Part shown: positions 1 through 64,000 of the stretch, piece by piece | How positions within the stretch are numbered: position 1 is the stretch's first letter | Layout of the letters: every line of letters begins with the position of its first letter | Assembly: GCA_025060135.1 (NCBI GenBank) | Contig: JANXCY010000003.1 | Location: 1 to 64,000 of the forward strand | Length of the DNA stretch: 64,000 nt | Direction: 5' to 3' | Source of the DNA: Anaerolineae bacterium | GTDB taxonomy: Bacteria > Chloroflexota > Anaerolineae > B4-G1 > DUEL01 | The notes under the pieces: generated by a model | Told to the model about the DNA's origin: nothing | The model's database searches: none | Seen by the model: the letters and a program-made list of their open reading frames with translations, nothing else | Made by a program: the position numbers and the translations under genes

Positions 1-621
1 CTTTTTTTTTGCTAAAATACCCACAAACAATATATACTGATTGGGCAGTCGGTACCGTTGGCGGAGATCGTCCAATTGAGCGGGGTCAGACAGGGGTTTG
101 AATCGCTCATGAGGTGCCCAATACACCACTTCTATTTTTTCTTGAGGAACACCGTAAAATTTCTGCACATCGCGCGCTGTATCATATGAGACCACTACCA
201 CTTGAGCAGCCTTACGAATTGTGACAGGCTCAATTAGTTTCCAGTATAGCACATCCAGCCAACTATGCTGGCTTGCAAGGTATAGAGTGGTAAGATCATG
301 TACAGTTACTATATAAGGACAGGTGAGACCCCAAACCCCCAAATTCTTTGTAAAATGGACAAGACCGGCCTGTTCTCTGCGAACCAGAATCGGCAACCTG
401 CACTGGAGTCGTAACCGCGCATAGAAACGGCCCATCTCCTGAATCACATGCTGTTGCACATTTGGATACCTGGCCCATAGGGGTTCATACTGATTTGATA
501 ATACAAAAAACAGGGTGGTTTGATCCAAGCGGAATATATGCTCAAGAAGTGTCCGAATGGCTGTCCGTCCGCCTCCAGTCTGGTGAGTTCCTAAAGCCTC
601 AATAATGATTTTATTCGTCAT
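1..621 (-). CDS. Glycosyltransferase family 4, C-terminus cut by window edge
   Basis: The minus-strand frame is open from an ATG at 621 to the left edge, giving 207 residues. The start reads MTNKIIIEALGTHQTGGG, the glycine-rich N-terminal loop of GT-B glycosyltransferases. A TVHDLTTLYL segment near residue 100 and a VVVVSYDTARDVQKFYGV segment near 155 are the usual GT4 strand-helix landmarks. The visible part ends at the start of the second Rossmann domain (ILFVGILAKKK), so the donor-binding half with the E-x7-E motif lies outside. It probably transfers an activated sugar to a lipid-linked or surface glycan on the cytoplasmic side. The ATG overlaps the end of the upstream methyltransferase by 11 bp, so it is the fourth gene of one operon. 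Base composition is visibly AT-richer than most of the window. Confidence 0.85.
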   Translation of the reverse strand, partial: MTNKIIIEALGTHQTGGGRTAIRTLLEHIFRLDQTTLFFVLSNQYEPLWARYPNVQQHVIQEMGRFYARLRLQCRLPILVRREQAGLVHFTKNLGVWGLTCPYIVTVHDLTTLYLASQHSWLDVLYWKLIEPVTIRKAAQVVVVSYDTARDVQKFYGVPQEKIEVVYWAPHERFKPLSDPAQLDDLRQRYRLPNQYILFVGILAKKK

Positions 622-1330
622 CGGGCTTCAGAAGTATCCAATTGATATTAGGTACGAGAAAAAAGAAAACTCGTGAGAAAGAAACAAGAACATTCTTCAA
701 GAATCTACGCCTTAACGGCAGGGGTATGCCAAACTGCTCCGGTCTACTGAATAAAAGCACTGTACAATCATATATACGAAACCGTCTCCACAAACAGCGA
801 AGTCGCCAATACGTTAAGGGGCGAATCTCAAACTGTCCTTTCTCTCCAAATATATGCAAGTATAGTGATGCGACCTTAGGCGGAAGCCAGTGTAAAAAAG
901 GCAGCCCATAATGAGGCTCAATCGGCCATAGCTTATTCGGACCGCTAAAGAAACACAACCCTCCCGGTTTTAATACTCGCCACACTTCTTCTGGCAAATT
1001 CTCTGCCTGCGTGAGATGCTCATACACCTGAGTACAAACTATTACATCAAAGGAATTGTCGGGAAATGGTAAACGAACGCCATCCGCTTGCAGAAAAGCG
1101 AGTGCAGATACCCTTGACCTCTCATGAGCCTGATGTATGGGAGCAAAGAGATAATCCAGTGCGATGACTTTTCTCAGTGAATTGGCAAGGTACCGAGCGA
1201 TCTCACCATCGCCACAACCCAAGTCTAAACACCATAACTGGTTTAGATTAGCGCCCTGCACAAACTCCGAGATTACGAAGTGCACCTTTAGAGCCTTTTG
1301 GCATCTGGGCGCAAATTGCCTGCGGATCAT
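611..1330 (-). CDS. Class I SAM-dependent methyltransferase
   Basis: The 239-residue protein has the methyltransferase 11/25 fold. Motif I is LDLGCGDGEIARYL near residue 37, followed by the acidic strand VIALDY. The motif IV region DNSFDVIVCTQVYEHL comes near residue 95 and LKPGGLCFFSGP follows. The substrate is not evident; a neighbour of glycosyltransferases could methylate a sugar or lipid intermediate. The ATG at 1330 shares one base with the stop of the preceding methyltransferase (TAATG), indicating translational coupling. Family assignment is secure, substrate unknown. Confidence 0.88.
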   Translation of the reverse strand: MIRRQFAPRCQKALKVHFVISEFVQGANLNQLWCLDLGCGDGEIARYLANSLRKVIALDYLFAPIHQAHERSRVSALAFLQADGVRLPFPDNSFDVIVCTQVYEHLTQAENLPEEVWRVLKPGGLCFFSGPNKLWPIEPHYGLPFLHWLPPKVASLYLHIFGEKGQFEIRPLTYWRLRCLWRRFRIYDCTVLLFSRPEQFGIPLPLRRRFLKNVLVSFSRVFFFLVPNINWILLKPDDE

Positions 1331-1974
1331 TAATTCTCACCTTTTTCAGCCCATATCCAGTAAAAACCATGACAGCCCTTTACATGCAGAGCATCCCACC
1401 GAGCGACTATTTTGACAATAGGTTGTACCAGACTGGGAGCAAATACCCATAATAAACGTAGAATTAAGTAACAAAATCGGTACGCAGGAGCATTCCATTC
1501 CAGTAAAATTGTGTTTTTTGCGCGTCCTTCGCTCATTATCTTAAGTAGCTCTTCCTTCGTGAAACCACGACGCCAGTAGTGTCCCCATAAATTGCTAATC
1601 CACCCAGTCAGAAAGGGGGGAAACAACCGGATGTCAACACTTGGTGTACTGAGAAATATCTTTCCTCCGGGGTGGACAACCCGCAGCATCTCGTTTACCA
1701 GTTTTTGAGCATGTGGCATGTGCTCAATTACATCTGTCGCAATCACTTGGTCAAAACAACCAGAACAAAAAGGCAAGTGATTCCCGTCAGCCTGCACTAT
1801 TACGGCAGGCCCCCGCGAATGCTGTGGGCTGAGATCAACCCCCACACACAATTCACTCTCAGCAAGACTCAGCAAAATACCATCGTGCGTTCCAATATCA
1901 AGCACTCGCCTGCCCCGGAACTGCACTCCGGAAGCAAGAAGACTACACATCCGATAATAGCTACCCAATCTCAT
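1330..1974 (-). CDS. Class I SAM-dependent methyltransferase
   Basis: This 214-residue protein shows VLDIGTHDGILLSLAE (motif I, residues ~25-40), the acidic strand VGVDLSP, and CFDQVIATDVIEHM (post-I/IV region), then VHPGGKIFLSTPS. The His in the glycine-rich motif (GTHDG rather than GCGxG) is a small departure from consensus. The start overlaps the glycosyltransferase upstream by 4 bp (ATGA) and its stop overlaps the next methyltransferase by 1 bp. The C-terminal ~70 residues are hydrophobic and aromatic, so the protein may lie at the membrane. The two methyltransferases are only distantly alike, so this is not a recent duplication. Confidence 0.86.
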   Translation of the reverse strand: MRLGSYYRMCSLLASGVQFRGRRVLDIGTHDGILLSLAESELCVGVDLSPQHSRGPAVIVQADGNHLPFCSGCFDQVIATDVIEHMPHAQKLVNEMLRVVHPGGKIFLSTPSVDIRLFPPFLTGWISNLWGHYWRRGFTKEELLKIMSEGRAKNTILLEWNAPAYRFCYLILRLLWVFAPSLVQPIVKIVARWDALHVKGCHGFYWIWAEKGEN

Positions 1975-3191
1975 AATGGAGTGACCATCTCTCTAAAAAG
2001 AATCTCCAGGCTTAAAGCTACCCTGTGCCAATTAAAGCGAGACTCTACGGACTGGCGCGCTGCTCGACCGAGTCTTGACCTCAATACCTTATCTTTAAGC
2101 AATAATACAACGGCTGCGCTTAGCGCGTAGGGATCGCCCGGGGGACACAACAATCCATTCTCTCCGTCTCTTATAACTAACTCAACGCCTCCCACTTTGG
2201 TAGCCACCACGGGCTTGCCCACAGCCATAGCCTCCAGCAAAACCGTGGGAAGACCATCCAGATTGCCGCTCATATCTGGCACGGAGGGGACTACAACAAT
2301 ATCGGCCATATTCAGAAAGGCTGGAACCTTGTCCCAGGGTATCTGACCAGGCAAATGAAATGAACGCTCTATTCCCAGCTTTTTTGCGATTTGGAACAAT
2401 TCATCCCGTTGGATACCGTCCCCCCCAATAACCAAGTGGACGTCTTTAAAAGAACGTAGTATTAAGGGCAGTGCCTGCACCAAAACATCAAAACCCTTCT
2501 TTGGCACCATACGGCCTAAAGCCGCAATTACTATATCATCGCTCTTCAGACCTAATACACTGCGATCAAAAGGAGTAACCCCGGGATGAAATCGCGCAGG
2601 ATCAGCCCCCCATACAATCAAATGCACTTTCTCTGGACAGGCCCCTAGGCAAATTGCACTTGAACGGAGATACTCACTACATGCAGTGATTACAGCAGCC
2701 TGCTTAAATATCCAGCGGGCTACTCCTCCCAGAACCCAATGTCGCTGAGCAATAAATATATCTGAACCGTGCAAACTGACAGCTAATGGGATGCGTAATA
2801 TCAAGGCTACTAACGCTCCTGCCAGTCCATTGGGGAGCACCCAGTGCACGTGAATGATATCAGCCTTCTGTCGCCAAGCAACCCGTAATGTGGCCCAAAA
2901 CTCGGCGATTAGAAAAAGGGGCAATAGAAGAAAAATGCCTCGCCTGAGATGCATGTCTCCAACCAGAGATCGGGCGTGGCCTATGATGTGCCACTGTTTC
3001 ACCGGGACATAGCGGAAACGATGGACAGGTACAACTTGGTTCGGCTGGTTGCAGACTAATGGGTCGTAAGGAGCTATAACTTCAATCTGGTGTCCCAGTT
3101 GAGCTAAGTGCTGGCATATAGATTGCACGAAAGGCGCTGCTCCGTCTCCAGGGAATCTGGGATATGAACTGGTGACAACCGTAATCCGCAT
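1971..3191 (-). CDS. Glycosyltransferase family 4
   Basis: This 406-residue GT-B glycosyltransferase is the first gene of the left-edge operon. The N-terminal domain begins MRITVVTSSYPRFPGDGAAP and contains IIHVHWVLPNGLAG and LHGSDIFI. The donor-binding domain starts AALGRMVPKKGFDVLVQAL, and the motif LPTVLLEAMAVGKPVVAT carries the E-x7-E-type signature near residue 315. It is a retaining sugar transferase of the WcaL/PimB-like group, acting on nucleotide sugars at the cytoplasmic membrane. Downstream coupling to two methyltransferases and a second GT4 suggests assembly of a decorated surface glycan. It shares the AT-rich codon use of the three genes below it. Confidence 0.9.
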   Translation of the reverse strand: MRITVVTSSYPRFPGDGAAPFVQSICQHLAQLGHQIEVIAPYDPLVCNQPNQVVPVHRFRYVPVKQWHIIGHARSLVGDMHLRRGIFLLLPLFLIAEFWATLRVAWRQKADIIHVHWVLPNGLAGALVALILRIPLAVSLHGSDIFIAQRHWVLGGVARWIFKQAAVITACSEYLRSSAICLGACPEKVHLIVWGADPARFHPGVTPFDRSVLGLKSDDIVIAALGRMVPKKGFDVLVQALPLILRSFKDVHLVIGGDGIQRDELFQIAKKLGIERSFHLPGQIPWDKVPAFLNMADIVVVPSVPDMSGNLDGLPTVLLEAMAVGKPVVATKVGGVELVIRDGENGLLCPPGDPYALSAAVVLLLKDKVLRSRLGRAARQSVESRFNWHRVALSLEILFREMVTPL

Positions 3192-3273
3192 CCTACATCT
3201 TCAACCAAACGGCAATAGTCCCTTTGTCATTGCATTCTACTACGCTCCCCCATCTCTGTCAACCCGCCGCAAC

Positions 3274-3301
3274 TTGCCATCTCCGCGCCGGGGCCTATAA
3301 T
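3274..3301 (+). promoter_or_regulatory. Candidate promoter upstream of comEC
   Basis: TTGCCA (3274-3279) and TATAAT (3296-3301) are separated by 16 bp. The -10 is a perfect match. The expected transcript would begin near 3308, about 78 nt before the comEC start. Confidence 0.55.
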
Positions 3302-3320
3302 ACACGGCGACTGGAAAAAT

Positions 3321-3377
3321 CCGCGTCCGATTCGGATAAGGCTTTAAATCTCTGCGCTCTCTGCGTCCTTTGCGGTT
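3321..3377. repeat. Composite dispersed repeat directly before comEC
   Basis: Two repeat modules lie side by side. TCCGATTCGGATAAGG at 3326-3341 resembles 9730-9744 and 20195-20211. The CTCTGCG/CTCTGCGTCC tract at 3349-3377 belongs to a pyrimidine/purine-biased repeat type that recurs intergenically in many bacterial genomes. The tract ends 8 bp before the comEC ATG, so it forms the 5' leader and the ribosome-binding region. Confidence 0.6.
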
Positions 3378-3385
3378 AGAGAAAG

Positions 3386-5740
3386 ATGACGCTGGTCTAC
3401 CTGGCGGTCGCGTGGCTCGCGGGCATCGTTCTGGCAGAGGCCCTCCGTCCCCCCTGGCAGGTCCTGCTTCTTCTCGGGCTCGCCACCATTATCGGCTGGG
3501 CCGGCTGGCGGGAGCGTCCCCTCGTCCGCTCCGTCTGTGTCCTTCTTCTGGTCGCCGTTTTGGGGGCGGGACGGCTGCTCTGGGCCCTCCCCCGTCTCCC
3601 CCCGAACGCCCTGGCCCACTACAACGACATCGGCCCCGTCCTGATAGAAGGGACGGTCGCCGCGGCGCCGGATGAACGGGATACCCACACCCGCCTGCGC
3701 CTGCAGGCCGAACGGCTCATGCTCCCCGATGGACAACAGCTCCCTGTACAGGGAATGGCCCTGGTCTACCTCCCCCGTTATCCGACCTTCTCCTATGGCG
3801 ACCGGCTGCTGGTGGGCGGTCTCCTGGAAACCCCGCCGGAGTTCGCCGGTTTCTCCTACCGCGAATACCTGGCCCGCCAGGGGGTCTTTTCCCTTGTCCG
3901 GAGAGCCCAGGCTATCGTGGTGGGAAGGGGAGCGGTCAACCCCCTGCAGGCCCTTCTGCTCACTTTCCGACAGCGTGCCCAGGAAGTCATCGGCCGTATC
4001 CTCCACGAACCGGCCGCGTCCCTCCTGACCGGCATCCTCCTGGGCGTGGAAGGGGGCATCCCGAAGGACGTCCGCGACGCCTTCGCCGCCACCGGCACGG
4101 CCCACATCGTCGCCATCAGTGGCTTCAATATCGCCATTATCAGCGGTCTCTTTTTCCGGCTCTTCCGCCGCTGGCTGGGGCCTCGGCGCGCCGTCTGGCC
4201 TTCCATCACGGGTGTCGTCCTCTACACTCTCCTGGTCGGGGCATCGGCGTCGGTGGTGCGGGCCGCCATCATGGGGATTCTCTACCTGCTGGGACGACAC
4301 CTGGGGCGCTCCACCTATGTCCCGGCCTCCCTGGCCGCCGCCGCGATCGGGATGACGCTTCTGAACCCCATGGTCCTCTGGGACGTGGGCTTCCAGTTGA
4401 GTTTCGCTGCCACCCTGGGCCTGGTGCTCTACGTGGACCGGCTGGAATGCGGGGCGATCCGGCTCCTGGCCCGCGCGGTCTCCGAAGAGCGGGCCCGCCA
4501 GGCCATGGGCTTTCTCTCCGATGCCCTGCTGGTCACCCTGGCCGCGCAGATCGCCACTTTGCCGCTCACCCTCTACTACTTCCGCCGTCTCTCCCTCGTC
4601 TCCCTCCTGGCCAACTTCCTGATCCTTCCGGCGCAGCCGGGAGTGATGGTCTGGGGAGGGCTGGCGACGCTGGCCGGGATGCTCTGGCCCTCTCTGGGCG
4701 AGGTCCTGGGCTGGGTGGCCTGGCTTTTTCTGACCTACACCATAGAGATCGTCCGGTGGGCGGCGGGGATCCCCTACGCGTGGGTGGACGTGGGCCGGAT
4801 GACGGCGGCGGGGACGTGGGCCCTCTACGGCCTGATCGGCGCCCTCACCGCCTGGGCGGACCCCCGGATACGGGCCCGGGTGCGGGGCCTCTGGGCCAGC
4901 CTGACGGGGCGCGTGAGCGACCGTCTCCTCCTGAGCGCGGCCGCGCTGTTGCTCCTGCTGGCCGTTGCTGCCCGCCTCTCTATGCCCGACGGCCGATTGC
5001 ATGTGGTCTTTCTGGACGTTACCGGCGGGGATGCGATCTTCATCCGCACCCCTTCGGGGCGGCAGGTACTGGTCGGTGGCGCCCCGGGCACGACGGAACT
5101 CCTCTCCGCCCTGGGCCGCCGGATGCCCTTCTGGGACCACGAACTGGAAGTGGTCGTTCTCCCCCGGCCCGCCGAAGACGTCCTTCCGGGCCTGATCGCG
5201 GTTCTGGAGCGGTATCCGGTCCACCATCTGATTGCCCGGGATGAGGGTTGTGCAGGCGCCCTCTGCGAGCGCTGGCGGGAAGTGGCCGCGAAGGCTGCGC
5301 GGGAGGTCTGGCGGGGGGAGCGGGGCCTGCAGTTAACGCTGGATGAAGGGCTCCTGCTCACCGTTCTCCATCCCGGCCCCTCTTTGCCAGCCGGGTCTTC
5401 CAGCAGCGTGGTGGTCCGGCTGGACTACGGGTCCGTCTGCTTTCTGTTGACCGGGAATCTGCGGGAGGCGGAGCAGGAGGCGATGGTGGAAGCGGGAGCG
5501 TGGCTGAACTGCGATGTTCTGAAAGCACCCCACCATAAGGGGACTGCCGCCCTGACGGACCGGTTTCTCGGCCTGGTGGGTCCGGAAGTCGTGGTAGTTC
5601 CAGCGGACGACCCGGCGACTTTCTGGCGCCAGACGAAGGACCGGCGTCTGGATGAGGGATCGGTCTACCGGATAGCAGAGCGGGGAACGGTGGAAATCAT
5701 CAGCGATGGGGGCCGGTACCAGATAGAGACGGAGAGATAG
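3386..5740 (+). CDS. comEC: ComEC/Rec2 family DNA-uptake channel protein
   Basis: The 784-residue protein forms the inner-membrane channel that takes single-stranded DNA into the cytoplasm. Order: two N-terminal membrane segments, a soluble DUF4131-type domain (~25-190), the competence domain with HIVAISGFNIAIISG near residue 240 and WDVGFQLSFAATLGL near 335, further membrane helices to ~530, and a C-terminal metallo-beta-lactamase-like domain from ~533. That last domain looks catalytically dead. The usual HxHxDH loop is replaced by LPRPAEDVLPG near 592, the DGG strand reads LVGGAPG, and the LLTGD motif is LLTGN near 685; only APHHKG near 714 remains. It faces comEA convergently. A dispersed repeat replaces a clear Shine-Dalgarno. 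Confidence 0.92.
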   Translation: MTLVYLAVAWLAGIVLAEALRPPWQVLLLLGLATIIGWAGWRERPLVRSVCVLLLVAVLGAGRLLWALPRLPPNALAHYNDIGPVLIEGTVAAAPDERDTHTRLRLQAERLMLPDGQQLPVQGMALVYLPRYPTFSYGDRLLVGGLLETPPEFAGFSYREYLARQGVFSLVRRAQAIVVGRGAVNPLQALLLTFRQRAQEVIGRILHEPAASLLTGILLGVEGGIPKDVRDAFAATGTAHIVAISGFNIAIISGLFFRLFRRWLGPRRAVWPSITGVVLYTLLVGASASVVRAAIMGILYLLGRHLGRSTYVPASLAAAAIGMTLLNPMVLWDVGFQLSFAATLGLVLYVDRLECGAIRLLARAVSEERARQAMGFLSDALLVTLAAQIATLPLTLYYFRRLSLVSLLANFLILPAQPGVMVWGGLATLAGMLWPSLGEVLGWVAWLFLTYTIEIVRWAAGIPYAWVDVGRMTAAGTWALYGLIGALTAWADPRIRARVRGLWASLTGRVSDRLLLSAAALLLLLAVAARLSMPDGRLHVVFLDVTGGDAIFIRTPSGRQVLVGGAPGTTELLSALGRRMPFWDHELEVVVLPRPAEDVLPGLIAVLERYPVHHLIARDEGCAGALCERWREVAAKAAREVWRGERGLQLTLDEGLLLTVLHPGPSLPAGSSSSVVVRLDYGSVCFLLTGNLREAEQEAMVEAGAWLNCDVLKAPHHKGTAALTDRFLGLVGPEVVVVPADDPATFWRQTKDRRLDEGSVYRIAERGTVEIISDGGRYQIETER

Positions 5741-5902
5741 CCCCACTGCGAAGGCATTCATAGTCAGCCACAAGGCGCAGCAAAGTGGCGCTCAGACGGC
5801 CCTTCACTTCGCTGCGTGCCTCATTACAAATGGATTTCCAGAAACTCTCTTGAGAAAAATCTGCGCACACTCCTGTCTACCCATCAGGACTTACGCAGTT
5901 CC

Positions 5903-6156
5903 GTAGCACAGGCCGCCAGGCCTGTCCGACGCAGGCGAAACAGCCCAATTTGCTGCTGCTGATTGGAAATCAGCCTTCCTGGGCGCTCTTGCGCCGTACG
6001 CCAACCTCCGTTGAAGCTTTCTCAGGACGGCGCGGGCCGAACCTGTTGCGAGCGGAGAGAAGCAACCTGGCTGAAGGCTCAGGAAGGACGCCTTCAGTCG
6101 GTGCCAATGGCGGAAGCCAAAATGTGAGCACCATTGGGCGAAACAGTCTGCGCTAC
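5903..6156. repeat. Repeat element with inverted ends between comEC and comEA
   Basis: The gap between the convergent comEC and comEA genes holds an element bounded by GTAGCACAGGC (5903-5913) and GTCTGCGCTAC (6146-6156), near-complementary ends. The same ends bound the shorter element at 50668-50739. No convincing gene was seen between them. It could be a miniature transposon-like or REP-like unit. Confidence 0.6.
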
Positions 6157-6211
6157 GCACAAATCGCCCGCACTCATTCATCATGAAGTACACAACTCCT
6201 GTATCTGCTTC

Positions 6212-6817
6212 CTACGGCCCGACCGTGATATAGTCCCGGATGGCCGCAAAGATTCCCTCCCCGATACCCGGGACCTGCATCAAGTCTTCCAGGGTCTGGA
6301 AGGGGCCGTACATCTCCCGGTAGGCGACGATGCGCTGGGCCAGGGCCGGGCCCACGCGCGGGAGTTTCTGGAGTTCTTCGGCGGTCGCGGTGTTGATGTT
6401 GATGAGCGGTTGGGCGGACGCAGGGGAGGCAGGAACCCCCTCGGAGATGGTCGGGACCGGGTGTTCCTCCCCCCGGCGGGGGACGTGGATGTGCTGCTGG
6501 TCTTGCAGTTCGCGCGCCAGGTTGATCCGGTCCAGGTCGGCGTCGGGAGCGGGGCCTCCGGCGGCCTGGACGGCATCCCGCACCAGGCTCCCGGGCGGGA
6601 GCAGGTAGACATCCGGCGCCTGGACGGCTCCGGAGACGTAGACCCGCAGGGGCGCCGGGGTTGGCGTCGGCGTGGGGGTTGGGGTGGGGTCGGGAGTGGT
6701 CACGGTGATGGGCGGGTTGCGGGGATGAGGAGTGAAATAACCGATCAGCGCGCCGGCGAGCAGGCTGAGGACTGAACAGAACACCAGCAAACTGCGGGAA
6801 GGACCAGATGCCCCCAT
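6212..6817 (-). CDS. comEA: ComEA family helix-hairpin-helix DNA-binding protein
   Basis: The 201-residue protein binds incoming double-stranded DNA at the outer face of the membrane during transformation. It has one N-terminal membrane anchor (LLVFCSVLSLLAGALIGYF, residues 10-28). A Thr-Pro repeat linker (~38-57) follows, then an SLBB domain (RVYVSGAVQAPDVYLLPPG, ~59-125). At the C-terminus is a helix-hairpin-helix pair: ININTATAEELQKLPRVGP and LEDLMQVPGIGEGIFAAI. Length and domain order match ComEA. The Thr-Pro linker is encoded by a G/T-rich short tandem DNA repeat at about 6655-6705 that could change length by slippage. The longer upstream-extended frame lacks the family fold and was not used. 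Confidence 0.92.
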   Translation of the reverse strand: MGASGPSRSLLVFCSVLSLLAGALIGYFTPHPRNPPITVTTPDPTPTPTPTPTPAPLRVYVSGAVQAPDVYLLPPGSLVRDAVQAAGGPAPDADLDRINLARELQDQQHIHVPRRGEEHPVPTISEGVPASPASAQPLININTATAEELQKLPRVGPALAQRIVAYREMYGPFQTLEDLMQVPGIGEGIFAAIRDYITVGP

Positions 6818-6895
6818 CGCGCTTTTCCTCCTCGCTATGAGGGTTGCCCCGAAACAAGGACATCAAATATGCCTGACCACCTGAGTGCTCGGGCG

Positions 6896-8455
6896 TTATT
6901 CTCCCAGTTCGTATATTCTCACCACTGGCCCCCCACGTAGGTTTGAAGGGCGGAATTCCTGCAGAAGTTTTGCCCTGGCGAACAGCGCTTGGTAGAACTC
7001 CACCTCAGTTTTGCACCGGTCCGGCTCAGCCAGATACCGCCTATATACAGCGCTGCTGAGCACGAGATACCGATAACCCTCGCGGTAATAATCCTCCAAC
7101 GTCCGTCCGGTAGCCAGCGAAAATTGCTCAAACACTATGTAATCTGTACCTCCCAGAGGCGCAGCGTATGCCTCTTGAGCAATCCGACTTCCAGGGGGGA
7201 TATTTGCCAGTATCCATTCGCGAGCGAGAACTCGGGTGGTGGGATTCAAGCCCTGGATCCCGATGAGCGCCGTACGTCCCAGCGGCCAGGCTGATGCCAA
7301 CAGCACCAATCCTGCAAGAGCCGCTCTCCCTGACAGGATTGGGAATGACAAAAATGCAGCGATTCTATCCAGGGCATGCGCAGCAAACAATACAAGAACA
7401 GGGATAATCGGAATAATCCAGCGATGCCAGTGCAAAGGAGACAGACTGATCCCTCCCAGAAATATGCCCACGAAGCCCACTAATAGAATCCGCTTGGGTC
7501 GGGGTTTCCAGAGGGTACTAAGAAGTCCAACGGCTGCCAATAGCACATTAGGCCAGGTCATCGCGCTAGGCATCGCTTGCGAGATATAAAACCACAGGTT
7601 GCCCATAGGAGATAAACCGTCGGCACCCAGATGGGTACTCCTCGCTTCCACCTTCAGGCTCTGCATCGCGGTGCCGAAGTCCAGAAAGAAATACGGAGTG
7701 GAAATAGCAAATCCAAACACAATTGCAGCGAATCCTGCGCATATGGACAGCAACAAGGGACCTTGACTGCTCTTGGAGAATCGGTGCTTCCAAAATATCA
7801 GGCTGTCCATTGCCAGTAAGACGACGGCCAGGGCAATCATAAAATAGCGTGTGGCAACTGCCAGTCCGATGGCGAGGCCAGTAACGATATGCCAGGCCAT
7901 CCTGGGCCGATCATATAACTTCATGCCCAGCCAGAGGCTCAGGAGGCCATAAAATGTAGCCGCGCTATCTGTGCGCACCAGCCGGGCATGAGCAACAGCC
8001 AGGGGCGAAAGCACGAATAGCCAAGCACCGATCAACCCAACGCGTCTCCCAAACACCTCCTTGCCCAGCCTGTAAACCAGCGGCACGCTGATAACTGCAT
8101 ATATGATGGTTAACAACCTGCCCAACAGATAGAACTCGTTCGGATTGGCTTCAAATGCGACTCGCAAGTTGGGGTCGGGATGGAAGAACATACCGCGATG
8201 AGTCGCAGCAAACCAAACCCGAAATAGAACAGCAAGTGGGTATATAACCGTTGAACCAGGGTTGCCAAACCAGTGAGGATTCCAGTCACCTGAAGAGGTT
8301 ATGTTGATAGCAGCCCGAACAAAAATGGGTTCATCTACTTCAGGAGTGTACGGGAGGTTCTGACGAATGCCAACAGTATGAAGCACGAAAGAGATGCCGA
8401 CGGCCAGCACTAATATCCAGCAGGTACTATTCCATTTTCCTCTGATTTTAGCCAT
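6896..8455 (-). CDS. GT39/ArnT-like membrane glycosyltransferase
   Basis: This 519-residue polytopic membrane protein resembles the PMT/ArnT family, which moves a sugar from a polyprenyl-phosphate carrier to an acceptor on the outer face of the membrane. The first external loop has TPEVDEPIFVRAA near residue 40, whose D-E pair is the usual catalytic/metal site. At least ten hydrophobic segments follow, and a soluble tail begins near 415. I chose the ATG at 8455: AGGAGG lies 12 nt upstream (8467-8472), whereas an earlier TTG at 8476 would place that ribosome-binding site inside the coding region. It lies 17 bp below a DPM1-like transferase, a typical donor-making partner. Codon use is AT-richer than its neighbours. 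Confidence 0.85.
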   Translation of the reverse strand: MAKIRGKWNSTCWILVLAVGISFVLHTVGIRQNLPYTPEVDEPIFVRAAINITSSGDWNPHWFGNPGSTVIYPLAVLFRVWFAATHRGMFFHPDPNLRVAFEANPNEFYLLGRLLTIIYAVISVPLVYRLGKEVFGRRVGLIGAWLFVLSPLAVAHARLVRTDSAATFYGLLSLWLGMKLYDRPRMAWHIVTGLAIGLAVATRYFMIALAVVLLAMDSLIFWKHRFSKSSQGPLLLSICAGFAAIVFGFAISTPYFFLDFGTAMQSLKVEARSTHLGADGLSPMGNLWFYISQAMPSAMTWPNVLLAAVGLLSTLWKPRPKRILLVGFVGIFLGGISLSPLHWHRWIIPIIPVLVLFAAHALDRIAAFLSFPILSGRAALAGLVLLASAWPLGRTALIGIQGLNPTTRVLAREWILANIPPGSRIAQEAYAAPLGGTDYIVFEQFSLATGRTLEDYYREGYRYLVLSSAVYRRYLAEPDRCKTEVEFYQALFARAKLLQEFRPSNLRGGPVVRIYELGE

Positions 8456-8472
8456 ATGAACTCCCTTCCTCC

Positions 8473-9474
8473 TCAATGTTCCGATGCGGCCCTTTCGGAT
8501 AAACCGGGCTGATCACCCTGAGTGCTTTTCCCTGCCTGCTCCAATTCTCCCTTTCTCACCCGATACAGAATCTCCTCCAGCATCTTCCGGTTCATCTGGA
8601 TCAGGTCGGCCATCAGGCCGATGAGGCAGACCTGAAAGCCCACAATGATCAGGATGGCCGCCAGGATGAGGGACTGGACGTGTCCCGCCCCCCGGCTCTG
8701 GAGAAAGAAGTACAGGAACCGCAGTCCCAGGGCCACCCCACCGGCGATCAGCGCGCCGCCGATGGTGGTGAAGACCCGCAGGGGCCGGTACATCGTGTAG
8801 AACCGGATGATGGTGACAGCGGAAAGGGCCAGAAAGGAGGGGATACTGCGGATCAGGCGGGACGGTCGGGTCTGCGGGTTGGTGCGCACCGGGACGTAGA
8901 CGACGCGCATTTTGCGCGCCCCGGCCTGGATGAGGGTCTCCAGGGTGTAGGTGTAGTCGCCCAGGACAGTGAGGCGGAGGGCGGCCTCCCGGGTGAAGGC
9001 CCGGAAGCCACTGGTGGCATCGGGGATGGGGATGCCGGCGGCGCGCTCCACGACCCAACTCCCCCACTTCTGGAGGAGCCGCTTGAGGGGGGAGAAGTGC
9101 TCCAGTACAGCCACCCCCCGGTCGCCCACGACGATATCGGCCCGGCCCTCCAGGATGGGCTGGACCAGCCGGGCAATGTCTTCCCCCCGGTATTGATTAT
9201 CGGCGTCGGTGTTCACGATGATGTCCGCGCCGAGGCGCAGCGCCGTCTCCAGGCCCACGGTGAAGGCCGTTGCCAGCCCCTGGTTCTGCTTCAGGCGGAC
9301 GACGTGGTCCGCCCCTGCCTCCCGCGCGACCTCGGCCGTGCGGTCGGTGGAGCCGTCGTCCACCACCAGCACCTCTATACTATCCACCCCTGGCAGGGAA
9401 CGGGGCAGGTCGTGGAGTGTCTGGGGAAGGGTAGCTTCTTCGTTATAGGCGGGAATCTGGATGACAAGTTTCAA
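8473..9474 (-). CDS. GT2 polyprenyl-phosphate sugar transferase (DPM1-like)
   Basis: The 333-residue protein has an N-terminal GT-A domain: [19 protein letters not shown], the [16 protein letters not shown] segment, and the metal-binding region [16 protein letters not shown] (~85-100). Two or three hydrophobic helices lie at ~225-295. This is the layout of bacterial dolichol-/undecaprenyl-phosphate mannose or glucose synthases, which load a nucleotide sugar onto a polyprenyl phosphate. The downstream GT39 enzyme would use that donor. The conserved [15 protein letters not shown] segment near 155 supports the DPM/DPG-synthase subgroup. The sugar cannot be told from sequence. Confidence 0.88.
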
Positions 9475-9634
9475 GGCCGAAACGGCTCGGTGAAGAAATG
9501 GCAGACATCTGTTGGGGGAGATTGTACCATGAGCAGAAGTTCATGTCAAAGATGCCGATGTGGTGTTTCACCCCTGTCCACTCAAATGATATGATCGTGA
9601 TAGAACACGATTGCTTTTCCGAAAACCCCGACTA

Positions 9635-9643
9635 TGCTATAAT
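9635..9643 (+). promoter_or_regulatory. Candidate extended -10 promoter for the histidine kinase gene
   Basis: TGCTATAAT (TGC 9635-9637, TATAAT 9638-9643) is a perfect extended -10. No strong -35 is visible at 16-18 bp. Divergent genes flank it, and the expected start near 9650 precedes a dispersed repeat in the leader. Confidence 0.45.
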
Positions 9644-9651
9644 AAACTTCA

Positions 9652-9744
9652 TCGGAAAATAGACAGCGGATGAACGCGGACAGCGCGGATTTTTCCTTTT
9701 TTAATTTTAAATGCCAATCTGTTCCTTCGCGATTTCCGATAAGG
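9652..9744. repeat. Dispersed repeat in the 5' leader of the kinase gene
   Basis: GCGGATGAACGCGGACAGCG (9667-9686) is a repeat of the GCGGAT/GCGGAC type common in bacterial intergenic DNA. CGATTTCCGATAAGG at 9730-9744 matches the modules at 3326-3341 and 20195-20211. An in-frame ATG within the repeat at 9670 would extend the kinase by 30 residues that look like repeat translation, so it was not used. Confidence 0.55.
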
Positions 9745-9759
9745 CCTGATGTGTCGGAT

Positions 9760-11367
9760 ATGTTCGCCCGTTACCGAATTCGCCAGCGGGACTACCTGCT
9801 GAAAATCAGCCGGGTACTGACGGCCCAACTGGACCTGGATACCGTCTTGGCAGAAGTGCTGAAGGCCGCTATGGAGATGCTGGGCGGACAGGCGGCCCTG
9901 ATCGCCGTCCGGGAAGCGGACGGTCGGTTTACCATTCAGGCCTCGCGGGGTCTCCCTTCCCGACTGCAAGAATACTTCTCCCTCCTGCTGGTGGACATTC
10001 CCAACCAGGTGGACCCGTTTCTCTTCTACATTCCCGACCTGGAAGCCAAATTGGCGGAGATTGCCCTGCGGACCGGTCTGCCCTTCAGCCAGGTGATTGC
10101 CCTCCCGATGCGCATCGGGCCGGAACTGATTGGGGTGCTTTACGTCATCCGCGCCTACGGAGTCGCCTTTACCCCAGACGACCGGCAGGTCCTGGCCAGT
10201 TTCGCCGACCAGGCCGCCATTGCGGTCCACAACGCTCAGTTGTACCAGCGATTGGCTCAGGAAAAGCGTCGCCTGGACGCCATCCTGGAATCCAGTGCCG
10301 ACGGGGTGATGATCCTGGACCCGGGTCAGCGGATCATTGTCTTTAACCGGGCGCTGGCGGAGATGACTGGCTGGTCGGCTGCCGAGGCCATCGGCCGCCA
10401 CCACGATGAAATTATCCAGTGGGCCCGACGGGATACCGAGATGGACCTGAGCCGGGCCACCGCTGGTGGCTGGCCCCTGGCCCAATCCCGGGGGAAAACT
10501 GTCCTTTATGTGGAAGGCGACCTGCGCCGGCGGAGCGGCGGCGTCCTCAGCGTGGGCATCACCTACGCCCCTCTCCTGGATCGGGAAGGGAAACTGGTCA
10601 ACATCATCGCCAATGTGCGAGACATCACCCGCTTCCGGGAGGCGGACCGGCTCAAATCTACCTTCGTCTCCGTGGTCTCCCACGAGTTGAAAACACCGGT
10701 GGCGACCATCCTGGGATACGCGGAGACCTTGGCCCGCCCGGATGCTCAGTGGGACACGGAGACTGTCCGGGAACTGGCCGGGGTCATCCGGGAAGAAGCC
10801 CAGCGGCTGGACCGCCTGATTACGGACCTGTTAGACGCCTCCCGGATCCAGGCTGGAGCCCTGCCCCTGAAACGGGAAGAAGTAGACCTGGAGATGCTGG
10901 CCCACCGGGTGGTCCACCGATTCCAGTCCCAGACCGACCGCCACGACATCGCCGTCCGCTTCCCCTCGAATTTTCCCCTCGTAGTGGGAGACCCGCTGCG
11001 GCTGGAACAGGTCCTGAACAATCTGGTCTCCAACGCCATCAAATACTCTCCAGAGGGAGGACGCATCCGGATCCGGGGAGAGGCGCGGCCGGATGAAGTC
11101 ATCGTATCGGTGAGCGACGAGGGGATTGGCATCCCGGCGACCGAGCAGGGGCGCATCTTTGACCCCTTTTACCGGGTGGATGAGACATCGGTCCGGCAGG
11201 CCGGGGGGGTCGGCCTGGGCCTCTACCTGGCCCGGGCAATTGTAGAGGCCCATGGGGGACGCATCTGGGTGGAAAGCGAGCCAGGGAAAGGGTCCACGTT
11301 CTCCTTCAGCCTCCCCCGCCCCTCCGCTGACCGCCTCCCGGTGCCCCGGACCGAGCCGCCGGGATGA
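9760..11367 (+). CDS. GAF-PAS sensor histidine kinase (soluble)
   Basis: This 535-residue kinase has no obvious membrane segment. Order: a GAF domain (~20-165), a PAS domain (SSADGVMILDPGQRIIVFNR near 180, to ~290), and a HisKA H-box VSHELKTPVATILGYAETL near 310. A HATPase domain follows with N-box NNLVSNAIKYSPEGG near 425, G1 VSDEGIGIP and G2 GVGLGLYLARAIVEAHGG. It should sense a cytoplasmic ligand or redox state and phosphorylate a response regulator, but none is adjacent; the orphan regulator at 25607 is one candidate. The ATG at 9760 follows a dispersed repeat; a GTG at 9751 is an alternative. The next gene starts 49 bp downstream. Confidence 0.88.
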   Translation: MFARYRIRQRDYLLKISRVLTAQLDLDTVLAEVLKAAMEMLGGQAALIAVREADGRFTIQASRGLPSRLQEYFSLLLVDIPNQVDPFLFYIPDLEAKLAEIALRTGLPFSQVIALPMRIGPELIGVLYVIRAYGVAFTPDDRQVLASFADQAAIAVHNAQLYQRLAQEKRRLDAILESSADGVMILDPGQRIIVFNRALAEMTGWSAAEAIGRHHDEIIQWARRDTEMDLSRATAGGWPLAQSRGKTVLYVEGDLRRRSGGVLSVGITYAPLLDREGKLVNIIANVRDITRFREADRLKSTFVSVVSHELKTPVATILGYAETLARPDAQWDTETVRELAGVIREEAQRLDRLITDLLDASRIQAGALPLKREEVDLEMLAHRVVHRFQSQTDRHDIAVRFPSNFPLVVGDPLRLEQVLNNLVSNAIKYSPEGGRIRIRGEARPDEVIVSVSDEGIGIPATEQGRIFDPFYRVDETSVRQAGGVGLGLYLARAIVEAHGGRIWVESEPGKGSTFSFSLPRPSADRLPVPRTEPPG

Positions 11368-11416
11368 GAGGCAGCGACCAGCACGGCCTTATAACCTTAC
11401 TGTTTTCAGGAGGAAA

Positions 11417-12802
11417 ATGGCTCAACAACTGATCGCCCGAGTAACCTGCCCTAATTGCCGGACTACCTTCGGCATCCCGATCGAACAGGTTCTGGATGTG
11501 GAGATAGACCCCTCGGCCAAAGCCCGACTGCTGGCCGGCCAGGTCAATCTGGCCATCTGTCCCACTTGCGGGTTCGCCAGTGTCCTGGAGGTCCCCTTCA
11601 TCTACCATGACCCACGCAAGGAACTGGCGCTGGTCTATATGCCTATGGCGGCTGGCCGGACTGACATGGAGCGGCAGCAAGCCATCGGGGCTCTTTCCCG
11701 CGCAGTGATGAGCACGCTCCCACAGGAACAGCGGAAGAGTTATCTGATTAACCCCCAGGTCTTCCTTTCCTACGAAAGCCTGGTCAACCGGGTGCTGGAA
11801 GCCGACGGCATTACCCAGGAGATGATCCAGGCCCAGCGGGACCGGGCTGATCTTTTGAGGCGACTGCTGGAAGCGGCCACGCCCGAAGAGCGGATGGCGC
11901 TGGTCCGGGAAAACGAGGCGATGCTGGACGAGAACTTCTTCCGCATCCTCTCGCTGAACCTGGAGCAGGCCGATGCGCTGGGACGGGGCGAGGTCTTCCA
12001 GAAATTGATGGAGATTCGTACCCTGTTGCTGGAACAGACAGCGGTGGGCCGGAAACTGGCAGCCCGCTCCCGCGCGCTCCAGGCCCTGCAGGCGGAACCG
12101 ACGCGGGAGAAACTGCTGGACCTGTTGGTAGAGACCGAAGACCCGGCCACCCGCGCGGTACTGGTTACCTTTGGACAGCCGCTGGTGGATTATCTCTTCT
12201 TCCAGAAACTGACCCAGCGTATAGAGAGCGCTACGGATGAGGGGGTCCGCCAACGGTTGGAGGCATTGCGGGAAGAGGTGATGGGGATTCGGGAACAGAT
12301 CCGGGCCCAGGCCCGGGAGGAAGTGCAGACCAAACGCCATCTGCTGCGCGACCTGCTGACCTCGGAACAGCCGGAATTGCTGGCCCGCCGCCGCCTGGTG
12401 GAACTGGATGACCTTTTCCTGAGTGTCTTGGCCTCCGAGATAGAGAGCGCCCAGCAGGCCGGCGACCGGGAAACTCTCTCCCGTTTGCAGGAGGTCTGGC
12501 AACTGGTGATGCGCTTGCTCCAGGAGCAGGTCCCGCCGGAACTGCTGTTGCTGACCCAACTGATGGAGGCGCCGGACGAGGAAACGATGCGGCAGGTCCT
12601 GGAGAACAACGCCCGGTTACTCAACTCCTCCTTCCTGGCCCTCCTGGAACGGGTGGAGCAAGATATGCGGGGTCGGGGAGAAGAGGAGGTGGCCCGGAAA
12701 GCGGCCCGCGCCCTGGAACTGGCCCGGACGATAACGCCTGCCCAGCCGGAGGAAAAGCGCCCGCCTCAACGCCCCAGCGGTCTGGTGATGGTGAGGGGGT
12801 AA
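11417..12802 (+). CDS. CpXC domain protein with long helical tail
   Basis: The 461-residue protein starts at an ATG 3 bp after AGGAGGAAA (AGGAGG at 11409-11414). The N-terminal ~115 residues carry two Cys pairs, CPNCRTTFGIP and LAICPTCGFASVLEV, and match the CpXC domain, a presumed zinc-binding module of unknown function. The remainder is predicted to be nearly all helix. A helix-turn unit occurs twice: TPEERMALVRENEAMLDENF near 155 and PDEETMRQVLENNARLLNSS near 385. Function is not established. Placement 49 bp after a histidine kinase suggests a shared transcript. No membrane segment or signal peptide is visible. Confidence 0.8.
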   Translation: MAQQLIARVTCPNCRTTFGIPIEQVLDVEIDPSAKARLLAGQVNLAICPTCGFASVLEVPFIYHDPRKELALVYMPMAAGRTDMERQQAIGALSRAVMSTLPQEQRKSYLINPQVFLSYESLVNRVLEADGITQEMIQAQRDRADLLRRLLEAATPEERMALVRENEAMLDENFFRILSLNLEQADALGRGEVFQKLMEIRTLLLEQTAVGRKLAARSRALQALQAEPTREKLLDLLVETEDPATRAVLVTFGQPLVDYLFFQKLTQRIESATDEGVRQRLEALREEVMGIREQIRAQAREEVQTKRHLLRDLLTSEQPELLARRRLVELDDLFLSVLASEIESAQQAGDRETLSRLQEVWQLVMRLLQEQVPPELLLLTQLMEAPDEETMRQVLENNARLLNSSFLALLERVEQDMRGRGEEEVARKAARALELARTITPAQPEEKRPPQRPSGLVMVRG

Positions 12803-12930
12803 ATCGTTGCGGGGGGGGGCCCCCAGGGGGGCCCCCCCACACCAGCCCCACCCCGGGTTGGGGCCCCGGTTTTGGGGGGTTTCGGCGGCGGCCGCCCTTG
12901 GGGCGCCCGCCGCAACATCTCCCATCCCGG
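12803..12930. terminator. Extreme G/C-only tract and inverted repeats between convergent genes
   Basis: This 128-bp gap contains runs of nine G, then alternating C and G blocks (12811-12838), and further G/C blocks to 12910. TCGTTGCGG-type sequence at 12804-12812 is inverted as CCGCAAC near 12911-12916, so the region can fold into a long hairpin. It could terminate transcription from both sides. The homopolymer runs are also where assembly errors are most likely. Confidence 0.4.
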
Positions 12931-15900
12931 TTACGGCAGCCGTTGGATGCGGAATGCCTGCTCTGCAGAGAAAGGCGTCGTGCAGAGAGGCTCCCCGTCC
13001 TGGACCACGGTTACCTGACGGCTCCGGACACTGGTTACCCACACCTGATTCGCCACTGGATCCAGCGCGATCCCCTCCAGTGGGTACGCGGGCAGATCCA
13101 GCGGCACCGGCGTCGGTGTGCCCATCTCCCAGACCGGAATGAGCAGGACCTGATTCTGTCCCCCGTCCTCCTCAGAAGTTACCGTCCACAGGTGGCCGTG
13201 AGTGCCAAGGTGGGGATTGACGGCGATCACCCGCAGCCGCACCCGGGAGCCATCGCCCCGCTTCACGTCCATCGCTCCCACAATCGTATCCGTTGCCCCG
13301 TTTATCAGCGCGATGCGACCCTGGGAGATGCCGGTAACGTAGATACGATTACGCACCGGGTCCACGGCCACGCCGTAGGCGTCCAGCAATGCCAGCGGGC
13401 ACTGTCCTGGTCCGGCCTGAATCGTCCGGGTGGTGTGGTTGGTGCCGTCTATGACCACCACACCCCGATACGGCGCGTGGTCCGCTACGTAGATTTTGTT
13501 GGTGACGGTGTTGACCGCCATGTGCGCCGGTTCGCCGAACCCGGTCAACGTGGCGAGGAGGGTCAGATTGGCGGCGTCGTAGACTCCCACCGTCCCGCTA
13601 AGGTAATTGCTCACGTAGACCCGGCCCGTGCGCGGGTTATATACCACCCCGTGCGGGGAGCCGCCTGCCGGGAGTGTCGCCAGCACTCTGTAGGTAGTCC
13701 CATCCAGCACCCGGACATGCCCTGGCCCTCCGTCCCGCGTCGTTACCCAGATACGGTTGCGGTCCGGGTCGTAGGCAATGCCGTGCGTGGCGGTGAAGGC
13801 GCGAATGTCGGTGATCACGGTGTGGTGGGTCATGTGGACGACCTGCACCCCGTGGTCGTGGGCGATGAAGGCCCGGCGGCCCGCTACGTCCATCGCCACG
13901 CCGTAGGGAGAAGGGCCAGTGGGGAGGGCAGCCACCCACCGGGGCGCACAGAAGGGCGGTGGCGGCAGTTCCCCTCCTCCCCCGCAGAGGGGCTCCCCGT
14001 CCTGGACGACAGTTACCTGCCCGCTCCGGACACTGGTTACCCAGACCCGGTCCGTCGTCGGGTCCAGGGCGATCCCGTCCAGCGGGAACGACGGCAGGTC
14101 CAGTGCCACCGGCGTCGGCGTGCCCATGGGCCAGATTGGGATCAGCAGGACCTGATTCTGCCCCCCGTCCTCCTCCGAGGTAACCACAAACAGGTGGCCG
14201 TAAGTTCCCATGTCGGGGTTGGCGACGATCACCCGCAGCGGCACCCGGAAGCCGCCTTCTCGCTGGATGTCCATCGCGCCCACGATCGTATCCGTCCCCC
14301 CGTCAATCAGCACGATGCGGCCCTGAGAGATACCGGTGGCGTAGACCCGGTTGCGCGTCTCGTCCACCGCCACGCCGTAGGCGTCCAGCAATGCCAGCGG
14401 CCACTGTCCTGGTCCGGCCTGAATCGTCCGGGTGGTGTGGTTGGTGCCGTCTATGACCACCACACCCCGATAGGGCCCGTGGTCCGCCACGTAGATTTTG
14501 TTGGTAACGGCGTTCACCGCGATGTGGGCCGGATCGTCAAAGCCAGCCAGAGTGGTAATGAGCGTAGGGGAGACGGCATTGTAGACGCTTACCGTCCCGT
14601 CATCAAAGTTGCTCACATACACGCGGTCCGTGGTGGAGTTATAGGCCACCGAATGCACGCCCTTGCCTGCCTGGAGCGTCGCCAGCCGCGCGTACGTGTT
14701 CCCGTCCAGCACCTGCACGCGCCCGGGAGTGGCGTCCCGCGTCGCCACCCAGATGCGGTTGCGCTCCGGGTCGTAGGCAATGCCGAAGGCATAGGGCACA
14801 GAACGAACGTCCGTAATCACGGTGTGGTTCACTGTATCTATCACCCGCACTCCCTGCTGATGGGCGATGAAGGCCCGACGGCCCGCCGGGTCTATCGCCA
14901 CGGCGGAGGGGTAGGGCCCGGCGTCCAGCGTGGCGACCCGCTGGGGCGCGCAGAAGGGTGTGGGCGGCCACGACCGCATCACCAGAGGCAGATAGACCGG
15001 CCCGACGGCGAAGAAGCGGATGGTGGCAGTGCCGGAGACGGAGTCGGCGGTGCCCGTTATCCTCACCGTCCCGGTGACGGTGGAAGAGACCAAGGTCTGG
15101 GCCACGCCGCCCCGGGTCGTGTCGGTAACCGGAGCGACTGTTCCGGGCGGGCTGACGGCGAAGGTGACCACTGTCCCGTTCTGCACCAGGTTTCCAAAGC
15201 AATCATTCACGGTGGCGCGGACCTCCACTGGAGTGCTCACCCGCGCTACGGACGGAGCGGCCAGGGTCAACGAGCAGGGCGGGCCCGGCTCCACCATCAA
15301 CGCCCGGAAGGACGTGCTCATACAGCCGGTGGCGGCGATGGCGGTTACGTTGGCGATAACGCCACCCGTGCGGGTGTAGACGTGGGTGGTGGACGGAACC
15401 GAGGTACGGGCAGTAACGCCGTCCCCAAAATCCCAGAGCCACTGCTGCCCACCGGTGCCGATGTCCCAGAAACCAGTGGGGACACCCACTCGCGTGGGGC
15501 TGGGGACGATGAGAAGGTTGGGCGAGGGGAGGGAATGGACGGTCACCGTAGCCGTGGCCACGTCAGTGCCGCAGGGGCCGGTGGCGGTCAGGACGGCGGT
15601 GTAGGTGCCCGGGCTGGCGTAGAGATGAGTCGGGTGGGTCTCGGTAACGACGGGGGAGCCATCGCCGAAGTTCCACTGATATGAGGTCGCATTCTGGCTG
15701 AGATTATGGAAGCCAACCAGGCGGCCGTAGCAGACCGGCGCGGTGTGGGTGAAGGCAGCAGTGGTGCGGACGACGGTCAGGCTGTGCTCCCAGAGGGGCA
15801 CATGGGGCAGTACCTCCGGGCTGGTGAAGCGGTAGGTGGTGGTCAGCCGGGTACCCTCAGGCGTACCTGGTGCGATGGTAGCCGCGAAAGTCCGGGTAAG

Positions 15901-16677
15901 GGCGTTCCCGCCGGAGGCCTGCAGAACCGTTGGGATGGTCCAGGTGAGGGTCGGAGAGACCCAAACGCCGCCGTCGGAGACCGTCCCCGGGTCCACCATC
16001 AGCGCGGGGGGCATCCCACCGGTCAGGGTGAAGGGAATGCTTGTCGCCACGCCGCCGGGGTTGGTGACGATGAGGGTGTAGGTAATCCGCCCGCCCGCGC
16101 AGACCAGCCCGGCCGTCCCCACCGCCAGGCCGAAATCCGGCGCCCGGATGATGGTGGTAACCGGCGATGTTTCGCAAAAGGCGCGCGGCGTCTCGTCTAC
16201 CGTCCCGCTGAAGCAGTAGGCGGCGTTGACGATGGCGGTGCGGTCCCGGAAGGGCGGAATGAAGCGGACGCTGTACGCTCCTACCAGAGACTGGGAGTCC
16301 GAGAGGATACGTCTGGATGTATAGGTTACGGCTGTGCTGCCTGCGACCAGAGTGGCTGCCCAGTCGGGCCCGGTGGTCCCGCTTTCCAGTGTACCGCCCG
16401 GTGGGAGGTCGTCCGTGATGACGGCTCCGGTAGCGACCGTGCGGTTGTGAGGATTCTGAAGGGTGAGAGTGTAGGGAATATAGAGGGGGTGGGGCCAGTT
16501 CTGGGAGAGGGTAGCGGGGGCGGATTTGGTGACGGTGATTCCAGCGGTAGCGTGCTGGATAGCCACAGGTGGGGGGCCAGCGGCGATCGGCGGCCCCAGG
16601 GCCAGGAAACAGAGGAGGAGCAGTAATCCTCCCGTCAGACCGGCTGTGATGGTTCTGGAGAGACGGTGGATGCTCAT
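12931..16677 (-). CDS. Secreted PKD / YVTN-type beta-propeller surface protein
   Basis: The 1,248-residue protein opens with a signal peptide (LTGGLLLLLCFLALGPPIAA, ~15-34). DUF11-like adhesive domains follow (~45-300), then two PKD domains (YQWNFGDG near 333 and WLWDFGDG near 413) and an invasin-like Ig domain (~470-560). The C-terminal ~670 residues are two copies of a propeller built from YVTN-like blades (AIDPAGRRAFIAH, GIAYDPERNRIWVATRD, RVYVSNFDDGTVSVY). The copies are offset by 1,002 bp. No LPXTG, PEP-CTERM or C-terminal membrane anchor is visible, so it is probably released or held non-covalently. A Shine-Dalgarno (GGAGG) precedes the ATG. Likely an extracellular binding or structural protein; the ligand is unknown. 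Confidence 0.85.
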   Translation of the reverse strand: MSIHRLSRTITAGLTGGLLLLLCFLALGPPIAAGPPPVAIQHATAGITVTKSAPATLSQNWPHPLYIPYTLTLQNPHNRTVATGAVITDDLPPGGTLESGTTGPDWAATLVAGSTAVTYTSRRILSDSQSLVGAYSVRFIPPFRDRTAIVNAAYCFSGTVDETPRAFCETSPVTTIIRAPDFGLAVGTAGLVCAGGRITYTLIVTNPGGVATSIPFTLTGGMPPALMVDPGTVSDGGVWVSPTLTWTIPTVLQASGGNALTRTFAATIAPGTPEGTRLTTTYRFTSPEVLPHVPLWEHSLTVVRTTAAFTHTAPVCYGRLVGFHNLSQNATSYQWNFGDGSPVVTETHPTHLYASPGTYTAVLTATGPCGTDVATATVTVHSLPSPNLLIVPSPTRVGVPTGFWDIGTGGQQWLWDFGDGVTARTSVPSTTHVYTRTGGVIANVTAIAATGCMSTSFRALMVEPGPPCSLTLAAPSVARVSTPVEVRATVNDCFGNLVQNGTVVTFAVSPPGTVAPVTDTTRGGVAQTLVSSTVTGTVRITGTADSVSGTATIRFFAVGPVYLPLVMRSWPPTPFCAPQRVATLDAGPYPSAVAIDPAGRRAFIAHQQGVRVIDTVNHTVITDVRSVPYAFGIAYDPERNRIWVATRDATPGRVQVLDGNTYARLATLQAGKGVHSVAYNSTTDRVYVSNFDDGTVSVYNAVSPTLITTLAGFDDPAHIAVNAVTNKIYVADHGPYRGVVVIDGTNHTTRTIQAGPGQWPLALLDAYGVAVDETRNRVYATGISQGRIVLIDGGTDTIVGAMDIQREGGFRVPLRVIVANPDMGTYGHLFVVTSEEDGGQNQVLLIPIWPMGTPTPVALDLPSFPLDGIALDPTTDRVWVTSVRSGQVTVVQDGEPLCGGGGELPPPPFCAPRWVAALPTGPSPYGVAMDVAGRRAFIAHDHGVQVVHMTHHTVITDIRAFTATHGIAYDPDRNRIWVTTRDGGPGHVRVLDGTTYRVLATLPAGGSPHGVVYNPRTGRVYVSNYLSGTVGVYDAANLTLLATLTGFGEPAHMAVNTVTNKIYVADHAPYRGVVVIDGTNHTTRTIQAGPGQCPLALLDAYGVAVDPVRNRIYVTGISQGRIALINGATDTIVGAMDVKRGDGSRVRLRVIAVNPHLGTHGHLWTVTSEEDGGQNQVLLIPVWEMGTPTPVPLDLPAYPLEGIALDPVANQVWVTSVRSRQVTVVQDGEPLCTTPFSAEQAFRIQRLP
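12955..14957. repeat. Tandem 1,002-bp duplication inside the propeller gene
   Basis: The segment encoding FCAPRWVAALPTG onward (ending near 13953) repeats the segment encoding FCAPQRVATLDAG onward (near 14955). A landmark GTCCAGCAATGCCAGCGG lies at 13381 and again at 14383, a 1,002-bp (334-codon) offset. Stretches of about 80 bp around 13398-13480 and 14400-14482 are almost identical in DNA, so the duplication is recent or kept uniform by gene conversion. Confidence 0.85.
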
Positions 16678-16998
16678 TTAGGCTACCTCCTTTCGCCGAA
16701 TAGACCCTTGCTGTTGCCAAATCCTTTTTTCCGTGCTATCTTATAATACATCGGCTTGGTTCAGAATGGCATTGCGCTTCCGTTACAGTTGAGTAACGAG
16801 GTGTGGAAAAGGGGCCCCAGCCTGGCTGACCGCTCCTGACTTCGGCGGGGTCAAGGTCTGGGGGAGCAACGTTCGTCATCCTCGGTTCCCCATTTGCCCG
16901 TATGGATGCTGACCAGTCTGTGGTTTGCGTGAGGAGGGTTGGGGCGGTGGCCCGTACCCCGGCCTTCAAGGAATGAATCCCCAGGAACAGGAGGCATC

Positions 16999-19620
16999 AT
17001 GAGCCCATCACCGTTGCGCGGCAAGGGCATCTGGGCATGGCTCCGGCCCGATGAACTGGCCCGGGCGGTCCAGATGGCCCGGCAGACCGGTGGGACCCAC
17101 ATCCTCTATAAAGTTGGAGACGCTGGAAGGTACTTTGAGGATTCCGCTCCGGCCGTCCGCCGGATCACGGAGGCTGGTCTGGTTCCCTTTGCCTGGACCT
17201 GGCTCACCCTGGACAATCCCGACCAGGAGGCCCAGGTGGTCCTGCGGGCATTCCAGGACGGTTATCAGGGCTTCGTCTTTGATATGGAAGGTCCCTGTAG
17301 CCGGAAATTTGAGGCGGCCCGGCGATTGGTTCGCGCTCTGAAAGGGAGCACCGTGAACCCGGAGGCTCTCTACCTCTGTTCCTTTCCCAATATCTCTGCC
17401 CACACTGATCTCCCGTATGCGGAGATGCTGGAAATCTGTAAGGGCGGCCTGATGCCGATGGCCTACGGTTCTTTCTTCCCGCCGGGTAACCCCACGCCCT
17501 GGGACGCTCAGGCCCGGCAGGTGATAGATGATTGGACCTACGGGGACTACGAGACCTGGTGTCTCAAATGGGGCTTCCGCCCGCCCCTGTATCCCGTCCT
17601 GGGGCCTTACCACGACGAATACGGCCGCGTGCCGATGGTGCCGGAAGAATTCCGGGTCTGGCTGGACCGGCTGTCCGCCTACAGGCCGACCTTTGTCAGT
17701 TTCTTCACCGCCCGCGCCATCGCGGATACCCTGGTGCCGCTGATCCGGGACTTTGCCCTGGCGGAAGTACCGGTGGAAATGCCGGTCCCGGCGGCTGTAT
17801 GGATCGCTCCCCTGGAGGGAGCGGTCCTCCACGCCCGACCCGATTTTTCCGCTCAGCGGACGCGCGCTCTGATCTACCGGAGTACCGCCGAGGGGGTGGC
17901 CTGGCAGCGCGGTCGCGATGGCCGCCGCTGGCTCCAGGTCCGCACTGCCGATGGCGCGCTGGGCTGGCTTCCGGAAAAACGGGCCGATGGCTCCTCCGCC
18001 TTTGCCCTGGCGGATCCTGGCGCGCCCCCCACGCTGCCCGCGCCGCCCCCCGCTCCGCCGGGCCACCTGACCCATGTCTGGACGACCCAGGAGGTCAACT
18101 TCCGCAGCCAGCCCGTTGTACGTCCGGATACCCTGATTGGACGGCTCTATCCGGGCGCTCGCTTGAAGGTCATAGAGGACCCCGCGCTGGCCTGGCAGAA
18201 ATTGGGCAAGAACCAATGGCTCAACGTCCGGCTGGAGCCGGAGGGGCCGGAGGGCTGGATCGCCGCCTGGTACGTTACCGACCGCGCACCGGTGGCGGAG
18301 GCTCCGCCTCTACCCACCCTCCTGCGCGTCCACAGCCCGGAGGCCGGCTTTCTGAGAATCCGCCAGGGCCCGGGGACGCACACTCCCATCGTCTGGCGCG
18401 TCCCCCATGGCACGATTCTGGAAATTCGGGAAGACCCGCAGCAGGCCCGGGCCAAGGTCGGCCAGGAAGGGCAGTGGATTCGGGTACGCACCCCCAGCCT
18501 TCACGAAGGCTACGCCGCTGCCTGGTATCTCGCTGCCGATGTCCCACCGGATAACCGCCGCCCGGTGGAAGATGCCCCTCTCCCCTTCGGCGAGTGTGCC
18601 TGGATTTTCGGTATTCACGGCGCGGGCGCCGACGAGACCGAGGACTTCCGTTTCCTGTTCCAGGGCTCCGGCAAACGGGGCTGGGTCCTCTTCACTGAGT
18701 CCATCGGTCGCCATCCGGAAAACCTGCGGCCCAACGAGGCCCTGCGGCAGAAACTCTGGGACTGGGCCCGCAGCGGCTTCGGTGTGGTCATTCGTCTCAA
18801 CTATGGCTACGAACCGGCAGGGACGCTCCCCGAGTCCCAGTACTATGAGGCCTTCGCCGCCACCTGTCGGCGCTGGGCCGAACTGTATCTCAAGCGCCCG
18901 GAGGTCCCGCCGTCCCACTACACCTGGGTCCTGGTCATCGGCAACGAACAGAACAACGTCCGGGAGCACCCCGGCGGGGTGGCCGACCCCCGGGAGCACA
19001 TCACGCCGCAACTCTACGCCCGCGCCTTCAACCTGGTCTATCGGGCCATCAAAGAAGTCCTGCCCAACGCAACGGTAGTGCCCGGAGCCGTGGACCCTTA
19101 TAACACCTCCCCTTGGGTCCGGCTGGGCGGCATCCGCTACCGCCCGCTGGCGTATTTCCGGGAAATGCTGGACGGGATCGTGGCGCTGGACGGCTTCGCG
19201 CTCCATACCTACACTCACGGCCCGGTGGTGGACTACATCACCCACCTGCGGCCCTTCACTGACTGGCCCCTCGTTCCCGGCACGGAGCACGAGCACTACT
19301 ACGACTTCCAGGCCTATCGCCCGTTCATTGAGGCCATTCCCCCGAAGTGGCGGGATAAACCCATCTACATCACCGAGACCAACCACTGGACGGTGAACCC
19401 GGACGGGACGGGCCCCAACGGGTGGATCAACCGCAACATCGGCTGGGTACAAGCAGCCTATGCGGAGATTCATCGCTGGAACAGCACCCCCCACGCCCAG
19501 CAGATTCGCTGCCTGCTCCTCTACCGCTGGCAGGGGGACGAGTGGGAAATCCGGACAAAAGACCAGATTCAGGAGGACTTCCGCCAGGCCCTGCGGAACG
19601 ACTACCGGTGGAGGAAATAA
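16999..19620 (+). CDS. Putative glycosidase: N-terminal barrel, three SH3b-like modules, C-terminal clan-A-like hydrolase
   Basis: The 873-residue protein starts at ATG 16999 with AGGAGG 5 bp upstream. Residues ~1-265 resemble a TIM-barrel region (GIWAWLRPDELARAVQMA). Three SH3b-like modules follow: ~270-340, ~355-435 (NFRSQPVVRPDTLIGRLYPG) and ~445-525 (LRIRQGPGTHTPIVWRVP), joined by Pro-rich linkers. Residues ~530-873 form a second barrel-like domain with VLVIGNEQNNV near 648 and PIYITETNHWT near 791. The N-E and later E pair fit the acid/base and nucleophile of clan GH-A enzymes. No signal peptide is visible, odd for a protein with wall-binding modules. It may act on peptidoglycan or another glycan; the exact family is not assigned. 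Confidence 0.75.
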   Translation: MSPSPLRGKGIWAWLRPDELARAVQMARQTGGTHILYKVGDAGRYFEDSAPAVRRITEAGLVPFAWTWLTLDNPDQEAQVVLRAFQDGYQGFVFDMEGPCSRKFEAARRLVRALKGSTVNPEALYLCSFPNISAHTDLPYAEMLEICKGGLMPMAYGSFFPPGNPTPWDAQARQVIDDWTYGDYETWCLKWGFRPPLYPVLGPYHDEYGRVPMVPEEFRVWLDRLSAYRPTFVSFFTARAIADTLVPLIRDFALAEVPVEMPVPAAVWIAPLEGAVLHARPDFSAQRTRALIYRSTAEGVAWQRGRDGRRWLQVRTADGALGWLPEKRADGSSAFALADPGAPPTLPAPPPAPPGHLTHVWTTQEVNFRSQPVVRPDTLIGRLYPGARLKVIEDPALAWQKLGKNQWLNVRLEPEGPEGWIAAWYVTDRAPVAEAPPLPTLLRVHSPEAGFLRIRQGPGTHTPIVWRVPHGTILEIREDPQQARAKVGQEGQWIRVRTPSLHEGYAAAWYLAADVPPDNRRPVEDAPLPFGECAWIFGIHGAGADETEDFRFLFQGSGKRGWVLFTESIGRHPENLRPNEALRQKLWDWARSGFGVVIRLNYGYEPAGTLPESQYYEAFAATCRRWAELYLKRPEVPPSHYTWVLVIGNEQNNVREHPGGVADPREHITPQLYARAFNLVYRAIKEVLPNATVVPGAVDPYNTSPWVRLGGIRYRPLAYFREMLDGIVALDGFALHTYTHGPVVDYITHLRPFTDWPLVPGTEHEHYYDFQAYRPFIEAIPPKWRDKPIYITETNHWTVNPDGTGPNGWINRNIGWVQAAYAEIHRWNSTPHAQQIRCLLLYRWQGDEWEIRTKDQIQEDFRQALRNDYRWRK

Positions 19621-19622
19621 CG

Positions 19623-19680
19623 CGTAGCGCGGGCTGTTAGCCTGCTCCCGCCGGTCTGGCGGCCTGCGCCCTTAAGGCCC
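19623..19680. repeat. Palindromic GTAGCGCxGGC repeat after the glycosidase gene
   Basis: GTAGCGCGGGCTGTTAGCCTGC at 19623-19644 followed by GGCCTGCGCC near 19661 is another copy of the repeat family seen at 5903, 23467 and 50668. It starts 2 bp after the stop codon of the preceding gene. Confidence 0.6.
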
Positions 19681-19704
19681 CAACTTGTAGTTGAGAGTAG
19701 ACCA

Positions 19705-20091
19705 ATGAAAGTATTTTCATGGCCTGTCGCGGCTTTGGTCATCATTACACTGGCAATAGCGCTTTTCTCCGCACCGACAACATTTGAAGGGCCCGTTCTC
19801 ATACCCATCAGCGCAGGTCATGCTCTCTCAATCTTGGACTCTTTTGCTGTCATCGTGTTGTTGATAGGTATGGCTTGGCTTTACGGTGGTTTGTGGCAAC
19901 GCCGTGAGCGGCTTTATTGTTCCATTTGCCGGTCGCCGATTATAGGCGGTGTGGTCATATTTTGCGCGGGCGTTGGGCTGGGTCTTCTGATTGCCTCGGC
20001 CTTCTCGTTCTTCTTCTGGTGGTGGGCGGTGGGTGCGGTTCTTTTCGGAGCGATGATCATCGTGGCCCTGGCAAGTGCCATGCAGACGTGA
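19705..20091 (+). CDS. Small integral membrane protein, unknown function
   Basis: The 128-residue protein begins with a membrane segment (VAALVIITLAIALFSA). Three more follow: LDSFAVIVLLIGMAWLYGGL, a Gly-rich segment near 80-100, and WWWAVGAVLFGAMIIVALA. A CSIC pair sits in the loop between helices two and three and might bind metal. I do not recognise the family. The region is clearly AT-richer than the genes on both sides and is flanked by repeats, which suggests acquisition. No strong Shine-Dalgarno is visible; the gene may still be real because the frame is open throughout and the hydropathy pattern is regular. Confidence 0.55.
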   Translation: MKVFSWPVAALVIITLAIALFSAPTTFEGPVLIPISAGHALSILDSFAVIVLLIGMAWLYGGLWQRRERLYCSICRSPIIGGVVIFCAGVGLGLLIASAFSFFFWWWAVGAVLFGAMIIVALASAMQT

Positions 20092-20355
20092 AACCATCCC
20101 CGTGTAGTTCACACGAACAAAAGGCAGACTAACCCACGCATCCAGCCGACGCCGCCGAAGGCAGCGCGGCTGATCTCGTCTGCGTTTATCCCCGTCCGAT
20201 TTCCGGTGAGGTCTAATGATTCCAGTGAGCAGGCTCATTGGGCGACGCGAACGGTGGCGCAGTTGAACATATCGTAGCGCGCTTGAGTTTTGACCAGCCA
20301 ACGGGCTTGGGGTGGCTGCGCTGCGAAATTCTTGCTGCTTCCTGGAGGGGAACCT
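20092..20355. other. Intergenic region with a dispersed repeat module
   Basis: This 264-bp gap holds TCCGATTTCCGGTGAGG at 20195-20211, related to the modules at 3326 and 9730, preceded by a CTGCGTTTATCCC tract of the 'tctgcgtttatc' intergenic type. A Shine-Dalgarno (GGAGGGG, 20344-20350) precedes the next gene. Nothing else is supported. Confidence 0.45.
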
Positions 20356-21420
20356 ATGAAGCGCATGTTGGGACGTTCTGGGATTGAGGTCAGTGCTCTC
20401 GGACTGGGATGCTGGGCCATCGGCGGCCCGTTCTGGGCCGGAGCGATTCCCCTGGGCTGGGGCCAGGTGGACGACAATGAGTCCATCAGGGCCATTCATG
20501 CTGCCCTGGACCTGGGGATCAACTTTTTTGATACGGCCAATGTCTACGGCGCGGGCCACAGCGAGCGGATTCTGGGGCGGGCTTTGGCGGGTCGCCGCTC
20601 CCAGGTGGTGATCGCCACCAAGTTCAACGCCGTCTTTGACGAGGAGACCCGCCAGGTGCTCGGCGCCGATGCTTCGCCGGAGGGTATCCGGCGGGCCTGC
20701 GAGGACTCGCTGCGCCGTCTGAACACCGACTACATCGACCTCTACCAGTTCCACGATAACACCTATCCGGCAGACCAGGCTGAACCGGTGCGTGAGACCC
20801 TGGAGGAACTGGTCCGAGAGGGCAAGATTCGCTTCTACGGTTGGAGCACCGACTTCCCGGACCGGGCGGAAGTTTTTGCCCGGGGACCGCACTGTACGGC
20901 GATCCAGTTTCAACTCAACGTGCTGGACGACAATCCAGCCGTTATCGCTATCTGTGAACAGTACAACCTGGCTGCCATCAATCGCGGCCCTCTGGCGATG
21001 GGTCTGCTGACCGGCAAGTATACCCGGGAGACGCGCGTCTCGGCGGACGACGTGCGCGGGGAGAAGAGCCCGGAATGGATGCGGTATTTCCGGAACGGTC
21101 GGCCCAGTCCGGAGTGGCTGGCGAAGGTGGAAGCCGTTCGGGACATCCTGACCAGCGGCGGTCGGACCCTGGCTCAGGGGGCACTGGCCTGGCTCTGGGC
21201 ACGCAGCCCGCAGAACATTCCCATCCCCGGCTTCCGGACCGTTGATCAGGTTCGGGAGAACGCCGCTGCCATGCAGTTCGGCCCCCTGACTCCGGAGCAG
21301 ATGCGGGAAATAGATACCATTTTAGGAAGGGCACAGGAGTCGGAGTCCCCCGGTGAATCGGTCCCTCTATCCGGTAGCGGAAGGGCTCCGCTATTCCCTG
21401 TTCCAGAGTCTCTACAGTGA
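20356..21420 (+). CDS. Aldo/keto reductase
   Basis: The 354-residue (beta/alpha)8 NAD(P)H-dependent oxidoreductase has the four catalytic residues: Asp in FFDTANVYG, Tyr in the same segment, Lys in VVIATKFNA (~75), and His in LYQFHDNTYP (~125). The C-terminal cofactor region contains NIPIPGFRTVDQVREN. It reduces an aldehyde or ketone, or acts on a sugar; the YajO/Tas-like subgroup is most similar by eye. I used the ATG at 20356 behind GGAGGGG instead of the in-frame ATG at 20290. It appears monocistronic; the helicase gene begins about 70 bp later. Confidence 0.9.
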   Translation: MKRMLGRSGIEVSALGLGCWAIGGPFWAGAIPLGWGQVDDNESIRAIHAALDLGINFFDTANVYGAGHSERILGRALAGRRSQVVIATKFNAVFDEETRQVLGADASPEGIRRACEDSLRRLNTDYIDLYQFHDNTYPADQAEPVRETLEELVREGKIRFYGWSTDFPDRAEVFARGPHCTAIQFQLNVLDDNPAVIAICEQYNLAAINRGPLAMGLLTGKYTRETRVSADDVRGEKSPEWMRYFRNGRPSPEWLAKVEAVRDILTSGGRTLAQGALAWLWARSPQNIPIPGFRTVDQVRENAAAMQFGPLTPEQMREIDTILGRAQESESPGESVPLSGSGRAPLFPVPESLQ

Positions 21421-21489
21421 ATGCTCTCGCCACTCCGTGGACCCTTCCGCAGGGGTCAGGGATAGAGTGGAATCCGCCATGTGCCAGGG

Positions 21490-23745
21490 ATGGCTGACGT
21501 CTTGAAAGGCCTCAACCCCCAGCAACAAAAAGCCGTCACCGCGTCGGACGGGCCGGTGCTGGTCCTGGCCGGCCCCGGCTCCGGCAAAACGCGCGTCCTC
21601 ACCCACCGCGTCTCCTGGTTGGTGCTGGAGCGGGACGTGCCCCCCTGGCGCATCATGGCCGTTACCTTCACCAACAAGGCCGCCCGGGAGATGCGGGAGC
21701 GGCTGGAACGACAACTGGGCGTCTCCCGCGCCGCCGAACTGACCCTGGGCACCTTCCACGCCACCTGCGCCCGCATCCTCCGCCGCGATGGCGAAACCAT
21801 TGGCATCCCCCGCAATTACGTCATCTTTGACACCGAAGACCAGGTCGCCCTGGTCCGCCAGGTCCTCAAAGACCTGAACCTGGACGAAAAACGCTACACG
21901 CCCGCCGCCGTCCACGCCGTCATTTCCAGAGCCAAGAACGAACTGATCGGCCCCGGGTCGTTCCAGCCCGCCTCGTACTTTGAAGAAGTGGCCCGTCGGG
22001 TATACGAACAGTACCAGGAACGGTTGCGGGCCAACAACGGCTTAGATTTTGACGACCTGCTCATGGAGACAGTCCGCCTCTTCCGGGAGGCCCCTCAGGT
22101 CCTGGCCCGCTACCAGGAACGGTACCTCCACATCCTGGTGGACGAGTTCCAGGACACCAACATGGCGCAGTACGTCCTCCTGCGGCAACTGGCGGCCCGC
22201 CACCGCAACCTCTTCGTCGTCGCCGACGAGGACCAGTCCATCTACCGCTGGCGCGGCGCCGACTACCGCAACATCTCCCGTCTGCGGGAAGATTACCCCG
22301 ACCTGGCGACCTACCTGCTGGAGCAGAATTACCGCTCCACCCAGACGATTCTGGACGTCGCCCAGGCCATTATCCGCCACAATCCCAACCGCACTCCGAA
22401 GCGGCTCTTCACCGACCGGGGCCATGGGCCCAAAGTCGTCATCCACGAAGCCTACGACCCGGACGAAGAGGCCCAGTACGTGGTGGATACCATCGCGCGC
22501 CTGGTACTGGCGGGCGATGCGCAGCCAGGCGACTGCGCCGTTATGTACCGGACCAACGCCCAGTCCCGCGCGCTGGAAGAGGCCTTCATCCGGGCGGGCC
22601 TCCCCTACCGGCTCGTGGGCGCCACCCGCTTCTACGCCCGCCGGGAGATCAAAGACCTGCTGGCCTTCCTGCGGGTCGTTCACAACCCCGCCGACTCCGC
22701 CAGCCTCCTGCGCATCCTGAACGTCCCCCCACGCGGCATCGGCACCCAGACCGCCCAGGTTCTGGAAGACGCCGCGCGCGCCCGGGGGGTCCCCGTCTGG
22801 CAGATTATTGAGGAAGTGGCCGGATCGCGGGATCACCCTCCCCTCCTCTCCGGCCGCGCCCGGACCGCTGTGGCCGCCTTCCACCGCATGGTCAGCCGCT
22901 GGATAGAAATGGCCGATGCACCCCCGGCTGACCTGATAGACCGGGTCATCGCCGACACCGGCTACGAGGCCTACATCCGGGAGGTAGGACAGGCGGATAG
23001 CCCGTATGCGGACAGCCTGCGCCGCGAGGGCGAGGAGCGCTGGGAGAACATCCAGGAATTGCGCCTGGTCGCCACTCAGTACGCCGACGCCTCCCTCACC
23101 GACTTCCTGGCCGACGTCGCCCTGGTCTCCGACGTGGACAACCTGACCAACGGCGTCAATGCCCCCACCCTGCTCACCCTCCACAGCGCCAAAGGGCTGG
23201 AGTTCCCCGTTGTTTTCATCGTCGGCCTGGAAGAGGGATTGCTCCCCCATATCCGCTCGCTGGACGACCCCGAGGCCCTGGCCGAGGAGCGGCGGCTGAT
23301 GTACGTGGGCGTGACCCGGGCGAAGGAACGGCTTTTCCTCACCCATGCCTTCCGCCGGGCCCGTCGGGGCGATTATGAGCCGAACGTCCCCAGCCGCTTC
23401 CTGGCGGACATCCCCGAAGCGCTGGCAGAGGGCAAACGGCAACGGAAGTCCTCCGGCCGGGATGTAGCGCAGGCTGACGGCCTGCGCCCCATGCAGGCTG
23501 ACAGTCTGCGCCCCATGCAGGCTGACAGTCTGCGCCCCATGCAGGCTGAAAGCCTGCCTTACCGCGTCGGCGATTGGGTGGAGCATCCGACCTTCGGCCC
23601 GGGCATCGTCGTCGCTGTCCGCCCCCACGGCGACGAGGCGGAGGTTACCGTCATCTTTGAACGGGTGGGCCTCAAGCGCATCCTGAGCAGTTACCTGAAA
23701 AGAAGAGAAAACCACGAAGACGCGAAGACACGAAGAAAAGGTTGA
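21490..23745 (+). CDS. UvrD/PcrA-type superfamily 1A DNA helicase
   Basis: The 751-residue helicase unwinds DNA 3'-5' in repair and replication. Motifs: Walker A GPGSGKTRVLT near 28, Ia TFTNKAAREM, II LVDEFQDTN near 220, III ADEDQSIYRWRGAD, IV LEQNYRSTQTI, V TLHSAKGLEFPVVFIVGLEE near 565, VI EERRLMYVGVTRAKERLFL near 600. Two oddities lie at the C-terminus. An 8-residue repeat (MQADSLRP, about residues 660-690) comes from a dispersed DNA repeat inserted in frame, before the Tudor-like tail RVGDWVEHPTFGPG. The last 15 residues and stop codon are encoded by another repeat. A GTG at 21481 in frame is an alternative start; ATG 21490 fits the family better. Confidence 0.92.
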   Translation: MADVLKGLNPQQQKAVTASDGPVLVLAGPGSGKTRVLTHRVSWLVLERDVPPWRIMAVTFTNKAAREMRERLERQLGVSRAAELTLGTFHATCARILRRDGETIGIPRNYVIFDTEDQVALVRQVLKDLNLDEKRYTPAAVHAVISRAKNELIGPGSFQPASYFEEVARRVYEQYQERLRANNGLDFDDLLMETVRLFREAPQVLARYQERYLHILVDEFQDTNMAQYVLLRQLAARHRNLFVVADEDQSIYRWRGADYRNISRLREDYPDLATYLLEQNYRSTQTILDVAQAIIRHNPNRTPKRLFTDRGHGPKVVIHEAYDPDEEAQYVVDTIARLVLAGDAQPGDCAVMYRTNAQSRALEEAFIRAGLPYRLVGATRFYARREIKDLLAFLRVVHNPADSASLLRILNVPPRGIGTQTAQVLEDAARARGVPVWQIIEEVAGSRDHPPLLSGRARTAVAAFHRMVSRWIEMADAPPADLIDRVIADTGYEAYIREVGQADSPYADSLRREGEERWENIQELRLVATQYADASLTDFLADVALVSDVDNLTNGVNAPTLLTLHSAKGLEFPVVFIVGLEEGLLPHIRSLDDPEALAEERRLMYVGVTRAKERLFLTHAFRRARRGDYEPNVPSRFLADIPEALAEGKRQRKSSGRDVAQADGLRPMQADSLRPMQADSLRPMQAESLPYRVGDWVEHPTFGPGIVVAVRPHGDEAEVTVIFERVGLKRILSSYLKRRENHEDAKTRRKG
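23467..23561. repeat. In-frame 24-bp repeat inside the helicase gene
   Basis: Four units of 24 bp (23467, 23491, 23515, 23539) vary around ATGCAGGCTGACAGTCTGCG plus CCCC. Each is internally palindromic (CAGGCTG/CAGTCTG) and belongs to the family found in intergenic DNA at 19623 and 50668. In protein the units read ADGLRP, MQADSLRP, MQADSLRP, MQAESLPY. Confidence 0.85.
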
Positions 23746-23814
23746 TTGTTAATTGTTAATTTTTAATTGTTAATTTCACTCTTCGTGTTCTTTGTGCCTT
23801 TGTGTCTTCGTGGT
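23711..23814. repeat. Inverted repeat element at the helicase/nnr junction
   Basis: Arms of the 'accacgaagacacgaag' type lie at 23711-23735 and, inverted, at 23781-23814. A TTAATTGTTAA tract occurs three times between them. The left arm encodes the helicase C-terminus NHEDAKTRR; the right arm ends 24 bp before the next start codon. Related arms occur at 29453-29536. Confidence 0.8.
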
Positions 23815-23837
23815 GAAAAACCTTCCGGAGAGGAACG

Positions 23838-25511
23838 ATGAAAGTGGTTACCGTTGCCCAGATGCGGGCCATTGAGGCCGCGTCCGACGCCGCTGGCCAC
23901 ACCTACGCGGCGATGATGGAGCGGGCCGGTCGGGCGGTCGCCCAGGCACTGCAAGCCCGCCAGGACGTGAAGAAAAAGCGGGTGCTGGTCCTGGTCGGTC
24001 CGGGCAACAACGGCGGCGATGGCCTCGTCGCCGCGCGCTACCTGGCCCAGGCCGGCGCTGAGGTGGCCTGCTACCTCACCCGCCCGCGCGACCCCCAGAC
24101 CGACGAGAATTTCCGCCGACTGCAGGAACTGCGGGTCTTCTGCACGGGCGCCGACGCCGACCCGGATTTCCGTCGGCTCCGGCAACTGGCCTCCGGTGCG
24201 GACGTCGTCATCGACGCGCTGCTGGGCACCGGCGCGGCCCTGCCCCTGAAAGGGACCATTGCCCAGGTCCTGGAGACTGTTGGCGAAATCCTGCGGGGGC
24301 GGGCCGCTCCCCGACCGCCGGAATGGGTGCGAGTCGGCGGCATCCCCGAGCCCATTCCCGAAACCCGTCCCCTGGTGGTGGCGGTGGATGGCCCCAGCGG
24401 GATGGACTTTGACACCGGCGCGCTGGACCCGGTTGCCCTCCCCGCCGACCTGACCATTACTTTTGCATACCCGAAAACGGGCCACTTTCGTTTCCCCGGC
24501 GCGGCCGCGCTGGGCGAACTGGTCGTGGCCGATATTGGCACCGACCCGGCCCTGGCCGCCGACGTGGACCTGGAAGTGGTAACGCCGGAGATGGTGCGCG
24601 GCTGGCTTCCGCCTCGTCCGCCGGATGCCCATAAGGGAACCTTCGGACGGGCGCTCATTGTCGCCGGGTCGGCCAACTATACCGGCGCGGCCCGCCTGGC
24701 GGGAGCCGCCGCCGTCCGCGCCGGGGCCGGCCTGGTAACAGTGGCCCTGCCTGCGTCCATTCACAGCGCCGTCGCGGCCACCCTCTCCGAGGCCACCTAC
24801 CTGCTCCTGCCCCACGAACTGGGCGTCCTGGCGGAGCCCGCCGTGGAGGTCCTGGCTGAACAGGCAGGCCGGTACGATGCCATGCTCCTGGGCCCGGGCC
24901 TGGGCCAGGAGAAAGAGACGGTGGAATTTCTGACCGCGCTCCTGCGCGGACGGGAGCGGCGCGCAGTGGGATTCCTGCGCACCGAAGAGACCACCGTCCA
25001 GCCGATTCCGCTCCCGCCGCTGGTGGTGGATGCGGACGGGCTGAACCTGCTGGCCCGGATGGACGGATGGCCCGTGCGCCTGCCTCCGGCGAGTATCCTG
25101 ACCCCGCATCCGGGGGAAATGGCGCGGCTGATGGGAGCGTCGGTGGCCGATGTGCAGGCGGACCGGGTGGGAGTGGCCCGGCAGAAGGCGCGGGAATGGG
25201 GGCATGTGGTGGTCCTGAAAGGGGCATTCACGGTGGTGGCGGCTCCGGATGGGCGAACGGTGATAGAGCCGTTCGCCAACCCCGCGCTGGCGACGGGGGG
25301 AACAGGGGACGTTCTGGCGGGGGTGATCGTGGCGCTGCGGGCTCAGGGGCTGGGCCCTTTTGAGGCAGCGGCGGCGGGGGTCTACCTGCACGGCCTGGCG
25401 GGGGAACTGGCCCGAAGGCGAGTGGGCCCAGCGGGCGTTGCCGCCGGAGACCTGGTACCGCTGATCCCGGAGGCGATGTTGGTGCTGCGAGGGGAAAAGA
25501 ATAGGGATTGA
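23838..25511 (+). CDS. nnr: Bifunctional NAD(P)HX epimerase / ADP-dependent NAD(P)HX dehydratase
   Basis: The 557-residue protein repairs hydrated NADH/NADPH. Residues ~1-225 are the NnrE (YjeF-N) epimerase, with LVGPGNNGGDGLVAARYL near 55 and ADVVIDALLGTGAALP. Residues ~235-557 are the NnrD (ribokinase-like) dehydratase: KGTFGRALIVAGSANYTGAA near 265, SILTPHPGEMARLMG near 420, and the catalytic ATGGTGDVLAGVI near 485. Length and order match bacterial fused Nnr. A GGAG sequence precedes the ATG. It follows the helicase gene but is separated by an inverted repeat, so co-transcription is uncertain. A likely extra insert near 375-395 (GRERRAVGFLRTEE) lengthens the dehydratase slightly. Confidence 0.93.
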   Translation: MKVVTVAQMRAIEAASDAAGHTYAAMMERAGRAVAQALQARQDVKKKRVLVLVGPGNNGGDGLVAARYLAQAGAEVACYLTRPRDPQTDENFRRLQELRVFCTGADADPDFRRLRQLASGADVVIDALLGTGAALPLKGTIAQVLETVGEILRGRAAPRPPEWVRVGGIPEPIPETRPLVVAVDGPSGMDFDTGALDPVALPADLTITFAYPKTGHFRFPGAAALGELVVADIGTDPALAADVDLEVVTPEMVRGWLPPRPPDAHKGTFGRALIVAGSANYTGAARLAGAAAVRAGAGLVTVALPASIHSAVAATLSEATYLLLPHELGVLAEPAVEVLAEQAGRYDAMLLGPGLGQEKETVEFLTALLRGRERRAVGFLRTEETTVQPIPLPPLVVDADGLNLLARMDGWPVRLPPASILTPHPGEMARLMGASVADVQADRVGVARQKAREWGHVVVLKGAFTVVAAPDGRTVIEPFANPALATGGTGDVLAGVIVALRAQGLGPFEAAAAGVYLHGLAGELARRRVGPAGVAAGDLVPLIPEAMLVLRGEKNRD

Positions 25512-25606
25512 CGTTTACGGTAACCTCAGGTAGCCGCAGCCGTCAATCCCTCCCGATCAACGCAGACCCAGTGAGCGATGCACCGGTCATCGCCCACCGG
25601 GGATTT

Positions 25607-25993
25607 TCATGCCTCTACTCCCAGCACCCGGTTCACGCTGTCAATCAATTCCTGGGGGCCAAACGGCTTAGTGATATAGTCGTCCACCTTCGCGATATGG
25701 AGGCCCAGGACTTTATCGATGCTTTGTGCTTTCGCCGTAACGATGATGACCGGGATGTGGCGCAATTCTTCATCGGCTTTCATATGCTGGTAGACTTCCC
25801 ATCCATCCATATCCGGCATCATCAGGTCTAGAAGGACCAGGTCTGGCTTGACCTGCCGCACCATCTCCAGGCCCTCCCGTCCCCCCACCACACCGATGAG
25901 TTCAAACCCCCTGCGCCCGAGGATGAGTCGGACCAGGTCAATCATCTCCGGCTCATCCTCAATGCAGACGATTTTTTTGCGCGCCTCGGCCAT
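25607..25993 (-). CDS. Single-domain response regulator (CheY-like)
   Basis: The 128-residue receiver domain stands alone with no output domain. Landmarks: acidic pocket CIEDEPEM, phospho-acceptor Asp in LVLLDLMMPDMDGW near 55, conserved Thr in VIIVTAKA near 85, and Lys in DYITKPFG near 107. It probably passes a phosphoryl signal by protein contact. I chose the ATG at 25993, which has a GGGAGG box upstream; an in-frame ATG at 26053 would add 20 residues foreign to the fold and run through AT-rich promoter-like DNA. The partner kinase is not adjacent. Confidence 0.9.
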   Translation of the reverse strand: MAEARKKIVCIEDEPEMIDLVRLILGRRGFELIGVVGGREGLEMVRQVKPDLVLLDLMMPDMDGWEVYQHMKADEELRHIPVIIVTAKAQSIDKVLGLHIAKVDDYITKPFGPQELIDSVNRVLGVEA

Positions 25994-26025
25994 GGGAGCC
26001 TCCCTCTGTGTCAGACTATATATTA

Positions 26026-26053
26026 ACTTTACCACTATTAGCCGAAAAGTCAA
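26026..26053 (-). promoter_or_regulatory. Candidate promoter for the single-domain response regulator
   Basis: On the minus strand, TTGACT (26048-26053) and TAAAGT (26026-26031) are spaced 16 bp in an AT-rich 104-bp gap. The -10 is a weak match (4 of 6). The transcript would start near 26019. Confidence 0.35.
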
Positions 26054-26097
26054 CTACAATTATAGGATACCAGAGGTTGCTGGTTTTTTCAAGAGGT

Positions 26098-27324
26098 TTA
26101 ACTGAACTGCAACGGCTTCGTAACCCGCTGCCCTCGCGTGAGGACTTCGTGATAAATATTCACCAGTTGCCGCCCGGCCCGCTCCCAGGAGAAATGGCGC
26201 AGCGCCCGTTGTCGTAGTCCCTCGCCCAGTGCCCGACGCAAGTCAGGCCGGTCCACCAGGGCTTCAATGGCATCGGCCAGTGCATCGGGGCTACCCGGGG
26301 GACTGGCATATACGCCCAGGGAACCCAGGTACTCCCGACTGACTGGCGTATCAAAGGCGACGGTCGGCAACGCCATAGCCATATAGTTCAAAATCTTGCC
26401 GCTCCCCTCGGTGGCCGAGAGTTTCGGAGCCACAGCGATGTCGCCCAGGGCAAGATGGGCCGGGCTCTCTTCGTAGCGGACCTTGCCGGTGAAGACCACC
26501 CGGTTGTCCACGCCCAGTTGGCGGGCCTGGGTCCGGTAGTGCTCCTCCGACGGGAAGCCGCCGATCAGGAAATAGACCTCCCGACCTCTTTCCTGAATCC
26601 GTCGGGCGGCCTGCAGAAGTTGGGGGATCCCCTGCCAGTCGGCCAGAAGCCCCAAGTAGACGACAACGGTGGCCTGGGGCGGAATCCCCCATGCGGCCCG
26701 GCGGGCGGCCACTTCCCCCGGTGAGAGCACCCCGGGCCGGAAAAAGTCGGCGTTGACGCAATCGGGGAGAGGACGGATGCGGACCGAATCCCCCAGATGA
26801 CTCAACTGGACCGCCCCCTGCTGGGTGCTGGTAATAATCACGTCCGCCATTTCGTTGATGCGCTCCTCCAGCAGGCGCACCCAACGATACCATGGTCCCT
26901 GGGGGTTCAGAAACCGGTGGTCCACCATCTCTCCGGTCAGGCTTCCCTGCCGGTCAAAGACAACGGGTAACCCCTGAAGCCGGCCCAGCACCCGACCGAT
27001 CAAGGCGCCCTCGTAAAGGTGGCCGTGAATAAGGTCAAAGCGGCGACGCAGAAGAAGGCCCAGTACTCGCCAGGCCAGGAACACGTCAAAGGCCAATTTG
27101 TGCAGACTGGAGCCGACCTCATAGTCGGCCCGCCAGGGGGTGGGACGACAACGGATGATCTCCAGCCCGGGGATGTCCCGCCCCAGGTAGTACGTAGCAA
27201 TGGTAACTTGATGCCCCAGCCGCTGTAGAACCCGCGCCTCCTCCAGGATGCGAACATGACAGCCGTAGTCCATAAAAAAGGAAGTCGGCGCAATCATCAG
27301 GATGCGCAGGGGGCCAATCATCAT
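26098..27324 (-). CDS. Glycosyltransferase family 4
   Basis: The 408-residue GT-B enzyme opens GPLRILMIAPTSFFMDYGCH, with LIHGHLYEGALIG near 100 and a donor domain starting VVVYLGLLADWQGIPQLLQAA near 225. The late motif is ALGDIAVAPKLSATEGSGKI followed by LNYMAMALPTVAFDTPVSREYLG (around 300-330), replacing the usual P-S-x-x-E with A-P-K-L-x-x-T-E-G, as in some trehalose/mannosyl GT4s. It probably builds a surface glycan or glycolipid. It lies upstream of the response regulator on the same strand with an AT-rich gap. Confidence 0.88.
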   Translation of the reverse strand: MMIGPLRILMIAPTSFFMDYGCHVRILEEARVLQRLGHQVTIATYYLGRDIPGLEIIRCRPTPWRADYEVGSSLHKLAFDVFLAWRVLGLLLRRRFDLIHGHLYEGALIGRVLGRLQGLPVVFDRQGSLTGEMVDHRFLNPQGPWYRWVRLLEERINEMADVIITSTQQGAVQLSHLGDSVRIRPLPDCVNADFFRPGVLSPGEVAARRAAWGIPPQATVVVYLGLLADWQGIPQLLQAARRIQERGREVYFLIGGFPSEEHYRTQARQLGVDNRVVFTGKVRYEESPAHLALGDIAVAPKLSATEGSGKILNYMAMALPTVAFDTPVSREYLGSLGVYASPPGSPDALADAIEALVDRPDLRRALGEGLRQRALRHFSWERAGRQLVNIYHEVLTRGQRVTKPLQFS

Positions 27325-27481
27325 CCCGTAATCTCAGAAGCCGGAATACTCAACATCAGGGTTGCGTGTGGTTTTCTTGGGTGATCCATAGGGCCAGTTG
27401 TTCACAAACCGAGCAGCCTGGGCTACCGGGCAAACAGCGTACATCCAGCCAGAGTGGAGTGCTGAGGAGTTCCAGATGATG

Positions 27482-28483
27482 CTAAGGACTCCTATTCCCC
27501 TCCGGGGGACGGCGACGAACGAGGTCTCCGAAAAACATCCGGGCTATCTGTTCCCCCATGCTGGGGAAAGGAACCGGCTCACCGGCCCCCTCAGGCATTC
27601 CCCGGGCCCGTTCCTGGAGCCAGCGGGCCCGGCCCCAAGCGGCCTGGGTATAGGCGCTCTCCAGCGCCTGTTCATCGTTCTCCAGCAACCACTGTCGGAT
27701 GCGGCTCACTTCTTCCAGAAACATATCCAGCCGCCGAAGGAGGTTCTCCCGGTTCAGGAGCGTTTCCATCCGCCAGGCCGCAGCATCGGCGACCACCGGC
27801 CCCGTCAGCAAGGCGAAGTGGTAGCCCAGCAGTTTGCGCATATCGGTCCAGCCGGGGCTTTCCACCAGGGTGCGTAACAGCGCGACGGCAATAAAGGTTG
27901 GTAGGTCCGCCGCGCCAGCCTGTAACCCATCGCACTCTATCGGGTCCATAAAGAGCGGGCGGGCGCCGATAGCCTGGATCAGGCCCAAGAGGGCCGTTAC
28001 TGCATCGGGGTCGGTATCGGCAGCGGGTGTGATACAGTAGAAGCCATCTTCAAAAAGGTCGGCCCGGGCGGCATCTGCCCCCATCAGCGGCTCATTCACC
28101 GGGGCCTTGGGGCCAGGAATGGGCAGGCCGGTTACAAAACGCACGTGTGCCGGAAGCGACTTCCGCGCCCATTCCAGGACTGGCACCTTAAGGGTCGCCG
28201 TGTCGGTTACCACACATCCCTCTTCCAGATGCGGTCCCACTACTCCCAGGGTCTCCCGCACTGCTGGGAGCGGCAGAGCCAGGATGACCATAGCCGCCTG
28301 TTCACAGGCAGCAGGGAGGTTCCAGTGAGTCTTGCTCACCGCTCCCCGCTGGGCCGCCTTGCGGGCCACTGTCGGGTCGATATCGTGCCCTATCACCTCC
28401 AGTGAGGGCTCCCGCTTCCGCAGGGCCAGCCCAATGGAACTGCCCACACATCCCAGGCCGATGATGGTAATACGGGTATTCAT
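27482..28483 (-). CDS. tyrA: Prephenate/arogenate dehydrogenase family protein
   Basis: The 333-residue protein has an N-terminal NAD(P)-binding fold, ITIIGLGCVGSSIGLALRK (residues 5-23), and VIGHDIDP. ALPLPAVRETLGVVGPHL and CVVTDTATLKVPVLEWA (~95-115) follow, with FVTGLPIPGP in place of the usual G-x-H-P-M(A)G-x-E motif. The catalytic His segment is therefore changed: GLPIPGPKAP has no His where TyrA normally has one. It may be a divergent TyrA or a related dehydrogenase with another substrate. Helical residues 180-320 match the TyrA dimerisation domain. The ATG lies 4 bp after the stop of the DUF4013 gene, so they are probably co-transcribed. Confidence 0.75.
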   Translation of the reverse strand: MNTRITIIGLGCVGSSIGLALRKREPSLEVIGHDIDPTVARKAAQRGAVSKTHWNLPAACEQAAMVILALPLPAVRETLGVVGPHLEEGCVVTDTATLKVPVLEWARKSLPAHVRFVTGLPIPGPKAPVNEPLMGADAARADLFEDGFYCITPAADTDPDAVTALLGLIQAIGARPLFMDPIECDGLQAGAADLPTFIAVALLRTLVESPGWTDMRKLLGYHFALLTGPVVADAAAWRMETLLNRENLLRRLDMFLEEVSRIRQWLLENDEQALESAYTQAAWGRARWLQERARGMPEGAGEPVPFPSMGEQIARMFFGDLVRRRPPEGNRSP

Positions 28484-28487
28484 TGTT

Positions 28488-29234
28488 CTATTCCGTAGTC
28501 CGTATTGCGTAGTCCCTCCACACCAGTCCGAAGAGCGCGGCGGCGACCAGCGTGGTGTAGAACGCCATCGGTGCCGCCAGAATCGGCACCAACCAGCACA
28601 GGCACATAGTGGAGTACACCCCCATCAAAATCAGGTAGATCAAAAGCGTAATCCCGAACAGCAGAATCCAGACGATCAGGTATTCCCACCCTCGCTCCCG
28701 AAGGACGGCCCACCAGCGGCGGACCTGGAAGGCGGCCCCCAATCGGTCCTCGGCGACAAAATGAGCCGTAGCCGCTGGCAGGGGGATGAGACCCAGGAAA
28801 AAGAGTAACGAACCCACCAGGTAGGAGAGGAAATAAACGCCTATCAGGACAAAGAAAGAGAACAGCAAGGCATCAGGTGGCTGACGTTCTGCCAGCGGGA
28901 TCATGCCGAAAGAGCCGACCATGTATAACATAAAACCACCCACCAAGATTACAGTTCCGGGCAGGAGGTACACCAGGCCGACCACCCACGCGCGCAGGCC
29001 GTCCACGAAGAGCCGGCCCCAATTTTCCCAGGGAGGGAGACTCGGCTCATCCCCGCGAATGACCCGGCGCATCAGATCTACGGCATAGCCATAGATGAAG
29101 AGCACCGGCACAATCGGGACGACCCAGCCCGCAAAGAGCAGGGCGCAACCAACAATGAACCGGTTGGCCCAATCGTGCCCCTGGAAGGGGAAGCGGAAAA
29201 GGGACGTCAGGTTGGAAAGTATGTGGCGGTCCAT
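28488..29234 (-). CDS. DUF4013 family membrane protein
   Basis: The 248-residue protein has about six membrane segments, including FIVGCALLFAGWVVPIVPVL near 27 and LVYLLPGTVILVGGFML near 90. The DUF4013 hallmark GYAVDLMRRVIRGDEPSLPPW lies near 50. The family is found in many bacteria and archaea and its role is unknown. Its last codons (DYAIRTTE and stop) are encoded by an 'attccgtagtccgtattgcg' type dispersed repeat at 28490-28515, so the natural C-terminus may have been replaced. It lies directly downstream of a decayed GxxExxY gene. Confidence 0.85.
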   Translation of the reverse strand: MDRHILSNLTSLFRFPFQGHDWANRFIVGCALLFAGWVVPIVPVLFIYGYAVDLMRRVIRGDEPSLPPWENWGRLFVDGLRAWVVGLVYLLPGTVILVGGFMLYMVGSFGMIPLAERQPPDALLFSFFVLIGVYFLSYLVGSLLFFLGLIPLPAATAHFVAEDRLGAAFQVRRWWAVLRERGWEYLIVWILLFGITLLIYLILMGVYSTMCLCWLVPILAAPMAFYTTLVAAALFGLVWRDYAIRTTE

Positions 29235-29255
29235 AATCGGCCTCCTGTGATGGGC

Positions 29256-29444
29256 TCACATGAAGATACGGCTCACAACTTCAATGGGGATTGGCACCTG
29301 CCGCGCCACCCGAAGGCCGGCCTGTTGCAAACGATGGGCCAGCAGCACTTCGTAGACGCTCTCCGGCAAGCCAGGCCCTAACTCCCGATGTCACTGCACA
29401 GCAGTATCTGCAACGATCCGACCAATCTCATTCTCGTTCATCAT
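29256..29444 (-). pseudogene. Decayed, truncated GxxExxY family gene
   Basis: Read on the minus strand from ATG 29444, the frame gives MMNENEIGRIVADTAVQ, an in-frame TGA, then HRELGPGLPESVYEVLLAHR and a further RQVPIPIEVVSRIFM before TGA at 29256-29258. GLPESVY is the exact GxxExxY signature, and ENEIG...HRELGPGL is the usual start of this ~125-residue PDDEXK-like family. Here the gene is interrupted by one nonsense codon and cut after ~62 codons, losing the charged second half. It lies between a 'cacggagaacacggag' inverted repeat (29453-29536) and the DUF4013 start. I infer a dead remnant; the alternative of sequencing error would explain the stop but not the truncation. Confidence 0.75.
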
Positions 29445-29452
29445 TTACCTCC

Positions 29453-29536
29453 CACAAAGACACGGAGAACACGGAGTTGCCTCGTGCCTTTGTGTCTCCG
29501 TGTGAGCATCAGCCGCACACCAAGACACGAGAACAG
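29453..29536. repeat. 'cacaaagacacggag' inverted repeat beside the GxxExxY remnant
   Basis: Purine-rich CACAAAGACACGGAG (29453 on) faces its approximate complement at 29483-29504, and a third related copy (CACCAAGACACGAGAACAG) lies at 29518-29536. The element resembles that at 23711-23814 and lies 9 bp upstream of the pseudogene's ATG. Confidence 0.7.
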
Positions 29537-29542
29537 ATTCCC

Positions 29543-30061
29543 TCATGCCCGCCCATCTGCTCCCTGGAGGAGGGCCAGGAGACGGTCTTCCTCGTTCTCC
29601 GGCGGGCCGGGAGGGTCATGGTGGCGGCGGATGAGCGCGATGGTGAGCGGGGAACATCCGACCCGGGCCGCCCACTCCGCCCCGATTTCGGCGTGCCGTT
29701 GATAGACCACGAAAGGCCGCCGCCAGCCCTGAGAGGTGCCCTCGCTGAGCCGGTCCAGCCAGCGGGGCGCCCATCGCTCCAGCAGGACCACCGCTACCCG
29801 TACCCACAGGGGGGGAGGCCCAGCGGCCTTTCCCACATCGTGCAGGAGGGCGGCCACCAGCAGGTCCGGCGGCTGGGGCCCCTGCTTTACCAGCGCCTGA
29901 TAGACCCTCAGCGCGTGGCGCCGGTCCGGCGCGGGCATCCGGCGAAAGAGGGCCTGCTGGGCCGGGGTGAGGAGCCGAAGGGCGACGTCCGCATCGCCCC
30001 GGGCCAGCGGAGCCGTCAGGGCGGCGAAGAACTGGCGCACCCGATAGGCCGCCTGTCCCAT
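29543..30061 (-). CDS. HD domain phosphohydrolase-like protein
   Basis: The 172-residue protein carries the HD metal-binding pattern: RRHALRVYQAL near 47, LLVAALLHDVGKAAGPPPLW near 68, YQRHAEIGAEWAARVG near 120, and LIRRHHDPPG near 145. These His/Asp residues coordinate divalent metals in phosphatases and phosphodiesterases. The substrate is unknown; a nucleotide or a stored phosphate ester is possible. The ATG at 30061 shares one base with the upstream protease stop (TGATG), so I chose it over a TTG at 30070. It is the last gene of a UXS-M50-HD operon. Confidence 0.88.
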   Translation of the reverse strand: MGQAAYRVRQFFAALTAPLARGDADVALRLLTPAQQALFRRMPAPDRRHALRVYQALVKQGPQPPDLLVAALLHDVGKAAGPPPLWVRVAVVLLERWAPRWLDRLSEGTSQGWRRPFVVYQRHAEIGAEWAARVGCSPLTIALIRRHHDPPGPPENEEDRLLALLQGADGRA

Positions 30062-30702
30062 CACAGCCAAAACAAGAGTATCTGGAGCGGGAGTTTCACC
30101 AGTCGGATCAGTAGTCCCACTAGGTCCAGCCCCAGGTAGGGGAGCAGGAAGAGCAGTCCCATCAGGACGTAGGGGCTATAAGGGCGAAAGGATAGGAAGA
30201 AGTCTCCCCATCGGGGAGGCAGAACGCCCACCAGAACCTTCTCCCCGTCCAGGGGGAAAAAGGGGAGCAGATTGAAAAGGGCCAGGTTCAGGCTGACATC
30301 GGCGATCAGAAACAACAGGGTTGCCAGATTCAGGCGCGTGAACTCCACATCGGCCAGGGATAGCCATCCCAACCGGAAGGGGAGGGCGCAGAGCATGGCC
30401 ACCACCAGGTTGGAGGCCGGCCCGGCGAAAGCTGAGAGCGCCATGCCCGTCCGGGGCGACGTCCGCATCCGGTAGGGGTTGACCGGTACGGGTTTGGCCC
30501 AGCCGAAGCCGGTCAGCAGGAGCAGGATGGCCCCCAGGATGTCCAGGTGTGCCAGCGGGTTCAGGCTCAGCCGCCCTTCCCAGCGGGGGGTGTCATCCCC
30601 CAGTTCGTGAGCCGACCAGGCGTGGGCCCATTCGTGGATGGGCATCCCCACCAGCAGGACGATCAACCGCGCCAGAAATGTAACCGGTGATAATCCCCCC
30701 AT
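30061..30702 (-). CDS. M50 family site-2-type membrane metalloprotease
   Basis: The 213-residue polytopic protein has the zinc motif IHEWAHAWSAHELGDDTP near 22 (HExxH) and the second ligand motif LFNLLPFFPLDGEKV near 162 (N-x-x-P-x-x-P-L-D-G). WEGRLSLNPLAHLD in between is typical of the FwdE/YwhC-like short M50 group. It should cleave membrane proteins within the bilayer, often anti-sigma factors, but no anti-sigma is nearby. It starts 8 bp after the UDP-glucuronate decarboxylase stop and is coupled to the HD gene downstream. Confidence 0.92.
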   Translation of the reverse strand: MGGLSPVTFLARLIVLLVGMPIHEWAHAWSAHELGDDTPRWEGRLSLNPLAHLDILGAILLLLTGFGWAKPVPVNPYRMRTSPRTGMALSAFAGPASNLVVAMLCALPFRLGWLSLADVEFTRLNLATLLFLIADVSLNLALFNLLPFFPLDGEKVLVGVLPPRWGDFFLSFRPYSPYVLMGLLFLLPYLGLDLVGLLIRLVKLPLQILLFWL

Positions 30703-30710
30703 AGCGGCCC

Positions 30711-31658
30711 TCAGGTTTGGAGTTTGTGCCGGAAATACGCCACCGTCTCCCGCAGGCCATCTTCCAGGGAGACCCGCGGTTCCCAGCCCAGCACCTTTCG
30801 GGCGCGGGTGATGTCCGGGCAGCGCCGCTGGGGGTCATCCCGGGTGCGGTCGTCGGCGGGGTGGACGAAGGTGATTTTCGAACGGCTGCCGGTGATTTCC
30901 AGAATCTTGTGGGCAAATTCCAGGATGGTCATCTCCTGGGGGTTGCCCAGGTTCACCGGTCGGGTCTCATCGGAGAAGAGCAGACGCACCAGCCCTTCCA
31001 CCATGTCAGAAATGTAGCAGAAGGAGCGGGTGCGGGTCCCGTCGTCATAGACGGTGAGCGGTTCGCCCCGCAGCGCCTGAGCGATAAAGTTGGGCACCAC
31101 CCGACCATCGTCCAGCCGCATCCGGGGGCCGTAGCAGTTGAAGATGCGGGCAATACGGGTGTCCAGGCCGTGATAACGGTGATAGGCCATGGTGAGCGCT
31201 TCGGCAAACCGCTTGCTCTCGTCGTAGACCCCCCGAGGACCCACAGGATTCACGTTCCCCCAGTAGTCTTCGGGTTGGGGATGGACCAGGGGGTCGCCGT
31301 AGACTTCGGAGGTGGAGGCCAGGAGAAAACGGGCCCCTTTGGCCAGCGCTACTCCCAGCGCGTTGTGGGTCCCCAGCGCGCCTACTTTCAGGGTTTGAAT
31401 GGGGTAGTTCAGGTAATCTACCGGGCTGGGGAGGCTGGCCAGATGGAGAACTGCGTCCAGCGGCCCAGCAATGTAGATGTAGTGGGTAACGTCATGCTTG
31501 ATGAAGTGGAACCGTTCATGGCCAGCCAGGTGGGCGATGTTCTCCACGCTGCCGGTACTCAGGTTGTCCATCGCGATGACTTCGTGGCCGTCTGCCAGGA
31601 GGCGGTCGCAGAGGTGGGAGCCGATGAACCCGGCCCCGCCAGTAATGAGAATTCGCAT
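30711..31658 (-). CDS. UDP-glucuronate decarboxylase / SDR NAD-sugar epimerase family
   Basis: The 315-residue extended SDR binds NAD through [17 protein letters not shown] (residues 5-21). The catalytic Y-x-x-x-K is [13 protein letters not shown] near 145, and [20 protein letters not shown] follows near 170. [13 protein letters not shown] and [16 protein letters not shown] are hallmarks of UDP-xylose synthase (UXS), which turns UDP-glucuronate into UDP-xylose. The Arg-rich C-terminal [20 protein letters not shown] also fits UXS. The product would feed the glycosyltransferases in this window. It heads the operon with the M50 protease and HD protein. Confidence 0.88.
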
Positions 31659-31745
31659 ACGGTCTCCTTATCGGGTGGATGATCGATGTTGTCCTTCCAT
31701 ACTTCTATTCTAACCGTTTAGCCTATCCTTGCAAGTCAAAAGAAA

Positions 31746-31786
31746 GGTTTTTCGTTGCGGCGGCAAAGCCGTCGCAACGAAAAACC
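31746..31786. terminator. Perfect hairpin downstream of nrdJ
   Basis: GGTTTTTCGTTGCG...CGCAACGAAAAACC forms a nearly perfect 18-bp stem with the loop CAAAG (41 nt). It lies about 110 bp after the nrdJ stop in the minus direction and upstream of the UXS gene. No long T-run follows, so it may be a terminator or a repeat hairpin. Confidence 0.6.
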
Positions 31787-31894
31787 ATTGTTTTGTTGGG
31801 CTGTGGGAAGCGGCCACAGGCCATGCAGAAGCGCCGCAGGCCCAAAGGCCGAAGTTGAGGGAGCGATGTTTTCCGGACTTCCGCATTCCAGTGG

Positions 31895-34363
31895 TCAGCA
31901 TTCGGTGTACCCGCAGGAATAGCATCGGCGGCACCCTTCTTCGCTGACCAGCGTCGCGTGGCCGCACTCCGGACAGAGGTCGCCCAGGGGGAAAAGGGGG
32001 AGTTGGGCAGAAGCTTCTCGGTCCGGCGGGGCTTCCAGCCCCAGGAACTCTGCCAGTACCTGTGCCACGCCATCGGGCAGCGACTGGACCCGGTCCCGAC
32101 CGAAACCGGTGGGTCGGCCCCCTCCGATGCCCCGCAACTGTCTCACCACCTGCTGGAGGCGACGACGGGCAGGCAGAGGAGACGGAATGCGCAAAACCAG
32201 GGAAATCAGCCGACCGATGGCTTCGGCGACGGCCGCCGTATCCGAGCCCGCCTTCCCCACATTCAGGAAGACCTCAAAGGGGTCTCCCTCGCCGTTGGTG
32301 TTCACGGTGATGTAGGCCGTGCCCAGCGGCGTGGTGATGCGGTACGTCTGTCCGTTCAGCACATGGGGCCGGGGCCGGACCTGGGTGGACAGCCCCATCT
32401 GTTTCAGCGTCTTCTCCTGCCGGACCTGCTCGGTTTCCAGGACTACCTTCTCCCGTGATCCGGTAACGTAGACGGTCAACCCCTTACACCCCAGTTTCCA
32501 GGCCAGCATGAAGGCCCGGGCCACGTCCTCGCGGGTGGCATCGGAGGGGAAGTTGATGGTTTTGGAGATGGCGGCGTCCACAAAGACCTGCAGCGCGGCC
32601 TGCATGCGGACATGCTCCTCCGCCGAGATGTCCCCGGCGACGACGAAGACCTCCCGAATCTCTGGTGGCACTCCCGGGACCTCCTGGCAACTGCCGGTCA
32701 GGAGCACATCCTGGAGGATGCGTTCCCGGAGGGTTTCGTCCAGCCCCGCCCGTTCCAGCGCCTGCAGGAACAGTGGGCTCACATAGCGCAGTTCCAGTTC
32801 CCGGTCTTCGTCGATCACCCGGCGGGTGTAGGCCAGCGCGAAGACGGGCTCGCATCCGTAGGCTTCACAGCCCGCGATGGTAGCGATGGTGCCGGTCGGC
32901 GCGATGGTTAACTGGGCCGCATTCCGGATGCCATATTGCCGGATGTCCTCCAGGACTCCGTCCCAATCCAGCGGAGGCCGCCCCCACTGCCCCAGGCGGG
33001 TGTACGGCACCAGAGGGGAGGGCGGAGTCCAACGGAGGTTCTGGGGGTCATAAAGGCTCCCCTCAATGGCCGGAAACGGGCCCCGTTCTCGGGCCAGGGC
33101 GATGCTGGCGCGCATCGCGTGGTAGCGGATAAACTCCATCACCTGGGAAGCCAGTTCCTGGGCTTCTTCGGTGCCGTAGCGGACCCGCAGCATGTACATC
33201 AGGTCGCCCAGGGCCATGATGCCCAGGCCGATGCGCCGGGTGCGTAGGGCGGCTTCTCGGAGTTGGGGGATGGCAGGGACATAGGCGTTGGCCTCCACTA
33301 CATCGTCCAGAAACCGCACTGCCTGCTCCACCGTCTGCTGCAATCCCTCCCAATCGATCGCCGCGCGGCCGTCGCCGTCCCTCCGCACGTGGCGGGCCAG
33401 GTTGATGGAGCCCAGACAGCAGTTCTCGTAAGGTAGCAACGGCTGTTCGCCGCAGGGGTTGGTCGCCTCGTAATCTCCCAGATGCGGGCAGGGGTTGGCC
33501 CGGTTCATTGTGTCCAGGAAGAGGATGCCTGGCTCGCCGTTCCGGTGGGCTCCGGCGACGATCTGGTCAAAGATTTCCCGCGCCCGTACGGTTTTGTAGA
33601 TGCGAATCGGGATGCCCGCCGCCTCCGCTGCTTCCAGAGAGCCCGAGAATTCCCGGTATCGGGGGGAAGTGATGTCGGGGAACCGCAGGGCCCACTCTTC
33701 GTCCCGTTCCACGGCCCACATGAACGCGTCGGTTACACCAACGGAAATGTTGAAATTCGTGATGGCATGTTCGGTAGATTTACAGGTAATGAATTCCTCA
33801 ATATCGGGATGGTCCACCCGCAGGACAGCCATATTGGCCCCCCGGCGGGTTCCACCCTGGCTGACGATCTCACAGGCCACGTCGTAGACCCGCATAAACC
33901 CCACCGGCCCGGTGGCCTTCCCGCCGCTGGAGAAGACCACCGTCCCTTTGGGCCGCAGGCGGGAAAAGGAAAAGCCGGTACCGCCGCCGGTCTGGTGGAT
34001 GAGCGCCATGTTGCGCAGGGTCTGGAAAATGCCATCGGGGTGGCGGCCCATATCGTCGCTGATGGGGAGGACAAAGCAAGCCGCCAGTTGTCCCAGAGGC
34101 GTCCCCGCTCCAGTAAAGGTGGGGGAATTGGGGATGAAGCGGAGCGAGGTCAACAGGTCGTAAAAGACCGCTTCGGCTTCCGCTACCTTGCCGTTCCAGG
34201 TGGACTCGGCGGCAGCAATATGTCGGGCCACCCGACGGAACATTTCCTCGACGGTCTCGGCGGGTTTCCCGTCGGGCCCTTTGCGGAGATACCGCCGTTT
34301 CAGGACTTCCAGCGCGTTGGGCGAAAAACGCGCTTCCAGCGAATCTGCAACTTCCTGTGCCAT
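31895..34363 (-). CDS. nrdJ: Class II (adenosylcobalamin-dependent) ribonucleotide reductase
   Basis: The 822-residue enzyme makes deoxyribonucleotides with a B12-derived radical and works with or without oxygen. The N-terminal part has [20 protein letters not shown] and the catalytic [12 protein letters not shown] near 75-90. [20 protein letters not shown] near 305 holds the active-site Cys/Glu, and [20 protein letters not shown] lies near 480. The C-terminal tail has two Cys pairs ([27 protein letters not shown]) that relay reducing equivalents, probably from thioredoxin (a gene is at 37561). It starts 12 bp after nrdR, in one operon under the promoter at 34930-34958. Confidence 0.95.
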
Positions 34364-34375
34364 GGCTCCCTCCTG

Positions 34376-34843
34376 TTAGGCATCTCGGGTAGAGGATTCA
34401 CTTTCCAGTAAGCGGTTGATCTCGGCCCGGACGGCGGCCAGGTCTTCCAGTCCCAGGTAGACAATGGCGTAGCGGATATAGGAGACCGGGTCCAGTTCCC
34501 GCAGTTCGGCAATCACCCGGTCGCCGATGACCTTGCTGGAGACCTCGGTCTTGCCGGTCTGACGGATGTATTCTTCCACCCGGTCGGCCAGGCGTTCCAG
34601 TGCGTCGGCGGAGATGGGGCGGCGGGCGCAGGCGATGCGCAGGCCGGCCAGCAGTTTCTCCCGGTTGAATTCCTCCCGGCGGCCATCCCGCTTCACCACC
34701 AGCGGTGTGGTCAGCACTGCCCGTTCCAGGGTGGTGAAGCGCTGGCGGCACAGGGGACATTCTCGACGGCGGCGGATTCCTCGGGCATCGCGGTCGGTAG
34801 CAATCACTTTGGTGCGGCGGGCACCACAATATGGACAGTTCAT
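34376..34843 (-). CDS. nrdR: Ribonucleotide reductase transcriptional repressor NrdR
   Basis: The 155-residue protein has the N-terminal zinc ribbon MNCPYCGARRTKVIATD and RRRRECPLCRQRFTTLE (four Cys ligands), and the ATP-cone TPLVVKRDGRREEFNREKLL (~45-135). Length matches NrdR. It represses ribonucleotide reductase genes in response to the (d)ATP pool. It is the first gene of nrdR-nrdJ and has palindromic ATAT-centred boxes at 34873-34915 between the promoter and the start, which suggests self-repression. The C-terminus is rich in Glu/Ser. Confidence 0.96.
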   Translation of the reverse strand: MNCPYCGARRTKVIATDRDARGIRRRRECPLCRQRFTTLERAVLTTPLVVKRDGRREEFNREKLLAGLRIACARRPISADALERLADRVEEYIRQTGKTEVSSKVIGDRVIAELRELDPVSYIRYAIVYLGLEDLAAVRAEINRLLESESSTRDA

Positions 34844-34872
34844 GGGACTCCTTTCGTGAGGGGAAAGAAAAT

Positions 34873-34915
34873 CCCAGATATGGTGTTTCTTTTTTGTTAT
34901 ACCACCATATCTGGG
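34873..34915 (-). promoter_or_regulatory. Candidate NrdR operator (two ATAT-centred boxes)
   Basis: CCCAGATATGGTG (34873-34885) and its exact complement CACCATATCTGGG (34903-34915) form two 13-bp arms. Their ATAT centres are 29 bp apart, close to three helical turns. Each arm, extended, resembles part of the NrdR-box consensus (ACACxATAT). They lie from just after the predicted transcription start to 30 bp before nrdR, so bound NrdR could block initiation. A transcript hairpin is an alternative reading. Confidence 0.6.
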
Positions 34916-34929
34916 AGGTGGCGGTGTTT

Positions 34930-34958
34930 ATTATACCACATTCTGCTGGGGATGGCAA
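34930..34958 (-). promoter_or_regulatory. Promoter of nrdR-nrdJ
   Basis: On the minus strand TTGCCA (34953-34958) and TATAAT (34930-34935) are separated by exactly 17 bp, with TGG before the -10 (extended -10). Transcription should begin near 34923. Confidence 0.72.
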
Positions 34959-34978
34959 GCGGGCAGGGGAATCGTTGT

Positions 34979-35007
34979 TAGACAGGCGGCCCGGAATGTG
35001 GTATACT
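34979..35007 (+). promoter_or_regulatory. Promoter of the glycosyltransferase gene at 35046
   Basis: TAGACA (34979-34984), 17 bp, then TATACT (35002-35007) with TGG just before it. The start near 35014 leaves a 32-nt leader and rules out a translation start at 34998. Confidence 0.62.
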
Positions 35008-35045
35008 GGCAGAGGTCCCTTCGGTGCGATGGCAGAGGTGCTCCG

Positions 35046-36131
35046 ATGCGCGTCGCTCTCAACGCCTGGTTCTGGGAGCAGCCGGAGACCGGGAGCGGGC
35101 AGTATACCCGTCGTCTGGTGGAGCATCTGGCCGCGCTGGATCCGGCGCTGGAGGTGGTGCTGATCCAGCCGCCGCCCGTGGGCCCTTTGGGCAAAGTCTT
35201 CTTTGAGCAATGGTCCTTCCCGCGTCGGGCCCGCCAAGTCGGGGCCGACGTGGCCCATGTCCCCTACTGGGCCTCTCCTCTGGTCTCGCCCGTTCCTGTG
35301 GTGGTAACCATTCACGACCTCATCCCGCTCCGGCTCCGGGCCTATCGGGGCGGCCCGCTGGTCCGGCTCTATACCGCGCTGGTCAGCGCGACTGCCTCCA
35401 GCGCCGCGCTGGTCCTGACCGACTCCGAGGCTTCCCGTCAGGACGTGCTGACCTGCCTGGGTCTTTCTCCCCAGCGTGTGCGCGCCGTCCCTCTGGCTGC
35501 CGACGCCCGCTTCCGCCCGGAACCGGCACCGGACGATGACACCATCCGGGCCCGGTATGGTCTGCCCCCCCGCTATATTCTCTATCTGGGCGGATTTGAT
35601 GTCCGTAAGAACCTGGCCACTGCCCTGCGGGCCTACTGCTGGGTCGGGCCGGTACTGGGAGCGGAGTGCCCTCTGGTTCTGGCGGGACGGCTGCCGGAGA
35701 AGGACACTCCTTTCACTCCCGACCCGCGTCGGCTGGCACGGGAAGCGGGTCTGTTACCCGAATGGGTGCGGTTCATCGGGCCCGTTGCCGAGGCGGATAA
35801 ACCGGCAGTCTATCGGGGAGCGGTGGCCTTTTTGTACCCTTCCCGCTATGAGGGGTTCGGTCTGCCTCCCCTGGAGGCCATGGCCTGCGGGGTACCGGTG
35901 GTGGGCAGCGACGTCTCTTCCATCCCGGAAGTCGTTGGTCCAGGGGGGATTCTGTTCCCGCCCGATGATGCTGAAGGGATGGCGGGGGCGCTGCTGCAAC
36001 TGGCACAGGACGCGGATTTCCGCGCCGGGATGCGCGGGTGCGCGCTGGCCCAGGCCCGGCGGTTTTCGTGGGAGGAGACGGCCCGTCGCACCCTGGAGGC
36101 CTACCGAGACGCCCGGTTCAGTCGGATATAA
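35046..36131 (+). CDS. Glycosyltransferase family 4
   Basis: The 361-residue GT-B enzyme opens MRVALNAWFWEQPETGSGQY, a common start in GT4 mannosyl/rhamnosyl transferases. VVTIHDLIPLRLRAYRG lies near 90, LYLGGFDVRKNLATALRAY near 180, and the donor site YPSRYEGFGLPPLEAMACGV near 265 (E-x7-E). It likely adds a sugar to a surface polysaccharide. It is alone on the plus strand with its own promoter. Its TAA stop (36129-36131) directly abuts the stop of the convergent gene. Confidence 0.9.
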   Translation: MRVALNAWFWEQPETGSGQYTRRLVEHLAALDPALEVVLIQPPPVGPLGKVFFEQWSFPRRARQVGADVAHVPYWASPLVSPVPVVVTIHDLIPLRLRAYRGGPLVRLYTALVSATASSAALVLTDSEASRQDVLTCLGLSPQRVRAVPLAADARFRPEPAPDDDTIRARYGLPPRYILYLGGFDVRKNLATALRAYCWVGPVLGAECPLVLAGRLPEKDTPFTPDPRRLAREAGLLPEWVRFIGPVAEADKPAVYRGAVAFLYPSRYEGFGLPPLEAMACGVPVVGSDVSSIPEVVGPGGILFPPDDAEGMAGALLQLAQDADFRAGMRGCALAQARRFSWEETARRTLEAYRDARFSRI

Positions 36132-37211
36132 CTACAAAATGTCCTCTATCCGCAGGCCCCGGGCCTGGGCCCGCAGGAGCATCCATTCTTGGATATTGGT
36201 GGGCAGTGGGGGGATTTCGCTGGGGGGCAATCGCTCCAGGCGAAGGGCTCCGGCCGGGCAGGCCGATACGCAAACCCCGCATCCCAGGCATCGGTTTCCA
36301 TCCACTATGGCTATATCCTCTGGGACTGAGAGCGCTCCGAAGGGGCACCGTTCCAGACAGGCGCCGCATCCCAGGCAGGCTTCCGGGTCCACTACCGAGC
36401 GGAAGCCGGAGCGGGCCACAGCGGTGGGGACGGCGAACTCTGTCAGCCCGCGCAGGACAGCGCAGCAGCAGGGACAGCAGTTACAGATGTAATAATGCCG
36501 GTCGCGGAAGTTTCCGGTGGTGTGGACCAGCCCGGTCTCCTCCGCTCTCCGCAGGACTTGGAGCGCCTCCTCCCGGGTGATCGGCCGGGTACGTTCATCG
36601 TGCTCAAAGGCCCCTTCTACGGGCGCCAGGATCAGGCAGGACTCCAGGGGAGCCTTGCACCCTCTGCCGATCAGCCGCTGCTGTTTGCGGCAGATGCACT
36701 CCCGTACTCCCCATGAACGAGCGCTCTCCACGATGGCCGCTGCCTGTTCGTGGGGGAAGATTTCCAGACCCGTTGGGATTGCCTCCTGGACCGGGACGAC
36801 CCGATGGATCGGTGGTTCCGTATCCAGAATGGTGCGTCCGCCGATCTCCCGGAAGTATTCCTCCATCAGCGTGGCCAGTTCGGCGTCCATTCGCCCCAGT
36901 TGCTCCTCGTAGATGCCGACCACAAAAGGGAGCAGGGCAAAGACCAATCCGCCCTCGCCTCTCCGGGCGCGGATCAGTCCCTTCCGGGCCATCTCTTTCA
37001 GCGTTCGGCGAGCCTCCTTGGCTGCCATTCCGACCCGCGCAGCGATAGCCTCTGCGGGCTCATAGAGAAGGCGCATCCGGGCCGCCAGAGCGGCCTCCTG
37101 GGGAGTGAACAATCGGGCCAGTATCTGGAGTTCCACTCCTGTCGCAGTAGCCGGGAAGCCGTTGGGCACCGCATCCAGCCGACGGGCCAGTTGACGATAG
37201 GTCTCTTCCAT
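36132..37211 (-). CDS. Winged-helix / double [4Fe-4S] ferredoxin-domain protein
   Basis: The 359-residue protein combines a winged-helix-like N-terminus (LQILARLFTPQEAALAARMR to LKEMARKGLIRARRGEGGL, ~25-90) with a Cys-rich middle and two [4Fe-4S] motifs. The middle has ECICRKQQRLIGRGCKAPLE near 170 and ICNCCPCCCAVLRGL near 250. The ferredoxin motifs are CLGCGACLERCPFGAL near 290 and CLGCGVCVSACPAGAL near 320. It may be a redox-linked regulator or electron carrier; similar proteins are common in anaerobes but have no assigned function that I know. I used the ATG at 37211 with a GGGGG-AAAG leader; the frame continues upstream to 37304. Its stop is adjacent to the stop at 36131. Confidence 0.75.
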   Translation of the reverse strand: MEETYRQLARRLDAVPNGFPATATGVELQILARLFTPQEAALAARMRLLYEPAEAIAARVGMAAKEARRTLKEMARKGLIRARRGEGGLVFALLPFVVGIYEEQLGRMDAELATLMEEYFREIGGRTILDTEPPIHRVVPVQEAIPTGLEIFPHEQAAAIVESARSWGVRECICRKQQRLIGRGCKAPLESCLILAPVEGAFEHDERTRPITREEALQVLRRAEETGLVHTTGNFRDRHYYICNCCPCCCAVLRGLTEFAVPTAVARSGFRSVVDPEACLGCGACLERCPFGALSVPEDIAIVDGNRCLGCGVCVSACPAGALRLERLPPSEIPPLPTNIQEWMLLRAQARGLRIEDIL

Positions 37212-37560
37212 ACTTTCCCCCGAGAAGGGCAAGCAATTGGTGGTGGTGGAGGCTTTCCCTGAGTCAGACATGGGTGAGGACAATGGGGCGCGGGGTCTCC
37301 TCACGAGGGGCCTCCGGGATATGGGGGCTCGCCCTGACCGGCGTCTGGCAGCAAAAGAGCCTGAGGATGGAACGGCGAATGATGACCAAGCGCTGAGTGG
37401 ATTATGATGCTGGCCTCTTTCTCCGGGTGTATGTGGTTGCCGATCTGGTGGGCAAAAGATGACAGGATTTCCTCTGCGGCGAACCGATCAGTGGGAGGCC
37501 GAAGAGGAACGGATTCCGGGAAATCCCGGTGTTTTCTCTGTCCCAATTTGTCTCGGAACT
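37212..37560. other. Gap without a supported gene
   Basis: About 350 bp between the thioredoxin stop (37561) and the chosen start at 37211. Several short open frames exist but none has family-like composition. If the ferredoxin-domain protein starts earlier (ATG 37271 or the frame limit at 37304), part of this belongs to it. I see no strong promoter or hairpin. Confidence 0.4.
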
Positions 37561-37890
37561 TCAGGGAACAAACGGCTCCAAATAGGCCTGGAGGAATTCT
37601 TCCAGTGCCCGCCTGGGGCGGTAGCCGACCACTCGGTCCACTTCCCGACCATCCTTGAAAAGGATCAGAGTGGGAATGCCCATAATGCCCAGCCGGGCCG
37701 GCGTTTGCGGATTGGCGTCCACGTTCATCTTGACCACCTGGACCCGGCCCGCGAAATCCCGTTCAATCTCCTCTACCACCGGCGCCATCATCTGGCAGGG
37801 AGTACACCACTCAGCCCAGAAATCCACCAAGGTTGGGAGCGGGGACCGGAGGACCTCGCTCTCAAATGTGGCATCGGTAACTTCTTTCAT
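37561..37890 (-). CDS. trxA: Thioredoxin
   Basis: The 109-residue thioredoxin has LVDFWAEWCTPCQMMAPVV (active site near residue 29-32, WCTPC instead of the common WCGPC), KMNVDANPQTPARLGIMGIP with the conserved cis-Pro near 73, and LILFKDGREVDRVVGY. It reduces protein disulfides and can supply NrdJ. The Thr in the active-site loop may shift its redox potential. An AGGAGG box and a TTGACA-17-CATAAT promoter precede it, divergent from the flippase gene. Confidence 0.95.
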   Translation of the reverse strand: MKEVTDATFESEVLRSPLPTLVDFWAEWCTPCQMMAPVVEEIERDFAGRVQVVKMNVDANPQTPARLGIMGIPTLILFKDGREVDRVVGYRPRRALEEFLQAYLEPFVP

Positions 37891-37922
37891 GACCTCTCGC
37901 CTCCTGTACCAGCGGTGGTTGC

Positions 37923-37951
37923 ATTATGCTCCAGAGGAGAGAATTTGTCAA
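37923..37951 (-). promoter_or_regulatory. Promoter of trxA
   Basis: TTGACA (37946-37951, minus strand), 17 bp, CATAAT (37923-37928). Start near 37916. The -35 overlaps the -35 of the divergent promoter. Confidence 0.75.
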
Positions 37952-37973
37952 GCCGTCCAGCCAGGGGTAAAAT
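37945..37973 (+). promoter_or_regulatory. Promoter of the flippase-like gene
   Basis: TTGTCA (37945-37950), 17 bp, TAAAAT (37968-37973). Start near 37980, 23 nt before the ATG. Its -35 shares five bases with that of trxA on the other strand, so the two cannot be bound at once. Confidence 0.68.
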
Positions 37974-38002
37974 ATGCTCATCCGTTCCTGGAAAGGAGTC
38001 CT

Positions 38003-40552
38003 ATGTCCAGAGGTCGCGCTGCCTGGGGAGGACTGGTCTCCCTCCTCCTGCTTGCCCTTCTGGCTTCCCCGGTTTCGGCGGAGGGCCCGCCTCCCCTGCA
38101 GGTGTACTATGCCGGGCCCGAAGGTGGGGTGCGGACTGCCCTCACTCTGACTCCCGACTTCCGATTGGTCTCCGAGCCCGAGCCGGCTGACGTCCTGATC
38201 CTCAACGGCGCGGTCCCCGACTTGGAGAGGCTGGCGGCCCGTGTCCGGCAGGGCGCGGGGCTTGTGCTGATCCTGGGCCCGGACCTCTCCGCCCATCAGG
38301 TGGAGGCTCTTCTGGGTTTCCCGGTGGCACTGACGGCGCGGGAAGAGCCGCTCAGCCTGGTCGCTGCAAAGGGGGTGGACGACCCCATCGTAACCGGGAT
38401 CGCCTGGACCAGCGCGCCGCAGGTCCGCCATCGTGCAGAGGTGGAGACCCCCATCTCGGCCCTCGCGCCGCTGGTTGTGGGCTTTGAGGACGGCTCCTGG
38501 GTCCTCTGGTCGGCCCTGGGCGGACGGGCGTACATCTTCAATGTCTTCCTGGACGAGGCCAACCCTCAGTTCCAGAGTTGGGCGTACTTCAATTATTTCA
38601 TTTACCACCTGACGATGCGGGCAGGGGGCCGGACTCCTCTTTCCTTCGCCGACTACCCGGCCTCTCCTGTGCCCCACGCGCGCGACCGGCTGGCCCTCTA
38701 CCTCCTGCTGATAGGGATGCTGGCAACGGCCGGACTGGTCTTCTGGGCTGTCCGCCGCTACAGCCGCGCTCATCCCGAAGCGCTGGATGCGCTGGTGGCC
38801 GACCGGCAGACCTTCATCGCTCGGGAGGCCGGGACGGCGTGGGAGGATGTGGGATTCCACCGTCCCCTGGCGGGCTTCTTTGTCGCCCTGATGATGGGGT
38901 TAGTGTTGTTCATTCCTCTCATTATTTACCAGAACCTGATCCTTCCCGTCTATATCCTCCCTTCTGCCCAGGCGCTGGGCATCTGGGGACGGGTGGTCCA
39001 GTTCTTCAACTTCCTCTGGCTCCTCTTTGACGTGGGCACCAGCGTTGCCTTTATCAAGTTCTTTGCCCAGTACCGGGTCCACGACCCCCGTCGGGCAGTC
39101 CAGTATGGACAGGTCTTTGTCTGGTGGCAGGCGCTCTCTGGCGCGTTTCAGGTGGCTGTGGTGACAGCCGTCGCTGGCACCTTCCTTCCCAAGACTCCCT
39201 ACGCCCTTTACACCTGGAGTGTCATCATCCATACCTTCATCCAGATTCCCGGCTTCTATCAGGTGATGCGGCACGGGCTGATGGCCTGGCAGCGATTTGA
39301 CTATGCCCAGATGCTGGACATCGCTCTGAATCTGATCTTCCCCATGGTTACCCAGCCCGTTCTGGTAACGCTGATGGTAGGGTGGGGGGCGGCACACCCC
39401 ATCTTCGGCGGACCGATGGGCGGTGTCCTGGGCATGGGGATGGCCGCTTATGCTTCCGAACTTCTCACCTTCCTGCTCGGCTTCTGGCTCTACCGACGTC
39501 TGGGCTATAACACTCGTCTCCTTTTTCTGGCCCACTTTGACTGGAAAGTGGTCCGTGAAGCCTTTCGCTTTGGCGTCTTTGAGATGCTGGGATCCATCGC
39601 CTGGGCAACCGGTCAGGCTCTGGAGATTCTCATCACCCAGACCCGGCTGGTGAATTACAACGAGGTCTGGGGCAACTGGACCCTGGCTCAGAACTTTATC
39701 TTTGCCTACAATGTGCTTTTCACGCTGTACTCCAACCTGATGTCTTCCATCTCCGAGGCGATCTCTCATGCCCGGAAGGTGCTGAGCCAGTATTACTCGG
39801 TGATGGCCTATAAGTGGGGCGGCATCGTCAGTGCCTTCATCGGTGCGGTCCTTCTGGCCGTGGCCGACCGGTTTATCCTGGGCGCCTCCGGCCCGGAGTT
39901 CGTCCGCGCAGCGGCGTATGCGGTCCCCCTGATCATCTGGGGCGCTATTCAGTACCCCTCCTGGGTCGGCGACCACGTCCAGTTGGGCGCGAACCGTCCT
40001 TACCTGAAGTCCATCCTGGTGGCGGGAGAACAGACCATCCGTATCCTCCTGGCCCTTCTCCTGCTCCGGCGCTACCAGATTTATGCTCTCATCTTCTCTT
40101 ACTTTGTGGGCCTGCTGACAAAGGACATCGTCGCCTACTTCGTCAACCACCGGCTCTGCTATCCTCAGCGATTCTATTTCTGGCAATCCCTGGGAGCGCC
40201 TCTGCTGGCGGGGGCGGCCCACTACCTGGTCCTGCGCTGGCTCACGGGCCTGGTCTGGCAGGGCGATCAGGTAACCAGTGTGCTTATCTTTTTCATCGGC
40301 ATCCTGCCCTCTTTCCCGCTTTTTGCCTTCTTCTACGGGCTCTTCGGTGGCTGGGACGACGGAACACTGGCGGAAGTCCGGCGGGCCGTGGACCTGACCG
40401 GCTTTGTGCGACCACTGGCCTGGCTCTTCTGGGGAGCGAGCGCGCTGGGCGCGCGGTGGAGTCCCCTGCACGGGCGCTTCTCCATCACCATTCGCCCGGC
40501 GGCCATGGAGGAAGCGCACTCCCTCACCGATGAGCGCGTGAGGTTGATTTAG
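38003..40552 (+). CDS. MATE/MVF-like flippase with extracellular N-terminal domain
   Basis: The 849-residue protein has a signal peptide (LVSLLLLALLASPVSA, residues 10-25) and an exported ~200-residue domain. That domain resembles a Rossmann/ThuA-like fold (DVLILNGAVPDLERLAARV, GAGLVLILGPDLSAHQVEAL). A membrane anchor follows near 235. Then come about 12-14 membrane helices of the polysaccharide-flippase type, with paired helices and an amphipathic FGVFEMLGSIAWATGQALEI segment near 535. Such proteins flip lipid-linked sugars. The fusion of a sugar-flippase-like body to an exported N-terminal domain is uncommon. Start: ATG 38003 with GAAAGGAG upstream. The C-terminal 60 residues are cytosolic. 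Confidence 0.72.
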   Translation: MSRGRAAWGGLVSLLLLALLASPVSAEGPPPLQVYYAGPEGGVRTALTLTPDFRLVSEPEPADVLILNGAVPDLERLAARVRQGAGLVLILGPDLSAHQVEALLGFPVALTAREEPLSLVAAKGVDDPIVTGIAWTSAPQVRHRAEVETPISALAPLVVGFEDGSWVLWSALGGRAYIFNVFLDEANPQFQSWAYFNYFIYHLTMRAGGRTPLSFADYPASPVPHARDRLALYLLLIGMLATAGLVFWAVRRYSRAHPEALDALVADRQTFIAREAGTAWEDVGFHRPLAGFFVALMMGLVLFIPLIIYQNLILPVYILPSAQALGIWGRVVQFFNFLWLLFDVGTSVAFIKFFAQYRVHDPRRAVQYGQVFVWWQALSGAFQVAVVTAVAGTFLPKTPYALYTWSVIIHTFIQIPGFYQVMRHGLMAWQRFDYAQMLDIALNLIFPMVTQPVLVTLMVGWGAAHPIFGGPMGGVLGMGMAAYASELLTFLLGFWLYRRLGYNTRLLFLAHFDWKVVREAFRFGVFEMLGSIAWATGQALEILITQTRLVNYNEVWGNWTLAQNFIFAYNVLFTLYSNLMSSISEAISHARKVLSQYYSVMAYKWGGIVSAFIGAVLLAVADRFILGASGPEFVRAAAYAVPLIIWGAIQYPSWVGDHVQLGANRPYLKSILVAGEQTIRILLALLLLRRYQIYALIFSYFVGLLTKDIVAYFVNHRLCYPQRFYFWQSLGAPLLAGAAHYLVLRWLTGLVWQGDQVTSVLIFFIGILPSFPLFAFFYGLFGGWDDGTLAEVRRAVDLTGFVRPLAWLFWGASALGARWSPLHGRFSITIRPAAMEEAHSLTDERVRLI

Positions 40553-40606
40553 CAAAGCGCGTATTGCGTACCCTATGTTAGGGAACCCGTAATCCGGAGC
40601 GCACCC

Positions 40607-41308
40607 ATGCCTACCCTTCTGGTTGTGGAAGACGAACCGGTTCTTCTGGAGACGCTGGAATATAACCTCCAGCGGGAAGGGTATCAGGTCCTAACGGCTA
40701 CCGACGGGTGGACGGCGGTGGAGATTGCCCGTCGGGAGCGCCCGGACCTGGTGATCCTGGACGTTATGCTTCCGGGCATAGACGGCTTTGAGGTCTGCCG
40801 GATGCTGCGGCGGGATAGTACCGTTCCTATCCTGATACTCACGGCCCGCACTGAAGAGGTGGATAAGGTCGTCGGGCTGGAGATGGGAGCGGACGACTAT
40901 GTGACCAAGCCCTTCAGCATGCGGGAGTTGCTGGCTCGGGTGCGAGCCCTTCTGCGCCGGGAGCGGATGCTGCGGGAGGAACTGGCCGCCGAGCGCGCTC
41001 AGGGACGGGAGCGGCTGGTATTTGGCGACCTGGTCATTGACGACGCCAGCCGGACGGTCTATCGGCGGGGTGAGCCAGTCTCCCTGAAGCCGAAGGAGTA
41101 TGACCTGCTGCTCTTCCTGGCCCGGCATCGGGGGATGGTTCTCTCCCGCGACCTGATTCTGGAACGGGTGTGGGGCTGGGATTTCATCGGCGGGAGCCGC
41201 ACCGTGGATGTCCACATTCGCTGGCTGCGGGAGAAACTGGAGGACGATCCGGCCAACCCCACGCGCATCGTAACCGTCCGAGGGGTCGGATACCGGTTTG
41301 AGGGGTGA
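40607..41308 (+). CDS. OmpR/PhoB family response regulator
   Basis: The 233-residue regulator has a receiver domain ([18 protein letters not shown]; phospho-acceptor in [16 protein letters not shown] near 53; [17 protein letters not shown] near 100) and a winged-helix output domain (~135-233). The latter has [20 protein letters not shown] and [18 protein letters not shown], ending [11 protein letters not shown]. It binds DNA as a dimer after phosphorylation by the kinase encoded 3 bp downstream. It is PhoB-like by domain order, but no phosphate genes are in the window. Confidence 0.93.
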
Positions 41309-41311
41309 ACG

Positions 41312-43066
41312 ATGAGACCCTTTCGCAGTCTCCGCTGGCGGCTCCTAGTGCTTCTGGAACTGGGAGTCCTGGGAGTGATGATCGTCCTGGCGCTGATGCT
41401 CTCCGCTGCTGTCCGCCGTACCTGGCTGGCCCAATTGGAGGAGCAGTTGGCGGGAGAGGCCCGGCTCATCGGGCACGCGCTGGCTCCCGCGATGGCTGCG
41501 GGTCCCCCTGAGGGAGGGCTGGATGCCGAAGCCCATCGCTACGCGGCCCTGCTGGGCGCACAGGTTGCATTTATCGGGCCCGACGGAACGGTTTGGGGGG
41601 CATCGCGCGAGGACCAGGAGCGGGTAGAGAACCTTCTGGACCGTCCGGAGATCCGGCAGGCCCTGGCCACAGGCCGGGGGGCCAGTATTCGTTTCGACCC
41701 CGCTGTCGGTTATGAGGTGATGTATGTGGCGGTTCCGGTGGAGGCCGAAGGAAGGGGGACGGGTGTTGTGCGGGTAGCCCTGCCGCTCCAGCGGGTTCAG
41801 GCCAGCGTGGCCCGCCTGCAGTGGACGGTGGGGCTGACCACGGTTCTCTTTGTGGGGCTGATCGGTGTTCTGGCCTTCCTGCGCATGACCCCGACGCTGG
41901 GAACCATCCGCGATCTCTCCGACGCGCTGGGCCGGCTGACGGCAGGCGACCTGGAGGCGCGCGTCTTTCCCCGAACGGACGACGAACTGGGCGACCTGGC
42001 CCGTGTCTACAACCAGATGACGGAGCGGTTGCGGGAGACGATTCTGGCACTGCGGGAGGAGCAGAGCCGCCTGGCGGGGCTCCTGGAGCGGATGACGGAC
42101 GGGGTCCTGATCACCGATGGGGAGGGACAGGTGCGCCTCATCAATCCTGCGGCGGCCCGGATGCTGGGCATCTCCCCGGAGGACGCGATCGGTCGGTCCT
42201 TTGTGCAGGTCGTCTGGGACCACCGACTGGTGGAGTTGTGGGAAGAGAGCCGGAAGCGGGGCCAGGAGGAGGTCAGCCTGATTGACCTGGCGCCGCGCCG
42301 GCCCGTTGTGTTTCAGGCCGTGGTTACGCCGCTGGAGGGAGAGGGAGGGGCCGCCCTGGTGCTCCTGCAGGACCTGACGCGCGTGCGGGAATTGGAGACC
42401 GTGCGGCGGGATTTCGTCGCCAACGTCTCCCACGAACTGCGAACTCCCCTGACGACGCTGAAAGCGCTGGTGGAGACGCTGCGAGAAGCGCTGGAAGAGC
42501 CTCAGACGGCCCACCGGTTCCTGGAGCGGATAGAGGGGGAGGTGGACCGGATGGATCGGATTGTCGGGGAACTGCTGGAACTGGCACAGATAGAGTCGGG
42601 GCGTATGCCGCTCCAGATGGCCCGAATGGAGATGGCAGCCGTGATTGGTCCGCCGGTGGAGGAACTGCGTCCCCTGGCCGAGCGGGCGGGGTTGACGCTG
42701 ACGGTCCACGTGGCCCCGGACCTTCCTCCGGTGCTGGTGGATGGGGACGGGATGCGGCGGGTGGTGGCCAATCTGGTCCGCAACGCGATCCAGTTCACCC
42801 CGTCCGGGGAGGTGAGAGTGGAGGCCGAACGGGTGGGCGATGAGGTGGTCATCTCGGTGCGAGATACCGGAGTGGGCATTGCTCCGGAAGACCTGCCTCG
42901 CATCTTTGAACGGTTCTACAAGGCCCGGGAGAGCCACTCCAGGGGAGCGGGGCTGGGTCTGGCGATTGCCAAACACATCGTCCTGGCCCATGGCGGGCGC
43001 ATCTGGGCCGAAAGCACCCCGGGCCGGGGCAGTACGTTTTTCGTAGCGTTGCCGGTACAGGAATAG
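41312..43066 (+). CDS. PhoR-like membrane sensor histidine kinase
   Basis: The 584-residue kinase has an N-terminal helix (LLVLLELGVLGVMIVLALML, ~10-30), an external domain of about 140 residues, and a second helix (TTVLFVGLIGVLAFLRM, ~175-195). A HAMP domain (~195-250), a PAS domain (MTDGVLITDGEGQVRLINPA near 265) and HisKA (VANVSHELRTPLTTLKALV near 372) follow. The HATPase has N-box NLVRNAIQFTPSGE near 488, DTGVGIAPEDLPRIFERFY and GAGLGLAIAKHIVLAHGG. It starts 3 bp after the regulator's stop, a tight operon pair. A strong terminator follows at 43077. Confidence 0.93.
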   Translation: MRPFRSLRWRLLVLLELGVLGVMIVLALMLSAAVRRTWLAQLEEQLAGEARLIGHALAPAMAAGPPEGGLDAEAHRYAALLGAQVAFIGPDGTVWGASREDQERVENLLDRPEIRQALATGRGASIRFDPAVGYEVMYVAVPVEAEGRGTGVVRVALPLQRVQASVARLQWTVGLTTVLFVGLIGVLAFLRMTPTLGTIRDLSDALGRLTAGDLEARVFPRTDDELGDLARVYNQMTERLRETILALREEQSRLAGLLERMTDGVLITDGEGQVRLINPAAARMLGISPEDAIGRSFVQVVWDHRLVELWEESRKRGQEEVSLIDLAPRRPVVFQAVVTPLEGEGGAALVLLQDLTRVRELETVRRDFVANVSHELRTPLTTLKALVETLREALEEPQTAHRFLERIEGEVDRMDRIVGELLELAQIESGRMPLQMARMEMAAVIGPPVEELRPLAERAGLTLTVHVAPDLPPVLVDGDGMRRVVANLVRNAIQFTPSGEVRVEAERVGDEVVISVRDTGVGIAPEDLPRIFERFYKARESHSRGAGLGLAIAKHIVLAHGGRIWAESTPGRGSTFFVALPVQE

Positions 43067-43076
43067 CGACGATGGT

Positions 43077-43104
43077 GCGGCGGGCGGCGAAAGCCGCCCG
43101 CCGC
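43077..43104. terminator. Hairpin terminator between convergent genes
   Basis: GCGGCGGGCGGC-GAAA-GCCGCCCGCCGC is a perfect 12-bp stem with a GAAA tetraloop, 10 bp after the kinase stop and about 28 bp before the ATPase stop. CTTT follows on the plus strand. It probably serves the plus-strand operon and can act in both directions. Confidence 0.75.
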
Positions 43105-43132
43105 CTTTGGGGACTCTGGGAGTCAGAAACTG

Positions 43133-45805
43133 TTACGGCTGGGCGATGGATAGCCGGCGCAACACTGCCTTGACGGCTTCCAGCACGGGCAAGATGGTAA
43201 ACGCCGTGCCCAGCACGATGGCCCAATCAATCAGGGGCAGGCTGTAGGTCCCGAAGGGCTTGTGTAGGAAGGGCAGGTAGACCACCCCGCACAGCAGCAT
43301 CAGTTCCCACAGGATCGCCAGGTTCAGCCATTTGTTGGCAAAAGGCCGAACCAGCACAGAGTGATAGTCGGAGCGGAAGTTGTAGGCCTTAAAGAACTGG
43401 ATCAACACCAGGGAGACGAAGGCCATCGTCATCGCCTCGGCCGCACTCCGGCCCGAGTGCAGGGCCCATGAAAAGAGGCTCAGATTGACGATGGCCGACC
43501 AGATGCCGCCCGTGGCCATCAGGCCAACAACCGGACGGGTGAAGATGCTGGTGCGGGGGTTGCGCGGCTTGCGGCGCATCAGGTCCGGGTCCGGTGGGTC
43601 TACCGATAGCGCCAGGGCAGGCAGGCCATCGGTCGCCAGGTTTACATAGAGAATCTGGACAGCGGTCAGAGGTAGGGGCATGCCCAGCAGCGAGGCCCCG
43701 GCCATCAGCAGAATCTCGCCGACATTGGAAGAGAGAAGGTACATCAGGTATTTCTTGATGTTCCCGAAGATGGTACGTCCTTCTTCTACGGCCGCCACGA
43801 TGGAAGCGAAATTGTCGTCCAGCAGGGTCATATCGGCGGCCTCTTTGCTCACATCGGTGCCGGTGATGCCCATCGCCACGCCGATGTCGGCTCGTTTGAG
43901 GGCCGGGGCATCGTTTACTCCGTCGCCGGTCATCGCGACGATGTGGCCTTTCTTCTGGAGGGCCGTAACCACGCGCAGTTTGTGGGCCGGAGAGACGCGG
44001 GCGTAGACCTCTATGCTTTCCACCTCCCGCTCCAGTTCTTCGTCGCTCATCACCTCCAGTTCGGGTCCGGCGACCACTTTCCCCGTTTTTAGCATTCCCA
44101 ATTCCCGGGCTACGGCCAGCGCGGTGATGGGGTGATCGCCGGTGATCATCACCGGTTTAATGCCGGCCTGTTCGCAGGTCTGGATGGCGGCCCGGGCCTC
44201 CGGTCGGGGGGCGTCAATCATCCCCACCAGGCCCAGGAATACCATCTCCTGTTCGGCGTCTTCCAGGCGCGCGTGGGGTTTGGAGGCTACCGCCAGTACC
44301 CGCATCGCATCGCTGGCCATCGCTTGAGCGATCCGCAGAATCTTTTCCCGATCGGCCGAGTCCAGCGGGGCGAAGGTGCCGTTGAGCCATTGGTGGGTGC
44401 AGGAGGCCAGAATAACCTCTGGCGCGCCCTTGGAATAGGCCACGATGCCCTCCGGCGTCTCATGCAGCGTGGTCATCCGCTTGGTCTCGGAGGTGAAGGG
44501 GATCTCGCCAATGCGCGGGTATGCCCGCTCCAGGTCGGGCTTATGCAGGCCGGCTTTGGCGGCGGCTACCACCAGCGCGCCCTCGGTCGGATCGCCCTTG
44601 ATGCGCCAGCGCCCGTCGGTCTGGGCCAGCCGGGCGTCGGAAGCCAGGGCGGCGGCCCGTAACAGGACCTGGAGGTCCGGGTCGGAGGGGTCTACGGTCT
44701 TCCCGCTCTCGGAAAAAGTGCCCTGCGGCGTGTAGCCCACGCCGGAGATCTCCAAGAACCGACCAGCCACGTAGAGACGGCGGGCCGTCATTTCGCCGAT
44801 AGTCAGGGTACCGGTCTTGTCCGAGCAGATGACGGTAACGCTGCCCAGCGTCTCCACGGCCGGCAGGCGGCGCACGAGGGCGTTGCGCTTCACCATCCGC
44901 TGGACGCCGATGGCGAGGGAGATGGTCACCACGGCGGGCAGAGCCTCGGGGACCACAGCCACAGCCAGGGCGATCCCGAAGATGAACATATCCAGAAGCG
45001 GCTGGCCGCGTATCAGACCCAGCGCGACAATGAGAGCCACAACTACCAGGGCCGCGCGGGCCAGCACATGCCCGGTTTTATCCAGATTCTCCTGCAGTGG
45101 TGTCCGGCCAGACTCTACGGTCTGGAGCAACTGGGCAATCTTGCCAAATTCGGTCTGCATCCCGGTGGCGACGACCACGGCGCGTCCCCGCCCGTAGGTG
45201 ATCACCGTCCCGGCATACGCCATGTTCCGGCGGTCGCCGATGGGCAGGTCGGCTCTATCCAGGGGAGCGGTGTGCTTTTCCACCGGCACCGATTCGCCGG
45301 TGAGGGCTGATTCCTCTACCTGGAGGTTGACGGCCTCTATCAACCGGGCGTCGGCCGGAACCCGGTCGCCGACTTCTAAAAGGATCACGTCGCCCGGTAC
45401 CAGTTCGCGCGCGGGCAGTTCTATATCGTCGCCGTCGCGGAGAACGGTGGCCGTAGGAGCGGCCATCTCCTGGAGGGCCTCCAGGGCCCGTTCGGCCCGG
45501 TACTCCTGGATAAAACCCAGCCCCACTGCAAACAGAACAATGACGGTAATGGCGATCGCCTCCACACCGTGGCCGAGGATGGCCGATAGCCCCACCGCGA
45601 TGAGCAGGATGATGATGAGCACATTTTTGAATTGTTCCAGCAGGATGGCCCACGGTGAGATACGGCGCACCTCCTGCAACTCATTGGGTCCGTACTGGGC
45701 CAGTCGGCGCGCTGCCTCCGCACTGCTCAGGCCAGTGGGTGTGGATTGGAGTTCGGACAGGACCTCCTCAACGGTGCGAGTATGCCAGAGCCTATTGGGT
45801 TTCAT
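43133..45805 (-). CDS. P-type (P2, Ca2+-type) cation-translocating ATPase
   Basis: The 890-residue pump has an N-terminal cation-ATPase domain (TVEEVLSELQSTPTGLSSAE) and the actuator with LTGESVPVEK near 165. M4 contains AVAVVPEALPAVVTISLAIG near 285. The phosphorylation motif is ICSDKTGTLTIGEM near 328, the nucleotide-binding region has KGAPEVILASC near 465, and the hinge is MTGDGVNDAPALKRADIG near 627. NVGEILLMAGASLLGM and LYVNLATDGLPALALS supply further ion ligands. It resembles PacL/SERCA-like calcium exporters; Mn2+ is possible. I used the ATG at 45805 with AGGAGG 13 bp upstream; the frame runs open 75 codons further up but that segment is unlike the family. Confidence 0.93.
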   Translation of the reverse strand: MKPNRLWHTRTVEEVLSELQSTPTGLSSAEAARRLAQYGPNELQEVRRISPWAILLEQFKNVLIIILLIAVGLSAILGHGVEAIAITVIVLFAVGLGFIQEYRAERALEALQEMAAPTATVLRDGDDIELPARELVPGDVILLEVGDRVPADARLIEAVNLQVEESALTGESVPVEKHTAPLDRADLPIGDRRNMAYAGTVITYGRGRAVVVATGMQTEFGKIAQLLQTVESGRTPLQENLDKTGHVLARAALVVVALIVALGLIRGQPLLDMFIFGIALAVAVVPEALPAVVTISLAIGVQRMVKRNALVRRLPAVETLGSVTVICSDKTGTLTIGEMTARRLYVAGRFLEISGVGYTPQGTFSESGKTVDPSDPDLQVLLRAAALASDARLAQTDGRWRIKGDPTEGALVVAAAKAGLHKPDLERAYPRIGEIPFTSETKRMTTLHETPEGIVAYSKGAPEVILASCTHQWLNGTFAPLDSADREKILRIAQAMASDAMRVLAVASKPHARLEDAEQEMVFLGLVGMIDAPRPEARAAIQTCEQAGIKPVMITGDHPITALAVARELGMLKTGKVVAGPELEVMSDEELEREVESIEVYARVSPAHKLRVVTALQKKGHIVAMTGDGVNDAPALKRADIGVAMGITGTDVSKEAADMTLLDDNFASIVAAVEEGRTIFGNIKKYLMYLLSSNVGEILLMAGASLLGMPLPLTAVQILYVNLATDGLPALALSVDPPDPDLMRRKPRNPRTSIFTRPVVGLMATGGIWSAIVNLSLFSWALHSGRSAAEAMTMAFVSLVLIQFFKAYNFRSDYHSVLVRPFANKWLNLAILWELMLLCGVVYLPFLHKPFGTYSLPLIDWAIVLGTAFTILPVLEAVKAVLRRLSIAQP

Positions 45806-46079
45806 CGGAAAAGGTTGTCCTCCTAAGGTTGGTTGGCCAGGTTTCTGGGCGGTTTCCGGTGTTCCGGCGAACCCCTCAAACCAGGCATGTGGGTCAGCAA
45901 TGGGTAGCGACTGGAGTGTCCCCCTCCCTGTTGCCGGGCAGGCCATGTTGTCCCGCAAGACGGGCCGACTTCTCCTGAAGGGCTTCCCCGGGCTGGCAAA
46001 TAGAGCCACCCCCCGGGACCCGCCACACACCCGAAGGGCGCTTCGGTATCCCGGGATCCCGGTCCTGTACGCCCCTGCC
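45806..46079. other. Gap between por and ATPase genes
   Basis: About 274 bp downstream of porB and upstream of the ATPase, both on the minus strand. It contains the ATPase Shine-Dalgarno (45818-45824 region) and a GGGATCCCGGGAT-type small inverted repeat near 46048-46065. No gene is supported. Confidence 0.35.
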
Positions 46080-47024
46080 CTATGCGCTGAACGTTTCCCC
46101 GCAGAGGAACAGTAACCGCTCCCAGCGGCGGTCCACCTCGGCCTGGAGTTCGTCTATCAGGTGGCGGTTCTCCGGGCGGAAGAGGTGGCGGAAGCGGCCC
46201 TGCCGCCTGAGCCACTCCTCCACCGGGAGTTTCTCCTTGGGCTTATAGGTCAGCCGCCAGACGCCGTTCTCCACCTCGTAGAGGGGCCAGTAGCAGGTGT
46301 CCACTGCCAATTGGGTGATCTCCAGTGTCTCGTAGGTCTCATGCCGCCAGCCCCGGTTGCAGGAGGAAAGGACATTGATGAAAGCCGGCCCGCCGCAGTT
46401 AACAGCCTTACGGACTTTCTCCATCAGGTCCTTCCACTGGGTGGGGGCGGCCTGGGCCACGTAGGGGATGTCGTGAGCGGCGATAATGGCCGTCAGGTCC
46501 TTGCGCATCTGCTGCTTGCCGGGGATGACACTTCCCGCCGGGGAGGTGGTGGTGTGGGCCCCCAGCGGAGTGGCCCCGGAGCGCTGGATGCCGGTGTTCA
46601 TGTAGGCCTCGTTGTTATAGCAGATGTAGACGAACTGGTGGCCGCGCTCCAGCGCGCCAGAGAGGGCCTGGAAGCCGATGTCGTAGGTGCCGCCGTCGCC
46701 GCCGAAGGCGAGGAATTTGACGTTGCGGTCGGGGATTTTGCCCCGGCGGACCATGCTGCGATAGGCGGATTCTATCCCGGCGATGGTGGAGGCCGCGTTC
46801 TCAAAGGCGCTGTGGACCCATGGCACCCGCCATGCAGTGTAGGGGTAAACAGTCGTGGCAACTTCCAGACAGCCCGTTGCATTCGCCACGACGACGGGAT
46901 CGTCAATCGCCGCCAGAATCTGCCGGACGACAATCGGCGCCGCGCATCCGGCGCAGAGTCGGTGTCCTGGTGAGAGTCGGTCAGGTTTCTTGGCCAGTTC
47001 TTTAGGGATCAATTTGGTTGCCAT
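46080..47024 (-). CDS. porB: Pyruvate:ferredoxin oxidoreductase beta subunit
   Basis: The 314-residue subunit binds thiamine diphosphate. RLCAGCAAPIVVRQILAAI near 25 holds part of the [4Fe-4S] ligand set, and VVANATGCLEVATTVYPYT follows. The ThDP motif is FLAFGGDGGTYDIGFQALSG near 105, and YNNEAYMNTGIQRSGATPLG near 135 is typical of PorB. With PorA, PorD and PorG it oxidises pyruvate to acetyl-CoA and reduces ferredoxin. It is the last gene of the por operon; an AGGAG box precedes its ATG. Confidence 0.95.
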   Translation of the reverse strand: MATKLIPKELAKKPDRLSPGHRLCAGCAAPIVVRQILAAIDDPVVVANATGCLEVATTVYPYTAWRVPWVHSAFENAASTIAGIESAYRSMVRRGKIPDRNVKFLAFGGDGGTYDIGFQALSGALERGHQFVYICYNNEAYMNTGIQRSGATPLGAHTTTSPAGSVIPGKQQMRKDLTAIIAAHDIPYVAQAAPTQWKDLMEKVRKAVNCGGPAFINVLSSCNRGWRHETYETLEITQLAVDTCYWPLYEVENGVWRLTYKPKEKLPVEEWLRRQGRFRHLFRPENRHLIDELQAEVDRRWERLLFLCGETFSA

Positions 47025-47075
47025 TTCTCGTCTCCTGAAGAAGCATCACGAAGGGTCTTCTCCTGCTGAGCCCGG

Positions 47076-47321
47076 TTACCGGCGCAGTTCTTCCGCCGGG
47101 TCTTTCCTGGACCAGAGGGCCCCGAAGGTCAGGTGGACCTCGGTCTTGTTGGCTCGCCATCTGTGGGCGCCGGAGGGCTGGAGGGTCAACGCTATTGCCA
47201 TCTGGCTCAGGGAGCGGGTCAGGCGAAAGCGCTGGGCGACTGTTGCCCGCTGCAGCAACTCCATCGGCACCCGGTCCCCTTCGAGAGTCAGGTCGGGGCT
47301 CCGGACCGGCCCAACGAGCAT
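47076..47321 (-). CDS. Small hypothetical protein between porA and porB
   Basis: The 81-residue frame starts 8 bp after the porA stop, with GGGAG overlapping the porA end, and stops 51 bp before porB. Its middle (ATVAQRFRLTRSLSQMAIAL) and end (EVHLTFGALWSRKDPAEELR) resemble a small all-helical family in Chloroflexota-like genomes that I recall only as hypothetical. There is no signal peptide or Cys motif. Position, spacing and ribosome site argue for translation. The N-terminal 19 residues are less convincing; an internal ATG (residue 20) may be used. Function unknown. Confidence 0.55.
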   Translation of the reverse strand: MLVGPVRSPDLTLEGDRVPMELLQRATVAQRFRLTRSLSQMAIALTLQPSGAHRWRANKTEVHLTFGALWSRKDPAEELRR

Positions 47322-47329
47322 CGGTCGCT

Positions 47330-48517
47330 TTACTCCCGAACGCTCAGGTAGGTAACCAGCCGCTCCACCTTTCCGGTCTCGGCGATACGGAGCAGGTCCC
47401 GGTAGACGGACTCAATCTCTCCGGGCTTGATGTCGCGGCCGCCCAGGCCGAAGATGTAGTCAGCGATGGGGATGTGGACGCCGTGGATGGCCAGCGCCGC
47501 CGTCAGTTCCAGGAAGAGAGGGCCAGCATTATTCATGGAGCCGAAGGCGATGGAGCGGTCCATCACCCCCACGGCTTTCAGGTGGCACAGGGCGTTGGCC
47601 AGTTCCTTCGCCGGGAAAGGCCGGAAGACGCGCGGCTTGAGCAGGCCCACCTTCAGACCCTGTGCGCGCAGGCTGTCCACCACTACCTTTGTCGTCCCGG
47701 CGGTGGAGTTGGCGACGACAATCGCGACATCGGCGTCATCCAGCCGGTAGGCCTCAAAAAGGCCATAATGGCGGTTGAACTGGCGGTTGAATTCGTTGGT
47801 AACCTCCAGGATAGGCCGCTGGGCATGGGCCATCGCTTCGGCCTGCTGGCGCTTGCTCTCGTAGTAGTAGTCGTAGAAGTGGAGCGCGCCGTAGGTCTTG
47901 GGGTTGTCCACATCCAGGATGGACCATTTCGGTCGGTAGGTGCCAACGAACGCCTGCACTTCGGCGTCGTCGTAGACTTCCACCCGCTCCATTGCGTGGC
48001 TGGTGATGAAACCATCCTGGCAGACCACCACGGGCAGCAAGACGTCGGGATGTTCGGCGATGCGAACGGCCTGGATGATGTTGTCGTAGGCCTCCTGACA
48101 GTTTTCGGAGAAGAGGATGATCCAGCCGCTGTCCCGCATGCCCATGACGTCGGAGTGGTCGCAGTGGATGTTGATGGGGCCGGAGAGGGCCCGGTTCACC
48201 AGGCTCATGACGATGGGGCAGCGGTAGGAGGCGGCGATGTAGACGATTTCCCACATCAACGCAAGCCCCTGGGAAGAGGTGGCGGTCATCACCCGCGCTC
48301 CCGCCAGGGACGCGCCAACGCAGGCGCTCATCGCCGAGTGCTCGCTCTCCACACAGATAAATTCGGTCGTTACCTCCCCGTTCGCCACGTATTCCGCAAA
48401 GAACTCCACCGTTTCCGTCTGGGGGGTGATGGGGTAGGCCGCGACCACATCGGGGTTAATCTGGCGCATCGCCGTAGCGACGGCCTGATCTCCGGTCAGC
48501 GCTTCGTATTTGCTCAT
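47330..48517 (-). CDS. porA: Pyruvate:ferredoxin oxidoreductase alpha subunit
   Basis: The 395-residue subunit carries the N-terminal pyrimidine-binding fold: ALTGDQAVATAMRQINPDVV, YPITPQTETVEFFAEYV near 28 and FICVESEHSAMSACVGASLA near 55. TATSSQGLALMWEIVYIAA near 80 and HCDHSDVMGMRDSGWIILFS near 115 are hallmark PorA segments. The C-terminal domain (DADVAIVVANSTAGTTKVVV) completes the family fold. It pairs with PorB to form the active site. It starts 31 bp after porD. Confidence 0.95.
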   Translation of the reverse strand: MSKYEALTGDQAVATAMRQINPDVVAAYPITPQTETVEFFAEYVANGEVTTEFICVESEHSAMSACVGASLAGARVMTATSSQGLALMWEIVYIAASYRCPIVMSLVNRALSGPINIHCDHSDVMGMRDSGWIILFSENCQEAYDNIIQAVRIAEHPDVLLPVVVCQDGFITSHAMERVEVYDDAEVQAFVGTYRPKWSILDVDNPKTYGALHFYDYYYESKRQQAEAMAHAQRPILEVTNEFNRQFNRHYGLFEAYRLDDADVAIVVANSTAGTTKVVVDSLRAQGLKVGLLKPRVFRPFPAKELANALCHLKAVGVMDRSIAFGSMNNAGPLFLELTAALAIHGVHIPIADYIFGLGGRDIKPGEIESVYRDLLRIAETGKVERLVTYLSVRE

Positions 48518-48548
48518 TGGACTCCTCCACTGCAGGATGAATCCTGCG

Positions 48549-48899
48549 TTATTCCATTTTCCCTTCTTCTACCATTCGGATACACAGGCGGGGGTCGTCC
48601 CGGTTCAGTTTCTCCCCTGCCTGACGGATCACTTTGGCGTTGACCGGACACACCGAGGCGCAGATACCACAGCCCTTGCAGTGGTCCAGATCAAAGCCTG
48701 CCATTTTCTCGTTCTCGGCGTCCACGAGGATGCTGGAATCGGGGCAGAAGAGCCAGCACTGGAAGCAGTGGATGCACGGGGCCTGACCGAAAACGGGGCG
48801 GAAAGCCCGCCAGCCCCCAGTCCTGTATTCCACTGCATTCCCACCCTCCAGAATGACGCCGCCGATGGGGATGTCGCGCCATCCTTTCAACTGTGTCAT
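48549..48899 (-). CDS. porD: Pyruvate:ferredoxin oxidoreductase delta (ferredoxin) subunit
   Basis: The 116-residue subunit has two [4Fe-4S] motifs: CIHCFQCWLFCPDSSI near 46 and CKGCGICASVCPVNAKV near 75. They carry electrons from the PorAB active site to external ferredoxin. I took the ATG at 48899 with GAAGGAG upstream; a TTG 30 bp earlier would place that site within the gene. The upstream gap to porG is filled by a tandem repeat. Confidence 0.93.
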   Translation of the reverse strand: MTQLKGWRDIPIGGVILEGGNAVEYRTGGWRAFRPVFGQAPCIHCFQCWLFCPDSSILVDAENEKMAGFDLDHCKGCGICASVCPVNAKVIRQAGEKLNRDDPRLCIRMVEEGKME

Positions 48900-48933
48900 G
48901 ACTGACGCTCCTTCGTAAGATTCATCCAACGGA

Positions 48934-49004
48934 GTCCGGAATACGGAATACGGAGTACTGCGTATTGCGTATTGCGTATTGCGGATTGCGTATTCTGTGT
49001 TCCG
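48934..49004. repeat. Heptad 'GCGTATT' repeat between porG and porD
   Basis: The tract has five units of GCGTATT (one GCGGATT) after two GGAATAC units of the opposite sense, ending exactly at the porG stop codon. Related sequence occurs at 28490-28515 and 40557-40572. It lies in the leader of porD and could fold into hairpins that tune the ratio of the subunits. Confidence 0.75.
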
Positions 49005-49580
49005 TTATCCCTCCTGAATTTCCTGGGCCGCGCGGCGCAGGACGCGGATGTTGGCCTCCACCACAGAGGGAGAGACCTTCTCACGAAACCACTCCCGGAC
49101 CTGGTGTTCCAGCGCGTCCAGGTCAAAGAGGCCGGTAGCCCGGGCGAACGCTCCCAGCATGGGAGTGTTGGTAATTTCCCGGCCCATCTCCTCAATGGCG
49201 ATGTGGCTGGCATCCACGGTGAAGACTTTGCCGGTGCGGAAGCCTGTCATCCGGCGCACCTCTTCAGGGCTCATAGAGGTGTTGACGATGAGAATGCCGT
49301 CTTCCTTCAGCCCCTCAGTTACCGGAACGGTGCCCAGGAGAGTGGGGTCCAGGACCAGGACCACATCGGGGTTTTCTATCTGAGAGTGAATATAGATGGG
49401 TTTAGAACTCAGCCGGGTAAAGGAGCGGACGGGAGCGCCCATTCGCTCCGGCCCAAAGTCGGGGAAGGCCTGGAAGTACTGACCGGTCCCCATGGCCGTT
49501 TCGGCCAGGAGTTTCCCGGCGGTTACCACACCCTGCCCTCCCCGGCCATGCCAGCGGATTTCTATCATTTCTTTGCTCAT
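49005..49580 (-). CDS. porG: Pyruvate:ferredoxin oxidoreductase gamma subunit
   Basis: The 191-residue subunit opens IEIRWHGRGGQGVVTAGKLL (residues 6-25), the signature of the KorC/PorG catalytic domain. AFPDFGPERMGAPVRSFTRL near 40 and VLVLDPTLLG near 77 follow. It is the first gene of the por operon. The ATG at 49580 has AGGAGGAACA upstream; the frame continues 46 codons above it but is not family-like. The promoter is predicted at 49629-49657. Confidence 0.94.
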   Translation of the reverse strand: MSKEMIEIRWHGRGGQGVVTAGKLLAETAMGTGQYFQAFPDFGPERMGAPVRSFTRLSSKPIYIHSQIENPDVVLVLDPTLLGTVPVTEGLKEDGILIVNTSMSPEEVRRMTGFRTGKVFTVDASHIAIEEMGREITNTPMLGAFARATGLFDLDALEHQVREWFREKVSPSVVEANIRVLRRAAQEIQEG

Positions 49581-49628
49581 TGTTCCTCCTGAGAGAAGAA
49601 ATGCACGGGTGGGGGACACCGAACGAAT

Positions 49629-49657
49629 ATTATGCCATAAATCAGGATTTTTGCCAG
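49629..49657 (-). promoter_or_regulatory. Candidate promoter of the por operon
   Basis: On the minus strand CTGGCA (49652-49657), 17 bp, then CATAAT (49629-49634) with TGG before it (extended -10). The TTGCCA on the plus strand at 49651-49656 is the reverse orientation and probably coincidental. Start near 49622. Confidence 0.5.
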
Positions 49658-49766
49658 TGCGTAGTGTCAGGTCGCAGGGGGGGACAATTTGCAGGATCCG
49701 GTGCTGGAGGCGAGCCACAGGTCGCCAGGCGCAGGTCGCATGCTCCAGGACGCCGGGAACAGAGGG

Positions 49767-50633
49767 CTACAGGTACAGACGGAACCCCTCGGCAACCAGC
49801 GGGACGGTGGTGGGCAGATACTCCAGCAGCAACATGTGCCCGGCACCCGGAATAATGACCAGGTCCCTGGGACAGCGCAGGCGGTCGTAGAAGGCCTGCG
49901 TCGGCTTCACGGGCAGAATCCGGTCGTTCTCCCCCACAATAATGCGGACCGGGCGGGTCATTGCTTCTACCGCTGGCTTATCCTGGGGATACAGGAAGAG
50001 GGAGACCCAGGAACTGGCCCGATAGGCGGGGACGAACAACGGGTCCCGTTGCCAATGCCGAACGTTCTCCGGTCGGTCAAACACGTGGCGGGGCTCCAGA
50101 AACGCGGTGATGGGGATGGGGAGCCAGGTGCAGCGAATCAGCCAGGGGCTCAGTGTTTCGGCCAGGGGAACCACCAGCCGGTGCCGCCGGAGGTAGAGAA
50201 CCGGACGGATGTTCTGAAGGTCGGCCACGTTGTGGCAGACCACCGCCATTACCCGCGAGTCCGTCAAACCTGCATAGAAAGCGAGAATACCGCCCATGCT
50301 GGAGCCCGTTACTCCCACCGGGCCGCCGTATTGCTCCACCACGTAGTCTATGGCGCAGGAGATGTTCCCCAGCAGGTCCGCATAGGTGAAGAGTCCCCGG
50401 GGGCCTCCGCTCCGCCCATGTCCCTGCAGGTCCACTGCCACCACGTTGAAACCCTCTTCCGCCAGCGCGCGGAGAACGTTCGCCCCCGGGATCAGGTCGG
50501 TGTAAGAACCGGCATGGGAACCCATGCCGGGAATGAAGACCACGCTGGGACGTCCCGGGCCCGATTCGTAGACCGTCAGGTGGAGGGAAATGGCCCTGTA
50601 GTTTACCTTTGCGGAGAAGGTTTGAAACGACAT
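49767..50633 (-). CDS. Alpha/beta hydrolase
   Basis: The 288-residue protein has the hydrolase fold: VVFIPGMGSHAGSYTDLIPG near 32, VVAVDLQGHGRSGGPRG near 63, nucleophile elbow GVTGSSMGGILAFYAG near 107 (GxSxG, Ser), acid Asp in IIVGENDRILPVKPTQ near 238, and His in IPGAGHMLLLEYLP near 270. It is probably an esterase or lipase-like enzyme; the substrate is unknown. It is monocistronic with a repeat element downstream of RNase Z on its upstream side. Confidence 0.88.
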   Translation of the reverse strand: MSFQTFSAKVNYRAISLHLTVYESGPGRPSVVFIPGMGSHAGSYTDLIPGANVLRALAEEGFNVVAVDLQGHGRSGGPRGLFTYADLLGNISCAIDYVVEQYGGPVGVTGSSMGGILAFYAGLTDSRVMAVVCHNVADLQNIRPVLYLRRHRLVVPLAETLSPWLIRCTWLPIPITAFLEPRHVFDRPENVRHWQRDPLFVPAYRASSWVSLFLYPQDKPAVEAMTRPVRIIVGENDRILPVKPTQAFYDRLRCPRDLVIIPGAGHMLLLEYLPTTVPLVAEGFRLYL

Positions 50634-50667
50634 CTCAACCTGATGCTGCTAACGTTTGAGTTGGAAT

Positions 50668-50739
50668 GTAGCGCAGGCCGCCGGGCCTGTTAAATGCGGG
50701 CAACTAACCATAGTGATGCAGGCTAACAGCCTGCGCTAC
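50668..50739. repeat. Short element with perfect inverted ends
   Basis: GTAGCGCAGGC (50668-50678) and GCCTGCGCTAC (50729-50739) are exact complements. Each half is itself palindromic (CAGGCCGCCGGGCCTG and CAGGCTAACAGCCTG). It lies upstream of the hydrolase gene and just downstream of the RNase Z stop. It is the clearest copy of the family at 5903, 19623, 23467 and 54952. Confidence 0.8.
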
Positions 50740-50773
50740 GCAAGAAGTCAGTGCCATTGGACATATTGGCCCC

Positions 50774-51694
50774 TTATCGCTGCCGGACAATCTGGAAGCG
50801 GTCAAAATCGCGGGCGATGACCGTCTCCGGGAAGATGGCTCGCGCCTCCTCCAGGACTTCCCAGTCCCGGTAACGGCGGGAGATATGGGTCAACACCAGT
50901 TGACGGACGTTGGCCTCCCGGGCCAGGAGGGCGGCCTGTCGGGCCGTTAGATGGCCGAATGCTCGCGCCATTTCCGCATCCGCTTCCAGGTACGTCGCCT
51001 CAATGACCAGGAGGTCCGCTTCCCGGACGAACTCCGCCAGGCCGTCGGTGCGGGCCGCGTCGCCCACGTGAGCCAGGCAGGCCCCCGGACGGGGAGGGCC
51101 CAGCACCTGGTCAGGATGGACCACCCGGCCATCGGGCAGAGTAACGGATTCTCCCGCCACCAGCCGGCGCCGCTCCGGCCCAGCGGGCACCCCCAGCGCC
51201 TCCGCCTTCTCCACCAGGAAGGGACGGCGGGGCCGCTCCCGGAACAGATAACCGAAACATCCTGGCCCCCGATGGGGGACCGGGAAGGCAAAAATTTCCA
51301 GGTCGTCGGCCTCCAGGACTTTCCCCGGCGTTACCTCCACAAAAATCAGTTCCATCGGCGGCTGGGTTCCCCGGAGAACTACGCCGAAGATCAGGTCCTT
51401 CACCCGTTCCAGTGTGGCCCGTCCTCCGTAAATCTCCAGGTATTCTATGGTCTCCCATCGGGCAAAAGTGGAGATCAGCCCGCCCAGACCCAGAATGTGG
51501 TCCAGGTGGCCATGGGTGAGCAGGATGCGGTTCAGCCGTTTAAACCCCAGCCCGCTCTGCAGAATCTGCCGCTGAGTGCCCTCTCCGCAATCAATCAGAA
51601 ACCGATGGTCCTGGTACAGGACCATCTGGGATGGGAGGTTACGATGGATGGAGGGGGCCGACGCGGACGTGCCCAGGAAAACCAGTTCTATCAT
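50774..51694 (-). CDS. rnz: Ribonuclease Z (tRNA 3' endonuclease)
   Basis: The 306-residue metallo-beta-lactamase protein trims tRNA 3' trailers. ELVFLGTSASAPSIHRNLPS opens the fold, FLIDCGEGTQRQILQ lies near 33, and the metal motif is LLTHGHLDHILGLGG near 60. FPVPHRGPGCFGYLF (~137) holds the next His, LAHVGDAARTD (~210) the bridging Asp, and LVLTHISRRY (~270) the last His. The insert matches the short bacterial RNase Z. It lies 78 bp downstream of rtcA on the same strand. Confidence 0.93.
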   Translation of the reverse strand: MIELVFLGTSASAPSIHRNLPSQMVLYQDHRFLIDCGEGTQRQILQSGLGFKRLNRILLTHGHLDHILGLGGLISTFARWETIEYLEIYGGRATLERVKDLIFGVVLRGTQPPMELIFVEVTPGKVLEADDLEIFAFPVPHRGPGCFGYLFRERPRRPFLVEKAEALGVPAGPERRRLVAGESVTLPDGRVVHPDQVLGPPRPGACLAHVGDAARTDGLAEFVREADLLVIEATYLEADAEMARAFGHLTARQAALLAREANVRQLVLTHISRRYRDWEVLEEARAIFPETVIARDFDRFQIVRQR

Positions 51695-51772
51695 AGCGCA
51701 GGTCGCAGGTTACAGGTTGGCAGACGCTGGGCACAAGATACAGGCTGCAGGGAGCCGGTATCTCGCGCCCGA

Positions 51773-52840
51773 CTATAAAGGGACAACGGTTACGATTCCG
51801 GGGCGGCCCACCTCACCTTCCACCGTTGCCTGGATGGGGAGAAAGGCCCGAAGGACCACCAGGTTGGTCAGCAGGTGGCTCGTGATGGCCGAGGTAACGA
51901 GGCGGGAGGGACCCTCGGCCAGTGCCATCGGGAGCAGGAGTTGGTCAGCCAGGTGAGGGTCCACCGGAGCCCCGGTCTCGTGATGGGCCAGCAGGTCCTG
52001 GCAGGCCGCATCAGCGACCTGGTCGGCGGGGAGGCCCTTGCGTCCGTAGGCGGTGAAGCCTGCCCGCGCGTGCTCGTACTGGACGAACAGGAAGATCCCC
52101 GCCCCCGGCCCAGCCCCTCGCACCACCAGCGGTTGCAGGTCGGCCTTAAGGCCGGCGCGGGCCAGCCGATTGCGGGCCCGGTCTACCATCCGCTGGGGGA
52201 TGTGAGCCGGGAGGTTGGAAACCACTCCTCGTCCCCATACCCGCTGGACGGCTCCCCGGTCGGTCAGGGTGATGGGCCTCAGTGCGCCGGAACGCCCCCG
52301 AATCCGCACCCGGATTTCGCCACCGCCCGCCGGGTAGAAGCCCCAGGAGACTAGGTCGATCTCTGCGTCCAGGCCCATTCGGGCCGCCATGGGCAGAAAG
52401 ACCTCCCGGAGGTAGTCCACCGACGGGGCCCAGGGGACATGGGTGCCGCCCCGCAGGGTCAGGTGGCTCTCGCCCGGAGCCAGCGCCAGGGGCAGGAAAA
52501 GGGTCTGAAAGACCAGGCCGACGGCGCCTGCGCTCCCGCGCCCGGCGACTTCCGCAACGTCAAACGTGTATGCTCCCGGCACAGGCGGGCTTTGAGGAGC
52601 AAACCGCAGGGTCTGGCTCCCCAGTTCGGCCCCCTCCACCCGGGCCTGACAGATGGCCGCCGCTGCTTGGACCGCTGTCAGGTGCTGCGGTTGCAGGCCC
52701 GGGTTGGGCCGCCCGGCGCGAATGCGGACGATTTCCACCGGCTGGCCGGTGAGCACAGAGAGGGTGAGAGAGGTCCGCAGGACCTGCCCCCCACCTTCTC
52801 CGACGGAGCCGTCTATGGAAACCCCAGGTGTTTTCTGCAC
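51773..52840 (-). CDS. rtcA: RNA 3'-terminal phosphate cyclase
   Basis: The 355-residue protein turns an RNA 3'-phosphate into a 2',3'-cyclic phosphate with ATP. ISIDGSVGEGGGQVLRTSL-like sequence opens the fold (DGSVGEGGGQVLRTSL, near 9), PGLQPQHLTAVQAAAAI lies near 50, RGGTHVPWAPSVDYL near 130, and the catalytic His in DPHLADQLLLPMALAEG near 310. Length fits RtcA. No rtcB or rtcR is nearby, so this is rtcA outside the E. coli-type operon. It starts 10 bp after the radical SAM-linked gene ends. Confidence 0.94.
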   Translation of the reverse strand: MQKTPGVSIDGSVGEGGGQVLRTSLTLSVLTGQPVEIVRIRAGRPNPGLQPQHLTAVQAAAAICQARVEGAELGSQTLRFAPQSPPVPGAYTFDVAEVAGRGSAGAVGLVFQTLFLPLALAPGESHLTLRGGTHVPWAPSVDYLREVFLPMAARMGLDAEIDLVSWGFYPAGGGEIRVRIRGRSGALRPITLTDRGAVQRVWGRGVVSNLPAHIPQRMVDRARNRLARAGLKADLQPLVVRGAGPGAGIFLFVQYEHARAGFTAYGRKGLPADQVADAACQDLLAHHETGAPVDPHLADQLLLPMALAEGPSRLVTSAITSHLLTNLVVLRAFLPIQATVEGEVGRPGIVTVVPL

Positions 52841-52849
52841 GGCGTATGA

Positions 52850-53554
52850 TTATACCTGATGCTCCCCAGGAGGCAAGCACTTCCTCCGGCGTTCCCCCTG
52901 CCATCCCTCGGCGAAGAGAATGCCCCGTCGGGTAACCTGGAAAAAGCCGTTGGCCAGGCCTAACGCGTCCAGCACTTCCTCGGGGCGGCCCGTCGCGCCC
53001 TCTTGGGCGGAAAGGCGCATCGCCAGCGCCGTATGGCCGAAGCCCGCTTCTTCCAGGCGAAGGGAAAGCACCAGCGGACGCAGGTCGTAGGGACGGCCCC
53101 GGCGTTCCCGGGGGAGGGTGGTCGCGGCCAGCAGTTCCTCTATACGGCGCCGAATCTCATCTTCGGGAACGGTCGTCTCCACGACCACCCCATAGTCGGC
53201 AGCCCGGACCTGCGCGGGCAATGAAGGGGCATCCACCGGGACCTCTTCGGCCTGCCGCACTGTCAGCCCGTTGGGCAGGGTGGCCTTGAGCACCCGGATA
53301 GCCTCCCCGGGCGCCAGCGGTGCCTCCAGCCAGACGTCCAGCCATTCCGCCTCGGAAGCAAACCCCAGCGGCAACGGCAGTGCGATCTGCAGGCGGGGTC
53401 GGGGAGTGAAGCCGCCGGTGTAGGCCAGGGGGAAGCCAACCCGACGCATTGCGCGTTCCCACACCCGGACCTGCTCCAGATGGGAGATGTAGCGCATGGG
53501 GCCGCTTACCGCGTAGACAAGGCGCAAACGAAAGAGGGGGCGCGCGGAGATCAC
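52850..53554 (-). CDS. TIGR03936/DUF2344 radical SAM-linked protein
   Basis: The 234-residue protein opens VISARPLFRLRLVYAVSGPM, with RYISHLEQVRVWERAMRRVG near 20 and FTPRPRLQIALPLPLGFASE near 48, hallmarks of the DUF2344 domain. This domain usually stands next to or is fused to a radical SAM protein; that partner is absent here. The GTG at 53554 overlaps the NurA stop by four bases (GTGA) and follows GGAGGGG, so I chose it over the upstream in-frame ATG. Function unknown; a role in RNA or tRNA modification is a guess from its usual partner and its neighbours. Confidence 0.85.
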   Translation of the reverse strand: MISARPLFRLRLVYAVSGPMRYISHLEQVRVWERAMRRVGFPLAYTGGFTPRPRLQIALPLPLGFASEAEWLDVWLEAPLAPGEAIRVLKATLPNGLTVRQAEEVPVDAPSLPAQVRAADYGVVVETTVPEDEIRRRIEELLAATTLPRERRGRPYDLRPLVLSLRLEEAGFGHTALAMRLSAQEGATGRPEEVLDALGLANGFFQVTRRGILFAEGWQGERRRKCLPPGEHQV

Positions 53555-54705
53555 CCCTTGCCCCTCCGGGTTAAACCCTTGTAGTATAATTTGGGTGAAG
53601 GTGTGGGAATAACCCCGGCGGCCATCAGGGCCGTTTCCACCATCTCTTCCAGTTTTTCCCGCTCTGCGTTGCTGATGTAGGCCAGTTCGTCGGCGCGGGC
53701 CAGCACGTAGGGAAATCCCCCCAGGATACGGCACTGGGCGACGATCCCGGCATGGGTCAGCGAGAGCCGTTCAGGGTCTTCGGCCACCCAGCGCGGCACC
53801 TCCACCCGGGCGATCACCGGCTCTTGGCCCTCCGGAGCGACGTTGAGGTAGAAGAACCTGACTCCGTGCCCTGTCGGCTCGTAGTAGTGGCGATTCACAG
53901 GGCTGGGAGAGCCAAAGAGGGCCGACCGGGCTCCGGCGGGCAGCGCGGCAAAAAGAGTGCGGTCGGGGACCCGTCCCAGGGGATTGGGCACCTCCCGTGC
54001 CCGTCCTACGTCCCCACCAAGCCGGACCAGATGCAGGAGTTTTCCCACCTCGGCGTGGCGCGGCCGGCTGATGAACGCGGCCAGGGCCGCTCCTTTTCGC
54101 CGAATCCGCTCCATCTGGAGCAGATAGGGGTCTGCTTTCTCCTTCCGCCCCGCCACCGGAAGGTCTTCCAGTATCCAGAGAACGAGGGTACCGTCCACCA
54201 GAGCCAGCGTCGGGCCAGGGGGCTCTGCCTCCACCCGGTCGGCCAGGTGGGCGATTTCCGCGCAGTCCCGCCGCAGGTCCAGCAGATGGCCGGAGACCAG
54301 CAACTCCCCTTCGTAGAGGTCCTCCTCCCGGAAACCCAATGTGGGGATACTGCGGGCTTCCGGGGTCGCTCCGCTCCCATGCCGGAAGACCAGGCTGCCA
54401 ATGTTGATGAGATAATAGAGGGCGACTCCGTGGCGGTCAGGGCCGATAGCGCTCCCGTCGGCACCGATGACGGTGAAGGCGTCGGGGATAGAGGGACAGG
54501 GCACTACCGTATTCAGCGGCTCAGCGGTGGGGACAGCAGCCCCGACTTCCGCTGCGACGTCCTCCAGAGCCGCTCCCGCGTCGGCGAACTCCTCCAGCCA
54601 CTGGCGGGCTTCCACCACCCGGCTTACAAATTCCCGCTCCTGTCGGGCTAGGGAACGGCCCATCTCACTCACGTTTCCGATCAGACGGGTCAGGTCTAAT
54701 GCCAT
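53551..54705 (-). CDS. nurA: NurA domain nuclease
   Basis: The 384-residue protein has the NurA 5'-3' nuclease fold. VIGADGSAIGPDRHGVALYY near 88 carries the metal-binding Asp, and TLALVDGTLVLWILEDLPV near 175 carries a second Asp. HYYEPTGHGVRFFYLN lies near 280, and the tail LSLTHAGIVAQCRILGGFPY near 330 fits the family. NurA normally partners the HerA ATPase in DNA end resection, but herA is not in the window. The ATG at 54705 follows GGGAGCGCG; the frame runs 10 codons further up. It overlaps the next gene by 4 bp. Confidence 0.87.
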   Translation of the reverse strand: MALDLTRLIGNVSEMGRSLARQEREFVSRVVEARQWLEEFADAGAALEDVAAEVGAAVPTAEPLNTVVPCPSIPDAFTVIGADGSAIGPDRHGVALYYLINIGSLVFRHGSGATPEARSIPTLGFREEDLYEGELLVSGHLLDLRRDCAEIAHLADRVEAEPPGPTLALVDGTLVLWILEDLPVAGRKEKADPYLLQMERIRRKGAALAAFISRPRHAEVGKLLHLVRLGGDVGRAREVPNPLGRVPDRTLFAALPAGARSALFGSPSPVNRHYYEPTGHGVRFFYLNVAPEGQEPVIARVEVPRWVAEDPERLSLTHAGIVAQCRILGGFPYVLARADELAYISNAEREKLEEMVETALMAAGVIPTPSPKLYYKGLTRRGKG

Positions 54706-55103
54706 CGCGCTCCCGAAAATGCCCGCGCCTTTCACCCTCGGTATCGGTAATGGGCGCTATTCCGAGAAAGTTTATGGGCGCTTATTTTTCAGCCACCCCC
54801 TTGAAAAGGCCAAACTGCAGAGGAGGGGGATGGGGGGGATGAGGGCCGCTGCAATCTCTCTATCGCGTATAGAAAATCAAGTTACACATGGCGTGATGGT
54901 TCTGGGGGAATTCCCGTGGGTGGGGAGCAAGTTGCCCACAAAAAGGTCGCGGCTGCGCAGCGTAGGTTTGAGCCTGCGCCGCGCAAGATAAATCCTCGGC
55001 TCCGTTGCCCCCAAGCCACCAGCAAACCACGGAAACTCCCAGAGAGCCAAGTTTAATTATACTTCCCTCTGAGAAAGGGGCAATTCCCATCTCCTTGCCC
55101 TCC

Positions 55104-55139
55104 AGGCGGCTGCGCGGGGTCCACCCTGCGCAGCCGCCT
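55104..55139. repeat. Nearly perfect 36-bp palindrome upstream of the amidohydrolase gene
   Basis: AGGCGGCTGCGC (55104-55115) pairs with GCGCAGCCGCCT (55128-55139), and the loop itself contains GGGT-CC-ACCC. It ends 19 bp before the -35 of the downstream promoter. It could be a regulator-binding site or a terminator hairpin for unseen transcription. Confidence 0.6.
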
Positions 55140-55157
55140 GTGATTCGGACCGCCTAT

Positions 55158-55186
55158 TTGCCCCTCCACCCATTCGCGTCTATAAT
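55158..55186 (+). promoter_or_regulatory. Promoter of the amidohydrolase-CYTH gene
   Basis: TTGCCC (55158-55163), 17 bp, then a perfect TATAAT (55181-55186). Start near 55193, with GGGAGGGAGGA between it and ATG 55207, so the leader is only ~14 nt. Confidence 0.68.
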
Positions 55187-55206
55187 CCCTCCAAAGGGAG
55201 GGAGGA

Positions 55207-57213
55207 ATGAACACAGCAGACCTGATGCTTACCGGTGGTGTGGTCGTTACGATGAACGATCGCTACGACATCTGGGAGCCAGGAGCAGTGGTGGTTCAGG
55301 ACGGCGCCATCGTCGCGGTGGGGCCAGCGGAGGCAGTCGGGCAGGAATGGACGGCGCGCGAGACGGTAGACTGCTCCGGCCACGCCGTCATCCCCGGCCT
55401 CATCAATGCCCACACCCATGCCCCGATGACCCTGGTGCGCGGCCTGGCCGACGACCTGCGCCTGGACGTCTGGCTCATCGGCTATATGATGCCGGTGGAA
55501 CGGGAATTCGTGCGCCCGGATTTCTGCTGGCTGGGCACCCAACTGGCCTGCGCAGAGATGATCCGCTCTGGCGTTACCTGCTTTGGTGACATGTACTACT
55601 ACGAAGAGGCCGTCGCCGACGCCGCCGTCCAGGTCGGCATGCGGGCCGTCTGCGCGCAATCCATCCTCAAATTTCCCACTCCGGATGCGGTCAGTTACGA
55701 CGAGGGACTGCGCTTGGCAGAGAGTTTCATCGGGCGCTGGCGGGGCCACCACCTCATCGTCCCGGCGCTGGGCCCCCACGCCGCCTACACTGCCACTCCC
55801 GATATGCTCCAGGAATGTGCCCGCCTGGCCCGGGCCTACGACGTCCCCATCCACATCCACGTCGCTGAGACTGCGCTGGAGGTCCAGGAGCACCGGGCCG
55901 AGTACGGCATGCCCATCGTCCCCTGGATCAAGAAGCAGGGCCTGTTAGAGGCCAGGGTTACCGCCGTCCACTGCGTTCACCTGGACGAGGGCGAGATGCA
56001 CACCCTGCTCCACCACGGGACGGGCGTGGCCCACAACCCTACCAGTAACCTGAAACTGGCCAGCGGCATCGCGCCGGTGGCTCGAATGCTGGCGCTGGGA
56101 TTGAACGTGGGCATCGGCACCGATGGCCCCGCCAGCAACAATGACCTGGACATGTTTGAGGAACTGCGGCTGGCAGCAATTCTGGCCAAAGGCATCACCG
56201 CCGACCCGACTGCCCTGCCCGCCCGTCAGGCCCTGGCTATGGCGACGATTATGGGTGCCCGAGCCCTGCACATCGCCCATCTGACCGGCTCGCTAGAAGT
56301 CGGCAAGCGGGCCGACATCGCTGTTGTTGACCTGGAGGACTTGCACCTAACCCCCCGTTTCCACCGGGACCCGGAGAGCATCTACTCTCTGCTGGTCTAC
56401 GCAGCCAAGGGCCACGATGTACGCCATGTCCTCTGTGATGGCCGGTGGTTGATGCGGGATCGGGCCCTCCTGACGGTGAATCCCGAGGAACTGCGTGCCC
56501 AGGCCCTGGAGATCGCTCGCAAGATTGACCGGTTCCTCAGCGTCCGGGAGGAGAGCGTCCTCAGCAAACTGGTTGCCATCGGCGGTGTGGCCCGGGAGAA
56601 GACCTTTGAGGTTCAGGTCAAAGTTCATCTGACCGACGACGCGGGGGTCTTGGCGATACTGACGGGAGGAGCGGTTCCCATTGTCAAACAGTCCCGGCGG
56701 CGGCAGTACGACACCTACTTCCTCTTTGACGACCCCGACCATAGCCGTCTGCGCTACCGGGAAGAGGAGATCCTGGGCGATGAGGACCAGGTTACCGACG
56801 TTCGCTATCGGCTTACGCTGACAGGCGACACGAAGGAACGGGAGTTCCCTCACTCCGTCCTCCTGTCCCGCTCCCGGTTTGACGCGCCCGCGACCCGCAG
56901 TCTGCGCTTCTACCGGGAGTACTTTAAACCAGCAGCGGAGTGGGAAGTCCATAAAGAGCGGCGACGGTACCATATCCGTTATGGCGGGACCGACTTTGCG
57001 GTCAACCTGGACCGGGTGGTCCAACCGGCGTTACCCGGCTACTTCCTGGAACTGAAGAGCCGGACATGGTCGGCCCAGGACGCGGAGCGGAAGGCCGTCC
57101 TTATCGGCGAACTGCTGGAACTCTTCGGCGTCCGGGAACAGGAACTGGTGCGGCGGGAGTACCTGGACCTGGCGCGGGAATATCAACGTCCGGAAGAAGC
57201 CGCGACTCCGTGA
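55207..57213 (+). CDS. Amidohydrolase (MTA/SAH deaminase-like) fused to a CYTH domain
   Basis: The 668-residue protein has two parts. Residues ~1-445 are an amidohydrolase of the TRZ/ATZ/MtaD group: metal motif INAHTHAPMTLVRGLADDL near 70, HIHVAETALEV near 215, TAVHCVHLDEGEM near 255 and GIGTDGPASNNDLDMFEEL near 300. It could deaminate S-adenosylhomocysteine or methylthioadenosine. Residues ~465-650 resemble a CYTH (triphosphate-tunnel) domain: FEVQVKVHLTDDAGVL, YDTYFLFDDPDHSRLRYREE and YFLELKSRTWSAQDAERKAV. The ExExK entry motif reads E-V-Q-V-K, so activity is uncertain. The fusion would link nucleoside and phosphate chemistry in one chain. Confidence 0.8.
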   Translation: MNTADLMLTGGVVVTMNDRYDIWEPGAVVVQDGAIVAVGPAEAVGQEWTARETVDCSGHAVIPGLINAHTHAPMTLVRGLADDLRLDVWLIGYMMPVEREFVRPDFCWLGTQLACAEMIRSGVTCFGDMYYYEEAVADAAVQVGMRAVCAQSILKFPTPDAVSYDEGLRLAESFIGRWRGHHLIVPALGPHAAYTATPDMLQECARLARAYDVPIHIHVAETALEVQEHRAEYGMPIVPWIKKQGLLEARVTAVHCVHLDEGEMHTLLHHGTGVAHNPTSNLKLASGIAPVARMLALGLNVGIGTDGPASNNDLDMFEELRLAAILAKGITADPTALPARQALAMATIMGARALHIAHLTGSLEVGKRADIAVVDLEDLHLTPRFHRDPESIYSLLVYAAKGHDVRHVLCDGRWLMRDRALLTVNPEELRAQALEIARKIDRFLSVREESVLSKLVAIGGVAREKTFEVQVKVHLTDDAGVLAILTGGAVPIVKQSRRRQYDTYFLFDDPDHSRLRYREEEILGDEDQVTDVRYRLTLTGDTKEREFPHSVLLSRSRFDAPATRSLRFYREYFKPAAEWEVHKERRRYHIRYGGTDFAVNLDRVVQPALPGYFLELKSRTWSAQDAERKAVLIGELLELFGVREQELVRREYLDLAREYQRPEEAATP

Positions 57214-57260
57214 GAGCCGCGACTTTTCATCACTGGATGATGGATATCGGGGAGGAAGCC

Positions 57261-58067
57261 CTATCGGTCCGGCACCGGCCGGATCCAGGTTCCAGGTAAC
57301 GCTGAGGGGTCGGAGAGGGCCCGATAAAGGGCCCCCTTCTCCTGGCCAGAGAAGATGCAGGCCATGGTAGCAGGGTATGCTGCCACCAGCGCGGCCATTC
57401 GTTCCACCTTATCCGCCATTCCCCCTGTTACGTCCATGCCGTGAGCGCCCCGGAGAACTGGCCGCAGAGCCGGAAGGTCCGCCGGAGTGATGGTGGGAAT
57501 CACCCGCCCCTCGATGTCCAGTACGCCTGCCACTTGGGTCGCCAGGAGAATCCGCTGCGGGGCCAGGATGGGAGCCAGATAAACAAAGAGGTCTTCGGTG
57601 GAGACAATCGTCCCGCCCCGCACATTGTCTAGGGCCACGTCGCCGTAGATGAGAGGCACCAATCCATGCGCCAGCGCTTCCCGAATCGGCCTGATCTCCA
57701 GATGGATTAGCACGCCGTCCTGGCAGCGGGCTGAGGCAGAAGGTTGCAGGCTCAACACCGGTACTCCCACTTCCAAGAAGATGTCGGCAACGATGCGGTT
57801 GAGCCGGGCAGCGGCCGCGGCCACCTCCGCGTATCCCCGCCACTCCCGAGGCGTCCGTACGCCCTGCCGGGTGCCGTAGGGCGCGGCGGCCGCATGGCCG
57901 AACGAGCCGGACCCGTGGCCGATGACCAGTTCCAGGTCCGGCCGCGTTTCCAGGGCCTCCCGGACCTCCTCTGCCAGCCGCCGGATGACCTCCGGGCGCG
58001 ACGTGTAGGGGGAGGATTTATCGGTAATCAGCGAACCACCCAGTTTCAGAAACGCTCGCTCCCTCAA
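57261..58067 (-). CDS. ipk: Isopentenyl phosphate kinase
   Basis: The protein (268 residues from the start chosen) phosphorylates isopentenyl phosphate to isopentenyl diphosphate. Hallmarks: FLKLGGSLITDKSSPYTSRP near the N-terminus, VIGHGSGSFGHAAAAPYGTR near 50 with the catalytic His, LIYGDVALDNVRGGTIVSTE near 145, and HGMDVTGGMADKVERMAALV near 210. It belongs to the amino acid kinase superfamily. The start is uncertain: I took TTG 58067 because KLGGS begins a few residues in, as in the family; a TTG at 58163 in the same frame is possible. It is the last gene of an isoprenoid cluster. Confidence 0.9.
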   Translation of the reverse strand: MRERAFLKLGGSLITDKSSPYTSRPEVIRRLAEEVREALETRPDLELVIGHGSGSFGHAAAAPYGTRQGVRTPREWRGYAEVAAAAARLNRIVADIFLEVGVPVLSLQPSASARCQDGVLIHLEIRPIREALAHGLVPLIYGDVALDNVRGGTIVSTEDLFVYLAPILAPQRILLATQVAGVLDIEGRVIPTITPADLPALRPVLRGAHGMDVTGGMADKVERMAALVAAYPATMACIFSGQEKGALYRALSDPSALPGTWIRPVPDR

Positions 58068-58220
58068 TCCCCAGCGTCCACTCCCGATCCATCCGTATAA
58101 CCGAACCGTCCCGGCAATGCGATTCCCAATCCTCCGGACAGGCTGGTGGTCTCTCTTCCCCAACCTGATCCACGCCTTCTTTTGGCATCAATTGCTTCAG
58201 GTGTCAGGTTCGTTGGTGGT

Positions 58221-59147
58221 TCATGGGCTTGCCACTTCTGTCCGCCAGACCTGGGCCGCACCCGTGGCCCGCAGTGCCTCCTCCACCGCCCGGGCCGTAG
58301 ATTTCTCCACCAGTGCGACGATGGTACCACCCCGACCGGCGCCAGAGAGTTTGGCTCCGAGGGCGCCGGCCCGCCGGGCGGTCTCCACCAGCCGGTCCAG
58401 GACCGGCGCCGAAACTCCTATTTCCCGCAGGAGTTCGTGGTTGGCGTCCATGCGCTTCCCGAGCGCGCGAATATCTCCTTGGGCCATTGCCTCCCGGGCC
58501 GCCTCCACCTCCTGAGCCACCCGGTCAAAGAGCGCCTCATAGCGGGCTGGTTCCGCCTCCCAGTGCCGCCGAACGTCTCCCACCACCACGCGGGTTGGGC
58601 TGGGGATGCCGCTATCGGCCACCAGCAAGTGCAGCGTCGTGCCCACTGGCAGGGGCTCCGGCGGTCTCCCCCGAACGAAATATATGGATTGTTCGTAGGC
58701 GATGACCGTGTTATCGATCCCGCTGGGCGTACCGTGATAGATACGCTCTATCTCGTACACCAGCGCGGAGACTGTCGGCGGGTCCAGCGAAACACCGTAC
58801 CAGGCGGCCAGTGCCCGGACAATGGCGGTGGAGACCGCCGCGCCCGACCCCAGTCCCGAGGCCACTGGAATCTCCGATTCTATCCGCAGGAGGGCATCGG
58901 GCGGAGGCCGATGGAGGTGCTTCGCCGTCAAATAGACGATGCGCGCCAGCGGGTGGTCGGCGGGAAGGGCCGAGAGCGGCGCGTCTATCCCCACCGCCGG
59001 GGCCTGGATGTGAAAGGGAGCAGGGTGGGGAGCCAGGGTGGCCGTCGCGCGTAGCCCGCTCAGAGGGATAGCGATGGCGGGCCGTCCATACACCACCGCA
59101 TGTTCCCCCAGCAGGATGACTTTGCCCGCCGCCGAGGCACGAACCAC
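58221..59147 (-). CDS. mvk: Mevalonate kinase
   Basis: The 308-residue GHMP kinase makes 5-phosphomevalonate. SAAGKVILLGEHAVVYGRPA opens the protein, IPVASGLGSGAAVSTAIVRA near 95 is the ATP-binding loop, GTPSGIDNTVIAYEQSIYF near 140 includes the catalytic Asp, and LGAKLSGAGRGGTIVALV near 270 is motif 3. I chose the GTG at 59147, 5 bp after the UbiA stop; a GTG at 59192 would overlap that gene and add 15 foreign residues. Phosphomevalonate kinase or decarboxylase is not in the window. Confidence 0.92.
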   Translation of the reverse strand: MVRASAAGKVILLGEHAVVYGRPAIAIPLSGLRATATLAPHPAPFHIQAPAVGIDAPLSALPADHPLARIVYLTAKHLHRPPPDALLRIESEIPVASGLGSGAAVSTAIVRALAAWYGVSLDPPTVSALVYEIERIYHGTPSGIDNTVIAYEQSIYFVRGRPPEPLPVGTTLHLLVADSGIPSPTRVVVGDVRRHWEAEPARYEALFDRVAQEVEAAREAMAQGDIRALGKRMDANHELLREIGVSAPVLDRLVETARRAGALGAKLSGAGRGGTIVALVEKSTARAVEEALRATGAAQVWRTEVASP

Positions 59148-59152
59148 CGTCT

Positions 59153-60025
59153 CTACCGCACGTACATGATCAGGATGACCGCCATTCCCCACAGCAATAC
59201 CCCGACCTGTAACGGTCGGTCCCGCAGAACGATTTCCTCCGGTTCGCCCCCCATTCCCTTGACATAGACCAGATACAGGTACCGGAAGATGGCATAGAGG
59301 ACAAAGGGCACCGTTAGCATCATCGTGTGGTTGGACGGAAGATTGGGTGCGGAGAAGGTATAGAGAGTGTAAGCCACCAGCGTCGCCGCGGTAACGATGA
59401 GGATGAACTGATCCAGGAGCAGGACGTTATACTCCCCCAGGCTTTCCCGATGGTGGTTGGCGTTCTCGCCCAAAAGCGTCAGTTCGTGGCGGCGCTTACT
59501 GAAACTGATGAAGAGAGCCAGCAATCCCATACAGGTGTAAATCCAGGGTGAGAATCGCTCTGCCTCTACCAACGGGATGCCCGCCGCGACCCGCAGGACA
59601 AACCCCGCCGCCACGGCCAGCGCGTCCATGATGACGACGTTTTTGAGGAGAAACGAGTAGGCTACCTGCAGAATCAGGTAGGCAGAGAGAACGCCGCCAA
59701 AAAGGGGGTCCAGCAGAAACCCTGCTGGCAGGCCGACCAGCGGGATCAGGAGAGCGCAGACCATCGCCGCGCGCGGAGAAAGCCGCCCGGACGCAATGGG
59801 CCGGTGGCGCTTGCGCGGATGCTGGCGGTCCTTCTCCGCATCCACCAGGTCGTTCACCAAGTAGACAGCCCCCGAGATCAGGCACAGGAGTACGAAACCG
59901 GCCACCGTCCGGGCCAGGTAGACCGGATGGAAGAGTTTCTGGTCAAACACCAGGGGAGCGAAAACGAAAATGTTTTTGGCCCACTGTTTGGGCCGCATAG
60001 CTGTTATCAGGGCTTTCAGGGACAT
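59153..60025 (-). CDS. UbiA prenyltransferase, decaprenyl-phosphate phosphoribosyltransferase type
   Basis: The 290-residue membrane protein has eight or nine helices. LITAMRPKQWAKNIFVFAPL opens the fold, YLVNDLVDAEKDRQHPRKRH near 66 is the first aspartate motif (NDxxDxxxD with the RPIASG tail), and FISFSKRRHELTLLGENANH near 182 is the second region. The K-N-x-F-V-F-A-P-L start fits the DPPR-synthase group, which attaches phosphoribose to a polyprenyl phosphate to make arabinose or ribose donors. The ATG at 60025 follows GGAG; an upstream in-frame start at 60064 is unlikely. It heads the mvk-ipk operon. Confidence 0.86.
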   Translation of the reverse strand: MSLKALITAMRPKQWAKNIFVFAPLVFDQKLFHPVYLARTVAGFVLLCLISGAVYLVNDLVDAEKDRQHPRKRHRPIASGRLSPRAAMVCALLIPLVGLPAGFLLDPLFGGVLSAYLILQVAYSFLLKNVVIMDALAVAAGFVLRVAAGIPLVEAERFSPWIYTCMGLLALFISFSKRRHELTLLGENANHHRESLGEYNVLLLDQFILIVTAATLVAYTLYTFSAPNLPSNHTMMLTVPFVLYAIFRYLYLVYVKGMGGEPEEIVLRDRPLQVGVLLWGMAVILIMYVR

Positions 60026-60113
60026 GCTCCGGCTCCGGCAGAATTCTGCATTCCGAGAGGCCATCCAAAGAATCGGCAGACCCGTTTCCGGGTCCTTTGC
60101 GCTTTACGTTCTC

Positions 60114-60141
60114 TTTATACCAGAAAGCCCCGGTTTGGCAA
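60114..60141 (-). promoter_or_regulatory. Promoter of the ubiA-mvk-ipk operon
   Basis: On the minus strand TTGCCA (60136-60141), 16 bp, TATAAA (60114-60119). Start near 60107, leaving a leader of about 80 nt. Its -35 lies 8 bp from the -35 of the divergent promoter. Confidence 0.65.
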
Positions 60142-60149
60142 ATGCCCAC

Positions 60150-60178
60150 TTGCCATCCCTACCTCTCCCGGTTATAAT
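60150..60178 (+). promoter_or_regulatory. Promoter of the NarL-type sensor kinase gene
   Basis: TTGCCA (60150-60155), 17 bp, perfect TATAAT (60173-60178). Start near 60185, only about 6-15 nt before the translation start, so the message may be leaderless. Confidence 0.72.
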
Positions 60179-60190
60179 GCGGAATACAGG

Positions 60191-61567
60191 ATGCCAGAAA
60201 TGAATGCTCTCCTTCGCCCGATGTTGGAATTTCTTCATGGCCTGGCGTTCGTTGTGCTGGGCCTCTTTGTTCTTTTCGCCGTCCCCCGCATCGGGCGTGC
60301 CAGCATCATTTGGCCGATGCCTTTGCTGGCTCTCTTCGCCTTTGGAGAGGCAGTGATCGCTTGGGACCCGGTACTGGCCGCTGCGTTTGGCCTCCCAACC
60401 AACCCCACTGGCTTGCCATCCCTCCTCCCTGTGGGGCTCCAGGCGGTTCCAGTGGTCATAGCCTACTGGGCCCTCCTGGCCGCCAGTCTCTTCGTCCCCC
60501 GTGCTGCCGAACGGTCTCCTCTTCTGACCCTTCCACTGGTCGTTCTGGCTTTCTATCTGGGCGGCTTGGTGCTTGCCACGCTGCTGGTCGGCGCTGAACG
60601 GGTGGCCCCATGGGCCGACGTAGCCGCCCGCGTCGGACTGGCTTTTCCTGGTGGCCTGCTGGCCCTCCGTTCCCGTCACCAGCCGGTCCCGCCTGGTGCC
60701 CCTCCCGTCTTCCACACTGCCGAACGTCCCCTTCGCCGCGTGAGGGTCGCCATGGCCGCCTTCGGCCTCCTGGCCGGCGCGATCCAACCCACTCTGGTGC
60801 TTCTGGGCTCGCGGGTGCCATCCTTTATCTTCTCCTTCCTCTCTGCCCTGCTGACCCTCTGCGGCGTTGCCATCCTCTCCGGGTTGATCGGGACCCTCCA
60901 CACGGTCCAGACCCGGGTGGAAGAATGGGTGGAAGAGGTCCGGCAAGCCCAGGCCCTGGCTGCCGACCGGGAACGGATTAGCCGGGAACTTCACGACGGG
61001 ATCATCCAGTCCATCTACGCTGCCGGATTGATGCTGGAAGGCGTCCGGGCGGCCATCCCCGAAGACCCCGCTGCTGCCCAGGCCCAACTGGACCGGGTCC
61101 TGCGGAGCCTCAACCAGACCATCCAGGACATCCGGCGTTACATCTTCGATCTCCGGGGCGGCTTTCCCCAGACCGACCTGGTGAGCGGACTGGAAGAACT
61201 CCTGCGGGACTTCCGGATCAACACCCTGTTGGAGACCCGACTCACTGTCTCCGGTGAGGAGCGGGAGCGGCTGAGCGCCGAACAGCGCCAACACATTCTG
61301 CAGATTGCGCGCGAGGCGTTATCCAACGTCGCTCGCCACGCCCACGCTCGTCGGGTGGACGTTCGCCTGACCTATGACACCCGTACCCTCCAACTCCGGA
61401 TCGCCGACGACGGTGTTGGCCTGGCGATGACCCCCACTCCCACAGGGCAGGGCATGCGGAACATCCGCGAACGGGCCCGTCTGCTGGATGGCACTCTGGA
61501 TATAGATAGTGCCCCGGGCCAGGGTGTTACCATCACCCTGACCGTCCCGCTGAAAGGAGAGGCATGA
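60191..61567 (+). CDS. NarL-type membrane sensor histidine kinase
   Basis: The 458-residue kinase has about seven membrane helices in residues 1-250 (for example [15 protein letters not shown] and [21 protein letters not shown]), a coiled segment, and the HisKA_3 domain [20 protein letters not shown] near 262. A HATPase follows with [17 protein letters not shown] near 375 and [16 protein letters not shown] near 402, then [20 protein letters not shown] near 420. It senses a membrane-associated signal and pairs with the regulator that overlaps it by 4 bp. The start could be ATG 60191 or 60200; the predicted promoter leaves almost no leader. Confidence 0.88.
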
Positions 61568-62229
61568 CTCTCCGCATTCTGATCGTGGACGACCACGAAG
61601 TGGTCCGGCTGGGCCTGCGGGCCCTCCTGGATCGCCATCCCGATTTCACCGTGGTGGACGAAGCCGGCACCGCCCGTGAGGCGCTCCAGAAGGCCCTCCT
61701 CCACCGCCCGGATGTTGTCGTCATGGACATTCGGCTCCCCGGACGTAGCGGTATTGATGCCTGCCGGGACATCGTCTCCCAATTGCCCGAGACCCGCGTG
61801 ATTATGCTCACTTCCTACGCTGAAGACGAACTTCTCTTTGACGCGATTGAGGCCGGTGCCTGCGGCTACGTTCTCAAACAGATCGGCAGCGACGACCTGG
61901 TCCGAGCCATTGAGGCCGTTGGGCGTGGCGAGGCACTGCTAGACCCTTCCATCACCCGGCGGGTTCTGGAACGGGTGCGGGAAGCGGCCCGCAAGGACGA
62001 AATTGCCGCTTTCGCTGACCTAACGGAGCAGGAACTGCGGGTCCTGGCCCTCATTGCCGAGGGGAAAACCAATCGGGAAATCGCCCGGGCCCTCTACCTG
62101 GGCGAAGGCACCGTCCGCAACTATGTCAGTAGCATCCTCAGCAAACTGGGCCTGACCAACCGGGCCGAGGCGGCTGCCTTTGCTGTCCGTCATCACCTGA
62201 GAGACTACCTTCGTTCGCGGGAAGGATAG
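61564..62229 (+). CDS. NarL/FixJ family response regulator
   Basis: The 221-residue regulator has a receiver domain ([20 protein letters not shown]; acceptor Asp in [17 protein letters not shown] near 55; [20 protein letters not shown] near 105) and a LuxR-type helix-turn-helix ([20 protein letters not shown] to [19 protein letters not shown], ~155-205). Its ATG overlaps the kinase stop (ATGA), so the pair is translationally coupled. Targets are not evident from the neighbours. Confidence 0.94.
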
Positions 62230-62247
62230 CCGGACTGCCGGTTCGCC

Positions 62248-62275
62248 TTGACTTTCTCCCTCTGCCGATTACAAT
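62248..62275 (+). promoter_or_regulatory. Candidate promoter of the aminotransferase gene
   Basis: TTGACT (62248-62253), 16 bp, TACAAT (62270-62275). It lies in the 256-bp gap after the response regulator and would give a ~200-nt leader. Nothing else was recognised in the gap apart from the AGGAGG box at 62471. Confidence 0.5.
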
Positions 62276-62485
62276 ATCCCTCGGCAAAGGCCGAGGTGTG
62301 GAGCGCGCTGAAAGGACTGGTCCGACCGCTGATCCAGGTCCTGATACGCCTGAAGACGGAAGGGCAGGAGCGGATTCCCCTATCCGTCTCGCTGTTCCTC
62401 ACCCAACACCCCACTCCGATCCCGAAGCCATTGGGGATGGACAGAAAATACCGAATACGCACCTTGCACCACAGGAGGTTATCCG

Positions 62486-63652
62486 ATGAAAGACCGTAGA
62501 CTGCTGATGATTCCCGGTCCTGTAGAATTCACCCCAGAGGTTCTGCAGGCCATGAGCCTCCCCACCACCAGTCACCTGGCCGCGAACTTCGCGGAGGTCT
62601 TCGGACAGGCACTGGAACGACTGCGGGAGGTCGTCCGGGCACCCGGTGGCCAGCCCTTCGTGGTCGCCGGATCGGGTACGCTGGCGATGGAGATCGCCGC
62701 CGCCAACCTGATCGAGCCGGGCGACCGGGCCCTGGTGGTTAACACCGGCTTCTTCAGCGAGCGCTTCGTCTCTATCCTGGAGCGGTATGGCGCGGAGGTT
62801 ACGGTTCTCACGCCGCCCGTTGTCGGCGACACCCCGCCTCCGGAGGCAGTGGAGGAGGCTCTGAAAAAAGGGCCTTTCAAACTGATGACAGTTACCCAGG
62901 TGGATACCTCCACCGGCGTCCTCACCGATGTCCGCACCCTGGCCCTCCTGGGGCGAAAGTACGAGACTCTGGTCGTGGTGGACGGCGTCTGCAGCGTGGC
63001 CGGTGAGGAACTGTGGATGGAAGAGTGGGACGTAGACCTGACCCTCACCGCCTCTCAAAAAGCCATCGGCGTCCCGCCCGGGCTGGCCATTGTCGTCGCC
63101 GGGGCGCGGGCAATGGAGGCATTCCGCAAGAGGAAAACTCCCGTCCGCTCCTATTACGCCGATTGGGCTAACTGGCTTCCGGTGATGGAATCCTACGAGG
63201 CCCGCAGGCCCATCTACTTCGGAACGCCCCCCGTCAACCTGGTCTGGGCGCTGAACGTGAGTCTGGGGCAGATGCTGGCAGAGGGGCTGGAGAACCGCTG
63301 GGCCCGCCACCGCCATCTGAGCGCGGCGTTCAAGGCAGGATTAACCGCCATCGGATTGAAACTGGTGCCGGTGAGTCTTCAGAAGGCCGCCCACACCCTC
63401 ACGACGGCCTACTACCCAGAGGGGATAGACGCTCGTTTGCTGGGACTCATCCTGGAGGCCGGAGTCATTGTCGCCTCCGGGCGCCATTCGGCCCTCGGCG
63501 ACCGATACTTCCGGGTCGGGCATATGGGCGCGGTTACCGCCTCCGACATCCTGGCGACCCTGGGCGCGATAGAATGGGCACTGGCCCGTAGCGGCTATCC
63601 CTTTGACGTCGGCGCAGGGTTGGCTGCTGCCGAGCGGGTGCTGGCGGGGTAG
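62486..63652 (+). CDS. Class V aminotransferase, alanine-glyoxylate / serine-pyruvate type
   Basis: The 388-residue PLP enzyme opens LLMIPGPVEFTPEVLQAMS with a catalytic Asp in VVVDGVCSVAGEELWMEEW near 170 and the Schiff-base Lys in LTASQKAIGVPPGLAIVVA near 190. VVAGSGTLAMEIAAANLIEP near 55 binds the phosphate. It transfers an amino group to glyoxylate to make glycine, or works in the serine route. An AGGAGG box precedes the ATG. It is followed 77 bp later by a glycolate-oxidase-type gene, which fits a glycolate-glyoxylate-glycine step. Confidence 0.9.
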   Translation: MKDRRLLMIPGPVEFTPEVLQAMSLPTTSHLAANFAEVFGQALERLREVVRAPGGQPFVVAGSGTLAMEIAAANLIEPGDRALVVNTGFFSERFVSILERYGAEVTVLTPPVVGDTPPPEAVEEALKKGPFKLMTVTQVDTSTGVLTDVRTLALLGRKYETLVVVDGVCSVAGEELWMEEWDVDLTLTASQKAIGVPPGLAIVVAGARAMEAFRKRKTPVRSYYADWANWLPVMESYEARRPIYFGTPPVNLVWALNVSLGQMLAEGLENRWARHRHLSAAFKAGLTAIGLKLVPVSLQKAAHTLTTAYYPEGIDARLLGLILEAGVIVASGRHSALGDRYFRVGHMGAVTASDILATLGAIEWALARSGYPFDVGAGLAAAERVLAG

Positions 63653-63729
63653 TTCTCCAGCCGGCTCCCTTTTGGGCCGCTGGGAGGGCCCTACCACTGG
63701 TCCGGAGGCGACCGACCCCAAGGGAAGGC

Positions 63730-64000
63730 ATGTACCACAAAGTTACCCCCCAAATTGTCGACGCATTGCGAGCCATCGTCGGGGAACAGAACGTCCGCAC
63801 TGACGGGGAAGCGTTGGAGAAATACGCCCACGACGAGACGGTGGGCTTGTGGGCTCAACCGGAGGTTGTTGTCTTCGTCCGCTCCGCGCAGGAGGTCGCC
63901 GAAATCTTCCGCCTGGCGACACGGGAGCGGATTCCCATTACCCCGCGCGGGGCCGGGTACGGCCTGAGCGGTGGCGCCGTCCCCCTCTTCGGTGGGATCG
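63730..64000 (+). CDS. glcD: FAD-linked oxidase, glycolate oxidase (GlcD)-like, cut by window edge
   Basis: The open frame starts at ATG 63730 with AGGGAAGG upstream and runs off the right edge (90 codons). QIVDALRAIVGEQNVRTDGE, LEKYAHDETVGLWAQPEVVV and ITPRGAGYGLSGGAVPLFGG are the start of an FAD-binding PCMH domain, with the R-G-(A/G)-G-x-G-x-S-G motif for FAD. GlcD oxidises glycolate to glyoxylate; D-lactate dehydrogenases are close relatives, so the substrate is open. The neighbouring glyoxylate aminotransferase favours glycolate. Confidence 0.85.
   Translation, partial: MYHKVTPQIVDALRAIVGEQNVRTDGEALEKYAHDETVGLWAQPEVVVFVRSAQEVAEIFRLATRERIPITPRGAGYGLSGGAVPLFGGI

Follow-up and report, generated by a model that had tools for sequence, protein, structure and literature searches.

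A deaminase of the MtaD/SahD group and a CYTH (triphosphate-tunnel) domain are joined in one chain encoded in the window (the whole stretch of DNA analysed, 64,000 nucleotides of contig JANXCY010000003.1 from an Anaerolineae bacterium), and the tunnel carries replacements in its catalytic motifs that are fixed. The folds are known, and what is new is the architecture together with the fixed non-canonical active site. The likeliest reading of the tunnel residues is that a phosphate ligand would be bound without the usual hydrolysis, and the best single idea about its role is that the tunnel may sense a triphosphate.

Two domains in one chain

The features of the gene are given below with the conservation of residues among 131 distinct fusions, which were left from 164 ORFs in the fetched loci once near-copies had been removed.

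55158..55186, + strand: candidate promoter-like TTGCCC-17-TATAAT, about 20 bases 5' of the start codon (consensus scan alone, 10/12 matches)
55207..57213, + strand: complete fusion gene, ATG start, 668 amino acids plus stop, uninterrupted ORF with translation
55207..56526, + strand: deaminase half, about residues 1-440, amidohydrolase superfamily, MtaD/SahD group (Pfam, PDB sequences, Foldseek)
55411..55419, + strand: metal ligands H69-x-H71 (131/131), aligned to H-x-H of 4f0r
55858..55869, + strand: metal ligand H218 and catalytic acid E221 (131/131)
55969..55971, + strand: H255 (131/131)
56122..56124, + strand: D306, metal ligand or general base (131/131)
56527..56595, + strand: conserved linker, residues 441-463, with F443, R447, E448 and K454 in invariant alignment columns (K454 131/131)
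56596..57186, + strand: CYTH (triphosphate-tunnel) domain, residues 464-660 (PF01928, AlphaFold2, Foldseek against PDB)
56608..56622, + strand: strand 1 motif E468-x-Q470-x-K472, where ExExK is canonical (131/131 for E and Q, 129/131 for K), aligned to EIELK in ygiF and MEIEAK in canonical CYTHs
56710..56718, + strand: D502-x-Y504 on strand 2 (131/131), the DxY motif described in PMC8233210
56752..56760, + strand: R516-x-R518 on strand 3, predicted phosphate-binding arginines (131/131), aligned to RxR of canonical CYTHs
56953..56967, + strand: K583-x-R585-x-R587 on strand 6 (131/131)
57004..57012, + strand: N600-x-D602 on strand 7 (131/131)
57049..57057, + strand: strand 8 motif E615-x-K617, where ExE is canonical (E 130/131, K 129/131), aligned to ELE of canonical CYTHs
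57073..57123, + strand: C-terminal helix beyond strand 8 (AlphaFold2 helix 623-639)

An earlier note on this DNA had proposed an amidohydrolase-CYTH fusion within one chain of 668 residues, and this is borne out by Pfam, AlphaFold and Foldseek. The profile-HMM search that it had suggested finds both domains, Amidohydro_1 at residues 61-414 (E 2.8e-74) and CYTH (PF01928) at residues 468-648 (30.2 bits, above the gathering score of 23.2), and the fusion is confirmed as real. The gene is present in one copy in the genome, where it is also the only match to PF01928. Two other amidohydrolases of the genome, 31-34% identical to the fused deaminase, are without the tunnel part.

AlphaFold2 models the whole chain (73 relatives) with a pLDDT of 91.8 and a pTM of 0.85, the linker region forming helices 426-448 and 451-459. 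Structure prediction of the C-terminus had been chosen beforehand as the refuting test. Residues 451-668 (84 relatives) give a CYTH tunnel with a mean pLDDT of 90.5, in which eight long strands are followed by one helix, and the best PDB matches by Foldseek are PH1819 (2een), 1yem, SaTTM (7ns9), CyaB (2fjt) and AtTTM3 (5a5y), with E from 1e-8 to 3e-6. Since both the fold and these matches are those of triphosphate-tunnel proteins, the outcome that would speak against the fusion, a C-terminus other than a CYTH tunnel, did not arise. The kinase-tunnel module of plant TTM1 (7z67) and Mediator subunits are also among the Foldseek matches of the tunnel model. Neither phmmer nor hmmsearch finds a relative of the tunnel part among PDB sequences, its relatives having been found by fold comparison alone. 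At the level of the predicted fold, the C-terminal half is a true CYTH tunnel domain, as judged from both the score above the PF01928 gathering score and the eight strands.

The deaminase half matches 4f0r, 3lnp, 4dzh and 4dyk among PDB sequences (E 1e-101 to 1e-89) and 3lnp, 4f0s and 4dyk by Foldseek (E about 1e-49, rmsd 1.3-1.7 A, 41-42% identity). It shares its fold over the full length with MtaD/SahD deaminases, being 41-42% identical to those of Chromobacterium violaceum (4f0r/4f0s) and Pseudomonas aeruginosa (4dyk/4gbd) and 33% identical to TM0936 (1p1m), with an rmsd of 1.4-2.5 A across these deaminases. All of their metal and catalytic residues are conserved in the fusion, and the HxH, H, E, H, D set of the MtaD/SahD group in the amidohydrolase superfamily (H69, H71, H218, E221, H255, D306) is found in 131/131. 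In contrast to the fusion, the chains of these deaminases stop where its tunnel domain starts. The earlier designation of this half as MtaD-type stands at the family level but not as a named equivalog, since no NCBIfam equivalog cut-off is reached: PRK09045 is the best with 477 of 540 bits, and PRK07228 (5'-deoxyadenosine deaminase) and PRK15493 (MTA/SAH deaminase) score 347 of 522 and 291 of 779 bits, respectively.

Distribution and descent of the fusion

Among genomes sampled within Chloroflexota, 243 of the 396 genomes of the class (151/233 among better assemblies) carry the tunnel part, as do 89 of 400 genomes drawn from the phylum, 39 of the 89 being outside the class. The records found in a broader contig scan (80 nearest of 141 matches) are nearly all titled as Chloroflexota groups. 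Both halves are present in 108 ORFs (113 loci), three tunnel-only ORFs run into a contig end, and all complete ORFs checked carry both halves. Loci from other Chloroflexota classes are fused in 20 of 20 cases, and the fusion recurs in several single-contig genomes. A sequencing, assembly or frame artefact or a chance ORF is ruled out by this recurrence (164 ORFs, single-contig genomes), by selection and by conservation. One record (L071), titled Pleurocapsa minor (a cyanobacterium), carries a fusion and neighbours of the Chloroflexota type, and its title or bin is probably wrong.

In a tree of the deaminase halves, the fused ones form one group of single origin (support 100/99), and their nearest unfused relatives are about 45% identical. 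D87, V88 and Y93 are invariant in the fused deaminases, whereas they are rare in unfused relatives. An unfused deaminase, L173 (G028), which is 45% identical and shares D87, V88, Y93, E133, H181 and P214 with the fused group, is probably the nearest unfused sister. A search with the deaminase half was also made in 20 members of the class whose genomes gave no tunnel match, and it revealed no complete unfused copy of the close deaminase. Two of these genomes contain close copies (65-67%) that are both truncated at the end of a contig, and the rest have more distant relatives only.

Both halves are under strong purifying selection, dN/dS against near relatives being 0.07-0.12 in the deaminase and 0.05-0.10 in the tunnel. 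The pairwise identities of the two halves are correlated (0.80 over 131 sequences). Together with the distribution and the tree, these values indicate that the fusion is old and has been passed on mostly as one unit.

Replaced residues in the tunnel

As no usable alignment came from comparing the tunnel profile with ygiF as a single sequence, the mapping of residues rests on a MAFFT alignment with seven canonical CYTHs of Chloroflexota and E. coli ygiF, together with the strand order in the model. The two agree on where the motifs lie, namely strand 1 for the first motif, strand 2 for DxY, strand 3 for RxR and strand 8 for ExK. In the common alignment, canonical CYTHs from genomes of the same order read MEIEAK ... 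ELE (ExExK and ExE), and so does ygiF. Both of these signatures of catalytic triphosphate tunnel metalloenzymes are absent from the fusion, which has E-x-Q-x-K for the former (Q in 131/131) and E-x-K on strand 8 for the latter (K in 129/131). E468, Q470, D502, Y504, R516, R518, K583, R585, R587, N600 and D602 are invariant in all 131 fusions, K472 and K617 are kept in 129 each and E615 in 130. The consensus of the last strand is E-x-K-(S/A/C)-R-T-W-S, in which R-T-W-S after K617 is almost invariant. Signatures of other CYTH classes are not matched either. Class IV adenylyl cyclases (CyaB) are defined by HFxxxxExExK, ExA on strand 8 and a small residue replacing the first Arg of RxR (PMC8233210), whereas the fusion has no HF before E468, K617 instead of A, and R516 in 131/131. 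At the W/YxRxR of thiamine triphosphatase on strand 3, it has R514-x-R516-x-R518, residue 514 being R in 121/131 and W or Y in none.

The earlier note was right in reading D502-T-Y504, L-R516-Y-R518-E and E615-L-K617 as persisting motifs, and the entry motif E468-V-Q470-V-K472 is present as it had been given. Its description of this entry motif as degenerate does not hold, since hardly any of the 131 fusions departs from ExQxK and ExK-RTWS; the changed residues are thus selected, not decaying, and the motif changes are, as judged from the alignment, fixed replacements. Replacement of the hallmark residues of CYTH catalysis might also be expected of a neutral relic, in which the CYTH part is functionless and decaying. 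Such decay is hardly credible, because the same replacements are found in nearly all copies across many families, the dN/dS of the CYTH half is as low as 0.05-0.10, and no complete ORF in the fused clade is without the CYTH part. As far as sequence allows, a decaying relic is rejected on conservation and selection.

In both ygiF and AtTTM3, a single glutamate (E160/E169) bridges metal 1, the role of which is to position or bind the substrate. Metal 2, held in ygiF by E4, E6 and E162, activates the attacking water; mutation of E6 impairs ygiF, and mutation of E4 in AtTTM3 strongly reduces PPPi hydrolysis (PMC4641920). Triphosphatases require the second Glu of ExE for metal 2, whereas adenylyl cyclases have an alanine at this position (PMC8233210). 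By the alignment, the glutamate of metal site 1 (substrate binding) in the fusion would be E615, which is kept as are the basic tunnel residues, while at metal site 2 (catalysis) E468 would be kept and the other two glutamates replaced by Q470 and K617. The fusion thereby resembles SaTTM, AtTTM3 and ygiF in the eight-stranded tunnel, the C-terminal helix, DxY, RxR and the Glu of metal site 1, but differs near-invariantly in having ExQxK for ExExK and ExK for ExE.

There are known tunnels with comparable changes. Yeast Vtc4p, a polyphosphate polymerase, also keeps site 1 and is without site 2, with basic residues at the acidic patch (PMC4641920), although it has no sequence match to the fusion and has other partner domains. 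Plant TTM1 and TTM2 (7z67) are likewise enzymes fused to a motif-altered tunnel, although their partner is a kinase instead of a deaminase and they belong to another lineage; they are without ExExK and ExE and yet are reported to be active on pyrophosphate (PMC8233210). Thus, loss of two metal-2 glutamates is no proof of losing all activity. The tunnel might still be an enzyme that does not need metal 2 in the usual form (a pyrophosphatase, a polyphosphate polymerase-like enzyme or an unknown transfer), and the fusion would then couple two nucleotide or cofactor steps. The enzyme-like conservation of nearly all polar tunnel residues, including R516/R518 and D502/Y504, would fit with this, as would the production of polyphosphate by Vtc4p with site 1 only (PMC4641920); K617 resembles the basic residues at the acidic patch of Vtc4p. 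Nevertheless, continued catalysis seems rather unlikely, as two of the three metal-2 ligands are gone, one of them charge-reversed, at a site where single mutations impair known triphosphatases (PMC4641920), and no constant neighbour points to a second substrate.

Deaminases of the MtaD/SahD group form oligomers. The tunnel might be a structural module without a physiological ligand, on which the oligomeric state of the deaminase or its thermal stability depends, as could be supposed from the strongly conserved linker and from the existence of tunnel folds without an enzymatic role, such as the Mediator subunits in the Foldseek list. However, conservation peaks at the charged tunnel motifs, and a mere scaffold could do without E-x-Q-x-K, RxR, KxRxR and ExK, all of them kept throughout the phylum; a purely structural role is unlikely.

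Gene neighbourhoods, substrate and possible role

In the window, the - strand carries genes for tRNase Z-like, RtcA (RNA 3'-phosphate cyclase), DUF2344 and NurA-domain proteins upstream of the fusion (50774-54735), and, downstream of it (57261-60064), three consecutive genes for an AA_kinase-family protein, a GHMP kinase and a prenyltransferase of the UbiA type. These adjacent genes are unrelated to the fusion. The AA_kinase-family protein gives the impression, from its sequence, of an isopentenyl-phosphate kinase and the GHMP kinase that of a mevalonate kinase, and together the three resemble a portion of a mevalonate pathway of the archaeal type. As the neighbours on both sides are on the other strand, the fusion gene appears to be transcribed alone. 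Neither a plasmid search nor PADLOC gave a match.

Elsewhere, pyrimidine-nucleoside phosphorylase adjoins the fusion in 13 loci, 11 divergent and 2 on the same strand (L046, L047, L049-L051, L057, L063, L068, L074, L082, L107, L109, L111). Three further neighbours are seen in two loci each: a DeoC-family aldolase directly downstream, an MTA phosphorylase at a distance of about 1 kb and, upstream, a member of the adenosine-specific kinase family. In 14 of the 20 loci from outside the Anaerolineae, the fusion is followed immediately by coaE, the dephospho-CoA kinase gene, in the same orientation (L145-L148, L150, L152-L158, L161, L163), often within tens of bases and in several overlapping or within about 10 bases. 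This arrangement would suit a tunnel that binds another polyanion (CoA, dephospho-CoA or an RNA 5' end) and acts outside adenosine salvage. Such a role is quite improbable, since coaE was not found beside the fusion in the Anaerolineae loci, in any of the 80 GTDB loci (nearest 80 of 141) or in the window, and gene order is weak evidence. Neighbourhoods vary between lineages with no constant partner, and gene context in some loci suggests nucleoside and cofactor metabolism.

The genome also encodes MTA phosphorylase (TIGR01694, 307 bits against a cut-off of 275) and a classical adenosine deaminase (PF00962), and consequently neither MTA nor SAH is established as the substrate of the fused deaminase. 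MTA salvage as its sole role is weakened by the former protein and a plain adenosine deaminase role by the latter. SAH hydrolase (AdoHcyase, PF05221) was not found in the source assembly (94.9% complete) and is present in 17 of 21 genomes searched. The remaining candidate substrates are 5'-deoxyadenosine from radical SAM enzymes, SAH and another modified adenosine. Salvage of 5'-deoxyadenosine with a deaminase is parallel to MTA salvage (reviewed in PMC6302742).

The explanation that we prefer, with a probability a little short of even, is that a non-hydrolysing, Mg-phosphate-binding tunnel regulates a metal-dependent deaminase of the adenosine type; here we infer the ligand binding, the lack of hydrolysis, the regulation and the substrate. 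The deaminase half would be metal-dependent and act on adenosine-type nucleosides, most likely 5'-modified ones (5'-deoxyadenosine, MTA or SAH). The tunnel would still bind a Mg-phosphate ligand (a triphosphate, a nucleotide or polyphosphate) through its basic residues and metal site 1 (E615), and this ligand would not be hydrolysed, because the catalytic metal site 2 is rebuilt (E to Q470 and E to K617). Through the conserved linker, binding may then affect how active or stable the deaminase is, or how it assembles. The tunnel fold, the near-invariant motifs, dN/dS, the single origin, the linker, the intact deaminase ligands, the missing unfused copies and some neighbours count for this explanation, and the MTA phosphorylase and adenosine deaminase in the genome, the varying neighbourhoods, the unrelated neighbours in the window and the pyrophosphate activity of TTM1/2 count against it.

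CYTH domains have been listed in fusions with CHAD, HD hydrolase, exopolyphosphatase and nucleotide kinase domains (PMC8233210); the present protein likewise has a second domain, but a deaminase or amidohydrolase partner is not on this list. Open-access full texts, to which the search was directed, give no description of CYTH paired with an amidohydrolase or SAH deaminase, and a search of them for 'CYTH domain' with 'deaminase' returns only unrelated work, a proteomics study and a second-messenger study. The pairing thus seems to be undescribed so far.

Routine annotation labels CYTH proteins adenylyl cyclases or triphosphatases. In the present case, a large coherent subfamily has its catalytic metal site replaced, with the replacement kept by selection, and is joined to a partner enzyme of known chemistry, the reaction of which makes it easy to read out what the tunnel may sense. 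Confirmation would add sensing to the roles of the tunnel fold and would call for caution against annotating such domains as triphosphatases. A broader and more doubtful possibility is that the fusion is a phylum-wide pseudo-triphosphatase, a non-hydrolysing sensor of phosphate compounds in allosteric control of a nucleoside deaminase that handles by-products of S-adenosylmethionine. If true, it would put the tunnel fold to a new use in regulation and would newly link adenosine salvage to the phosphate or energy state.
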